A stretch of DNA of 64,000 nucleotides, from NCBI GenBank assembly GCA_020080175.1, contig JAGHQL010000059.1, positions 62,001 through 126,000 of the forward strand. Reading direction: 5' to 3'. The translations under genes were made by a program, and so were the position numbers. This document shows, one piece after another, positions 1 to 64,000 of this stretch (position 1 is its first letter; every line of letters starts with the position of its first letter). The notes beneath the pieces were generated by a model. The model made no database searches, was not told the DNA's origin, and saw only the letters and a list, made by a program, of their open reading frames with translations. The stretch is from Glutinoglossum americanum (taxonomy: Eukaryota; Ascomycota; Geoglossomycetes; Geoglossales; Geoglossaceae).

Positions 1-10
1 AGAAAACACA

Positions 11-341
11 ATGGCCGGCCCTCGGTGCTCATGCAGTAATTGCTTTGCCCTTCCTTTTTCTCGAAACTGCTGCGGATTATGCACTGACATCGCTCATGTT
101 TCAGGACTACGCCCACAGGGTGAGTGCAACTGCGACCGAGCAAACACAGAAAACGTGGTCGTTGGGGAGACCTGCGAGTGCGGTAAGAGATCTAAAGGTA
201 GGTACTCCGTAGATCTTTGCGTCCAAATGTCAGAGGTGAGCGCTGATGCGGGCCAAATACCTTGAAGGTGCCTGCACATGCGAGAAAGCTCCTGACGGCG
301 GGCTGCTACCGGGGGAGATAGATTTCACGACAAAGGCGTGA
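11..341 (+). CDS. Small Cys-X-Cys protein, metallothionein-like
   Basis: Three exons (11-35, 105-197, 268-341) join in frame into a 63-residue protein ending in TGA at 339-341. Intron 1 has a GTAATT donor and a CTGAC branch-like site before TTTCAG; intron 2 has a GTAGGT donor and ends TTGAAG. All eight cysteines sit in four C-X-C pairs: C-S-C near the N-terminus, C-N-C and C-E-C in exon 2 and C-T-C in exon 3. The spacers are rich in Gly, Glu and Lys. There is no signal peptide. C-X-C pairs in a very short protein are typical of fungal metallothioneins, which bind copper, zinc or cadmium in the cytosol. I infer metal binding but recognise no specific family. The last 20 residues lack cysteine. 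The start lies only 10 nt inside the window, so the promoter is not visible. Confidence 0.5.
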
Positions 342-1021
342 AGGATGTGGCAGCGTCGTCGAGGATAATCTCCATGAGTGCATCATATATTAATGTACAC
401 ATGATAGTCAGATAGTTATCATTGATTTTTCTCGCAAAAAACAAATAAATTACAGGGCAAGTTGCATCGAGGTGCAAGGAACGACAAGGAACCGTGCGTG
501 TCTCAATCGTACATACATGCGGGTGCATGTACACCGAGTGCAGGATACCCCGTCGTCGATCACGTCTGATATCTGAATTTGAGTCTTATCATATTCCGCC
601 TCGTAAACCATATCGTTTGGTTCCTGGCATTGCCTACAAGCGCGCGGGTAGTATTTCCAATTAGGTTTGAAGTGCTTCTATCCGTGTCCGGAGATATATC
701 TGCTTCAGGACACGAACGCGGATATTCGATCCCTCTCAAGTATAACGTCTTCCTTTTCTGATTGCTCACTTTTCCGACACCTCGCCAATCGGTGTTCTTC
801 CATCGGTAGCTTGGAGCCTCGTGGAACCAGGCTTGCGGGTCTGCCGTTGCGGAAGAACTCAATTTGGACGTCAAGCCTTCATAGCTAGAATCGGAGTTAG
901 CCGCCCCAACGGTCCACCGACAACCATTCCAGATCTACATCTCGGCCAGCCCTAGCAGACTGGCGGGCTCTGTGAGGTGGCTAGCGCGGCGGCTGCCGGT
1001 TTCCTCTCTAGCTCTGCGAAG
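342..1021. other. Intergenic, no recognised gene
   Basis: This 680-nt gap separates the C-X-C gene from the alpha-adaptin gene. A minus-strand frame of about 100 codons (560-874) is open, but it matches nothing I recognise and has no supporting splice structure. It probably holds the 3' flank of the first gene and the promoter of the second. Confidence 0.5.
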
Positions 1022-4000
1022 ATGTCGTCTATGCGAGGTTCGTCGTTCGCGGCAGATATCCTCTTTGTCAACGAACTTGAGTTGCTAAGGCGTCTTACTA
1101 GGGCTCGTCCAGTTCATTGCGGATTTGAGGAACGCGAGAGCACGAGAACTAGAGGAGAAGAGGATAAACAAGGAACTAGCGAATATACGGTTCGTTCAAA
1201 GGTCAATGTATGTGGGATCGGTCGGAGCTAACATCACCACAGCCAGAAGTTCAGAGGCAGGGTTGTCCCGATCGATCACAGTCCGAATTGCTACTGATCA
1301 AACGCAGATGGAAGCCTTAACGGATACCAGAGGAAGAAATATGTCTGCAAGGTGGGATGGCCAAATTAATTTCGGCGAAGTCGGAAGGGTTACTGACGTG
1401 GGTGGCAGCTCCTCTACATCTATATTCTCGGCTGGAACGTCGACTTCGGGCATCTCGAAGCTGTCAATCTGATCTCCGCGAATAAATATTCTGAAAAGCA
1501 AATAGGTTATCTCGCTGTTACCCTCTTCCTCCACGAACAACATGAATTGCTGCACCTTGTCGTCAATAGCATCCGAAAAGATTTACTAGATCATAATGAG
1601 TTGAATAATTGCTTGGCACTCCACGCAATTGCTAACGTTGGCGGGAGGGAGATGGGTGAGGCACTGAGTGGGGATGTCCACAGGCTTCTAATCTCACCGT
1701 AAGTTGGTATATCTCCGTCTAGGTTTGGATACTGAGAGAGGGTTAGGGCATCAAAAGCCTTTGTCAAGAAGAAGGCTGCCCTCACCTTACTGCGGCTATA
1801 CCGAAAGTATCCCAGCATCGTTCAGCTAGAGTGGGCGGAAAGGATTATTTCGCTTATGGACGATTCTGATATGGGCGTCACTCTCTCCGTCACGTCTCTC
1901 GTCATGGCACTGGCACAAGATAATCCAGAGCAGTACAAAGGGAGCTATGTGAAAGCAGCCCAGCGACTAAAGAAAATCGTTGTTGAGGACGACTATGCGC
2001 CAGATTATTTATATTACAAAGTGCCATGTCCCTGGATCCAGGTGAAGCTATTGAGACTACTACAGTATTATCCACCCTCCGGTACGACTTCCCTGGCACC
2101 AAACCTGTCCCTTAGATTTTGCTGACCTGGTTATTTTTTAGATGATAAGCACATCCGTGGATTGATTCGGGAGTCACTACAAAAGATCCTAGATGCCGCT
2201 TCAGAAATGCCTAAGAATGTGCAACAGAACAATGCGCAGAATGCTGTCTTGTTTGAGGCAATTAATCTTACTATTCACCTAGACACTGAGCATAACCTCA
2301 TGGTTCAAATATCATCACGGCTAGGGAAGTTTATTACATCCCGAGAGACCAACGTTCGCTATCTCGGCTTAGAGGCCATGACCCATCTCGCGGCACGGGC
2401 AGAAACACTTGACCCTATCAAGAAACATCAAAGTATAATCATTGGCTCACTCCGAGATCGGGATATCAGCGTGCGAAGGCAAGGTCTTGATTTGCTATAC
2501 AGCATGTGTGACGCGTCGAACGCACAGCCAATTGTTTCTGAGCTTCTCAAATATCTCCAGAATGCGGATTTTGCCATCCGAGAAGAGATGGTGCTCAAAA
2601 TTGCCATTTTGACTGAGAAGTATGCAACAGACATTCAATGGTATGTAGATATATCATTACGGTTGATCGCCACGGCTGGCGATCATGTCAGCGATGAGGT
2701 CTGGCAAAGGGTTGTTCAGATTGTCACAAACAACGACGAACTCCAAATATACGCGGCACAAAATATCCTCCAATATATGAAAGCAGACCATTGCCATGAA
2801 ACGTTAGTAAAGATCGGAGGATATCTACTAGGGGAGTTTGGGCATCTTATCGCAGACAGTAAGGGTTGTAGCCCTATCGAACAGTTCCTTGCGCTCCAGT
2901 CGAAATTCCAAAGCTGCTCCCCTAGCACGAAAGCAATCCTTCTTTCATCTTTCATCAAATTCGTCAACTTGTTCCCGGAAATAAAGACACAGCTCCTACA
3001 GGTCTTTACACTATACAGCCATACCCTGGATTCTGAACTACAACAGCGAGCATGCGAGTATCTAGTATTAGCGACTTTGTCAACAGATGATCTCTTACGC
3101 ACAGTCTGTGATGAAATGCCTCCATTCCCAGAAAGAGCATCTGCATTGCTGTCCAGGCTTCACCAGAAGCATGCAGGAACCAGCGACAAGAGGACTTGGG
3201 TTGTGGGTGGCAAGGACGCGAATGCAGATCCCAAGGAATTCAACCTCGTTAGGAATACCGGTCTCAAGCGGTCGTTCACGACCAACGGAAATCCATCATT
3301 GGGAACCAATGGTGGTTCCCATGGGCCTGCTACAAAAGCTAGCAGCCTGGGTACTGACGGTTTGAATGACCTCGCAGGATTAGATTTGACCACAGAACCG
3401 CAAAAGACTCTTCGTGGGCCTAACCTCGCAAGTGCTGCTCATCTAAGTCCAGACTGGGAAGTTGGATACAACAAGATGCTTATTAAAGCAGAAGGGGTTC
3501 TATACGAGGACGTGCAGATCCAGGTAGGAATACGTACGGAGTATCGCGGACAGATGGGCTGCGTCTTGCTCTACTTCACAAATAAATCTTCAACAGCCAT
3601 TGGTTCATTCACCACTACGCTCGACAACCGCTCTGCTGAGCACTTGAAGATTGAGACTAAGAGCTTACCGGAGCCAAATATTGAACCGGACAGTCAGACT
3701 CAGCAAATGGTCATGTTCGAGGCCCGTTCGGTTTTCACTGACCCACCCACAATTCGTATCTCTTATCTCGCAGGCTCTCTTCAAGGGTTAACCCTCCAGC
3801 TCCCGGTAGTGGTTCATAAGTTCATGGACGGCGCAGAGCTGAGCTCCGAAGACTTTTTCAAACGCTGGAAACAAATTGGTGGGGCTCCCCGAGAAGCACA
3901 AAAGGTTTTTGGACTTGTGGGGAAAGGACGAACGTCGGATGCAGCATTTACGAGGAGGACGGTAGAGGGCTTCAAGTGGGGCATCCTCGACAGCGTGGAT

Positions 4001-4307
4001 CCGAACGCGAAGAATATTGTTGGAGCTAGCGTATTACATACGAGCGAAGGAGGAAAGTACGGGTGTTTACTACGTCTGGAGCCAAACTATGATACGAATG
4101 TGAGTCAACACCGTTCCCAGACATTTACCAGCGAGCCTTGAGCCCCTCTTTTTCCTTCCTTTGAACCACAAGTTAATCCTTAGAAAGATGTACCGCCTAA
4201 CTATCCGTGCAACGGACGAATCGGTCCCTCCCGTACTAATGAAACTCATGGAGGAGAGGCTGTCGCAGGGTATACTACCAGACCCGACGTCCGGCGGCCG
4301 ACGATAG
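1022..4307 (+). CDS. APL3: AP-2 clathrin adaptor complex, large subunit alpha
   Basis: Eight exons (1022-1037, 1102-1189, 1243-1256, 1308-1351, 1409-1698, 1747-2081, 2142-4099, 4188-4307) give 954 residues, the usual length of alpha adaptin. The N-terminus begins MSSMRGLVQFIADLR, followed by RELEEKRINKELANIR and NGYQRKKY, the classic alpha-adaptin phosphoinositide-binding trunk start. An armadillo-type helical trunk runs to about residue 600. After a Gly/Asn/Ser-rich hinge comes the ear, with KMLIKAEGVLYED-type and GCVLLYF segments, and the C-terminal MYRLTIRATDE strand. The protein links cargo and clathrin to PI(4,5)P2 at the plasma membrane during endocytosis. Intron 3 (1257-1307) must be GC-AG: only the GCAGGG donor keeps frame and yields the conserved DG-LNGYQ segment. 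The final exon uses the second of two close AG sites, because the first breaks frame. It stands alone, co-oriented with its neighbour upstream. Confidence 0.93.
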
Positions 4308-6478
4308 TTAAGGAGATTCCCACAAAAAAAGCGTTTTGGGGCATTGTCGGTGTTGCTCTTTATGGCGACCTTTTGTTGTTGTCCCCCTTTTAAACCCTAA
4401 CTCTTAAATCGTAAATCACTAAAGCCTTTACCTCCTGTCTATCCGCCTATCTATCTGCTGCGATTTGCTGAACGAACGACATCTTACTTATTCGCCTTTG
4501 CGTTGATCGGAAATGAGGGGGGGGGGGGGGGGGGAATACGCACACCGATCGAGAGATTTTTTACGAGGTTTTATTTTATTCTATTTTATTAATATTTTTC
4601 TTTTCGTATTTCCTAATGTATACACGGTACGTACGTTTTTTTTTTTTTTTTTGAGTCGAGTGAAACCTTGCGCCCGTGTAGTGTGTCCGAGTGTGTACGT
4701 CTACCCCATTGGACGTGTTGATGTGGATGTTGGGTCGATGTCGCATAGGGAGAAGCAAAGGCATTCTCCTGTCTCCGTGAGTGAGTGGGGAGAGGGTGTG
4801 TAGGACGGGTGAAAATTGATTGATCGATATATATACATGCGAAAAATGGAGCCTTTTTTTTTTTCTCGCATGCGAAAGCGTTAGATGTTCGTGGTTGGGC
4901 GGGTGCCTGTGTCCGATTTGTTTGGTCTTGCGATGCTCACTCGTCGCTCTGATGAGACGGCGGGGAGAACTGAACACCCTCTAGCTAAAGAGCAATGATG
5001 GAGGAGTAATGTGCCTGACTAAAAATTCCGACTCGAAGGTTCTAACCCGAGTCCTATACTATGACGCCTATTCTAGGGAATAGGCTCCCTCGCCTATGGC
5101 CTGAGGGACTACTTAAGCTGAACTGCTTTATTTCACGTCTCATGGCTGGCCATGCTCTCATATCCATTCCTCATATATCACTTGCTCCGTCAACTTCATT
5201 TCCTTCCCGTAGTGCATCACTCCCGGGAAGAGATCATCTCATGGGTATTTGCATTCTGTGGGATTTCTAAGTGTGGATATGTCTTCTGGAGAATATCTGA
5301 GGGGCCGATTAAGGGGTCGGGGGAGAAGCTCTGATGGCCGAGGGAGTAGGGAGAGCAGCATAAGCTGAATCTACCCGTGGTCCCGGCGCAATGCGGGTCA
5401 TCTCGCAGCCGAGGGTAGAGCTGTCGTTGTCAACCGACGGGGCCGTTGGGTCGCTGCCGAGAGTTGATATGCTAATTGGCCAAGAGGCAAGAAGCGTTGA
5501 TAGGAATCTTGAATAGCGTTATTGCTCGGGCCGAGCCGCACCCATATAGTAAGGCGCCCCACAGACGGCAAAGCCTCCGAGCTGATAGATTTGGGGTGAA
5601 GATGAATGACGGGGGAGGCGTCGGGAGGGAATAACCGCTGAATCGATGTATATTCGGAGATCCATGATTAAGGAATCAGGGGGCATTTAGAGTGGGGTGC
5701 TAGTGCTCAAGGGTCGACGATGAGTTTCTAAGTAAGGATGAAAGGTATCGGGCAGGGCGAGAGAGTGGTGGTGCGGATGGTGATCGTCGATATAAGGTGG
5801 GAGGAATGAAAGGGTGCTTCGATATACCCTCCGATATACCGAAGCGAGGGCCAGCGCGTGCGTAAGTAGCAGGGGGAGATAAATGGGGCGTGTCCGGTTT
5901 CAAAAACCAACATACAGCGCGAAACCGTTTGCGCCAGGCTGGGGGGAGAACGGCTGTGGGGGAAGGCAATGCGCAGCTAGTTTAAAGAAAATCTAGAGGG
6001 GCGGTACCCCCGTTGGCTGAGCTGAGCTTCTGCTACGAAACGTGGAGGGGAGGGATAATAAGGCTGTGGGGTGAGGTCATCTGGGTGGCCAGCAGCACGT
6101 TGGAATCTATATTTCCCTGCACGAGGTCGCAGTGCGAGGCGCAAACGGGGCACAATTTGAACCTGGGTGGTTGGTCAATCGGACTTGCCCGAATTATCCA
6201 CGCACCGGTGCGAGCATCCCTCGATTCTGAAAACTCAACTGGCATGTCGAGTTCCAGGCTCGAGGGTGGGGGTGATGTGGTAGTATAGGCTTCGTCATCA
6301 GTGGGTCTGGGTCGCCCCTATCGACCACATCATTCCGCAAGAAAGGATTGAAGAGCCCTGTAGTTTAGGGATGGAGAGGGCCTGTTGAAATAAGTTGTAT
6401 TTGCCTCGTGATATCCGCCATCGTTCCTTGAGGTCTACATCACATCTAGTAACCCCTCGATGGGAGCAAAGCCTGCCT
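4308..6478. other. Intergenic with homopolymer runs
   Basis: About 2.2 kb between convergent genes. The first 600 nt are a 3' flank with an 18-nt G run (4517-4534), a 17-nt T run (4636-4652) and AT-rich DNA. The rest has no frame that looks coding, no tRNA and no clear repeat. Confidence 0.5.
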
Positions 6479-7551
6479 CTATTCCGGTGCTTCCTGCACG
6501 TCGTCCTTAATTTTCGCGTCTTTCTTTGATAGCCTCTCCCCGAAAATCGTGCTTCCCACCCTAACCTCAGTACTCCCCTCTCGAATCGCACCCTCAAAGT
6601 CCCCACTCATACCCATACTCAGTTCCAATGCTTCCTTATCGACCCCGAGTGTCTCTGCGACTCGATCTCTAGCTTGCCGCAAGGTGATGAAATCTTCGTT
6701 CGGATTATCCTGGCTGGTGGCTCTTGAGCGTGCGATCGCGCCGATAGTCATCAGGCCCTGGAGGTGTAGATGTGGGCATTTCTCCAAGATATGCTTCGAC
6801 AGGTCTGCAGCTTCGGATGGCTCGCAGCCTGATTTTGATTCTTCGTGAGAGGTGTTCACTTGTACGAATACCCTCAGTTTTACTTCAGCAGCAGACGCCG
6901 ATATTTTTGCCCGACCTTTCTCCAGCTGGTCGGCCTTCTTGGTTGTGTCGACCGACTCTACGCACCATAGGTTGGGGATTTGCTCCGCTAGCGGCCGACA
7001 TTTGTTGGTTTGCAGCTGGCCGATGAAGTGCCATCTTATTGTGTTGGGAAGCAGTCGAGACTTCTCTAAAAGCTCTTGCTATGCTGGCATAAGCTGATAC
7101 TCCTGAGTTCACATATGTAAGGGCATGCTACCTGGTAGTTCTCGCCGAAGTGAAGTTGGCCGAAACCAGGCGGTGAGGCTGTCGAAGAGTTGTGAAGGGC
7201 AAGAATATCACTCGCCGGTTTCAATTTAGAAACAGCAACTAGGCGAATCTATGGTGTTAATGAGATTGTGTCCTTGAACGGCTTCAATATAGCGCAAAAC
7301 TAGATATTCGATGCCGCAGGTTCAAAGAGATTTGTACTGAAGATACATACGGGACGCTCGCCAGCAGCAGCAATGACTTGTAAAGCAACACTAGAAATGT
7401 TTTCGACTAGCTCTTTAGCCCTTGCAGTATTTATTTTCATGCCGTCCTGCTGAGACCCGTCAGCCATCGTGGATCTTGTAGATGGCTCGGATGATTGGAT
7501 TTGGTGCAACAATGGACGAAGGTTTCGAGGCGGGGTCAGCAAACTAGCCAT
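6479..7551 (-). CDS. YggS/PLPBP-type pyridoxal 5'-phosphate homeostasis protein
   Basis: Read on the minus strand, exons 7551-7351, 7248-7132 and 7078-6479 are all in phase 0 and give up to 305 residues. The PLP-binding segment is RLVAVSKLKPASDI, whose first lysine is the expected Schiff-base residue. It is followed by HFGENYQ-ELLEK, IRWHFIGQLQTNKCR, VESVDT and VFVQVNTSHEESKSG, then GLMTIGA and the phosphate-site segment LSMGMSGDFEGAIREGSTEVRVGSTIFG. These are the hallmarks of the YggS/PROSC/YBL036C family, a single alanine-racemase-type barrel that buffers PLP and has no known catalytic activity. The N-terminus is about 30-40 residues longer than usual, so translation may start at an internal Met (MADGS or MKINT). 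It could instead be a mitochondrial targeting extension. The gene is divergent from POL1, with 275 nt between start codons. Confidence 0.92.
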
Positions 7552-7746
7552 ACATACACGCAGTAAAAATCAATTACAAGAATTCCCCGTAGAAAGGTAG
7601 AAATACTGAGCCCATTTTCATCTACAAAATGTTCCGCATCCAATCTTAAGGTACATTTTACATGCTCGCATGAACAGTCCGATGCCGAGGTGATAATTAT
7701 GTAAGGCAACGCGCCCAAAAGGGTTCGCGTCAAGCGAAAGCACTTT

Positions 7747-7752
7747 ACGCGT
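7747..7752. promoter_or_regulatory. MCB-type ACGCGT site upstream of POL1
   Basis: A palindromic ACGCGT lies 75 nt upstream of the POL1 start, in the intergenic region shared with the YggS gene. Nearby are related CGCG-containing hexamers (AACGCGCC and TTCGCGTC). MBF, the G1/S transcription factor, binds this core and controls DNA-synthesis genes in yeasts, POL1 included. Assignment here rests on the match and the position only. Confidence 0.5.
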
Positions 7753-7826
7753 TACCTCGCGAGCCCTCACCACAACATTACACAACCTGCACATCCGCTA
7801 CAACAATCCCTACGCAGAACGTCTTT

Positions 7827-10800
7827 ATGGACTCGTAAGCACTCCCATTTATCGCCTCTTTGTTTCCGTGTATTGGGGTTCGATCTGCGGTCCCAATGGT
7901 AAGCAAGTTTGACGAACTGCGCGCATTGCGCGCTGCGGGTAAAACACGTCTCTCGACCTATGAGGTACAGGAAGAGGAAGAACTGTATGAAGAGCTCGAT
8001 GAGGAAGACTATAAGAAGGTCGTCCGGGACCGGTTGAACCAGGATGACTTCGTTATAGACGATAATGGAGAAGGGTATGTCGATGATGGACGAGAAGACT
8101 GGTCAAATGACCGTCAAGGCTACAGTGAAAGTGAGGAAGAATTGCCATTGAAGGGGAAAGCAGGTGAGTCTTCCTCCGATGTATCGGCTATATAGTCCGT
8201 CGTGTTGATTTACTCATATCTACCATAGGCAAGAGAAAGCGTGAGGAGGAGCGAGAACGGAAGGAAAAGATTGACCAGGGAATCAGCAAGTACTTCACTA
8301 CAGGGCCTGCAGCTACCCAGCCAAAGCCGAAAGTAAGATCTCAACACCCTAGGCATTTGAGCCGAACGCTAATATGCTCATAGCCAGTTGCCACAGTGGA
8401 GGATACTGCTTTCATGGCTGAGTTGCTGGGCGAAGTTGACAAAAACGTACCGAATCGGAAGATCTCCCCAGAAGTAAAGACAATCAAGTCCCAAGCAAGG
8501 CGTAAAGTGCGCATACTGTCCCCACCGTTGCCAGATGCGAAACGGTTTAGGGCAGGGAAATCGGCTGAGAATAGGCACACGCCTATTTCGCCTCCTATAG
8601 AGCATGCGTTTGACGATGATGACGGCTTCCTAGGAGGCATGGATGACGACGATATGCTAATGAGCGATCCCCACCTTCCATCATCTCCAATCACTAAAGC
8701 AGTTCAGCGAAAGAGTATCTCATCCGTTAAAACAAAGGAGGAGGAAGATGATAATGAATTCTTGGAGGTAGCTCAAGCCATTGGCCACTCCGACATCCCC
8801 ACGGTTAGCGTAAATAGGTCTGGGTCGCGTCCGGTCCCCAAGTTGAAGAAGCCCGAATACCCTACTCCAGGTAGCTCTTCTCCTGCAAAAGAGTTAGATG
8901 CTATTGACCCATCAAGCTGGAACGACGTAACGACAAGATTGAGTGTTCTTAGCAGCCCAGCCCCTCAGACGGCGAATCCCGGGAAGCTTCGAGCCCAGGA
9001 TGCCCTCGAAAGTGACGGCAGCCTGCGAATGTTTTGGTTAGACTATACAGAGGTCAACGGAAGCCTATGTCTATTCGGAAAGGTCGAGAATAAGACTTCA
9101 GGGGGTTATTCAAGCTGCTTTGTAAAGGTCGACAATATTCTGAGGAACCTTTACTTTCTCCCCAGAGAATACCGCCACCGTAAGGAAAAGTGTCCAGGAC
9201 TTATGAGAACTTTACTGATATTCGATTTAGGCCATGGCAGGGACACCTCTGAAGAGGTAGAGATGGGCGATGTATACCACGAGGTTGATGAGATCATGAC
9301 CAAGCTGCGCGTTAACATGCATAAGATTAAGCCTTGCAGCAGAAAGTATGCCTTTGAGTTGCCCGACATTCCTAAGGAGGCAGATTACCTTAAATTACTG
9401 TACTCTTATGACAGCAAGTCCTCCACCATCCCTATGTTGCGGGCAAAATACTGACAATGGCGCAGAGCCTGTCTTTCCAATGGACATAATAGGAGAGACA
9501 TTTTCTCATGTGTTCGGTACTAATACTGCGCTTTTTGAGCAGTTTGTACTCTGGAAGAACATCATGGGACCCTGTTGGCTAAGGATTGAAGATGCAAACT
9601 TCACGGCCGTCAATAATGCATCTTGGTGCAAACTTGAGCTCCAGGTCACAAAACCCGGTAATATCTCCGTCGTTGGGGAATCGGAAAATATGGAAGCCCC
9701 ACCATTGACACTTATGAGCATTGCCCTCCGGACAGTAATGAACACCAAAGAGAACACACAAGAGATTTTACTTGCGAGCGCAAGAATCTATGAGAATATA
9801 TCACTGAGCGACACGACGCCGCCGGACAAACTCCCATCTCAGACTTTTACCGTCTTGCGTCCGACCGGACAATCCTTTCCAATTGGCTTTGAACAGGAAT
9901 GCAACAAACATCGGGGCGGTATCCGCTTGGAGAGGTCTGAGCAAACCCTTCTCAGTTCATTCCTTGCCAAGCTACAAACCGTCGATCCTGATGTTCTAGT
10001 TGGGCATCAGCTCGAGGGTGTTGACTACAGCGTCATCCTCAGCCGGATGAGAGAGAAAAAGACGCCTGGATGGCATCGTATTGGTCGGCTAAAGCGAAGT
10101 GAGTGGCCTAAGAACTTTGGAAGAGGTGGAGGGAGCTTCTTCGCAGAGAGGCAGCTTGTCTCTGGACGTCTACTCTGCGATCTGGCCAACGACCTTGGCA
10201 AGGTATTTTTCCCCGCCAACCCCCCCCGATTCGATACCAGGTTTCGGTTTCTGATGTAACCATCTAGTCTCTCATGACAAAGTGTCAGTCATGGAGCTTG
10301 ACCGAGATGTCTGAAATAGTGCTTGGAGGGAACAACATCCGCCGTGAGCTAGATAATGAGGCGGCATTGAAGACATGGGCCACGACTACGCACGGGTTAA
10401 TCAACTACGTGAAACACTGTGAAGCTGACACTTATTTCATCACAGCTATCGCATTAAAATTACAGATGCTGCCACTCACCAAAATCTTAACCAATCTCGC
10501 CGGTAATTCATGGGCTAGGACACTTAGTGGGACAAGAGCAGAGAGGAATGAGTATATTCTTCTCCACGAATTCCACCGAAACAAGTACATTTGTCCAGAC
10601 AAGGTGTTTGGAAGAGGCAAGATTCAGAGGGTGGAAGATGAGAACCCTGAAGGGGACGGGGTTGTGGATATTAAAAAGAAGGACAAATACAAAGGTGGAT
10701 TGGTGTTCGACCCCGAGAAAGGCCTGTATGACAAGTTCATTCTGGTTATGGACTTTAACAGCTTGTACCCAAGCATCATTCAGGAGTTCAACATCTGTTT

Positions 10801-12827
10801 TACAACAGTCAATAGATCAGGACTGGTAACTACTTGGCAATTCTTCAGTGTCGGTAGAAAAATGCTGACTTTCATAGGATAAGGATGAGGAGACCGTGCC
10901 AGAGGTACCGGAGGATCAGCAATTAGGGATCCTCCCAAGACTCATCGCCACCCTCGTGAGCCGAAGGAGGCAGGTCAAAGGCCTCATGAAAGACAAGCGG
11001 GCTACTCCTGAACAACTAGCTCAATGGGATATCAAACAGCAAGCCCTTAAGCTTACCGCCAACTCGATGTATGGCTGTCTCGGTTATACTCGGTCAAGGT
11101 TTTACGCCCGCCCTCTTGCGATGCTCACGACTTTCAAAGGACGCGAGATTCTCAGCAGCACAAAGGAGCTAGCGGAGAGCACACAATTGCAGGTCATCTA
11201 CGGAGACACTGATTCTGTCATGATCAATACCCATGCCAGTAACATTGAAGATGCGTTGAAAGTGGGTAATGAGTTTAAAAAGGCGGTCAATGATCGATAT
11301 AAGCTATTGGAAATCGACATCGATAATGTTTTCCGTCGACTTCTTCTACACGCTAAAAAGAAATACGCTGCGATCAACTTAGTTGAGGTGGATGGCAAGT
11401 ACGTCGACAAGCTCGAGGTCAAGGGCTTAGATATGAGAAGAAGAGAATACTGCGCGTTATCCAAGGATATCTCCTCGTACGCGAACAACCAAGTCGAGTT
11501 ACTTTCAAAGCTAACTGAGATGTTAGGAAATTGCTGAACGAGATCTTGTCCGGGGAGGAATCCGAACTCGTTGTTACAAGAGTCCACGACCACCTCCGTG
11601 AGCTATCCGAAAAGATGAGAGAGGGCTCCATTGCACCGCAGGAATATATCATCTATACGGTATGCAGAACCAACGAGCCTAACAGATATGTAGCTAACAA
11701 TCTCCGTAGAAATTGGGAAAGAATCCCAAAGAGTACCCGAACCCAGACAGTATGCCGCAGGTTCAGGTTGCGCTTCGTGAGATGTCTAGAGGCAAAACTA
11801 TTCGAGCTAACGATGTTATGTCGTACATCGTTACTGGCGATAGCAACTCCTCTGAGAGCGCGGCGAAGAGGGCCTTTACGCCTCAAGATGTAATGAAACC
11901 CAACTCAGACCTAAAGCCCGGTATGTGAAGATTCTACCATATCCGCCTCCGGCCAAGCTAATTGATCATAGATGTCGAATGGTATCTTATCAAACAAATA
12001 TTCCCTCCCGTGGAGCGTCTCTGCGCGCCGATCGATGGTACGGACGCCATACGATTAGCCGAATGTCTAGGTCTTGATACTCGAAAGTACCAAATCAGCA
12101 ACGGCTCATCAGCTCAGGAACAGAAAGATATATTCCCCCTGGAATCGCAGATTGATGATGAGATCCGATTCAAGGACGCTGTAAGGTTCAACCTGAGATG
12201 TCGGGCTTGCAAAGGGGCTTTCAACTATGATGGGCCAGCGAGTGCCCCCAACGTTTGTTCCCCCAACGGCATAACCTGTCCAAGCGCCGAATGTCGCAAA
12301 GTCCTACCAGTAATCTCTATCGTCGCGCAACTAGAGAGCCAGATCCGTCAGCAAACGGCAAGGTATTACGAAGCATGGCTCGTCTGCGACGACTCTCCTT
12401 GCGGCAATCGGACCCGCCAGATGAGTGTGTACGGCCATCGCTGTCTAGGACCTAAAGCCCTTGGGCGTGGGTGCTTAGGGCGCATGAACTACGAATACAC
12501 AGACAAGATGCTTTATAACCAGCTATTGTATTACCAGAGCCTTTTCGACGCCGACAAAGCAAAGACAAACGCGAAAGGAGAGGACAAGGGTACGTTTTCC
12601 AGTATTCAATCCCCGTGACCTAAAAACAAAGGCTGACGTTCCTGTCAGAGAGAATATTAGCGGCGGTTGAACATAACCGGGAGAGATTCGGGACCCTGTC
12701 AGGGGTGGTAGATAAGTATCTGGCAAAGTGTGGGAGGCAATGGGTGGCCATGGATAGCCTCTTTGCATTTGCCTCGACCCGAAACCCGGGGTTATCAAGG
12801 ATAGTTGATACAGTTTCATACAATTGA
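7827..12827 (+). CDS. POL1: DNA polymerase alpha catalytic subunit
   Basis: Eleven exons (7827-7834, 7904-8163, 8229-8332, 8384-9413, 9466-10202, 10268-10825, 10878-11476, 11527-11659, 11710-11920, 11972-12589, 12649-12827) add up to 1478 residues, normal for fungal Pol1. The N-terminus ([15 protein letters not shown], then an acidic stretch) is the primase/Ctf4-side tail. [23 protein letters not shown] marks the B-family N-domain. Motif A is DFNSLYPS near residue 874, motif B is KLTANSMYG, and motif C is YGDTDS near residue 1006. Two C-terminal cysteine clusters (CRAC...CPSAEC, then CDDSPC...HRC...GC) carry metal and bind the B subunit. With primase the enzyme makes RNA-DNA primers in the nucleus. 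Intron 4 (9414-9465) is GC-AG with a GCAAGT donor. The first exon is only 8 nt; the alternative is an ATG at 7897 reading MVSKFDEL. Confidence 0.96.
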
Positions 12828-13530
12828 AAGGCATTATCAGAAAAGACTTGGAACAGGCATGTTAATTTTTTTGGGGGAGGTTTATATTAATGCGAGCGAA
12901 GTATGGTTCCTTTGTGCACCCCACCTGCAATAGAGTAGCGGTTATGTTATGTTTCTCCCAGCCTCTCGACACCTTTAAGTCTAGCAGTAAATTTCATCCA
13001 GATCAATAGGTTTAAGAAAAATAAAAATCTTTGTCGATTCTCACTCTATCCACGCAAAACATCAGGAATTAATTACGTCCAATACAACCTGGCCTTCATT
13101 TACCCATCAAAAAATACAAGACTCATGGGCTACACAAGAGTATATAATCTCTCCCCGGTAAAGGCCTATGTAAAAACCCCGACAGAAAAATCGTCCAATA
13201 AAGCCCGATTGGGATCTAGCCTTTTTTTTCTCCCTTTCTTATTTCGCCCCGATCCACGCCTAAAAAAATGAATATGTAAAAATGAAGATGTAAAAATGAA
13301 GAGGAAGGAGTGCGTACGCCATATGCTGGAGTAAAAGCAATACTATAGCTATATAAATACTGGTTTCCGGCGGAAAAGGGTGATGAGCCGGGCGATGATA
13401 AGCCTAATTCCTCCACCCAACCCTTTTCGCTGTCCAGAGAACCTCACCTGGAGATTTTCTTATTTTCAATAATAAGGAGAGGGAAGAGAGAAGCTGTGGG
13501 TAGAAACACCCCTCCCCTCGCGGACACAAC
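12828..13530. other. Intergenic between convergent genes
   Basis: About 700 nt between the 3' ends of POL1 and the protease-like gene. The sequence is AT-rich with short A/T runs, including two nearby copies of a short TAAAAATGAA-type segment around 13270-13300. No frame here looks coding. Confidence 0.5.
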
Positions 13531-15939
13531 CTACAAAAACTCCTCAACATTAAACTGAGCAGACGGCTCCTGGTGTTCCTCTTTACTCTTTTCAGCCGCC
13601 GCCACAACAGCAGCGACAGCCCTCTCCTCCGTGGTTTCCAGGGTCTTCCGCTTCTTCGCCTCGCTCGCCTCCGCGTCTCCGTCTGGGTATCCAGTGCGTT
13701 TCGTCCCCGCCACGGGATTGAGGGGTAACGCCACTTTGGAGAATACAGAGGGTCGTCGTGTTGTAGTTAGGGGTGGGGTTTGAGGGGGGGTTGTAGAGGG
13801 GGAGGTGGGCTTAGAAGTTGCCGCGCGACCGAGGACGCCTTGAAGGAGAGAGGTGGAAGATTCTTTCCTAGTGCGCTTAGGTATGGGCTGGAGGGCGTTG
13901 GGGGCCCCGGCGCTTCGTTGGGAAGGCGGTCTGGCATTTTTATTTTCTTCGATTTCTTGTTTAGCCTGTTTTGCTGCAGCATCCTTTTCCTTCTTTAGCT
14001 GTTGCATCTGTGCCTCCTTGGCTAATTTTAGACTAGCTTTCTTAGCCTGTAACTGCTGAATTTCTTGAGCGTGGTCGGTCACCGGGTCGGCTGCTAGGTT
14101 GCGGATCTGTCCATCTATTGGCAAGAGCTCCTGCAGGCCGGATCGGCGGCGATCGCCCGGCTCTGTGGCCATGTCGATAGTTGTGGCTTCCTTGAGCTTG
14201 GTTATGACACCCGATATGGCCTCAAGCTCTTCACCATCCGGGGGGTTATCTACTCGCTCGTAGAAGAGCAAGCAGGGCGCCTCGCACCATGGGGTTGGGA
14301 CCTTTTCTGCGAGGGTGGATGTATCAAGACCTCCAATTATCGTGCCGAAGAGCCATGTATGTGGGGATTTACCAGCAGTGAAAGGCCCCTGGCCGTCGTA
14401 CACTTTAACCATACCCTCCTCTGATTCGCTGTCGTCCCAGTAAACGCGATAGTGTTGATTAGCCAAGTAGATTCCTCCAATCCATCGATAAATGGCCGAC
14501 CGTTCATGTCCTGTTTCGTCCTCATAGCGAAATGAAATATCCCCCTTCGTGTGTTCAGGAATTGGGACTGATATTTTGCCTCTGGTTTCGGGAGTGATGA
14601 CTAGACGGGGAGGCAGGCCTCCGACCACGATCTTTTGAGCTTTCGAGGGTGGCACTTTGCAGTGGAATTCTCTTGACATCATCACTTTGTCCTGAAAGGC
14701 GCGATGATCGAAATAGTATCTGAGGTAGTGTGCCAGTGTAAAATTCGGATTTTTTTGGACCACCTCAAAATCAACATCGATCGACAAAGCACGATGACCT
14801 CCCCGGCTGCCTCTGATACTAGTAAGCCCACATTTAGCGCAAGTCTTTTTAATAGCCATGTGGAAGGTGAATTGGTGGAAGTTGCCCCCAAGCGGGCCTG
14901 TCCATACGCCCGCAGGCGGAGTGAACTGGGCATACTCATAATTTAGAGATCTCAATACCGCATCGTAAAACTGCTTCTTTCTCTTCACCGACCCAACAGC
15001 AGTGTAGTCGTTCCAATCCGTCCGGGCTGCTTCAATGTATTCATTCTGTAATGGCGTCAATTGCTTGAGCCAATCGCTGCGGGGAGCGGACCCCCTATCG
15101 GCTATAGTCTGCCCAATGTCCAGAAACATCCCAGTGACAATCAGAGAATCGATTCCGCATGAATTGGCAACTACGTGTTTGCCCGTGATATTCTGGTCGG
15201 GGTTTAGATCGGGTTTTGGTGGGATTGCTTTTGCATTGGCCGTCCAGCCGCCCCAAGTGGGACCTCTGCCATAATTGATATATTCAGTTCCTGTTTCGCT
15301 GAAATAGCATTTGCCACCGAGGCTTTCTCCCCAGCTCATTCGGAGAGGGGCTAGTCTTTTCGGAGCCCTGCCCTCTTCGTCGAAAAGAGAAGCTTTGTAA
15401 TCCGTGATGGAACTTATCGCATCTAAAAGGAGATTGGGTCGCGGTCGATTTACCGCATACACCTCATCATCCAACTCGAGTCTTGGATCGCGGTTGCCAT
15501 ACAGGCAGTGGCGAGACATGAATTCTCTCTCCTCCTCCTCCAAGGTTTCATTTGGCAGCCGCGGTTGATGGAATTCAGAAAGGGGCTTTTGTGGAAGCCC
15601 TTTTGCAGGCCCTTTTGCAGACCCTTTCGCAGGTTTTGGCCTTGGCTTTGGCTTTAGTTTTGGCGGAGGCTTCGTTGGTTTATACCGATCGGAGGTGATC
15701 CGCTCAGGAAGGCACCTTTGGCCACTTTCTCTCTGGATTGTCTTGACTCCATTCAGCCGCTCCTGCACGGTGATGTGCTCGTCACTCTCAAGTTGCCTAG
15801 CTAATTCGATTAATCCAGGTTTTTCGTAGTCAACACGATCAATAACTTCCTTAGGAACTCGGAAGAATGTCAAGAATTCCTTCAACTCTCTAATAGTCCA
15901 ACTGCTTTCTAGCTTTCCTAGGAGCTTGTCGGGACCCAT
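13531..15939 (-). CDS. Intronless protein with ubiquitin-specific-protease-like domain
   Basis: A single open frame of 802 codons from 15939 down to 13531. Residues 1-80 look helical (SSWTIRELKEFLTFFRVPKE). A Lys/Pro-rich linker with PAKG repeats follows at about 95-120. From about 250 come HVVANSCGIDSLIVTGMF, which resembles the Cys box of USP (C19) cysteine proteases with C261 as candidate nucleophile, then a CAKCG pair near 365 and ANQHYRVYWDD near 483, which fits the His box. Between them the domain is shorter than a typical USP. Residues 620-670 form a charged coiled coil, and the tail is Ser/Thr/Pro-rich with nuclear-signal-like KRTRK and AKKRKT. I infer a nuclear deubiquitinase-like enzyme. 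Substrate and activity are unknown, and other papain-fold families are possible. It is one of only two genes here with no intron. Confidence 0.6.
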   Translation of the reverse strand: MGPDKLLGKLESSWTIRELKEFLTFFRVPKEVIDRVDYEKPGLIELARQLESDEHITVQERLNGVKTIQRESGQRCLPERITSDRYKPTKPPPKLKPKPRPKPAKGSAKGPAKGLPQKPLSEFHQPRLPNETLEEEEREFMSRHCLYGNRDPRLELDDEVYAVNRPRPNLLLDAISSITDYKASLFDEEGRAPKRLAPLRMSWGESLGGKCYFSETGTEYINYGRGPTWGGWTANAKAIPPKPDLNPDQNITGKHVVANSCGIDSLIVTGMFLDIGQTIADRGSAPRSDWLKQLTPLQNEYIEAARTDWNDYTAVGSVKRKKQFYDAVLRSLNYEYAQFTPPAGVWTGPLGGNFHQFTFHMAIKKTCAKCGLTSIRGSRGGHRALSIDVDFEVVQKNPNFTLAHYLRYYFDHRAFQDKVMMSREFHCKVPPSKAQKIVVGGLPPRLVITPETRGKISVPIPEHTKGDISFRYEDETGHERSAIYRWIGGIYLANQHYRVYWDDSESEEGMVKVYDGQGPFTAGKSPHTWLFGTIIGGLDTSTLAEKVPTPWCEAPCLLFYERVDNPPDGEELEAISGVITKLKEATTIDMATEPGDRRRSGLQELLPIDGQIRNLAADPVTDHAQEIQQLQAKKASLKLAKEAQMQQLKKEKDAAAKQAKQEIEENKNARPPSQRSAGAPNALQPIPKRTRKESSTSLLQGVLGRAATSKPTSPSTTPPQTPPLTTTRRPSVFSKVALPLNPVAGTKRTGYPDGDAEASEAKKRKTLETTEERAVAAVVAAAEKSKEEHQEPSAQFNVEEFL

Positions 15940-18866
15940 GGCTCAGAGTATCTTGGTGGGAATATGTGGGTAAATAGTTTCGATGTGCAAGTTAATTTCC
16001 AAATCGTTAAGCACTCCGGTGTAGCGCCCTAGAAGTCGCAGTGGGCCGATAAATAAATTGCAGGACATCCATTTGTTTTGAATTAACCACTCAAAGAGCT
16101 GTCAAGACATCGGGAGACCAAACTCACACAAAGGAATGGTAAACCCTTGGCCTGAGCTCAAGAACGCTAGATAGACAATTTGTCTGAGCTGGCCACCATA
16201 ATCCTTTGACGAAAGCGACCAGACTCTTTTGAAGGAGAGATAGCCGAAGTTTTCGGCTCAGTGAACAAAGAAACTAACATCCATAATCCCACAAAGCACA
16301 GTCGTGAGTCTAGTAGCCCGTGGGAGGCACCGGATTCAGAGTCGTGACACAAAAGAACGGCCTTAACACTCGACCTTAATCAAGCTAAAATCAGATTCGT
16401 GGTAGAGAAGGTAGCCGCACCATCAATATCCCACTGTCAACAGTGGCACTGAAGGTCTGGGACATACCCCACTGGGCGAAGATTGACGAAGTATCTCTCA
16501 TATTAAACACCAACTTAGAGGTGATCGATATGTTCGCCGGAAAAGAGAGAGTTGCAACAAAGCCTACCCACAGATAAATATCATAACGATTTCCGTGACT
16601 GTAGCCTAGATATTGTTTTTTTCCCTGTTAACACCTCAACACTTTAACACAGACACAGTGGGAATTGGAAAGGGTGAAGAAGGGGAACCCGTGTTAACAA
16701 CCGAAATTTATTTTGGAAAAATTTAAAGTGAGCTCTTGACTTCTAGCATATTCAGCTTCAAAGCGTATTGTTCTAGCTTATTCACATCCTGAGCAAGGAT
16801 CTTGGGGGGATTCGGTGGCCGAGACTGAAGTATCGATGATGCTAGTTGGAGGGGGCGTGTTAAGGCGGCTTGATGTTAATTGGAGAGGGCGTGTTAAAAC
16901 AGATCGCCCCTTGGCAGTGCTCCCGGAAGCCATTCAAATGATCGAGAAATTCCGATAGGATCTAAGGTTTTGTCTGCAAAGGCTAGGTTATGATGGCACG
17001 AGCGGCGGAGGTTCGTATTCTGGCGGAGCGTTTTCTCCAGGTCGGCGGTAACCTCCCGTCCCGTGCGTGAGCGTCGTTCCAGAATCATGCATGGAAACAT
17101 TGCTCTAGATATTGCCGAAGCAATGCGAATCCTCACGCACTGTATGCGCAGGACGTATTTCAACTTTCGGATGTATATGATACATGCACGTTAGACACGA
17201 CCATGATTCGCGGGTTGGAAGCGCCAAGAGCGCCCTCGTTCAACCCAGTTCAAGGGGAAGCGGTGAAATTGATATTGAGAGCGAGGCTTGAGATTGACGA
17301 AACTCTTGCCCCCGGCAGAAGCGGCTCCACGCATACTTCTGCAGGATGCATGGAAATATCGAGATGAATGCTCAAGGCTCAAAATCGCCGCCAGTGACGC
17401 ATCCGTAAAATTCTGCTATGCGAACGAAAATAGCTGGTCGGGGTTTCCGATCCAAGCGGAGAAATTCCCTGAATGCACGAAGCGATATTTTGACGTAGAC
17501 GAATGTACTCTTATTCTCCATCCTCGTCGATGTGTGCGCAATGTGAGTTTTTCTTCCTGGTGTCCGAGCCACTACGCTATTTCCAGCATCGCACGCTCAG
17601 ACGGATAGGTGCGCAGAACAGGAGGCACAGCGGCGATAAGCGTCGGAATGAGTCATGCAACTATTCTATTGGCTGGATCGCTGGAGGTATGGAGCACGGA
17701 GTTGTGAAAGTGTAAGGGTGGAGGAAAAGGGAGCGTGCTAGGGGGTCGTTGGCTGGCCGTTGTGGCTTGACCGGATCGTCGGGGCGAAAGAAGCCACTGC
17801 AATGACCCAAAAATATACATTGGTATCTTCACTATCCCGATTCTGTAGTACACGTAACAATAATACCAACCATGATGGCAATGAAAAGGAAGCATGTGAT
17901 GATCGCAGAGCCTCTCGAATCTCGTATGCCATGATACAAAGTGGCGTCGTGGATATGCGAGGGCATGTACTCTGTATGTACGATGTACATACATATATAG
18001 CGCCTCGACGGGCTTCAGATGCGTGGGCGTAATCGCGTAGTGCAATGGATAAGCACAGATGCAGGAATAAGACAGAGCAGACCGGGTGAGCAGGCGCAGG
18101 GCAGGTATTCGGTTGGGTAGGCTAGAAGATTGAACGAGATGGGGCGGTTCTTCGGGATGGGCGACTAGAGAGAGAGAGAATGGAAAGTAAGGCTGCAGTC
18201 AGTCAGGAAGCCCCGAGAATTTGATTGACCGAGCCCGCCGACCTCCAAGAGCTTGGTATTGCTCTGTCCCGAGGACGATATGGATGAAGAGGGCAAAAAG
18301 GCTGTGTTCGAGTGTGTTGGGTGGTGGGTTGGTGCCAAGCCAGGCCCGGAGACCGAAGCTCGCTCACCCAAACGAAATTTCGTTACTCCCTTTCTCTCTC
18401 CCCTTCTTACTCTCCTCTGCTTTTCCGACTTCATCACATCAACCCACCCACTTACCTCCCTCCTTTTTTCCAGCGGGTCCACTTCACACCGAAGGGACGA
18501 TCGCGGAATCCTGCTTAAGACCTCCTAATAAGTCTTCTTGCACCCACTCGCACGCCTGTTGAGCATTCACTCTTTGACGAGTGCTGGCTCTGCCAGGCTT
18601 TGGAATTTTCCATAGCGAAACTTTTACTTTCCCTTTTCGATTCGCTCACGCAAATCCTCACTCACTTAACACCACTCGTCCAAAATCTCCGCTCTAGCAC
18701 CCTTTCCCTCTGTTTAATCACCAATATCGCGACTCCCGATAGAGGATTTGATATCCCCAGGAGTTGATCGCGATTTCCAGCGCATTCCAAGCCCTGTGGC
18801 CTCGGTCTATCCCCCGTACACAATTTTTCACAACTCATTCAACGTGCAACCTCTACGATCGATTTA
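15940..18866. other. Long divergent intergenic region
   Basis: Nearly 3 kb between the divergent protease-like and eIF4G genes. It holds an imperfect direct repeat of about 20 nt (16845-16863 and 16878-16897, core GGGCGTGTTAA) and a short GA tract near 18170. The last 500 nt are C/T-rich, as fungal 5' leaders often are. Short open frames match nothing known to me. Confidence 0.45.
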
Positions 18867-21800
18867 ATGACAAGCATCCCTCAACAACCGTCTAACCCAC
18901 CTCAGGCACTCAGCAGCACGAACGCGACGCAAAACGCTACTTCAGCGCACAACCCGTCTTCTTCGATAAGCGGGACGTCGTCGTCTCACGCCGCCGCAGT
19001 GCCGGCTGCCGCTGGCCGCACATACGCCAACGCAACTAAGTCCCATGTCAAGTCAAGCTCTGTGTCGCCAGTGAATGGCAAGAATCCTATCCCTCCCGCG
19101 GTTCCCGCTGTGGTTCCACCAACCATCGTCAATAGCAACAACGCCGTGAATGGCGCTGGGAGAGGCGACCATAGTCGGAATCCATCCGTTGTTAATAGTG
19201 CGACCGGTCAGGGTGGGTGGATGCCGAATGGAGGTCCGCCTCCTGGGCCACCCAGTAGAAATAGTATCCAGTTTGGGTCTATTAACACGAGTGGTTCTCC
19301 GGCTGAAAATCATGGCATACCCCCACATCAACATACGCCCTCACTGAGCGCGGCACTTCCTAATAATCCGCGTGTAACTTCGCCGCAAACGTCACCGTCT
19401 CCTATTCCGCAGCCATCCGCCGCTAGTGGAGGGCGGCCACCGTCAGGCCTACAGGGGCAGGGCAACATGTTAAGTTTTGGTAGTTTGGGCGGTTCCGGAG
19501 AGAGCAGTGTAGGTTTCCCATTTACATGGAGGAATAGAACTGACATCCCCACCTAGCGACCAATGCGTCCCGTCTCTATGTCCCAACCCCCGCTCGCCCC
19601 CAACAATCAATCTAGACATTTGAGGCAGGAGTCCGCGCAATCTGCTCATAGCGATATGGGCAATGGAGGAATGGGGCCTGGTTCTCGCTATCCTCCTCAA
19701 GGAGGCCGAGGCCGGGGATATAATCAGCAATACTCCCAGCATCAACAAATGGGTTATCCCCCAGGACCAGCATTTAGATCTGCGCCCAATCAACCAAGAA
19801 ATGTTGGGATGCCACCCCAGTTTCAGGGTCCTGTAAACCCATATCCAAACTCTCCCCATCGTTCCTCTAGGAGTCCTGCTATTACCCACGCTGCGCCTGG
19901 TACGCCGCAAATGGCACAAGTATCAGTGGCCAACCCGTCAATGCAGTCTCCCCAATATGGGTACCAGCCGATGGGTCCCCCACAAGTAAGTACCTCGGCG
20001 AATTTTTTTCTTTTGGCGTAGTTCCGCGTCAATTCCAGAATAGCTTGCGGCCTCGCATAGATATGAGCTTCATTACTTGAATTAGCATATGGCGTGGTTA
20101 AATGGTAGTCTAACTTTAATTTGTAGGCGCAGTTCCAGATACCTTCGCAATTCGACCCTGCATACCATTACCAGTACAGTATGTATCCTCCTCAGATGCC
20201 GTACATGGCTGGACCTCCAAGCTCCCCTCGACCTCCCTACCAACATGTTCCCGCTGGCGGACAGCAACAATATGCACCTGGCCAGTATGGTCCCCCTCAG
20301 CCATCATCAATGTCAAGAACCTCTTCAGCGGTCTCTGAGCAACGACCAAACTCAAGCCTAGGACAGCCTCAGATACAGTCGATAACTCCTGCAATTAGCC
20401 ACACTCTTCACCCTAGTCATAGTGCAAGCAGCCCAGCTCCCGATGCCAATTTATTCAAGAAACCCAAAGGCAACGGCATTGTTGTTAAAAATCCCAATAG
20501 TGGAGTTGTTTTGGACTTCTCTAAGCAGCCTGCATCCCCGGCACCCGTCTCTAGATCTCCCGTGATAGTGTCTTCTACCCCGACTCCTCCACCTGGCCCC
20601 GGAAGTCGCAACGATTCCCCCCACAATAAGGCAGAAAGCAAAAGTTCCAAGACTGCTGAAGAGGTACAAAAAGAGATGAAGGATAGAGTGGCCAAGAAGA
20701 TAGAGGATGAGAAGAGGGAAATAGAGGAGAGAGCTCGTAGGGACAAGGAAGAAGCTGAACTAGCGGCGAAGAAGGAAGCTGAGGAGGAGGAGAGACGTGA
20801 GAGAGAGAAGGCCGAGATCGCTAGAAAGGAAGCAGAAGAGAAAGCCCGAAAGGAAAAGGAAGAAGAAGAGCGTATTCAGAAGGAAAAGGAAGAGTTGGCT
20901 CGGCGAGAGGCGGAGGAGAAAGCCAAGGCCGAGGAGGAAGAGAGGAAGGAAGCCGCTCGTCTGGCGGAGGAGAAAGCCGAAGAGGAGGCTAGAGCCGCAC
21001 GGGCAAAGGCAAAAGAAGAGGAGCGGCTTAAGGAGGAAGAGCTTGCGAAAGAAAAGGAGCTTTTGAATACGCCGGCCAGTCTCAGTACAAATCTCTCAAG
21101 GATGTCGATTAGTGGGGCTTCCACCCCAGCCTCTGATGATTCGATGGGTCCCCCGGCTAAGCCTTCTAATGCCCCGAAACGTGAGAAACCTCCATCGCTT
21201 AACTTGGCTCCATTAAAGACTGGTAGCGTCGAGCCGGCTCAACCGAGCGCTGCTCTTACCTCTCTCCGATCTGCCCGCCCTATCGGTCGTCTCAATGATG
21301 TGAAGTATCCACAAGATATCGCTTCTCCGAACCCTGCTCTTAACGCTGCGGCCCCAATGGGCAAATTCAAGTACGAGAAGGACTTCTTGATGCAGTTCCA
21401 GAATGTTTTTGTTGAAAAGCCTTCTCTCGACTGGGACATCAAGATCAAGGAGACTGTTGGAGACACCCCCGATTCAGCGCGGCCTCAATCTGCACGGCCA
21501 TCCTCCTCACTTGGTCCTAGGAACCCATCAGGTCGCCCTGGATTACCTTCAGGCTTCTCCATGGGAAATTTCGGACAGCCTGGCGGCAAGAGCCTTCCAC
21601 CGGGAACGACTTCTGAACAGCGATTTGCCATATCTATGGGGCCGCAGCGGACCGGCATGAGTAGCATGAACAACCCATTAGCCCAGTTTGCCCGCCAAGG
21701 TGGCTTCCCACAGGGAGGCTCAACGAGTATGAGTAGGACGAATTCCTCGACCACGTTGCAGTCTCAAGGTGGGGCTCCGCAATCGCCCCGTACTGGTAGC

Positions 21801-23488
21801 GGCCGCCGTTCACAACGTGGCAGTGACCGCGGAAAGGGTCCTCAGCAATCAAGCAAAGCGGAAGAGCAAGCGGCCAAGGCGATGCCACTAACTGCAAACG
21901 CTGAGGTCAAGCCCCTAACCATTTCGAACACTGGTTGGAAGCCTCGGAGCCTCGTTAGTGCTGCTACTGGCGCAGCTGGACCAACCCCCGGCTCAGGTGG
22001 CTTGATGGAGCCTGACATGGTGCAAAGAAAGGTCAAGGCTGCTCTCAACAAGATGACACCGGAAAAGTTCGATAAGATCTCAGATCAAATCCTAGAGATT
22101 GCGAGTCAGTCTAAGCATGAGACGGACGGGCGTACTCTGAGACAAGTGATCCAGCTTACTTTCGAGAAGGCTACTGACGAGGCCCACTGGGCTTCGATGT
22201 ACGCCAGATTTTGCAAGCGTATGCTTGAGGCCATGGATCCGAGCATCAAAGACGAGAGCATCCGTGATAAGAACGGCAATGTCGTAGTCGGAGGCAACCT
22301 TTTCCGCAAATATCTGCTCAACCGGTGCCAAGAAGAGTTCGAGAGAGGTTGGAAATTGAACCTCGGTGTCAAACCCGAGGGTGAGACCGAAGAAGCAGCC
22401 ATGCTGTCGGAGGAGTATTATATCGCCGCCGCCGCCAAGCGACGAGGCCTTGGTCTTGTTCAATTTATTGGTGAACTTTACAAGCTTGGCATGCTTACTG
22501 AACGCATCATGCACGAATGCGTTAAGAAGTTAGTTGACTACGAGGGCGTTCCCGAAGAGGCTGAGGTCGAGAGCTTGACGAAGCTATTAAAAACGATTGG
22601 AAGGAATCTAGACAGTACTGACAAGGGTAAACCCATGATGGATGCCTACTTCCAACGCATTCAAATCATGATTGATACGCCGGAGTTACCTAACCGTTTA
22701 AGATTTATGCTAATGGTATGTACCCTGTTCCTACTCGGACCTTTCAGCTAGCTGACCTCGTGGTAGGATGTTGTCGACCTGCGGAGGAAATCATGGAATT
22801 CAAAGGACCAAGACAAGGGCCCCAAGACGATTGCTGAGATCCGAGAAGAGGTATGCCTTTTCCTGGCCCCTGGGGGTTCTAATGCTAACCCGTTGTAGGT
22901 CGAGGCAGCAGCAGTAGCGAAGGAATCTGAGCGATCGCGGCAAAACCAAAGAGTCGGTGGTCGAGGACCAGGTGGCCGTGGTGATGCTCGCTCCTTCTCA
23001 AGCGGCGGTCAATATGGCATGAATCCTCCTCCGGACTATCAAAAGAATACCGTTGGCATGGATGATCTACGAAGATTGACCAGTAAGGGCGGTAACAGGC
23101 AGGTCAGCCAAGGTCCAGCAACATTTGGACCAACGGCAATGTTTAGTTCACGGAGTGGGAGCAGTGGAGGGCGAAAAAATTTTGGGTCGGGGCTACAGAG
23201 AGGCGGTGAGGAGTCTGGTGCATCTTCACGTACTGCGACACCTCCAGCGCAGAAGGATAAAGAATCAACTTCACATGCCAACATGTTTAGGTGAGCCAAA
23301 TTTGTGGGCATATTAAGCGCTATAGGCTAACTCCGGACTGCAGTGCCCTTGCTGGACAAGACGCTCCAGGTGAACCTAACGATCCTACTTCTCCGTCTAC
23401 AGCCTCGTCTCCCCCAATGGTTAAGGCGAGGCTTGAAGAAGGGAGGGCCAAATCTCCAGTAAAGGAGGACTTGAGCGGTGCATCGTGA
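18867..23488 (+). CDS. TIF4631: Translation initiation factor eIF4G
   Basis: Six exons (18867-19508, 19557-19985, 20127-22715, 22767-22850, 22899-23290, 23344-23488) give 1426 residues. The first 500 residues are low-complexity Ser/Pro/Gln/Asn and include an RGG-like GGRGRGYNQQ stretch. A long charged coiled coil (Glu/Lys/Arg/Ala-rich) lies at about residues 515-660. KYEKDFLMQF matches the eIF4E-binding motif Y-x4-L-phi, followed by the fungal EKPSLDWDIKI segment. The MIF4G domain begins near VQRKVKAALNKMTPEKFDKISDQI and spans the VIQLTFEKATDE, YARFCKRM, FRKYLLNRCQEEFERGW, GLVQFIGELYKLGML and LPNRLRFMLMDVVDLRRKSW helices that bind eIF4A. RGG-type and Ser-rich residues close the protein. It scaffolds eIF4F in cytoplasmic cap-dependent initiation. 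The start is the first ATG after a pyrimidine-rich leader. Confidence 0.95.
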
Positions 23489-24335
23489 GGCTTTTCATAT
23501 GCGCATCTAGGGACTCTATTCATTTGTGACTTCACCCCGTGTCTTAAAAAGTTGCTTATTTTCGTTTTGATCCATCTCTCGGTAGTTCACGGAATTTGCT
23601 GCACTTCTCAGGTGTGGGGAGACAGGTTGCTACTTTTTTGCATTGAACTATTTGTCTCTCTTGGGGCAGTTCGCAAAGCTGCACGTCTCGTTTGCTGCTG
23701 CCCTAATCGTGGCTTCTGAGCATCAGATCGGACTGACTTCTTTTCGGCGGTGAACTTCAAATCTCTAGATAACAGTCAGCAAAAGTTGTGTTAATACTTT
23801 GCGTGCGTTGTCCTCGCTTGGAGACATTGAATGCGCACCTTTCCTTTTGATTGTCTCATCCGATTCACTGGCTTGAACCTGTACTACATTTCTTTTCGGT
23901 ACCCTTCATGCAGTAATGCCAGTACCTCCGAGTTGAGACATGGGGATCACTTGTACAAATTTTTAATTTAAAACTCCATCGATATAAAAAAAAATGCGCC
24001 CCATCTCCCAAACACGGGGCAGTGCTCCAACCATTCCAACCTAGCGATCTTAACGTCTAAGAATACCCCTCGCCCCTGAGGCACCGTACGTAGTCTATTG
24101 AATTTCTCAGGCCTATACTATATTTGTGTGGGACAAAGAAAGGGGGTTTCCAGATATGTAAATCTTGCCAAGACTTGGGGCTCAGTTGATATTTACTCGG
24201 ATGCGCGTCAAGCTAGGGAGCCTAACTCTTACTCACCTTTCCCTCACCCAACCAACGCCCCTCTTCCCTCTACTCACTTACTACTTTACTGGTGCAGCTG
24301 CTTTGCGGTTCTCGAACCTTTTTGCATTTTACAAG
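23489..24335. other. Intergenic, 3' flank of eIF4G
   Basis: About 850 nt with T-rich 3' flank sequence, a short A run near 23985 and a pyrimidine-rich stretch (24230-24300) just before the next gene. No coding signal is seen. Confidence 0.5.
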
Positions 24336-25395
24336 ATGGCGAAGGATCCGGCCACTTCGTTTGATGAAATGATCAAAGCTAGTGAGTCTATACAGTCGCA
24401 CATGCTCATAGCGTCTCAAGCAGCCAATGTTCCGATTCTGTTCAGGTCGCTTGCGAAAGAAGAACGAAGCCCTTGCAAACCAGATTTTTGGCAAGGGGCG
24501 ATCAGGGTCCGGCGTAGGGACTCGTAAGGCGTCCTCCGTGTCTCCAAGCCTTGCCAGCAGAATTGGTGGTGTTATGAAGGTATGGATTCACGAATAAATC
24601 ATCCGTCTCCTATATCATCAAACATCTGATCTTGGTGCCCTCGCTTTTCCAGCGTCCCGCATCCACTACGCCAAAATCCAATATAGACGACAAATGGAGC
24701 CACGACCTTCACCACAAGAACAACCCCCAAGCATCTAGAGTATCTCAACTTCCTATGCGTCACAGCTCAGCTCGCATCACACGCGATAATCGACTCTACG
24801 CCGCTCTACAGTCTGACACTACTTCAAATAGTATTACGGATAACCAGATCAATATCCGCGGTGCTGCTAACGGCATTACTATTCGCGGTTCCGCGGGCCC
24901 TTACACTGTCATTGCCAGTAACTTTGCTCCTGGAACAACATCGGATGATATTAGATCTGCTCTTGAACAACACACCACGGACATAATAAGTTGTATTATT
25001 CTTAGTGCAGCCCCAACAGTCATTGCAGAGATAGTCTTCCAGCAGAAAAGTAGTGCAGAGATAGTCATTGATACATTCAATAACCAATTGGTTCGCCCGC
25101 TAGCTGGTTCCAGATATGGATAGTTATTGCTAACCATATTATCCAGGCTGATGGCCGTACTCTCCACGTGTATATGAAACAAGGCCCTCCAACCGGCCGC
25201 CCCAAACCCACACCTACGGGACCAAGAGCGAGCTCCAATTTCATACAGAGAGAGAGGGCTGAAACGCAGAGACGAGTTGCTGATGTAGACATGAAGGATA
25301 GCTCTTACAGCTTGGATGAGGAACGCAGGGATAGGAGCAACAGAGGAGAAAGAGGTCTCTATAGCGATCGGTACAACGAACGCTACAAGTGGTAG
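24336..25395 (+). CDS. ALY/REF-type RNA-binding mRNA export factor (Yra1/Mlo3-like)
   Basis: Four exons (24336-24381, 24446-24579, 24653-25090, 25147-25395) give 288 residues. The N-terminus carries SFDEMIKASRLRKKNEAL, matching the short UAP56-binding motif of REF proteins, followed by basic RKASS sequence. The central part (about residues 130-215) reads as an RRM: YTVIASNFAPGTTSDDIRSAL resembles an RNP2 strand and helix, TVIAEIVFQQKSSAEIVIDTF corresponds to the RNP1 side, and GRTLHVYMKQG is the last strand. The C-terminal Arg-rich tail ends ERRDRSNRGERGLYSDRYNERYKW. Such proteins join mRNA through TREX and pass it to Mex67 in the nucleus. The RNP1 aromatic residues are weak, as is common in fungal Mlo3-like members. 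All introns are GT-AG and about 55-75 nt long. Confidence 0.78.
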
Positions 25396-25905
25396 TTTCC
25401 TGTCGGTGTGGCGAGAAACGAGATTCAGCTCTCTGCGTTACATGCTCGGGGCGGTTCGTACAGTGCTAAGTGTACATACATATTGCTACTTTAGGCAATT
25501 CTAAGAGAGCGTTGGATTTCGAAATCGGCTTCACTAGCGGGAATTTAGTCATAGCGTAAGGATAAATAGGTTCCTCTACATTGTGTGTATACCGTTGGGT
25601 TTTATATGTCGAAAAAATCACTCCTAAGGTTAAAGGCTTGCACCCCAGCCGTAGCCTTATATCGGGAGTTAATATTATGCCACCAAACGAGATTAGGCAC
25701 GGAAATTTTCACCGAGAATTGAAGCAAATACCATTGACAATAAGATAGTAGTACAAACACCCCCCCAGCTTTTGATGTTGGTTCCAGGGGACATTCACAT
25801 TTAAACCCACGGATAAAAAAAGATATCCAAAACCAACCAATTAAATCTCCATGTCTAGCTTTAGCGAGGTCGAGCGTTGTTGCCCACCGTCAAACGTTCA
25901 CATTA
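25396..25905. other. Intergenic, about 500 nt
   Basis: Spacer between two co-oriented genes, with AT-rich 3' flank and a short C run near 25760. Nothing coding or structured is seen. Confidence 0.5.
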
Positions 25906-26440
25906 ATGGATCCCAATACCAACGAAGATGAATGGAGTGATGAGCAGCTCGGAGCCGCCCTCAAGCGACTCGATGAGATGCACAGACAAGTGAGTGCTGG
26001 TAGGTCGTGCTTCCACCTACCCATGGCTAAGCGTTGGCACGAACCATAGTTGAGAGCTCTACGGACGACGATCCCAAGAATGATCAAGCCCTTGACGGCC
26101 CCACACGATTCTCGTGCGTTAACTATAATCCATATCGAGGTCTCTCGTTGGACGTAAGGCTAACGAATCTGAACGTGAAGCGGAAGAGTTATTTCGCGAT
26201 TTCGCTAGGGCGGCTGAGACGGCTGTTGGGGAAGTGAAGGCGTTCAGACGGTTTAGGAACGATGAAAAGAGTAGGCAAGCCTTGGAGCGGGCTGTGGCGA
26301 GCAGTAAGGAGAGTAGAGAGGGGATTACGCCTTGGAAGGCTACGGAGCATCCAAACGCCTTCGATCCGCCGGAGGACGAGATCAGCGATGTGGTGAAAGA
26401 TTCGGAAGGTGCAGCTATTAATATACAAAAGGGACCCTAG
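25906..26440 (+). CDS. Small conserved-looking helical protein, function unknown
   Basis: Three exons (25906-25989, 26050-26113, 26181-26440) give 135 residues. The acidic start (MDPNTNEDEWSDEQL) leads into an amphipathic helix, LKRLDEMHRQLRALRTTIPRMIKPL, then EELFRDFARAAETAVGEVKAFRRF and RQALERAVASSKE, and an Asp/Glu-rich end. No signal peptide or membrane segment is seen. The LR-x-TIPRMI-PLT and TPWKATEHPNAF patterns remind me of uncharacterised fungal proteins, but I can give no function. Intron 2 uses GTGCGT with the acceptor at 26180; the nearer AG at 26158 would create an immediate stop. It converges with Rad9, with 92 nt between stop codons. Confidence 0.6.
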
Positions 26441-26532
26441 GACGGCAACATTTGATATACTTGTAGTTTTGGGCGGGCCTGGAATTTTTGGACTTTTAAG
26501 AGGCTTGTAATCACATCACCACACTCCCGCAC

Positions 26533-28172
26533 TCAGTCATCAAACAATCCCCGGAACTGACATTGTCAGTTTCCACAGCAAAGATATGGAAGTGTTAGGC
26601 GACTCACTTTAGAACCGCGCTGGGTAGGCGGAACGGCACTCTCATCACCCCTCTGGTCTTCGCTATCCTTATCACCTACATCCTTAGTCTTCTCAATCCG
26701 ACTCAATTTTGAAGCTAGTAACTCCTGCGCAAGTGATCGAAGTGAGTGACTTCTCGCAGAATCAGCCTAGAATGACATGGAATTCGGCTTACATGATCCT
26801 CACTACCATCCCATCCAAGCAGATCTTCGTCTTCCCTTTCGTACCTGTCATCCCACCCTCCAGAAGGTTCATCGTCTTCCGGAAAGAACAGACTTTCTGG
26901 ATCAAGACTCGCTTTCGGAGGTGGGGGGGAAGGCCGACTCTGCCGTTGACGCAACAGGGGTTGGCTTGGAGGCGGCATCGAGGGTTGGGGGGGAGCTGGA
27001 GGCTGCCTTTCGCTTTGGACGTTGGGCTTGGTCCGCGCAATCGACGGTGCAGGGGTCACTGAGCCGCCACGGTAATCTCCAATGGTCATTAAAGTAAATT
27101 CGCAGAGCAGACCGTTGTCGCTTTCGTAAGCAACCTGCAGAGGGCGAGTGGGCTTGGAATAGAGAGCAGTGATACTAGAATTGAGAGAGTCCGCATGCGT
27201 AACAATGGCTTTGAAATCTTTGACGCTAAAGGCGATATGTAGATTTTCCTCAACAGAGAATTCTTCGAACTCCTTTGTATCAATGGCCACAGATGTATGA
27301 AGTGGCTGCTTAAGTATCTCTTGGATGAACATACGTCAGTCTTTCTAGTTGATATCGCCGCGGTAAATCCTATAATGCCTCACCTTTACCATCAACAATT
27401 TTCTCCGTGTAACTCGTGAAGGTCGCCCTTCCGTTTTCCTGAAAAATGTCTAATTGCTCAGTTCTAGGTCCGAAATGCTCGATGATTTCCTTGAGAGGCT
27501 TTGAAGAAATCTTCCACTGGTTGGATGCAGCCCCTTTATCAAATAATGCGTGCATAACTTCTACGGATTCATAGGTCAACTTATAGGTTTTGAGCACCCC
27601 TACGGAGAAGAGAATAGTAAGCTTTTAAATCTCCAGTGTTGGCCGGACACTTTGGCGAACCATGTCTGCAGGTCAATTTTACAACCAAGCGGCATTCGGC
27701 CTTCTGTGGTCGATCTTGCACACTGAGCTCGCATTTTTCGATGGCCGTATCTTTATCTTTCGAGTCACCCTTGAATACAGATAACAGAGCCTGTAAATAC
27801 GGGGTCAGAACCCTCAAAGGCTGCTGTTAATTCAGAGATATCCACCTTGTTAAAAATCCGGCATGTGAAGCACCCGTCATCGGCCTGTTGGCTAACCCAT
27901 GGGGTAGGGCCGAAGTAGTACTTGTTAAAATATCTGCCCGCATCAAAGGTGAATGAGGCGTATGCAGATTTAGATGTGTTTAATGTTGTCAAGATGAACT
28001 AAATGTGGAGGAATTTAGTATCGTTGTTTATTTCGTAGATGTTGTGATAAAAACATACTTTGTTGCGCCTAGCTTCTATGGAAACAGTTTCACTGAATCG
28101 TCCTAGGCATACAAGTATGTCATGCACTTGTGCTACCGCCTTGGGGTCAAGAGTGAGGCTCCAAGTTGGCAT
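26533..28172 (-). CDS. rad9: Checkpoint clamp subunit Rad9 (9-1-1 complex)
   Basis: Seven minus-strand exons (28172-28059, 27998-27846, 27790-27661, 27599-27384, 27319-26793, 26724-26608, 26556-26533) give 426 residues. The start SLTLDPKAVAQVHDILVCLGRFSETVSIEARRN and the following LNTSKSAYASFTFDAGRYF are typical of Rad9. CRIFNKALLSVFKG, CELSVQDRPQKAECRLVVKL and a second PCNA-like domain follow. After about residue 270 comes the disordered tail, with Pro-rich and acidic DEDLLGWDGSED segments, ending in FRGLFDD. The conserved LFD-type end is carried on a 24-nt last exon. In the nucleus, Rad9-Rad1-Hus1 is loaded at damage sites, and the phosphorylated tail recruits the TopBP1 homologue. A stretch reading VDISELTAAFEGSDP at 27791-27845 is intronic, since removing it restores the family alignment. 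Confidence 0.93.
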
Positions 28173-28286
28173 TTTTGATTATTCTAATCGGGAACGTGAG
28201 ATACCAGCAAGTGAGTCAAGCGGCTTATATAATCTCGTGTAATCGAGGCATGACAGCGCGTTGATAACTGTCACGTCCCTCACGCA

Positions 28287-28292
28287 ACGCGT
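28287..28292. promoter_or_regulatory. MCB-type ACGCGT site upstream of rad9
   Basis: The palindrome ACGCGT lies 115 nt upstream of the rad9 start, in the 156-nt region shared with the divergent F-box/LRR gene. It matches the MBF core, as does the site upstream of POL1. No binding evidence can come from sequence alone. Confidence 0.4.
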
Positions 28293-28328
28293 TTGCACAC
28301 TTCTTGTCTCTATCATAATCAGCTAGCA

Positions 28329-30254
28329 ATGACTGTGATTTTGCCTCACGATATTCTGCACCTCATTTGTGTAGAGCTTAGTAGTCAACGCGACTTTAAC
28401 AGCCTTTTTAATATTGCCGTATCTAGCAAACAACTGGCCCAGTCAGCTCTCCCAAACTTATATCGGTGCGTTTATGCTCCCTGAAAAGGCATAGAATATA
28501 ATGCTAATAGTAGGAACAGGATCCATAATGCCTCTCCAGTAGTTGATGGGGGCAGCGACGAAATCAACGCAAATCGACCTTATGTAGTTCAAAAATGGTC
28601 TCGTTTGTGGCAAACATTATTGCTCTCGAGTCTTGACAAGACTTTGTTCCCATACAGTCAATATATTCGTGTCCTCAATTTAAGAGACTTGAGTCACTTA
28701 TTTGACGACCGATATTTCAACTTGGTGGAGTTATTTGACAAGTACATATTCACAAAACAATCATGGCTATTTGGGTTCTAACTACTGAGGTGTAGGGATA
28801 GTTTCGGGGACGGTCGCAGCAGGTTCAACTTTTTGCGGAGGACTACATCAAGGAACTTCGTAAATAAGCTGCGGGAAAAAGTATTGGCTTTAGAAGAGAT
28901 TGGGGAAGGTGTGCAACGATTATTCCCGCTTGCCCATTTCATGAAAATGCTCATAAGATGCAGTGGTTACTCAACGTACACCACTACTAGAAACACTATC
29001 CGGTGATAGTAGGTTTTCATTATGCGGTTGTATAATACGTCATGCTCACATGTCTGTAGTCCCGCCAAATTCGCTCTCGAAATGGATAATCAGGCTTCCC
29101 CGGCTACGGTCCTTGGAACTGTGGATGGGCGATGCGTTGATGGGGGTCGAGGGACTAATTTGCGAGCATTGCCCCTTTTTTAAAAGTCTCAGCATTTACG
29201 AATGGTTTGTGAGCCCAATGTAAATCTTTACTCAGAGCTTACGCTGTGCAGGGAATCCCCAGAAACGGACTTAAAGTTAGCGACTTTTCTCGTGGGACTG
29301 CGGCCACAAACACTGGAGTCCTTTGAAGTCATCAGCCATGCAGATATCGGCCATGAAAGTCTACAAGCTTTAAGCACTCACCATCAGGAATCTCTGAAAG
29401 AGTTAAAACTTTCCGGCCTACATCTTACTGCGTTACCATCGCTCAAGAACTGTGTTGCACTCGAATCGTTTCACCTGGATGGGGGATCTGCCGATTATAG
29501 CCTGGGGGGTGCCGTCATCTTGGATATTGTCGACTGGCTTCGGAACTGTAAGAAACTCCAAAACATTTCGTTGGTACGGATGTTCCACTCGCCGGAGATC
29601 ATAAAACCGGTACTGCTGGAAAACGACATCAGGCTCCTAAAGCTAGAAGTGGAGGGATACATGACGGTGAATAACCGGGAATTCCATCAGGCGCTGACAA
29701 ACCAAACCAGCCTACAAAGTCTTAAGCTAAAGGGTGATATTGATGGCACCTCGGTGACCGATACGGAATTTTTTGTGGATTGTCTGGCGAAATTGACGAA
29801 TCTTCGAGACCTTCAGCTGAGGGATGTCTCCGATTTCTTCGACGATGCAAACATATGTGACCTTGTCCGCGACCTGAGCGAGCTGCAGGTATTCTGGACG
29901 AGCGGATTTAACATATCGGATGCGGTCCTACCGGCTCTCACAAGGCTGAAGTTGCGCAGTCTGTCGTTCGGTGCATTAACTGTATTTACGAAGGACAGTA
30001 TCCTGAGATACATATCATCCCTGGATCCAGAACAGAACAAAGGACTCTCGTTTGCCGTACTTAACGCAGATCCCGGCTACAACTTGACGGAGGCTGATCA
30101 AGCGCAAATCCGCCTCTCAATATCTCAAAAAGTCGGTGGGGGGTTTGAGTTTTTCCTGAATCGAGGTCCGTGCCCTGGAGTGTTCTCTTATTCTGTACTA
30201 ATTCCGAGCGCAGATTATGATTCCAGCGATGGGTCGGATTCAGAGTCGGGTTAG
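28329..30254 (+). CDS. F-box-like protein with leucine-rich repeats
   Basis: Five exons (28329-28465, 28520-28741, 28796-28908, 28964-29204, 29252-30254) give 571 residues. The first 45 residues, ILPHDILHLICVELSSQRDFNSLFNIAVSSKQLAQSALPNLYR, fit an F-box. The rest contains irregular leucine-rich repeats such as LRSLELWMGDALM, LKELKLSGLHLTALPSLKNC and LTNLRDLQLRDVSDFF. The C-terminus is acidic (YDSSDGSDSESG). Such proteins are usually substrate adaptors of SCF ubiquitin ligases; the target cannot be told. Intron 4 (29205-29251) starts GTTTGT and is the choice that keeps frame. Intron 3 (28909-28963) is less certain, because the upstream frame stays open for about 30 more codons. Confidence 0.72.
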
Positions 30255-30519
30255 AATGGGCAAGCAATACCTACATGCTCGAGGAGATCCACAGCTTTAT
30301 TGTGGAGGTTATTAGTGCTGGGATATACTGTTGTAGACTTTGGGTTGGCCAGGTTGGCGTTGGAAGGCCCTAGATCGAATATTGGTCATGACAAGTTCCT
30401 TAATGTACTAGAAGTCGACCGTTACGTAATCAGCTATCGATATCGACATATATTCCGACGCTTATAAACCCTAACTGTACGAAGCACTTCGATGAGCATC
30501 CTCCAGTGTCATACTAAAA

Positions 30520-32060
30520 ATGACAACAAATAGAACTTTAGTGATAGCGGGGTCAGATAGCTCTGGTAGAGCGTGAGTTCTCTGTTACCATAGTTGAAAT
30601 GATAAATCCTTGCATGGCTAACAAATTATTGCAGAGGGCTCGAAGCATATCAGAAAATGATTGCCGCGCACCGTTGCCTCGTAGTGACTACCATAACCAC
30701 CTTAACTGCCCAAGATACAACAGACATCTATGGAATCCTCCAAATGCCTCTATATTTTGTTAGATAGCAAATTGATGCCTGCGTTGTTGGCGTTGGTGTT
30801 GATATGGTCAAGATTGGTGTGTGATCACTGACAGTTCGTTTTTCTTGGTCTAGATGCTTACGAGTCTTAGGAATGTTAGCCTCAGCGGAGACGATTCAGG
30901 CCGTGACCGATGTCCTGCATATCCATGATCTGTCGGTCTCTGCTGTGGACCTAGTTTGATTTTCCGTCTAAACCATTTTCTACTTTTCTAATGATGGTAT
31001 TACTATAGTCTGTCTCTACGAGTAGTTTCACCATCCCCGCGCAATAAGTTGACCATGGCCTGCTCCCCATGTCCTCTGCTAGTGCCTAGGCGACCTCTTT
31101 GAAGGGGCAGATGTCCTCCTTTACCAAGACTTACCTGGGGTCCAGAGCATGAACCCTCTTGGCCATGTTAACAATGTCTTCCACGCTTTTAGGGTCTGCG
31201 ACAGTTTATCTGGCGTCTTGCAAAAGCAGTTTGGCCTCAGGGATATTCGGTGTGAATACTGTCGTGACTTTGAAAACCCCTCTCGTAACGTTTGAACTGC
31301 AACTTCAGGAAGCAGTTGTGCTCCGCTTTTCGAGACCAGACCTAAACGAAGGACACTCACGGCACTGGCTGCTCTCTTGCCTGTAGGTTTGCGCTCTGCT
31401 CTAGTAAGATATCCAACTCTCTACCTATAGCCCTAACCAAGCATAGCCGCTATTGCCTGCAACTTAGCTAATGGTCAAGACGTGCCTGATGCGGCTCGGG
31501 CGGCAGCCATCAAAACGAGCAGCGATCTTGGAAAAGGAAGCGACCCGATTAATCACTTCTACTCGATGTATTCACTATCGTTTGCCCCGTAGGTTAGTTG
31601 ATCTCAACATACAACAACTATTGCCAATTAACCCTGGGGGTTTGCGGGTCGGCTCCTAAATCGGTGTGATGTCAGGTCTGGGAAGAATACACTGAACATG
31701 AATTCGTGAATCGCTTGGCCGACGGTACTCTACCGGTTGAAACACTCAAGCGTTTCCTTATCCAGGGCCATCTGTTCCTGGTGTGTATATCGGGGATCCA
31801 ACTCGATTTGTCTCAACTGACGGTTTCATGAAGGATACAGTTTGCATGCGCCTCGCATCATACAAAGCAAAAAACATGAGTGATATCGCAAGGCCTGCAG
31901 GCATTGTTGACCACGTGCGATGAAAGGCGGCCCTGCATATTTGCTATTGTGAAGAGTTTGGACTTTCAGGAGAGGAGATTTGATCATCAAGAGAGCCAAG
32001 GTAGGAGGAGTGCGTCCCAAGAGGAGCAAGGTCGACAACTTCATTTCTAAACAGCTTGCA
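30520..32060 (+). pseudogene. Decayed THI20-like gene (HMP-P kinase / TenA) with internal inversion
   Basis: The plus strand starts with TLVIAGSDSSGRA at 30525, a normal intron, then GLEAYQKMIAAHRC and QIDACVVGVGVDMVKIG plus MLTS, the N-terminal half of ThiD. About 31020-31350 reads only on the minus strand: VSKSGAQLLPEVAVQTLRE, TVFTPNIPEAKLLLQDA and SVEDIVNMAKRVHALDP, the middle of ThiD. The plus strand resumes near 31441 with SIAAIACNLANG, DLGKGSDPINHFYSMYSLSFAP (end of ThiD) and, from 31680, WEEYTEHEFVNRLADGTLP and LKRFLIQGHLFL, the start of the TenA domain, which fades by about 32060. Several stops and frameshifts occur in all three parts, for example TAG after IYGILQMPLYFVR and TAA after the minus-strand LLLQDAR. 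A working Thi20 phosphorylates hydroxymethylpyrimidine for thiamine synthesis. This copy cannot encode it. Confidence 0.85.
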
Positions 32061-32097
32061 AAGCATATATGCTGTGATCTCTCGTCTTCCTTAGTAT

Positions 32098-32184
32098 TTA
32101 AGCTCTATGTTGATGGGGCTAGCATTGTTGAAGATATATCCTCGACGTGGGTTAGAGGTAAAATACGCGAAACATAGAGCTTAA
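32098..32184. repeat. 14-nt perfect inverted repeat
   Basis: TTAAGCTCTATGTT at 32098-32111 is the exact reverse complement of AACATAGAGCTTAA at 32171-32184, with a 59-nt loop. It lies just past the THI20 relic. It may be a transcript hairpin or the ends of a very small element. No target-site duplication is obvious. From here to 32751 I see no other feature except the pyrimidine-rich leader of the next gene. Confidence 0.4.
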
Positions 32185-32751
32185 GCATGAGAGTAAATTC
32201 TATTCCCTCTTAAGGGGCAATTTGGGTAGCATACAGCCAAGCAATCTCCTAATAGAGGAACTAGTCAAGATCTTTATATATGTTACATGGGTAGGTTCGT
32301 TTGATATTGTATCATGAGCCGGGGCTGATAAGACTTGCTAGATGGAGACTGGGCTTTGGAATATGGGGCAGAAAATGGCAGTTATAAATTAGGCTAGGGA
32401 TTGAGCTTCAGCACATCTTAGCAAGTAATGTCTCTAGGGCTTGACCTATCTGCTTCTCATTTAGGAGTTGCTCGCCGTCCGCCTTGTGTCTCCTAATCGG
32501 TAGGGCGGCCAATCGCAAGGATCGATGACTAAGCCACGCTAAACATAGCCTCACACTGGTTGGCTTTCTGAAAATTTCTCCCAAGGCGCCACCGCAACCA
32601 CCTCACCTCACTTCTTCATCATCCTTTCATCACAGCTTTCCATCAAGAGCTGTGTATCTTCGTGTTCATACTCCAAAACTGCATCCCAGTCATTCTTTGA
32701 AGCCAGATTTTCAGAAAAGTTTCACTTGATTCTTCCCAAACGCGTCCAGCC

Positions 32752-35202
<2,451 letters not shown>

Positions 35203-35953
35203 ATTCCGACCTATATATTCGTCGAAGAGTCTAACGACTTGTCAATGTAGGGTTCACCTCCTCCAATGCTGCCCCCCTGGGCAGCCGCCGCTGGTAGACT
35301 TCGTCCCTTGATACGGCAACCCTGGTTAACCCTACTAGATCTCCATTTGGCAGTTTCTGAGGTTCCTCCCATAGACTTGCTTCTCACTTCCAGTCGTGGC
35401 TTCTAAGAGGTCTTTAATGTCTTACGGCGTCTTTTCTCTCATGGTGCAGCTTCTCACATTTCGATCTGCAATTCGCAGATGGTGAGAATGCTCGCGGAAT
35501 GAGTTTTGATTTTCATTTAAAAATGGGTTTCCTTTGCAATGTACCTGGGCGTCGTCCGTTCGGTGGCGGACATGCATATCCAGGTTTAGATAGAAAATTT
35601 CCAGATTGTGGCAATTCAAATTGATTGTATGAAATGTGTGCTATCCCTGCGAACTGGTGATATACGGATACGGACCATTTACGTATTAGCAAGGCGTGCA
35701 ATCTCACTACTTTTTTTTTTAATATTTTTGCCACGCTCAACTCGAGGAGGGTTCTTTACCACGTGCGTACAGGCATGTGATATCCAGACTATCATTGGAG
35801 GTTTTGGAGGATTCCTGTAGTCATGGACCGAGCTTCACCGCTTTCTCAATATGCTTTTCCATTCTCCGCATGGGAGCGGGAACCAAAAACCAGAGCTTAG
35901 GTGGAGCTAGCCTAGCTCAATCGAACCTATTAGTCCTTTTTCATTTTCTTTTT

Positions 35954-35992
<39 letters not shown>

Positions 35993-38900
35993 GGGTGGGG
36001 GGGGGGGGGGGGGGGGGGGGGGGTGGGGGGCCGGAAGCCTTTAGTTTGCATGACTCTTCCTCGTTGATAATTATTAGCTGAGAGGGAAAAAAAAATTTTT
36101 TTCCAAAAAAACCACGGGATTTCGTTTGGGGCGTTGGGGGGGATCCTTGGGTGGCATAATGATTTTCCGTTGGTGGTTTGATATTAGATGTACGTACGGA
36201 GCGGTAGCTTGTGGCTTTTTTCCTTTTTTCTTTGGCTTTGCCCCCCCCCGAATAAACCAGTAAACAAACATGTGGTGGGCAGGGAGGTGAGTTTTCTTTT
36301 TTGCCCGCTCCTTCGATATTTATTTTTCCGTTGGGCGTTTCAAGACTCTGCACTAGTGGTGGTCCGCCACTACGAAAAACAAAAGGGCTCGATTCACCAG
36401 TCAAAGCGCGCAAGGCAGCAACTATAACACCCAGGCATTTGGATGGTGGAATTTTTCACCCTTTGGGAAAAACAAAGTAAACTGGAGCTTCTCCTCGGCT
36501 ATCGAGCACGAGTGTCTTACCTCAAGAGAAATGTGAAGGGGATCAAGCATCCGATCCCCCGCGTTTCGATGGTCATGATCTCATTAAAAGGGCAAGAGAC
36601 GCCGCCACACGGACAGCTGCCCAATACCATTATTTCTATTAGCCCGTGTGGTTACATTTTTGGATTTCCAACTCAGCTGAGAGGGAAAAAGTTGTGTTTG
36701 AGTTTTTGTCTATGATCAGTTTTACTTTGAAGTGTTGTTTGGTCGTGCCGAGTATCTGTGTGAGAGCTGGTGTACTTTGTAGTGTTTGCTTTTATTCCTT
36801 ATCCCTGGGAGTGGGAGACACCGCCTATCCTGCTGTTTCTATTACGCAGACGCCGCGCACGGATGTATGTCGGTCTCTGCCTGCGCTGATATTGCCGTTT
36901 ATTCTTGGGCGGTCTTTAATGCTCCACATCTTTTAGTCAATTCTTGCCGGCCTTGCAATCTTCGGTCCTCATTATGTAGTCGCTCGGCCTTTGATTCGTT
37001 CATCGGCAGTTTTAGACTTGGCCCGGTTGCCGTGTGTTGGATGTAACAACCCCTTTTAATTTTTCTGTATTCTTTGGGCCTGCCTTTTCTTTTCTTTTTT
37101 CTTCGCATGTGATGCATCAGGGTGAAGAGGAAGGGAGGATCTCGAGACGAACTGGTGTGGGATGGACTTGCGGTCATAGCGCCTGGTGGGTGTGGGAAGG
37201 CAGGCGAGGCGCTTTTATCCGCAATCTTGCGGCGATGGGCTCCAGCAGCCGAAAGGCGTGGTTGGTATGGCTGGAGTGCATCGGCGCCCTGTGCTGGGTG
37301 TTATCCTGGCTGCACATCGAGGCGGGAGAAAAGAAAATAAGCATCGAGTCCTGATGCCCCAATTCCACACCAACACAGACCATCGATGGGTTCAACACGT
37401 GGCGACGGAAGGATTATTGCGTTGGGCCTCCAGATTTGATTGTTCGAACGATCAATTTTCAGCACTAACGGAGTAACAGAACCATGGCACCGGGACTTTA
37501 GGCGTTCGGCGTAAGAGTATCCTGGCGACCCTGGCAACCTTGGCCTCATCATGTAAGCTCTACATGGTAAGCGCGCGAACTTGCCTCTTAACCCGCCTGG
37601 GAAATCCTGGAAACACGAGTGGAGTGGCAGGATGCTCCCAATGGCCATTGCACATTTTGCACATTGCACGCGCAGATGGTTTTCTTTGTTCCGAAAGCCC
37701 GAGCAGACGAGCACGGCAATTTCCCATGCCTGAGACAACTTGAGACAAATCAGAACAAAAGCAACCTGCAAATCATCGTCTGCGAATGCGATGTCGGGGA
37801 TGATACTTTGTCATATGACGGAATAATCTCCTAGGATTTACGAAATCTTATTTGCTGCATTCGAAAGCATTCCTGGGGTGGGTGTGAATGTTGACAAAGA
37901 GAAAGAGGTCGGTGAGCGTCGCCCCAGAGCACACAAGGTGGTAGGGATCGCAGGGTCAGGGGATGTAGAAGAGCTGGGAAGCTGGAACTTTTGTCAGATC
38001 TTGGGGTTTTCCGCCGGCTGCCGTCTTTCGTCATCGTTCTTTCAGTTCGGCACTTGTCCCCGGGGTTCTTCAGGAGGCGCAGCATTGGTTGCCTCAACAA
38101 AGTGGCTCGAACAAATCAGGTTTCATCGGGCAACTTTTCCTTTGATGTATTTCCGCTGCGCAACTGAGTCAAGTCCCGCCTCCCGCCACTCAGCATGTCC
38201 GGATGCATGTAATGAATCACCGCATTTTGCGCACACTTACGAGTTGGATATCAATTGCCGTTCCTGTCCTTGCCGAGCAATGGAGAGCATAATAAAAGAC
38301 CTCTATCACCTGTGCAGACGAACGCACCTGCCAATGAGGAGGTACAGAGTACCACATCTCCTCCAGGCTGAAGTGTGGATTGATGAAGTTTCTTTTCTTT
38401 TCTCTTTCTGTGCCGGGGCGTCCGCCACGTTTCTCCCGACGCTGAAGGTTTGAGACGCGGATAGGAAATTGTGTGTGATTGTGTTGTTCCCAGTCAATGA
38501 GAGTGACGCACGCCCTTGAAAAGAATCGACCGGAATCGGATGCCGTGACCCACGCAAAGTGACTAACCCCGCTCAGTTAGCTGCTGACCTCTTTCTGAGC
38601 CCACCCCCTTCCATAGACGAGGGGACAGCCCAATCGCTTTCCGGACCGTCCATTTCTTGTCCCTTTGTTTGGTGCCTTGATCGAATGCGAACAGCGGTAG
38701 AGCGTGAAGGCAGGGCGGGTGTGTGGGTGTGACAGCGAGAAGAAGGAAGGGTGGCAGAGGCGAGTGAGAAAAGAGAGAGGCGAGCTCTCGTGTGCTGCAG
38801 CAGACTTTTTTAAGATTTTCTTTCTTGCGAACGATGCCGCCCACCCCGACTCCGAACCAGACGCAGCAGCGCAACGCAGGCGCAGGTGCAAAAGCAGGAC

Positions 38901-40555
38901 AAACTCTGATTTCATTCCCAGACCCAGACAATCTTGTGGACCGCTTGTCGTACCCTGTGCGACAATCTTGTCCTGTGACTAGACACACAGCTCACGCCCC
39001 AGTTCCCTCTACATACTCGACCCGACGCTGTCAGATCTCTCTTCTCACCTGCCACACATCCCACCCTCGCCCACGCCCGCGCCCACGCTCACGCTCACGT
39101 ATACGGTCCATCCTCATCTAATCCTGCTAGTTCCATCCCATCCCATCTCCCACCACATCCCCTCCCCCCCCAATCCAAAACCCTTCGATCCTCCTTCCGA
39201 TCCTTTCTTCTTTCCTCCTTCCATCAGCCTTCGTTTCAACCCACCAACGCACGACCCTCCAGGCTAACGCTAAACCTTGCCCGCTTTGGGGATTATTTGC
39301 TCGACTGAGTTGGGATATTTTGGCTTGCAGTAAATTGCTTTAGTCGTGTGTTTTGGACGTCGAACCCAGAACCGAAAGGTGCGGAAAACATCCGAGGGCT
39401 CGGGATCCAGTAAGATCAAATCGCTCAGCTGGCGTTGGTCCTGCGCTAGACCTCAACCTTTTTCGATCTTCCCGCAGACGTGCGACGGTTCGTCTCTCGA
39501 GATCTTCGGCCGGCGGGATTTTCACCCTCAGTCTGGCCCGAAGCGGTTTGGAGGAAACGGATTGTCGACCAGGGGAAAAATAGAGTGGGGAACGCGAAGC
39601 ACCAACCGGTCCGCAATTGCGCAAACAGTGCCCAAAGCCATCATCGACACCGTGCTCCTCTCCACTCTGCCGGCTGGGCGTGACGACCTCAGACGCAATC
39701 GAGGTTCGGTCTCGCTCGTGGACTCGGCCACCTTACTATACAAATTCTATCCCGACGATTACTCGCTCACCGTCATCTACGCTTGATACAATTGCGATTT
39801 GCAATAGTGGCACCGCGCTGACGAGTGTTGAGGTTGAATGTTTTGGCTAAGTGTCAGCTGCTGTGTTTTACACTAGTCATTCGGTTGCTCCACCAACCCT
39901 ACAACCTGCAATAGCCTCATCAGCATCTGCCGCAAGTATAAGGGTCGGCGAGAAGGGAGAAGGGTGTCGTGTTCTGGCATCGTGGACTAGATTGGGTGCT
40001 GGTGGAGGCGGTGGTTACGTTTGTCACAGGCTTATCCGCCACACTCCAAGCTACCCTTTCAGAAGGTCCGTGTCGTGCCTGCTTTTTTCCCACTTAACTG
40101 CCACTCACTCCCGGATAGACTCGATACCTGATTCATACACCTCCACCCACACTATTCTTTCACTACGCTCCGACATCCCGGTTCGCTGGCTTTTTCCTCG
40201 CCCTAACGCAGTCTGCCCCGCGTAATAATTATAAGTCGGCTGCCGCTTTGAACTTCTCTGACACCACTTCCTTGTCACTCTTCGTCTCGAGCGCGGCTTC
40301 CTCCACGGCGATCACACACCCCCTTCCGGCACCATTCCTTGCTCTCTTTCAGCACACAAGCGATCTACTAGGATAAAGGACGGCCCGTGTGTTAAGGACC
40401 TTCGCTCCTCTCCCCACACTGCCTAGCTACCATTGACCAAGCCCGCCGAACTCCGCAAGCGACTTGATACCCAAAACTACTCTCTCCCGCTGTCCTGGAA
40501 TCTCCACGCAAAGGTTGTTTGAAGCTGTTACGCCGAGCGCCCTGTCAGCTGTAGT
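35203..40555. other. Gene-poor 5.3-kb region upstream of CON7
   Basis: No frame here looks coding. The part from 35900 to 36420 is full of homopolymers. From about 38700 to 40550 the plus strand is C/T-rich with CGCCCA-type tracts (39060-39100), as expected of a long 5' leader and promoter for the CON7-like gene. Several short open frames before its ATG could act as uORFs. A non-coding RNA cannot be excluded. Confidence 0.45.
35956..36030. repeat. 36-nt T run followed by about 39-nt G tract
   Basis: Thirty-six T residues (35956-35991) run straight into an almost pure G tract broken by two T bases (35992-36030). The following 400 nt hold further runs such as A9-T7, T6 and C9. It could be genuine low-complexity DNA, or an error-prone or collapsed part of the assembly. 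Confidence 0.8.
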
Positions 40556-42186
40556 ATGTCACTGGCCTATTCGACAATTCCTCCGTTGCATCCGACCGGC
40601 CTCACCAGTGCGAACCTAGCATATCATCTTACGAACTCACACCATCCTATGGACAGAGGTGCTGCCGAGTACCCGCAGTCAGGTTTGCACTCGCCTTCTT
40701 ATCCAACGTTTACGGACCCTCGATCTGAAGGACCTCCTGCAGATCAAGTATCTGCTGCCCAATACCAGCCAGCACAGGAAGCGAGATCTTCCAATTTCTC
40801 AACATCAGCCACACCGACGTCGGAATACGGTCTTAACCCTCCATCCGCGCGTTCAGGCTCTTTCCCCGAATACCTCTCTCGGCCACAGTACCAAGAGGGC
40901 GCGACACGCTACCACGCGTCCAGTACTCACAGCGGCAGCAGCGGAGGTATGGCTCAAGCGTCAAGTCCATCTTTGCCTTTAGCAGATGGACGTCAGAATA
41001 ACCATCACAACCCCGCTCGCATAAAGTCTGACCCCGAGGTTCCTATAGATCCTTCGATAGCTGCTGCATCAAGTCCCGGTTATCCGCCTCAAGGACAATA
41101 CTCTCCCTACGCCCCACAATCTCACGATATGGCCCAGGCTTACCCTGGCCATCCGCCACAGAACTGGCGACCTGATTGGTCTCATTATGCTGCTGCACAA
41201 GCACCTCCTCATGGTTTGCCTGGCCCTTTCAACGCACATCCCTCCCCTTCTACCAATGTTTCTTCTGCGTCGTCAACGGCGACTGCAGGCGCTCGTCCTG
41301 GACAGGTTGGTCTCAAAGATCAGAGGCGAAAACGCCTTTCTCACGATCAGCAGCAATCCCATCCTCTTTCCCAAGTCTACTCGTTCGTCCCTATCCCCGG
41401 TGCCCAGCAGCACAAGCGGCCGAGACGTCGTTACGAAGAAATCGAGCGAATGTACAAGTGTGGCTGGAACGGATGCGAAAAGGCATATGGCACACTCAAT
41501 CATTTGAATGCGCATGTCACGATGCAGTCGCACGGACAGAAGCGCACTCCTGAAGGTAAGCTTTTAACATTTGCCAAAAAAAAGTTGGCCCCCGTGTTCG
41601 CTTAGGCAGGTCTTGCGTTGGTGTGTTTGCTATCATTGTTGGGTTTATGGATAACTTCAACCCAACGGGAGCTAGCATTGGGACTAGCAGGGAGCGCTGT
41701 TATAGCCACGTGCAAGGTGACTCTGTTACTAACATATGTATTTTGCCTTCAGAGTTCAAGGAGATCCGCAAGGAGTGGAAGGCACGGAAGAAAGACGAAG
41801 AGAGCCAGCGCAAGGCAGAAGAAGAGCGTCAGCGTCAAGCTGCTCAGACTTCTGGCCAGAGCGAACCACAGAACACCGCTGATACTGCTCAAGCATCGTC
41901 AGCAAGTACGTATACTCCCGGCGTTCGTCCCCAGCTCCCGCCCATTGCGTATCAGCCTGCACAGGCCGGTCAAGTTCCCCCGGGGCATTACCAGGCACCA
42001 TCAAGTGGGATTGAGCAGATGCAGCAGTATGGCAACAATCAGTTGTACCAGAATTACCCCCAGTCTCCTTACGGACAGGGCAACCAGATGTACCAACAAC
42101 GTCAAACACCCTTACAAGGCAACGAAGAAACCGACGCTGATGCTGAACCAGATCCTGATGTTCCCACGGGCAATTACCAACATTGA
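40556..42186 (+). CDS. CON7: C2H2 zinc-finger transcription regulator, CON7-like
   Basis: Two exons (40556-41555 and 41753-42186) give 477 residues. Residues 1-270 are low-complexity Ser/Pro/Gln/Tyr/His, a likely activation region. KDQRRKRL and QHKRPRRRYEEIERMYKC begin a basic segment. The single C2H2 finger reads YKCGWNGCEKAYGTLNHLNAHVTMQSH, quoted here as C-x4-C...H-x5-H. It is followed by GQKRTPEEFKEIRKEWKARKK, a highly charged helix, then a Gln/Pro/Tyr-rich tail. The finger and the RTPEEFKEIRKEWKARKK extension match CON7, the nuclear regulator of Magnaporthe conidium shape and appressorium formation and its filamentous ascomycete homologues. The 197-nt intron splits the Glu codon of PEEF. 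Large gene-free flanks (5.3 kb and 2.8 kb) suggest complex regulation. Confidence 0.88.
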
Positions 42187-44543
42187 TCTGGCTTCCATAA
42201 GTCTACTTCGCACTTATCCTCGCCTTTCCCATCGAGAACGACGAAAAAGCTGGTCTTGCATCTATAGACTCGGTCTCGACGGTAACAATTGATGCAGTTT
42301 GTGGGTGGGAAATTAATACAGATTGGTTGCCTCTGGTAATTTCGCGTGTATTTTGTGGTCAGCCTCCCAACCATGGGCAAAAGTGGACACACGAAGGAAT
42401 GAATGATGAATATTTCCTTTCGGGTGGTTGGATCTCAATCAAAGTTGTTTATAGTGATGGCAGAACTCCGATCCGTCTGCCTCTCTTGAGAAGGGGCATC
42501 CCCTTCCTCTTTTCAGTGGCTTTCCCCTTTGGATTTTTTAGGTACCCCATTACCCCAATCCCCCATCACCGAGTCTTTCTAATTACACGCATCTGAATGG
42601 TTTTTCTGTTACCGCCTGTGTGCTTTCCCAATCACCTGCTGCAGACGGTGGTCATAAGGGCTTCCGAGTCACCTTGTGTCCGTCTGGTGGGATTGAGGGC
42701 TGTCCATTGTACAATTACTTCTGTTGGCCCCCAAGTTTGAACATTTCTGGCCATTCTATCTTTGTCTTTCAAGAAGTTCTTACGGAAATACGGAAGCAAG
42801 TCTAAAAAACGACGAAGTTATAGGGCGCGGGGGAAGACATGTTGGTCATTTCCACCTCGGGGGGCCATTTTATTGTTCTCTGCATAGACTCGGTTCACGG
42901 TTGCATTAGACCCCGGCGAGAATGGTGATCCTGACTGGCCACGAGCCGTTCTGTTGTTCACGGAGTCGCCTGTCTTTCTTTGCCTACCGTTTCGTCATCC
43001 TTTCACATGCACTGTCGTTTGGAGTTGTTGCCTTTTCCCATGCATGCATCACTCGACGCCACGTCACGTGGAATTCTTGACATTGCAACAGTCTATTGGC
43101 CTCGCATGGTTGTCAGATCCGGTGATTATAGGTTGCCTCGGGTGTGTGCTTGTTCTGTTCTCGATTCTGCTGCATGTACATAGGGAGTGTTCCGCACAAA
43201 AGCCGAAATCAACGTACAAATAATAAGTATAAAGAATCAACGCATGGTTGGTAAGCAGGGGGTGTATTGGGTCTGTGTGTCCTGTGCGACGCTCCTCAAC
43301 TCTCCGTGTGCATTCTGACCGGGTAGTGGTGGGTACGGCCGGAGGAGCGCCCTAGATCGGCGGTGAGGGAATTGCAACGTCGCAGATGGTTTTTTCCGTC
43401 TTCTATTCCTGGTGACCGACTGCTCACATTCGAAGGCAATTGACTTCTCGAAGTTCGATCACATGTGGACACAAAGAGACGCGCAGGTAAAAGAGGCGTC
43501 AGCGTTTGAGAATGTGTCCAACCACCGAGCGTTTCAATACCATGCACAGCACAGTTTCTCCGTTCCTGTATGAACATGCGCATGCCTTGCGCATGCTATA
43601 TGCGATTGGGATGCAGGACACATGCATTCGACATCCTTTCTCACCCTTCCATTCACAGTGCGTTCGTATATTATGGGGGGTTGGGCAGCTCCATGTCGCT
43701 TGGCGGGGTCTGGAGAAATTCACTCGGATGGTGCGCTGCGTTTCGGTCTCGGAATAGATCCAGAGCCATCCCAGGTTAGCGAGGCTGATGGAGATCGTTG
43801 GCGCACACCATTCTGCCCGGGTCTGAGATCCTTGGGTGAGAGTGAGTGGTGTGGTTGGTGCAGCGGTGAAGGTTAACCTCTAGCGGGGAGGCAATCAAGC
43901 ACGGACTCCCAAACACAAGCCGACTGGGGGCATGTGTGGATGTGTGGTCGACGTCGAAACGAACGGGAAGCAGCTGGCCACAAGTCGCCGGGCCACGAGC
44001 ACATGACTGATATCTTCGAGATGGGGCGAGCAAACCGCGGCGCCAGGAACAGGGGGTTGACGGTGATTCGGTCGCGCTGACCAGTGAAGCGCAATCTAGA
44101 GGAGCGATCGATAGATTCGCGACGTGAGATAGATTACTCTACATAGTACATTGACCGGGATTACCATATTCCTCTCGTTCTCGGGAAGCGGTGCGGACTG
44201 GGTGGCTGGGCAATGAGCTGGGGGGGTTTGGCCAGGTGGAGCGGGGGCTTGCAGATGGAAGGATCACTGCGATAGGACAACGGGAGTTCCCATGTGGGTC
44301 GGAGCGATGTGAGAGCGCCTCTCAGGCGGTGAACCCAACGACAGACGTCTTGGCTGCGTCGAGAATGTGGATTTTGCAAGCGAAGGAGCTCTGACGTGTG
44401 ACAAGAAGGACGTACGTAGTCGGGCCAATCCTTGAAGGAAAGCATTGAGAGGGAGCGAGGGATGGAGTGGAGAGGCGGAGAGGTGCACGAAGCATGCGAG
44501 ACCTGGTGGTTGATTCGGTGCGGATCGCATAAGTGCAGAGAGA

Positions 44544-44586
<43 letters not shown>

Positions 44587-44955
44587 GGGGGGGGGAGGAG
44601 GGGGGGGGGGGGGGGGGGAGATGCATAGAGAAGGTGGAGGAGGAGGAGGAGGAACTTTATTCCCATCGTTTTTCTCTTCTACGCTCTTTCCCAACGCGGC
44701 AAGAGATCGCGTGACCACATCTGGCTCGCCGATGTAATGGTGTTCGAGATGATCGATGTATACATTATATCTGGTATGAAGTTGGATGCATATATGCACG
44801 ACTTTCAGCATTATCGCTGCATATTTCACATTCGCCTTGGGGTGGATCTTCAGTCTAGTCACGTGGCTTGGTTTCGATTAGCGTGAGGAAAAAATATGTT
44901 CCAGATGCAGGACAAGCCAATTCTCCCGTGGTGCTTTGTGGTATGAAAGTTTCCG
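42187..44955. other. Gene-poor 2.8-kb region downstream of CON7
   Basis: Long 3' flank and spacer. Many short open frames lie on both strands, but none matches a family or shows splice-consistent extension. A GA/G tract (44537-44619) is the only clear structure. A TATA-like stretch (TATACATTATATC) occurs near 44760. Confidence 0.45.
44537..44619. repeat. GA microsatellite joined to poly-G
   Basis: A GA dinucleotide tract runs to about 44575 and passes directly into G runs broken by GAG triplets up to 44619, then GGA repeats near 44636-44652. The strand is almost purely purine for over 110 nt, which can form triplex or quadruplex DNA and is prone to length errors. Confidence 0.85.
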
Positions 44956-47043
44956 ATGTTGGACTGTCGCGCATGCATCCAGCGGTGTCTGCGAGCAATT
45001 GTCGCCGATAGTGTTCCCCTTTGGCAGACTCGACATCTACGGCCTGCCGTTTTCGGTGTTCCTCACCATGGGGTCAAGGGGCCGTCGCGATGGCTTCGCT
45101 CCAGGTACTCCACCGCAGCAGGTATACCTCTAGAAGGAGGTCGGACGGCCCAGATGAAGGGTGCTGGCGAAGAGAGTGGCAATGGGGTTCTAGGACTGAA
45201 GGGAAGATACAGCGAGACAAGAACCTTACAAGCACGCGCTTCCGAGAACCAAGCAGCTGTCTCCCGTCGGCAAGATTTCGCCTTGAGGGCAGAACTCAAG
45301 TACCTTGCTGACCCGATACTGCTTGCTGACCGAGTTCGTGCCCTCCTCAAAGCTAGTGACTCTGACAAGGCTCTCTCCCTAGTCAGAATGGCGAGTAAAG
45401 ATATGGAATGCTCTGTTAGCTGGAATTGCATATTGGATCACCATTTGAGCCAGGGTAAAGTCAATATGGCGTTGAAGCTGTACAATGAGGTCAGTTTTTG
45501 GAGGATCCCACTCTCTGGCGGTGCCTATTCTCACGCATTCGGTGTATAGATGAAGAAACGTTCTCAGACACCTGACGCCCATACCTATACCCACCTCCTC
45601 CGGGGTTTATCAAATTACGCTCATTATCCGCTTGCCCTCGGGAAAGCACTTGCGATTTATCACTCCATGCATGCCCCCAACTCGAAGGCCAAACCCACTA
45701 TCATACACACTAATGCTGCCCTCAAAGTCTGCGCTCGCGCTAACGACATGGATTCTCTCTGGGGGATAGCAGCAAAGCTGCCCAATTCCGGCATGGGAGC
45801 CCCAGATAATGTGACATGGACGACGATACTAAATGCCTTACGGCAACATGCGTGCACTGCTGCAGGGCCACACGAGTCGTCGGGGGAAATAGAGAAGAGA
45901 CAGCAACAGGCGATCTTGGAGGGTAGGAGGATGTGGGACGATATCGTTGGTCGGTGGCGGAAGGGAGATTTGTGGATTGATGAAGGGTTAGTTTGTGCTA
46001 TGGGACGTCTGCTACTAGTTGGTTCACGGCCAAGAGATTGGGACGATGTGCTGTCACTAGTGCGCCAGACGTCCGGAGCACCTCGCCTTGTTCCTAGATT
46101 AGGGACAAAAGCTCGAGATCTAGCTCCTGTCGCTCAGTTGTCTGCTTCGTCAGACGGACAGCCGGGTTCCGACGACGAGTCCGGAGAACTTATTGCCGGA
46201 GGCGAATTCGAGAGCCTCGCGAAGCGCGATGGTGGAGGTCCCGCCACGAGCAAGGGCGGCAAGCCCTCTCCATTCAGCTTTGTGAAATTGGGGCAAAATA
46301 CGTTGAGCCTAGTCCTCGAAGCCTGCATCAAAATGCGCGCCAAGAAGACTGCAATCGAATATTGGTCTCTCCTAACGTCCAAGGACTCGTATGGGATTAA
46401 ACCAGACGAGAACAACTTCTCCACATACCTACGCTTGCTTCGAGTCATGCGGTCGAGCGACGAAGCTCTTCATGTCGTTCAATTCGACATGCCCTCGGTG
46501 AGGATCGAGCCAAGCGGAAAGGACTACTTCCTCGCGATGAGCGTCTGCGCAAGGGACAAGCTCAACCCCAACAGCTTCGCAAGCGCAACGAAAATCCTCG
46601 ACCTCATGCAGGAGAAGCTCCCGACCCTAGACATCGGTACCATATCTCTCTACCTCGATATCGCCTCCTGGACCTCTGACTCCCACAAGATCCTCACTGC
46701 TGTAGAAAGCGTTTGGGCTACGAACCTGGTGCGCAGGATAACGTTTGAGCGGGATTACGGCGCTTATGGGGGGAATAAGGAGGTTGTTGTCGGGATCCTG
46801 AGGAGAATGGTTGGGTGTTTCGATCGGTTAATGGGAGGGAGGAGTGAGAGGGGGAGAGAGTGGAAGGAGTGGGACAGGAGGAGGAGGGTTTGTACGAAAG
46901 TTATTACGAGGGTTTTAGCTGTTAGAGGTAGGGGGAAAGGGAAGGGGAAGGGGAGGAGGATGGGGGAGAGGGATAGGAGAGAGGAGTCAGAGGAGGAAGA
47001 GGAAGAGGGGGATGAAAGGAGGGATGTGGAGGGTCAGAAGTAG
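44956..47043 (+). CDS. Pentatricopeptide-repeat protein, probably mitochondrial
   Basis: Two exons (44956-45489, 45550-47043) give 675 residues. The N-terminus is Arg-rich and poor in acidic residues (MLDCRACIQRCLR, then RWLRSRYSTAAG), as in a mitochondrial targeting peptide. PPR-type helical pairs are visible: VSWNCILDHHLSQGKVNMALKLYNEM, TPDAHTYTHLLRGLSN, TIIHTNAALKVCARANDMDSL and DNVTWTTILNALRQ, then more degenerate units such as TLSLVLEACIKMRAK and NNFSTYLRLLRVMRSSDEAL. The C-terminus is an extreme Arg/Gly/Lys then Glu-rich tail (RGKGKGKGRR, EEEEEEG). PPR proteins bind organelle RNA and govern its stability, splicing or translation. I recognise the fungal type but not a specific orthologue. 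It converges with kynureninase, with 281 nt between stops. Confidence 0.8.
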
Positions 47044-47324
47044 ACTCCACTCAAGCGTTGTACAGTAGAGGAGTAGTCCTAGCGTGGTCATCTAGGCCTA
47101 CGATAATTAGTGTAATAAAACCGAACCCCAAAATAAATGCATGCATGTGCATGTATGTACATACATGTATTTTCCAACCCAATATGCTATATTGCTCCAC
47201 TACTATGGGTTAATGTGATGGGGAGGAGAGGAAACCAGACGGAGACAAGACGCTTAGATGGCAGGGATGCCCAATGAGCCAAACCTCGTACCCTCCCTCC
47301 CCTCCAGCTCGCCCCCCAATCCTC

Positions 47325-49075
47325 TTAAATCCTACTCTCCTTCCCCTCCCTCCCCACCCTACCACAAACCACCACCGCCTCCCTCCCCCTCCACCCCTCA
47401 ACCTCCCCCGCAACCCTCCCCACAACCCCCCTCAAAACCTCCACGAACCCCCAAACATCCCCAAAGGAATTATAAAGCGCCGTCGGCGCGACCCGAACCA
47501 CATCCGGCTTCCTCTCGTCGACCACCACGCCCTCCTCCTCCAACCCCTTCATAACCCCCTCCAACAGGCCCTCCTTTAGCCGTATGCTGAGCTGCGCGCC
47601 GCGCTCGGCGGGGTTGGAGGGGGTGATGATCGTCAGGGTGGAGGAGGGTGGGGGGAAGAAGGTGGTGAGGAGGTGGTGGAGGTAGGATGTTAGGGATGTG
47701 GATTTTTTGCGGAGGAGGACGGGCGTGGCGCGGGAGAAGAGGGAGAGGGAGCTGAGGAGGGAGGTTAGGGAGAGGATTGAAGGGTTTGAGAGCTGATAGC
47801 CGAGGGCACCAGGAATGGGGTGGAATTCTGGGGTGCATAGTCAGTATGGGTAAACTCATGTCTTTGTTTTGCCGCTCGCTGGATATTCTGGATTGCTCAA
47901 GGAGGCGAAAACTCACCATTCTCCATCCGAAACCTCACTCCCTTATCCCCCCCCCACCAACCGCCCAACCGGTGTCTATACCCCTCCACACCCCTCCCCT
48001 CCTCGACCCTTCCATGCCTCTCATTTACGAACAGCCCTGCAATAGCTCCCGGCCCGGCATTCAAATACTTGTAACTGCACCAGACGGCAAAATCGACATC
48101 CCAATCATGCAGGTTGAGTTCCACGTTACCGACGGCGTGGGCGAGGTCCCAGCCCACGAGGATTCCGTGGGAGTGCGCATGTGCGGTTATGGTGTGCATG
48201 TCGAAGAGCTGGCCGGTGTAGTATTGGATTCCGGGGAGGAGGAGGAGGGAGGTTTGCGGGGCGTGCTTGGTTATGGTGGCGAGGATTTGGGAGGTGCTGA
48301 GGAGGGGGTTGTCGGGGGATGGCGGGTTGATTAAGATTAAGGCGTTGGAGGGGTCGAGGTTGTGGGAGCGGATTTGGGACTCTACAGCGAACTGAATAGA
48401 GGCGATTGTTAGTGCATATCACCAATTAATGCTTGAGACTGGTCCATTGAAATGCTTTCATCTGCCCAAGGACTCACGTGGTCACTAGGAAACGCCTTCC
48501 CCTCCATAATGACCCTCCACCTCCCCCCCTCCCCCACCTGCGGCCTATAAAAACTCGACATCAACAAATGCAGGTTCCCCGTCAGCGTCCCCATAACAGC
48601 CACCTCGCTCGGCAACGCGCCTACAATTCCCGCCATCTGTTCCGCCGCTACTTCGTCCGCTTGAACCCATGTTGGAAGTGGGGAGTCGTCGAGGGGTTTG
48701 AAGTGACCGTGCACGCCTTTTGTGGCCCAGGTAGAGAGGTGCGTTTGGATTAGCTGTGAGGTGAGCCGCGGTTGGAGGCCGAGAGAGTTGCCGCAAAGGT
48801 AGATGCAGGGGTCGGTATTGGTGGTGTTGGGGGGTTGACTGTTGAGAGTTGCTGGGTGCGGAGGCTTAGTGGTTTAATAGTGGCCAATTGGACGGAGCGG
48901 GGTACGTACTGCCTGGGAGAGTCTTGCTTTTCAAATCTGCCTTCGAAGGAATAAAAAATTCGCCTTTGAGATGCCCCAACGGGTCCTCTCTATCCAGCTT
49001 CTGAGCATATTCCCTGCTCAGGTCGTCAACCTCGAGCGGAACAGGCTTGTCACGTTCAACGTCGTGCAATCGCAT
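47325..49075 (-). CDS. BNA5: Kynureninase (L-kynurenine hydrolase)
   Basis: Four minus-strand exons (49075-48906, 48838-48478, 48391-47917, 47827-47325) give 502 residues, slightly longer than most. Segments in order: [16 protein letters not shown] at the N-terminus, [62 protein letters not shown]-like [22 protein letters not shown] and [20 protein letters not shown]. The lysine of SYKYLN is the PLP-binding residue, and LAHAVGN is the signature of the family. The enzyme is a cytosolic PLP-dependent hydrolase. It cleaves kynurenine to anthranilate, and 3-hydroxykynurenine to 3-hydroxyanthranilate for de novo NAD synthesis. The C-terminal domain ends [21 protein letters not shown]. It is divergent from ISA2, with 313 nt between starts. 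Confidence 0.94.
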
Positions 49076-49388
49076 ATTTTCTCCCTCAGACCTCTTCTAA
49101 GCTTTTAGCAAAGACGGAATTCAACCGTCTAGATATCTGAGTATCTGAATGTGCGACAATTTGTCGATTGGGGAGCTTGGTATCTTTCTCCATTATAGCT
49201 GTTGCGGGTCGGTGTCCAGTATAACAAGGAACTGTTTCGGTGGTGCGGTTACGAGCGGTTAGGAACGCCGCATTGGAACATCCAAGTCGGTGCAGCACAA
49301 TGGACGTTCCACAACGACGCGTTGGGAGATCTGCCGAAGCACCGAAACTTGCATCGCGCGATATAACCCATCTCGTCAGTCAACTACC

Positions 49389-50116
49389 ATGAATACAACG
49401 TCATCTATCTCGAGATGCTGTCTACGCTTTGCATCTGCAGCACAGAGAAGAAGCGTTACCGCTACAAGACCTATCCTGCACCAATCATGCAGAAATCTCA
49501 CATGGACCGCCGCATTACGACCACTGATTCTCGACTTCCTCTTACCACCTCCACAGTCAACATATATTAAATCAGGGACGCCTCGATATAACGTACGAAC
49601 TTCAACAGCAAAATGCAAACGACAATTCACATCCTCCGCTCCCCGACAAAAGGCATCCGCCACCATAAATCCCCGCCATGACGAGAACGGCAACGAAATG
49701 ACCATCGAAATCACCCCCCGTGCCTCAAACGTTCGTTCTTCCCTCCCCTACGCTACTTACAAAAATGAACTAATGGACCAACCAACTTCCGCTAGCGCCT
49801 CAAAGAAATCATGCAAGCCGACTCCAACCCTTCCCTCCTCCTCCGCGTAACAGTCGAGTCCGGCGGCTGCCACGGCTTCCAATATCTCATGTCCCTAACC
49901 GATTCGTCCTCCACCTCCCCAACAGACGACACCATCTTCGAGGCCCCCGACGGTACAGGCGCGAGGGTCGTGACGGACGAGTCGAGTCTGGAGCTGTTGA
50001 AGGGGAGTAAGATCGATTACACGATGGAGTTGATTGGGAGCCAATTCCGGATTGCAGATAATCCCAAAGCGACGAGCAGCTGTGGGTGTGGGACGAGTTT
50101 CGATATCCAGTTTTGA
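49389..50116 (+). CDS. ISA2: Mitochondrial iron-sulfur assembly protein Isa2
   Basis: Two exons (49389-49730, 49796-50116) give 220 residues. The first 85 residues are rich in Arg, Ser and Thr (ISRCCLRFASAAQRRSV, KRQFTSSAPRQK), a mitochondrial presequence. The A-type carrier domain begins MTIEITPRASNRLKEIM. It keeps the three metal-ligand cysteines: VESGGCHGFQY and the SSCGCGTSF end. GARVVTDESSLELLKGSKIDYTMELIGSQFRI lies between, with the Isa2-like spacing. Isa1, Isa2 and Iba57 mature [4Fe-4S] proteins such as aconitase and lipoate synthase in the matrix. The ATG at 49389 is chosen because it directly starts the targeting peptide; the upstream frame has no ATG. Confidence 0.93.
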
Positions 50117-51318
50117 TAGGATGGTGGTTGTGGCGGCTGTTGTGTTTAGCAAGATCTCTCACTTCCTCACCTGGGCCTGGGAGCATGCGGGCCCGCGGGC
50201 TAATTGAGAATGATAGATAGATAGATCACCGTCTATGGCTCTCATTGACGCTAGTTTAACCCTGCTAAACGAGATCCCTTACAAGATCCCATTCCGGACA
50301 TGACCACTAAAATTCACACACCACCCCTTCCCCTGTTCCCACAACACCAACACCGTCTAGCCAACCTCCCTGAAATCCCCAAACCCTCCCCTCTCACTCT
50401 TTCATCAAGCTTCTGCACCCATCGAGAACAGACCACACAGGATTCCCCCATTCAGATTCCCCAGGCCACTCCTTACAATCCCCGGGCACCCCTCTCCGCC
50501 GTCCTCCGGTGAACAACAAAGTTGCAGGCCTACGATTTCGCGGTGGTGGCAGGTCTAGCTGTAATGGAATAGGAGACACATGTTGCTAGTAGTATGGTAC
50601 GGGTAGAGATGGAGATATGTAGACAGTATTAAATTGGAATGTTTGATTGTATTTCCTTTAATTTCAGATCTAGACGGGAAGGGGAGGCCTTGATGATATA
50701 GTAGATACAAGGTTGGCCTTTGCAACTAGTTTGTCCCATCACGACGCTACTTATGCTCTGTAGCTCGTTAAGCCATAGAAGACGCGAATGCAAGCTGTCA
50801 GGATTCGCCATCATTCATTGGCTACACTTTATTCATTCATTCCCCAGCAATCTCTACTCTACCTATTTCTCATTTCCTGGACAAGGGGTATTGATATTCA
50901 ACACTGCCATCGACATGGCTCACGATAGCAGTTGTGAGTTCGTGGTCCTGCGGGTATGGATGTTGTAGGTGGAAGTTGATGCTTCACGTGCCTGATATGC
51001 CTGCTTCTGCTATGATATTCTGTAAACGGTCGTTCACTTCCTCGGTTCCGGAAGGTGAAGACAAGGTATTAGCGGTGGGACAGCTGGACGGCGGGATGGA
51101 AGACCCCGCCTTCCAACTGGCCAAGGTTTCACCTGGGCTGTGAAGCAGAGCAACCGAGTAAGTTACAGGGGAAACCCCTGCGCCTTCCAGCTCTACACAA
51201 TTCAAGCACCACCAAACATTAGACCCTAGATATCTGGAAAGGGGTATTTCAGCCCAACCCCACGACCGAAAGACCACACCAACCACGCCTCGTCATGGAC
51301 AAGCTACCCACACATATC
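50117..51318. other. Intergenic, 1.2 kb between convergent genes
   Basis: Holds a short GATA tract (near 50207-50224) and a C-rich segment near 50320-50480. Short open frames on both strands match nothing. A cryptic small gene near 50915 is possible, but its frame breaks almost at once. Confidence 0.45.
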
Positions 51319-52407
51319 TTAGCCGGTAACCATCGTAATATTGTCGGTAAAGATCCAGCTCGAAGCGCAGCCTGCTCCAATTTCAGAAGCGGAGGCGACA
51401 ATCCCAGATCCATCTCTGGGAAGAGGAATCTCGTTCCAACGGCCCTTGACATCCCCATCATCATCTAACTCTGGGCCACAATTCCCATGCTCTCCCCAGC
51501 CCCATGCCACGAGCTTACCATCCAGAGTCAGTCCTAGAGCATGTTCACTCCCAATTGCAATCTTCTGTAACTCCGGGATACCAGCAGGGGCGAGTTGGCC
51601 GTGGTCGTTCCGTCCCCAGGAGAGCAGACGATTATCCCCTTGGAGGACATATATACTTCCCCAACTCGCACCAATATCTTTCCAGCCCTGGATGGATTCT
51701 GGCATGGAAGACTTTACACCCCACTTGTTCAACCCGAGAACAAGGTGACGGCCAGCGACAGGGCTGCCAACCAGGTAGGTGAATTCACGTCCACAGGCCG
51801 CCCTATCGACTGGAAAGGTGATGCCTTCGATTTTCCTAGGGGACCAGACTATTGCAGCGGGTTCTCCAAGCTGGCCTTTACGGCCATCACCCCATCCATA
51901 GGCATCGCCGTTGGACAGAACAACGATTGTGTGTGCCATGCACGACGCAACGTCGATAATCTCAGTCCCCGCAGGAGGGAAATGCAAGATGCGCTGAGGC
52001 ACTCCGGAATGAATTACTCCATCACCCATGCCAAGCTGTCCCCTTGAACCTATGCCGCAACTATACACATCATTTTTATAAGAGATGAACGTTGTAGCTT
52101 CCCAAGTGGCTGCACACAGTTTGAACCCGTCGATGCCAAGGAGAGGTGACGTCTCCACTTTAATTCTTGCAAATACCGCCTCTGAGGGCATTGGCGTAGC
52201 GCCAAAGCCACATCTTCCACCCGCATTTTCTCCAGTTGCGAATGCACCGTTTGAGAATAAAACAACGGTGTGGTTTCCGCCGGCAGCGATCTTGACTGGT
52301 GGCTTATCGACAGTTACAGGCAATAAGCATTTAGTTGGGATAGATACATCTTCCTGATGCCCGAGACCAAGTTGTCCAGAGCCATTTGATCCAAATGAAT
52401 GCAGCAT
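51319..52407 (-). CDS. ATS1: RCC1-repeat protein, Ats1-like
   Basis: A single open frame of 362 codons. At least six RCC1-type beta-propeller units are visible: MLHSFGSNGSGQLGLGHQED, NGAFATGENAGGRCGFG, NDVYSCGIGSRGQLGMGDG, NGDAYGWGDGRKGQLGEP, NRLLSWGRNDHGQLAP and DGKLVAWGWGEHGNCGPE. Length and arrangement fit yeast Ats1, a cytosolic RCC1-like protein that partners with Kti11/Dph3 and supports diphthamide synthesis on EF-2 and Elongator-dependent tRNA wobble modification. It is too short for Prp20/RCC1 and lacks its basic N-terminus. It has no intron. It is divergent from RPL7, with 182 nt between start codons. Confidence 0.82.
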   Translation of the reverse strand: MLHSFGSNGSGQLGLGHQEDVSIPTKCLLPVTVDKPPVKIAAGGNHTVVLFSNGAFATGENAGGRCGFGATPMPSEAVFARIKVETSPLLGIDGFKLCAATWEATTFISYKNDVYSCGIGSRGQLGMGDGVIHSGVPQRILHFPPAGTEIIDVASCMAHTIVVLSNGDAYGWGDGRKGQLGEPAAIVWSPRKIEGITFPVDRAACGREFTYLVGSPVAGRHLVLGLNKWGVKSSMPESIQGWKDIGASWGSIYVLQGDNRLLSWGRNDHGQLAPAGIPELQKIAIGSEHALGLTLDGKLVAWGWGEHGNCGPELDDDGDVKGRWNEIPLPRDGSGIVASASEIGAGCASSWIFTDNITMVTG

Positions 52408-52589
52408 CGAGATCTCGGGGCGATGATCGTTAGATGCTTGGTGTCTTGAGCCTCAAGAAAACTCTTGGCGCTTTAGGGCTAATCTCGTGACCCACAATTT
52501 TGCAACTTCAGGAATTTCTATATTTTAACTTTGCTCGTGCCTGTCTACCACAACCATCGACGACGACGCGACCAACAATAATCGCCACG
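52408..52589. promoter_or_regulatory. Compact bidirectional promoter of ATS1 and RPL7
   Basis: This 182-nt region drives both genes. It holds CTTTAGGGCTAA near 52470, containing the telobox-like TTAGGG core often found before ribosomal-protein genes in filamentous ascomycetes. A pyrimidine- and A-rich stretch precedes the RPL7 ATG. The motif call is by eye. Confidence 0.4.
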
Positions 52590-54161
52590 ATGTCGCCCTC
52601 CAAGACGTACGCATTCTATACCACCCCTTCTTTTGCTGTCTCCAAGTTGGATTTGTCAAATATAGCCTAGTCCCGCTCGCTGGAGATGCTGTGCTTTTGG
52701 ATAATTCCTAGGCCACCAGCGCCAGCTCGATTCGTCCCAACAGGCTCTCTCAATCTCATCGTCCATTGCGACAGATTTGGTTAAGCTGAGCAATGGGGTC
52801 TTGGGGATGAAGAAATTTTCTTCTCCCTCAAATCAATTGTCGCACTCGACCGTGTTGGTATCCTGCTCCTTGCTAGGTACCAAGTAACGGTCAAAACATG
52901 TGCAGTGCAACCATCTTGAGATATTTCTCGAGGTCTTGTTGGATGAGTGTACTCCAATTGCATGAACAGATTTCTGTATCTTGGTGCAGATTCCAAGTAA
53001 TGTTATCAATCTCACCAATTAAATTCATATCGTCGAGTCTGCTCCGAGTCCGAGAATGCCGCACTGTGGCTGCAATTCTTCACTTGGCGTTAAGCTCCAT
53101 TGATACCTTCACCAAGCGAACAGGTTATTCTAACATGTTCATTTCGGGTGATATAGGACCGTACCAACCCACGACCATATCCTCGTGCCAGAGACCCTTC
53201 TAAAGAAGCGGAAGAGCCAGGAAAAGCAGCGCGAGGAACGCTCGGCCGAGCTCGCAAAGAAGAGAAAGGTGGGTACTAGTTTTTTCACGTAGCAGGGTGC
53301 GATTAGACGATAGTGATGATGACTACCATATTACGCGGCTAGTCCTTCGGGTCGATGTTGTCGCTTTGTTAACCATCTTTCGGGGCTGAGTCGTCAAGGG
53401 GGAGAATTACTTCTTGTTTTTCTATCATAGATATGAGCTCTCGCTAACATTATCTTTGCATACACTTAGGCTGCGAAGGAAAAGCGTGGCGTCATCTTCA
53501 AGCGCGCCGAGAAGTATGTCAAGGAATACCGTGATGCTGAACGGGAGAAAATCCGTCTCTCTCGTCTAAGCAAGAAGCAAGGTTCATTCTACGTTCCTGC
53601 TGAGCCCAAGCTGGTATTCGTGGTTCGCATCAAGGGGTACGTAGCTGAATTTCCACAAATCCTTTTTCCTCGCTGCTGACCGGCCGGGTTTGGATCTCCA
53701 GTATCAACAAGATCGCTCCCAAGCCCCGGAAAATTCTTCAACTGCTCCGTCTCTTGCAGATCAACAATGGCGTCTTTATTCGCCTTACCAAGGCCACGTT
53801 GGAGATGCTAAAGGTGGTTGAACCTTATATCGCCTATGGTTATCCCAATCTCAAGTCCGTCCGCGAACTCATTTACAAGCGCGGATATGGCAAGATCGAA
53901 AAGCAACGTATCCCACTCACCGATAACTCCCTTATTGAGGAGAACTTGGGCAAATACGGCATTGTGTGTATGGAGGATCTCATCCACGAGATCTTTACCG
54001 TTGGACCGAACTTCAAGCAGGCGAGCAACTTCCTATGGCCGTTCAAGCTGAGCAACCCTACTGGCGGCTTCCGGACGCGCAAGTTCAAGCATTTCGTTGA
54101 GGGTGGTGACTTGGGCAACCGAGAGGATGAGATTAACGGGCTGATTAGACAGATGAATTAA
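52590..54161 (+). CDS. RPL7: 60S ribosomal protein L7 (uL30)
   Basis: Four exons (52590-52606, 53157-53268, 53470-53636, 53702-54161) give 251 residues, the standard length. The basic N-terminal extension ([28 protein letters not shown]) precedes the uL30 fold: [34 protein letters not shown] and the following [13 protein letters not shown]. Then come [63 protein letters not shown] and [21 protein letters not shown]. It binds 25S rRNA in the large subunit. Intron 1 is 550 nt, the longest in the window, with a 17-nt first exon; long first introns after a tiny exon are common in fungal ribosomal-protein genes. Intron 2 carries a C/D-box snoRNA. Confidence 0.97.
53306..53395 (+). ncRNA. C/D-box snoRNA in RPL7 intron 2 (snR39/snR59-type guide)
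   Basis: Box C GTGATGA (53313-53319) and box D CTGA (53386-53389) are closed by a stem of GACGA (53306-53310) with TCGTC (53391-53395). Just before box D is ACCATCTTTCGGG (53372-53384), complementary over 13 nt to the conserved 25S rRNA sequence CCCGAAAGATGGT. The fifth-nucleotide rule points to the G of CCCG, equivalent to yeast Gm805. The adjacent A807 is the target of snR39 and snR59, which yeast encodes in introns of RPL7A and RPL7B. A degenerate C'-like CGATGTT lies at 53353-53359. The host gene, boxes, terminal stem and guide all agree. Confidence 0.87.
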
Positions 54162-54695
54162 GGCAGCTCACGTTCGAAGGGGTAGCTTACTAGAAATGCA
54201 GGCATTGTAATGCAGTTTTAGCAAGACCATGAGAATCAAAAGAGAACGAACAATTTTTTGAAATCCATTCCGCATCGAATTCATGATTCAAACCACGTAT
54301 ATTTTCGATTTCCACCTTGATAAAGCGAAACTATATCTACTCAGGTTTCGCGGGGCAAAGCGACATCCTTCAACCCTTAGTCTTATAGCAAGACCTACTC
54401 CGTTCCCCGCGATGATTTACGCAGCCCCTGTAGATATGTACAATTGACAAGGTAACAGTATTCTGCAGCCAGCTCACCCCAACTCCCACCCCTTTTTGGC
54501 GGGTGAGCACGCCGCCCTGTGATCGCGTGAGCGGGCATCCACTATCCGACTGACGCCGAAGCTCTGATTATTCCAGTGCCGCTTCAAGCGCTCTTGTCAC
54601 GTGTATCTCCACTGCGCGTCCACCCCTCGCGAGCAAAAATATCGGCGACATAAACCACAAACACAGCATACTCCACTTCCTCAACTCAAAGCAAA
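54162..54695. other. Intergenic between RPL7 and ARP6
   Basis: About 530 nt. The first half is the 3' flank of RPL7 (a TAAAGCG-rich and AT-rich part). The second half holds a CACGTG E-box-type palindrome near 54599, about 100 nt before the ARP6 start. No coding frame is seen. Confidence 0.5.
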
Positions 54696-56352
54696 ATGCC
54701 CCGTCAACCAAAACCGACAGAAAAGCCCCTTCCAGAACGCACCCTAATCCTCGACAATGGTGCTTATACTATCAAAGCAGGTTTTGCCTCCGACTTTCCT
54801 GATGTAGAGGACTGCCATTTGATACCCAACTGCATCGCGCGTGCCCGAGACAAGCGGATCTGGATAGGCGGACAACTAGAGCACTGCAAGGACTTTGGCG
54901 AGATGGCTTTCCGAAGACCGGTGGAGAAGGGATACTTGGTTAATTGGGAGGGTGAGAGGGAGATATGGTGTAATTCTTTCTTTGATGATGATGCAAAATT
55001 AAAGGTAGATATATATGGATATGTAGAATGGGAACTTTACAGAATCAAAAGGAAACTAAAACTTTGTTTGCAGTGTGACCCTCGGGAGACGAATCTTATC
55101 CTCACGGAAGCCCCTAATGCACCTGTCGCTCTACAGACGAACTGTGACCAGATGATCTTTGAGGAATTCGAATTTGCGTCATACTACCGATGTGTGGGTC
55201 TGTGAGTCCTATCCTTCCGAATAGCCGCCATTTCGGCCGTAACCTTGTATCGAGGGTTAACAAGTTCAAAAAGGCGCATCACTTAATACTTACAATGATA
55301 TCCCCTCACTCTTCGACGATTCCGCACGTCCGCCAGCTACTCCTCCATCTCCAGTCGAAACCCTGCTCCTAATAGACTCTGGCTTCTCTCATACGACTGT
55401 TACGCCACTAGTTCATGGCCGCCCTGTCCAGTCTGCTATCCGTCGCCTCGATATTGGAGGCAAACTCCTGACGAACTATCTAAAAGAATTAGTGTCGATA
55501 CGACACTACAACATGATCGACGAAACGCACCTCATGAATGAAGTTAAAGAGGCAGTGTGCTATGTCAGTCACGATTTTAAGGGTGATCTAGAGCGCACGT
55601 GGAAGGGTAGTGTAGGTGACCGACGGAAACCTGGGAGCGATGGAGTCGACATAGTCGTAGATTATGTGCTACCAGACTACAATACGCAGAAGGCAGGCTT
55701 TATGCGGTCTCATGACCCGTCGTTATCAGGTAAACTAAAGAAACTTGGGTCATCTGCGGGTGCCAATGGGGACGCTGGGTTCGAAGATTTCATGACGTTA
55801 GGGAACGAGAGGTTTACAGTGCCCGAGCTCCTCCTTAGCCCCGGGGACGTGGGCATGAAGCAAGCAGGGCTAGCAGAAGTCGTGATGCAAAGCCTGCGGG
55901 TGCTACCGATAGGGCTTTGGTCGGCTGTGCTGGCGAATGTGGTTGTGGTTGGCGGAAACGCAAAAGTTCCTGGATTTGTGGAGAGACTGTATGTGTCTCA
56001 CTCACCTAAAGCCTGATTGTTACCGAGACCGATGTGGTGCAGAGCTAACCGCTACCCGTCTACAGAGAAGCAGAGATTCGCTCCCTAGCACCCGCAGATT
56101 GTATTCTACGAGTTGCGAGGCCCGCAGAGTAAGTCACTTTCCAACAGGTCATCATTGTGTACCTCAATGTATTCTAGCTCGCTGTCCCTAACCACATCTA
56201 GTCCTATCAAATACGCATGGCTCGGAGGAGCGAATCTCGCGAAAAATCGGCCTATTTTGAAGGAAATGGTTGTGACTAGGCAAGAGTACCTAGAACATGG
56301 GGGCGGATGGGTAGCAAAGAAGTTCTCGGGCGGAGTTGGGGCGCCAAAGTAA
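54696..56352 (+). CDS. ARP6: Actin-related protein 6 (SWR1 complex subunit)
   Basis: Five exons (54696-55004, 55074-55197, 55274-55988, 56066-56128, 56202-56352) give 453 residues. The actin-fold start RTLILDNGAYTIKAGFA carries the first phosphate loop. CHLIPNCIARARDKRIWIG and RRPVEKGYLVNWEGEREIW are typical of Arp6. LLLIDSGFSHTTVTPLVHGRPV is the second phosphate loop, followed by GGKLLTNYLKELVSIRHYNMIDETHLMNEVKE and VCYVSHDFKGDLE. VVVVGGNAKVPGFVERLEAEIRSL and IKYAWLGGANLAKN close the fold. Arp6 with Swc6 helps SWR1 exchange H2A for H2A.Z in nucleosomes. Intron 2 starts GTCTGT and ends at an AAG, the only pair restoring GASLNTYNDIPSLF. The 3' side shows no close neighbour. Confidence 0.94.
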
Positions 56353-58921
56353 GAGTGCGATGAGGTAGTGGGTGGCCATGCATGAACACCAGACTTCTGG
56401 GACGCACGCAAGGAAATTTGCCTTCGAGCTATTGGAGACCCGAAATACCCCGTATGAGCAACTGCGTTTCCCGATGGAGGGACCTTGGCGCCTGGTAACG
56501 ATACAACGATCATATACGTACGCGTTATGGTTTGCACCATCGCATCCCCAGTCATGACTCCTATATAGTCGTCTCAGACTGTTTACCACGCCAAACATGG
56601 TCGCCAAATAAATCTAATCGCTCGTTTCACCCACCAGAATGTGCTGATATTCTAACTCCTTGAACTCGCATTTGCTTGTTTCGTGAGAATTTTCATGCCA
56701 AACCTCCTGTATTGCTTGGAGTTTCTAGAAAGTCAAGAACATCTATCTAAAGGCGAGAATGGCAGTGGTGAAGAGGAGAAGATATAATTCCAGCGCCTAC
56801 GCTTTGAGAAGTTTGGTGGACAAAAGCGCTGCGATGGACTGCATCTATCACGAACACGAGCGACGGAGTGCTGCGGTGCGGTATAAGAGTGAGCAGGTCC
56901 ACCTCCGAAACGAAAAAGTGCGTGGACAAGAAAAGGAGAAGACACATTAAACGCCCCGCGGTGTTTTGTCGAAACGAACGCCGATCAAACGTTAAAATTA
57001 TAGCATAAAGGGAGAGCGCAGAATCCCCCCCTCAAAGGGTGTCCAGCGGAAGGAGGGAGGCACGTAAGTCAAGTAAGCGGCAAGCTTTCCACAGCTTCTT
57101 TGGCGCAGTGGTAGCGCACCCCCAAACTCTCAAATCTGATTTTTCTGCTTTCGGAGTTCCGCGATGATACCCATTTCTCCAACGGAGGGGAGGCCCGGGG
57201 TCCGATTCCCCGAGGAGGCTAAATAAAATCTAATTCTTTTTCTCCCCAGGGATAGATACTCTAGGGGGAGGGATCTCTTTTGGGGGATTTTTTTTTTTTT
57301 TCTTTCGAAAGGATACATCACCGCTCAACCGCGCACCGTCCGTCCTCCGTGCCTCTCTTTCGCCGGCGCCGCTCCGACGCCTATACCGCCAGCCCCATCC
57401 CCGACTCCTCCGGAACCGCATCGCATCGCATCGCTTCGTCCATCCCAATATCCCCCCGTCTGCTGGCCTGGAAAATCCCGCGGAGATGATTGTTAGATAA
57501 GTCCCATCAGCGTGTCCTGCCTACCTCTCCCATACGCGTACGCAGGCTCTTGTTCAGACGACAGCGACGGTTCAGATTCTTCTAGCTAAAGAGTAAGAGT
57601 ATCCTGCAGGCGGGGGTGGGTATGTGTATTCTTCTATTAGAGGTGGCCGTGTGGGCATGATGAATGGGCTGGGGGTGAGGCGTGCGTCTCCGAGGCGGGC
57701 GAACAGCGCCTTGCTGTTCGGGGATGCTTAAGAATTCTTTGGGGAATCCGGATGGGGAAGGTTGCCCCGAGTGGGGGGAGTGAGGAACGGGGTGTGGGTT
57801 GAGGGGGGGTTGCTCCACTATTAGTAGCTTAGCCCTGTTTCTAATGGTGGTGGTCATTCCATTGTTAGCTAATAGGCTTTGTTTCTTTGTCCCCTTGCTC
57901 ACCCTTCCCTCTACTGAAGGCGCTCCTACCCGTGCTCCACCCGCTCCCCAGATCCCATACTCTCAACTTCTCAGCGCATTGCAAAAGCGACCTGCCAAGC
58001 AGCAAAAAATGTCCACCGCCTACCATTACTTCCACCGGTGCGAACATACGCTCCTTCGCGACATCACGTTCTGCCTCGCAGAGCGCAAACACCGGCGATG
58101 GAATGGGTGCCCCCGCTACCGATAGTCCAGTTCGGTTGAACCCGCTAGAGTCGCTCGTGACTCTTGCTCCAGGCGATGTCAATGAGCTAGTGGGGTTTCC
58201 GAAGAGACGGGATGGGGTGCGGTGAGAGGAGTGTTTAGGGGTTTGTCTATAGCTTCGTATGAAGTCAGTTAGAGAAGCAAGTTCTAGCCAAAATTTCCCG
58301 GCCAGCACAACGATCTCTTACGCCCGCTAAGGTGCGTGGGATTGGTCGGTGGTTGCTGAGCCTCGTTGAACTCCTAACCACTATAGAGACCCAACCTAAA
58401 TGATCCCCTTAGTGCTTGTAACCCTTCCGGTTCCCGTTGCCCTTTTCTTAAGGGGTTCAAGCCCCTCGCTGGTTCCGAGCCGCGCTCGAACAGCTTAATG
58501 AACCTCACTGAGTTTCCGGCATTTTGATTCTCAACCCGAGGGCCTTCTACGGCGCGCTGCTGTTTTCTATTGCCTGTTCAATCTTCCCTTCATCGGTGTT
58601 ACGTAAGCTATGTTACATAGGCAATCGTTAGTGTAGTTGCGGCTATAGTTGGTCACGTATCGCCAACGACGGGAAGGACTTCAGGAGAGCAAAAGAAACG
58701 GGTACAAAGCTAGCGGCAGTATCGGCGTTTTATCACAGGGTCAAATTACGGAGCGAGGTTTGCGGCAGGGGCGAGTGTGGCAGTGGGGAGAGGAACAATG
58801 TCCTGACCAAGTCGGATTCTGCTAGGCTTACAGCCGCACCCTAGTGATGTGGCAGACTGCCCAACCCGGGAGGGTGTTTACTCTAAAAGTAGTAGTACCC
58901 ATATAACCTAGTCTATTCTAA
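56353..58921. other. Gene-poor 2.6 kb between ARP6 and XPT1
   Basis: Contains the tRNA-like sequence at 57094-57220 and a 14-nt T run (57288-57301). A minus-strand frame of 147 codons (57865-58308) and an overlapping plus-strand frame of 108 codons are open, but neither resembles a known family. A GGGGTTCAAGCCCC hairpin lies near 58457. Confidence 0.45.
57094..57220 (+). tRNA. tRNA-like sequence, interrupted or degenerate
   Basis: The acceptor arms GCTTCTT (57094-57100) and AGGAGGC (57213-57219) pair over seven positions with G-U allowed. The D arm is GCGC-AGTGGTA-GCGC and includes an A box, TGGCGCAGTGG. The T arm is CGGGG-TCCGATT-CCCCG and includes a B box, GGTCCGATTCC. A T run follows at 57236. 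The middle is about 50 nt too long. The expected anticodon stem can only be drawn as four pairs (CCCC with GGGG) with no proper T33. It may have a long intron, or be a tRNA split by an insertion; the anticodon cannot be assigned. Confidence 0.45.
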
Positions 58922-59916
58922 CTATACTGGCTTTTGTTCCGCGGCGAGGCGGTCATGCTCGTCGATGTCACTGCGCCTCAGTTAGCAGCTCCATTGCTTG
59001 ACGTTTGAACGTGTTTGCTTCGGAGAAACCCACATGGCTTCCCATGGATAACAGATCCAGATATCTTCAACTGTCTTGGCGGCTAGATACCGGTTCTCAT
59101 CCACCATTTCTTTAGGGAGAGTCCCTTTTTTGGGCTTGTCCTTGTTCTATTCGGGGTGAAGACGGGTCAGCATAGCGAATTATTCCCTAACAACTTCCCC
59201 CGGACATTCTCTGATAAGGGGCAACTATGAGACTCACATGCAGCACGAAGATGAAAAACTGAGTTTTTTCGCCCTGTCTCCCAAGCTTCTTCTGCATCAT
59301 GTCTACATCTTTCTCTAGCTCCTTTACTGCGTATTCCAACGTCGTTCTCGTGTCATCCACCTCATCCACGATCAAGATGTTCTTTCCAATAAGATTTGCC
59401 ATCTCCAAGCTGCTCAGATCCAACCATTGCGTACGCGTAACCTTGGTTCCAGCCTCTTCGACGGGATCATCAGTGCCAATCTTCTCGTAGAGGGATAATC
59501 CTATGGCTTGGATTGGGATGTTAGGTGCACCAGGACGTTTGAGGAAAGAGCTGTAATCTGATGTTAGCTGGGTTCTAAGTCGTATATGGAGGGAGGAAAG
59601 CTGATGATTCAGCTATCTCCTTAGGGTTAGGGCTACTAGACCGGAGAACACGTGCTGGAACATAACCGCCTCCTCCAATAGCAATCATGAGATTGGGTTT
59701 AAAATCGTTGAGGATGTGATCCGCATTTTCCTTGCAAAGTTTGTGCACCTACACATCTCAGTTGACCGTATACGCCATATATACTATAACAAGGCTACAA
59801 GGCCACGCTTTAGGAAAGTAAAATATCGGCCACAACAGAGTCGCCAAAATAAACCCCACATGGAATAAAGCGACTCGACTCACTTGGTTGTAGGTGATGT
59901 AGTGTTTCTGGACCAT
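58922..59916 (-). CDS. XPT1: Xanthine/hypoxanthine phosphoribosyltransferase
   Basis: Five minus-strand exons (59916-59884, 59748-59642, 59550-59238, 59146-59034, 58970-58922) give 204 residues, near the length of yeast Xpt1 and Hpt1. It starts MVQKHYITYNQVHKLC, then MIAIGGGGYVPARVLRSFLKRPG. The PRPP-binding loop is ILIVDEVDDTRTTL. FFIFVLHNKDKPKKG and RYLAAKTVEDIWICYPWEAID complete the family pattern. It transfers phosphoribose from PRPP to xanthine or hypoxanthine/guanine in cytosolic purine salvage; the exact base preference cannot be read. Intron 2 uses a GTCTAG donor. The other donor, GTAGCC, inserts residues and aligns less well. The last exon is 49 nt. Confidence 0.9.
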
Positions 59917-60339
59917 TTTTGCTGGGACACGGACACAAGAGGCTAGGGACAGCGAGGGGAGTAGAGCAAGAGAGGCATATAAGTAGTGCAATAGATGGAG
60001 AGACTAAATGCTCCATTCATGTTGTCCCTGACCCCCACGTTCGTGAATGCTTTTTTTTTATGCCTCGCGCTAAGCCCGTTATAGCCAATTTATCACGTGA
60101 TTATCCAGTGTTAGGGATTCGCTGAGCAAAAACCACGAATCACTGCCAAATTCTCCAAGCATCCGAAATTCAATGCTCGCATGGCCCGTTGCTCCTGTTA
60201 AGTGGGAACCAGCAATAGGAAAACCTAAAATATTCGTCCGAGGGTTGACAGGATTCTCTCCCAGAAATCGTGCTCCTACTAGTACTTGATGACTACTACG
60301 AGTTGCCGCTTCAGGCTCGGAGGACCTAGTTGGCCACAG

Positions 60340-60660
60340 CGCCTTATAAATCCCTTTAAGGCGGCTTCAACGGTATAGTGGTATCTGGACAAGCCCAATA
60401 CACTAGTGGCAAAGGCCAGAGAGCCGAGAAAGGCTCGGGACATGAGGTTGACTCTAGATAGGGACTGCTAAAGATGAAACTAGAGGTTTGAAACAACCCT
60501 CGCCAATGCACCCAAGCTGAAGGACCGACGGAAAGCTATCCCCTTAGGGGATCCCGGCGATAAAATTAATCAGGGGACCATAAACGAGGACGCCATAGGT
60601 GAGAAATTAAACGCAATAAATAGGAACGGGTTGTAAAGAGAATAGAGGAAAAGAGGCCAT
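60340..60660 (+). ncRNA. Possible pol III transcript of unknown class
   Basis: GGTATAGTGGT near 60372-60382 fits a tRNA-type A box, and GGTTTGAAACAACC near 60485-60498 is a weak B box. Between and after them the sequence has purine-rich segments and short hairpins, including ATCCCCTTAGGGGAT near 60538-60552. A good T terminator is not evident. It does not resemble 5S, U6, SRP, RNase P or MRP RNA in the conserved parts I know. It may be chance. Confidence 0.2.
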
Positions 60661-60730
60661 CACTGAAGCCTAACGCAGCCAACCACAGGGCCCCTGTGAG
60701 CTATGCCAAAACCAGGCGATCCCTAGAATA

Positions 60731-62376
60731 TCATACGACTGTATGAAGGGCAGCTTTCTGCCTCCTAACCTCCTTCCTTTGTGACTTCTTCAGCACTGAT
60801 GCAAGTCTGAACTTCGGGTCTTCCCCAGGTAGTGCACATTCCTCCCGAAAACACCAGACGTGGACATATTCGTGCCAACAGAAGGCTAGGAAGTTCTCAT
60901 CGCCGATGAGCCCGCACACGGGCCGCATTACCCCCGTCCGTCTCAAGTCATCATGCGAAATTTGTGAGAATTCCGGTGTGCTGCTGCTTGGTGGGGACTC
61001 TGAATAGGTCAAGCCACGGCCGACTTCCAGGTCGGATATAAGTAGGCCATTATTCCGATAATTTGTTGAAATTAAGATATCTTTCCACAGAATACGGAAA
61101 TCAGACATACCTGGAATCTCGTCGGAGAATAACAGGTCTTTTCTGGAATCGAATTGAATGAGACACGTCGTCTGGCTGCTCACACACGGACGGGCAACGA
61201 CAGCGTACAGTCCATTGTAGTCGCGTGGTTGGATGTGCCAGCGCTCCAACTGAATGGTTGCGGATTTTCGAGTTTCCAAAGAGCTAGACGTGAGTAGTAC
61301 CCCGTCGAACGTATACCTGTCAAACCTAATACTAGCCTCTGACGTGTCGCCAAGTATAGAGCGAGAGAAAACAACAATGCAGTCCTCGAACGGGGAAAGT
61401 AGCAGCAGCCGATACTCCCAGTCAATTGCATTTAGTGTAATACCGCGCGAGTTTTGTGAATCGAAATTCCAAACGAGGATGCCAGCTTTAAAGAGAATTG
61501 CAACGGTTCTATCTTGGATAGTGAGGTTCCGAACCTCTCCAGAAGGGAGCCGGAAATTATGGTGCACGTTATTGGAATGATCCCAAACGTAGCATCTCCT
61601 ACTAGAACTATTAATACGCCCCGACAGCTCAAGGGAGCAGCTCAGATCTCACCCCATTGAAGAAACGCAGCCAACTAACGACTTTGAAATTCCCAAACGG
61701 AATATTCGCTCCCTATTCCCCGGGCATGCTCTGAAGAGTCTTCCGCCCTCAAGATAGCGCACAGTAACAGTACCAGTTTTAGTCTCACTACCATATTCTA
61801 TCCAACCAAGCTTTCCATCGCAGTATGCGACCTCTCTCCCAAAATCTTCTCCTCCAATGCCCAGCTGAAATGTACCACGAGTGTAGCCTGCTGTACTAAA
61901 GGCTCTCCCTAATCTGAAAGCCTGCCAGCGGTGGGTTTTGTCACGGAGCAAAGCCACAGGGTCGATAGCTGGACTATCTAGTGGCGGTATTTCTCCTGGG
62001 AAGTGCTGCTGAAGAGCCCGAGTACATATTTCCCGTGAGCATAGGACATGGTTCCAGGCTTTACAGACCTGCAATATTATATTAGCCCCAATCCGAGAGC
62101 GTGAGAACTCACTCTCTAGTGTATGAAATGCTGATCTAGGCAGCGGGTGGGCAAGGCTTCTTAGAATCGTGGGAAGGGAACTTTATTGGGAACCAACGCA
62201 CTCTTCTTAGGAGGAAAAGCTCTACTGGCTGAAGGTATTGCAAGACAAGGTTGATCAACTCCGCTGGCAGCGACGATAAAATGTCGAGATGAAAGCATCT
62301 CGAGTTTAGGCGGTGCTGGAGCTCTCTCCATTCATACGGTGAGAGGTCAGAGAGATCTGATATTATGCGTTCAAGT
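60731..62376 (-). CDS. F-box protein, first exon not resolved
   Basis: Three minus-strand exons are clear: 62376-62202, 62068-61653 and 61601-60731, giving at least 486 residues. The first contains SDLSPYEWRELQHRLNSR-type sequence (read as SDLSDLSPYEWREL), then the F-box LSSLPAELINLVLQYLQPVELFLLRR, continued in the next exon by VCKAWNHVLCSREICTRAL. The C-terminal part repeats strands such as YVWDHSNNVHHNFRLPSGEV and FKAGILVWNFDSQN, suggesting a degenerate beta-propeller for substrate binding. It ends with a basic KKSQRKEVRRQKAALH. The acceptor at 62377 shows that a further 5' exon exists, but I could not choose its donor or start. A likely role is as an SCF substrate receptor. Confidence 0.72.
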
Positions 62377-64000
62377 CTATATTAAATGAGCCTTCACATC
62401 ATAAAATGACTTCCTCGGATCCTTTTGATGGATTGCAGCATAAATGAAACAAGGATATAGACATTGACTGTACCGGCCGTGAGGCTCCCCATGCCACTTC
62501 ACCTGACGCATGTCTGGCTGACGTTGGGTAACTTGAGAGGCAACACTTCGGTGGTGCGGTACGAGCCGGCCCGAAAACAGCATTTAGAGACCGGGGCACC
62601 TACACTTGCCGTCTCTCACTGCGAGGCTTCAGAGTCTTGAAAACTTCTGCTGTGTCCGCCATGGCACGCCGCACTGCGTTTTGTGCAAGCGTTCGTGTGG
62701 TTACCGCCTACGAGTGACTCTGGTCGAATCTGTCCCGCTGAGTTAGCCATAGCTATCCAAGCTGGCCTACCCGACTATGGCTAGCTACCCTACCTTGTAT
62801 ACATGCTGTGCATATTGCATCCGCCTCCGCCGTGATCTAGGTCGTTTGGGGGCGGGTTTGGGTAGAGGGTACACTATGGCTCTTATTGGAGCTCCCGAAT
62901 GTCGACGAAAAGTTTTTCCGCGTCGCCGGAGCGCTTATTCGGAGCGCCCCGCCTGTGTCCTGTTTCCCCGTTTGCCTTTGCCTGTCAGCTAGCATTGACA
63001 CAGAACCGATGTGCGTCAGATGTATTGTGGGAGGACCTATCCCTGGCTCCTAGTCGGAGTTGGAACCTCTAAACAACCTAATTAAAACGAAAGTATTACA
63101 TCTGAAACGTCTGAACACCTGTGAGGGCTGAGACCCGCCCGATGCACCTCTGTATCAAGTTCACTTAAACAATCGGCTCCCTTCCTCTTTTCGGTTTCCC
63201 GCATGGTCAGCCAGGCAGTTATTGAGCAAAATACATGCGGCGTTAGTGAGTATCTTATAAATAGCAGCTACAGATCCTTCAGATGCCTAATCCATAGGTT
63301 TTCTTATTCTACACGGTGTTACTATGTCGACGCCGTCCCGTTCCGCCCTGTATCCGTAGTCAGACTGTACTCTGGAGCCAGCCCCATTCTTGGACGGCGA
63401 GAGCAGCGTGGCTGTGGTGCTTAGTCTCGCGTGTACAAGGACAGATCGGCCTAGGATCGAAAATCCAAAAGATAAAACAGTGCAGATCGGCCTGGTTGCA
63501 GATCAACCAATGTGAGGCCAGACCTTAGCCAGCTACCGCTCGTTAAAGGTGCCTGCCATCGAAATTTCGCGCGGGTATGTCCTCAACACCTTGACCACAA
63601 CCTAGAACAACCTCGGAGCAGCGTCCGACCGGGCTCGTGTCCTTTGCTTCTTCCCCTTCTCCTTCTCCTTCTGCCTCTCCTTCCCTCTCTCACCTTCCCG
63701 TCATCATTTGCACTTGGCAGGGCTGGCTATCTGTTGATCGTGCCGATTTTTCTTTCGCTTGTCCGACCACCCCCTAAGGGCCCCAGCGCAACACGAACTT
63801 TGAACCGCTACAACCCTCGCCCATTGCTGTTCTCGACTCCGTACCGTCTGAAACAGTTCTGGCAGCGATTACTACAATTACGGTCCTTTCTGCTGGATGG
63901 TCGAGGGAGCTGTTTGCTCGCCGATCGATGCCCACGTTCCCGGCGCTTTGCACGAGCTCAATTGTGCGGAAACGAGCATCACCAGCATCTTTCTTTAACA
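62377..64000. other. 5' flank of the F-box gene and right edge
   Basis: The missing first exon of the F-box gene should lie in 62400-62700. The rest has no recognised gene. From about 63640 the plus strand becomes strongly C/T-rich (CTTCTC repeats near 63648-63690), like the leader of a plus-strand gene starting beyond the window. Confidence 0.45.

Follow-up and report, generated by a model that had tools for sequence, protein, structure and literature searches.

The second introns of the yeast genes RPL7A and RPL7B host the box C/D snoRNAs snR39 and snR59, which are assigned to A807 of the large-subunit (LSU) rRNA (PMC5295604). Methylation of the neighboring Gm805 is assigned to another guide, snR39b (PMC5344495). 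In chicken, the G805- and A807-type sites are likewise served by separate guides, according to the table of PMC2653536. RPL7 introns with snoRNAs of the snR39/snR59 type have already been published (PMC8476143), and one survey did not identify either snR39 or snR59 in C. parapsilosis and C. orthopsilosis.

Among filamentous fungi, the closest described system is CD47 of N. crassa, an intronic snoRNA listed with a 16/0 guide at box D, the target 26S-Gm785, and snR39b homologues (PMC2780460). The same table lists no guide for the A807 equivalent. Northern blotting and reverse transcription (N, R) are given for CD47 in its table entry, yet the gene also carries an asterisk, which according to the footnote marks genes that escaped experimental detection. 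As the asterisked genes CD38, CD42, CD47, and CD48 match snR61, snR52, snR39, and snR60, CD47 would, by elimination, be the snoRNA that Rfam calls snR39. In F. graminearum, five putative intronic snoRNAs, SnR39 among them, drop in level in a strain without Dbr1, while the lariats that bear them build up (PMC9606315).

Here, we describe a candidate of this kind in a 64,000-nt stretch of Glutinoglossum americanum DNA (the window). We read it, with a probability of about 0.87, as an intron-encoded RPL7 C/D snoRNA of the snR39/snR59 lineage that guides methylation of the Gm805 equivalent.

A box C/D snoRNA in the second intron of RPL7

The RPL7 gene in the window is intact and complete (Table 1). 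Its product contains the Pfam domains PF08079 (Ribosomal_L30_N) and PF00327 (Ribosomal_L30), and its top match among solved structures is 60S ribosomal protein L7 (PDB 7r81 chain I1, E 2.9e-136), from a structure that we take to be that of N. crassa. The gene is flanked upstream by a gene for an RCC1-repeat protein (51319-52452, minus strand) and downstream by at least 2 pieces of actin-family coding sequence (54654-56013, plus strand). Relatives of RPL7 were also sought among viral contigs (18 stretches) and genome contigs (165 stretches), none of which was confirmed.

The putative snoRNA starts 37 nt past the 5' splice site of intron 2 and ends 74 nt short of the 3' splice site. The locus thus corresponds to the fungal snR39/snR59 locus in lying in the second intron of RPL7, as in yeast, where introns are likened by ordinal number and not by aligned position. 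The element has the sequence features expected of a box C/D snoRNA: a box C of the form RUGAUGA and a box D of the form CUGA near its ends, a short terminal stem of 5 Watson-Crick pairs that joins them, and, beside box D, an rRNA guide within the usual 10-21 nt, with all 13 of its nucleotides paired. A single G separates the guide from box D. The first-pass annotation had placed a C/D snoRNA with these boxes, stem, and guide at 53306-53395 within RPL7 intron 2; all of these elements are present, its coordinates are exact, and the boxes, stem, and guide lie within 53269-53469. An overlapping ATGATGA at 53316 was considered as an alternative box C and rejected, as the stem would then be reduced to 1 pair. 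At the place of the possible hairpin between boxes D' and C', the Rfam snR39 consensus reads GC(aauauu)GC.

Table 1. Features of the RPL7 locus in the window, and the snR60 orthologue found in the same genome.
Feature	Position	Strand	Remarks
RPL7 (uL30) host gene	52590..54161	+	4 exons, 251 aa, single open frame
RPL7 exons	52590-52606, 53157-53268, 53470-53636, 53702-54161	+	
RPL7 intron 2	53269..53469	+	201 nt, GT...AG
Box C/D snoRNA, snR39/snR59 locus type	53306..53395	+	~90 nt; boxes, stem, guide; Rfam snR39 score below cut-off
Terminal stem, 5' arm GACGA	53306..53310	+	5 Watson-Crick pairs with 53391-53395
Box C, GTGATGA	53313..53319	+	Read from sequence
Likely box D', CTAG	53339..53342	+	Putative; common to Rfam snR39 consensus
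CCTTCGGG, possible CC(UUCG)GG hairpin between D' and C'	53344..53351	+	Putative; from sequence and Rfam alignment
Likely box C', ATGTTGT	53355..53361	+	Putative; common to Rfam snR39 consensus
D guide ACCATCTTTCGGG	53372..53384	+	13 nt, complementary to LSU rRNA CCCGAAAGAUGGU; C53381 = D+5
Box D, CTGA	53386..53389	+	Read from sequence
Terminal stem, 3' arm TCGTC	53391..53395	+	Pairs with 53306-53310
snR60 orthologue, same genome	L045 1501-1605 (G000 contig C59:47084-47188)		52.4 bits, above cut-off

Predicted target of the guide

The guide ACCATCTTTCGGG is the exact complement of CCCGAAAGAUGGU, a sequence that both the Rfam eukaryotic LSU consensus and a 28S rRNA stretch (L026, see below) contain. 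Searches of the assembly, one of them run without a positive control, did not turn up rDNA of the organism itself; the rRNA target is therefore deduced from conserved eukaryotic sequence. The position at D+5, C53381, is paired with the G of CCCGAAAG. We equate this G with yeast Gm805, since Gm785 and Am797 of N. crassa (PMC2780460) lie 12 nt apart, as do Gm805 and Am817 of yeast (PMC5344495). Both the 13-nt match to conserved LSU rRNA (13/13) and the spacing that points at the Gm805 equivalent had been proposed in the first-pass annotation, and both hold. By function, the snoRNA is thus predicted to act as snR39b does, its D+5 position lying opposite the G805 equivalent and not, as would be required of snR39 or snR59, opposite the A807 equivalent. 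The D+5 rule reads sensibly elsewhere in this genome, as the guides of the snR60 orthologue, on visual inspection, are placed for the Am817 and Gm908 equivalents.

An additional 8-nt complementarity to the same rRNA site, at 53346-53353, was considered as a second guide in a check that covered the 517-nt LSU stretch. It was rejected because it overlaps the possible UUCG hairpin and because ~0.65 such 8-nt matches are expected by chance.

The 28S rRNA stretch at L026 (3004-3595, 419.9 bits) is eukaryotic in sequence and lies in a bacterial contig of 1.16 Mb, from Mangrovicoccus ximenensis, where contamination or a chimera seems likely. A short stretch resembling eukaryotic LSU rRNA was also seen by eye near one end of an IMG/VR viral contig (L014 3332-3356 and flank), which is probably a chimera of this stretch with other sequence.

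Chance controls

As a control, the window was resampled 100 times with a first-order Markov model, and both strands were scanned for a box C and a box D separated by 50-100 nt, with a stem of at least 4 pairs (G-U counted as a pair) and a guide of at least 10 nt to the 517-nt LSU stretch. The full combination was found once in the real window and in 0 of the 100 resamplings. With the guide left out, the window contained 2 combinations of boxes and stem against a mean of 1.18 in the resamplings, a difference that is not significant. As boxes and stem alone arise by chance about once per 64 kb, it is the guide that carries the case. The same frequency is what would favor a chance assembly of motifs within the intron; given that no resampling yielded the guide as well, and that yeast and other fungi carry such a snoRNA at this very place, in RPL7 intron 2, we regard coincidence as having a negligible probability.

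C/D snoRNAs are weakly structured. Folding energy lends no support to the candidate, as most shuffled sequences were more stable than the RNA itself (z 1.40; 190 of 200 shuffles folded at least as well).

In the whole assembly of 25,765,983 bases, the 13-nt guide occurs at 2 places. The copy outside RPL7 (L001) sits where an open frame begins, one that by eye resembles a WW-domain protein, and was put down to chance. The 11-nt core of the guide occurs at 16 places, all of which were inspected, with boxes C and D in position at 1 of these, RPL7 intron 2. A search of viral contigs for the 18-nt guide plus box D gave no matches.

Comparison with Rfam family models

Rfam snR39 (RF01197) aligned to the element from end to end (model positions 1-95), with a score of 25.3 bits (E 0.34). 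A covariance-model search had been proposed as a check on the annotation, and its outcome was mixed: the full-length snR39 alignment speaks for the assignment, but 25.3 bits is below the gathering cut-off of 40 bits. The element shares with the snR39 consensus the motifs CUAG and AUGUUGU and an identical 18-nt 3' block. Among the 55 candidates scored in the assembly, the RPL7 locus was the best match to RF01197, followed by one of 20.4 bits. Matches below the cut-off were also found in 8 of the 14 control genomes, every one of the eight that were named being a bacterium or archaeon. The RF01197 score is therefore no proof by itself; that comes from location and guide.

When the whole window was scanned against Rfam at gathering level, no family was listed. 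The model of the SNORD2/snR39b family, RF01299, did not match within 50000-56000 at E up to 5. Across the assembly, at E up to 10, it gave 2 weak matches among the candidates scored (61 of 3524), neither of them at the RPL7 locus, which thus falls outside this family model. The weak matches L012 and L013 for RF01197 (inspected as regions L024 and L025), and L043 (inspected in part) and L044 for RF01299, were not judged to be snoRNAs.

A score under the Rfam cut-off is also what might be expected of a decayed or inactive relic of the ancestral RPL7-intron snoRNA, which would be recognizable in the DNA but no longer processed. However, boxes, stem, and the 13-nt guide are intact while the spacers diverge from the Rfam consensus, and there is RNA-level evidence for counterparts in Z. 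tritici, F. graminearum, and N. crassa (PMC6620828, PMC9606315, PMC2780460). We consider a relic very improbable; judged from its sequence, the C/D snoRNA at 53306-53395 is real and probably functional.

The A807 equivalent and the question of a target switch

The first-pass annotation had added that yeast snR39 and snR59 reside in the introns of RPL7A and RPL7B and act on A807, in agreement with PMC5295604 and PMC5344495. From this it had suggested that the modified nucleotide may have shifted at this locus, or that both sites may be served. The first suggestion was not borne out by the comparisons made: the spacing is no different in the Rfam snR39 consensus, where four G likewise separate the guide C from box D, and N. 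crassa CD47 was given the Gm805 equivalent as its target already in 2009 (PMC2780460). The spacing of the RF01197 consensus thus fits Gm805 and is at odds with the assignment of yeast snR39 and snR59 to A807. The second found no positive evidence.

If the snoRNA departed from the D+5 rule, it might modify the A807 equivalent, or the G805 and A807 equivalents together. In support of this, its position in the host gene is the same as that of yeast snR39 and snR59, which are assigned to A807 (PMC5295604); neither the patterns tried here nor the N. crassa table (PMC2780460) yielded another A807 guide; and guides for two sites two positions apart do exist, such as snR48, which serves G2791 and G2793 (PMC5389607). 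Box D, however, is a canonical, terminal CUGA with a stem, whereas the double-site yeast guides of PMC5389607 use non-consensus C'/D' motifs, and CD47 is assigned solely to Gm785 in the table of PMC2780460. Action on the A807 equivalent is therefore unlikely in our view, and guidance to the Gm805 equivalent remains the preferred reading.

A second guide to either site was sought throughout the assembly. The pattern ATCTTTCG-N0-4-CTGA was found at 25 places, compared with 7 for the reversed control. All 25 contexts were inspected, including the snoRNA in the window and all 6 places with the one-base, A807-type spacing, and no snoRNA context accounts for the excess. Apart from the snoRNA itself, an exact RTGATGA lies upstream at one place (L009/L020); there it abuts the 8-nt match, fits no box D or stem, and has no Rfam match. 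At two others (L092 and L094), a loose box C accompanies guides of 8 and 9 nt, and all three places were rejected. With up to 2 mismatches allowed, the A807-type pattern occurred at 42 places (55 for the reversed control), all of which were inspected; at three of them (L077, L078, and L083), a box C or loose box C lies upstream, but the guide is mismatched each time, and these were judged to be chance matches. A second guide for the A807 equivalent was thus not found in the assembly with these patterns, which leave out G-U-rich and more mismatched guides and odd D' boxes.

That no A807 guide turned up, either with the patterns used here or among those tabulated for N. crassa, would fit a switch at the RPL7 locus. 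In such a scenario, the RPL7-intron snoRNA of Pezizomycotina would be the sole guide left for this rRNA stretch and would serve the Gm805 equivalent, the ancient Am807 mark or its guide having been lost, and a change of two nucleotides in the spacing from guide to box would have swapped the sites. Because the snR39 consensus spacing equals that of the RPL7 copy, in a comparison that rests on the consensus and not on the yeast sequences, we offer this target shift tentatively and hold it to be rather doubtful. If true, it would mean that one intron switched between two neighboring, deeply conserved methylation sites. The testable questions it raises are which guide, if any, filamentous fungi have for the A807 equivalent, and whether the nucleotide served from the RPL7 intron switched between yeasts and Pezizomycotina.

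Counterparts in other filamentous fungi

A further counterpart may be found in the wheat pathogen Z. tritici. ZtsRNA3 is a 22-nt RNA with predicted wheat NAC-domain targets, whose expression is kept in a Dicer mutant (PMC6620828). Compared with the window at 53370-53391, it is identical at 20 of 22 bases and has the same spacing; the next best place in the window has 16 identities. As it holds the guide, the one-base spacer, and CTGA, ZtsRNA3 very probably represents the 3' part of the orthologous snoRNA of Z. tritici, whose spacing likewise suits Gm805. By this likeness, a candidate cross-kingdom silencer of a wheat pathogen would probably be a snoRNA fragment, an origin that would fit its expression without Dicer. 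The main text of PMC6620828 does not use the word "snoRNA", and a literature search for the literal ZtsRNA3 sequence returned, besides that paper, one on plastid rRNA.

Comparison with known systems

The host intron, the likely C'/D' motifs, and the alignment as a whole indicate that the snoRNA belongs to the RPL7-intron snR39/snR59 lineage, while the spacing of its guide suggests that it acts like snR39b and N. crassa CD47. As it fails both the Rfam cut-off and the A807 definition, we class it not as snR39 in the strict sense but as a C/D snoRNA of the RPL7 intron whose guide is of the snR39b type. In the pathway that we envisage from yeast and Fusarium, the RPL7 pre-mRNA would be spliced, and the intron lariat would be debranched and trimmed to the protein-protected snoRNA. 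The terminal C/D motif would bind the snoRNP core proteins, as is established for the class. The guide, whose complementarity is exact, would then pair with CCCGAAAGAUGGU of the 25S rRNA in the cell, and fibrillarin would methylate the 2'-O of the rRNA nucleotide that pairs five bases upstream of box D, which under the D+5 rule is the Gm805 equivalent. As guide snoRNAs in RPL7 introns are known in fungi, the find is real but largely ordinary; it adds a member missed by the Rfam cut-off to a pairing of host gene and snoRNA that is kept in many fungi.

The snoRNA thus resembles S. cerevisiae snR39 and snR59 in its place in the second intron of RPL7, in the rRNA stretch it addresses, and in aligning with the whole length of the Rfam snR39 model, but differs in that theirs are assigned to A807, two nucleotides off (PMC5295604, PMC5344495). 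With S. cerevisiae snR39b and vertebrate snR39B (SNORD2, RF01299) it shares the predicted target, the Gm805 equivalent; it is, however, missed by RF01299, and the chicken host gene is EIF4A2 (PMC2653536). F. graminearum SnR39, likened here by name, is also intronic, bears the same family name, and depends on Dbr1 for its level (PMC9606315), whereas the Z. tritici counterpart is known, in PMC6620828, solely as a 22-nt small RNA. N. crassa CD47 is likewise an intronic C/D snoRNA with a D guide for the Gm805 equivalent (Gm785), but is 75 nt long with a 16-bp guide, compared with ~90 nt and 13 bp here, and has a host gene that the table of PMC2780460 leaves unnamed.
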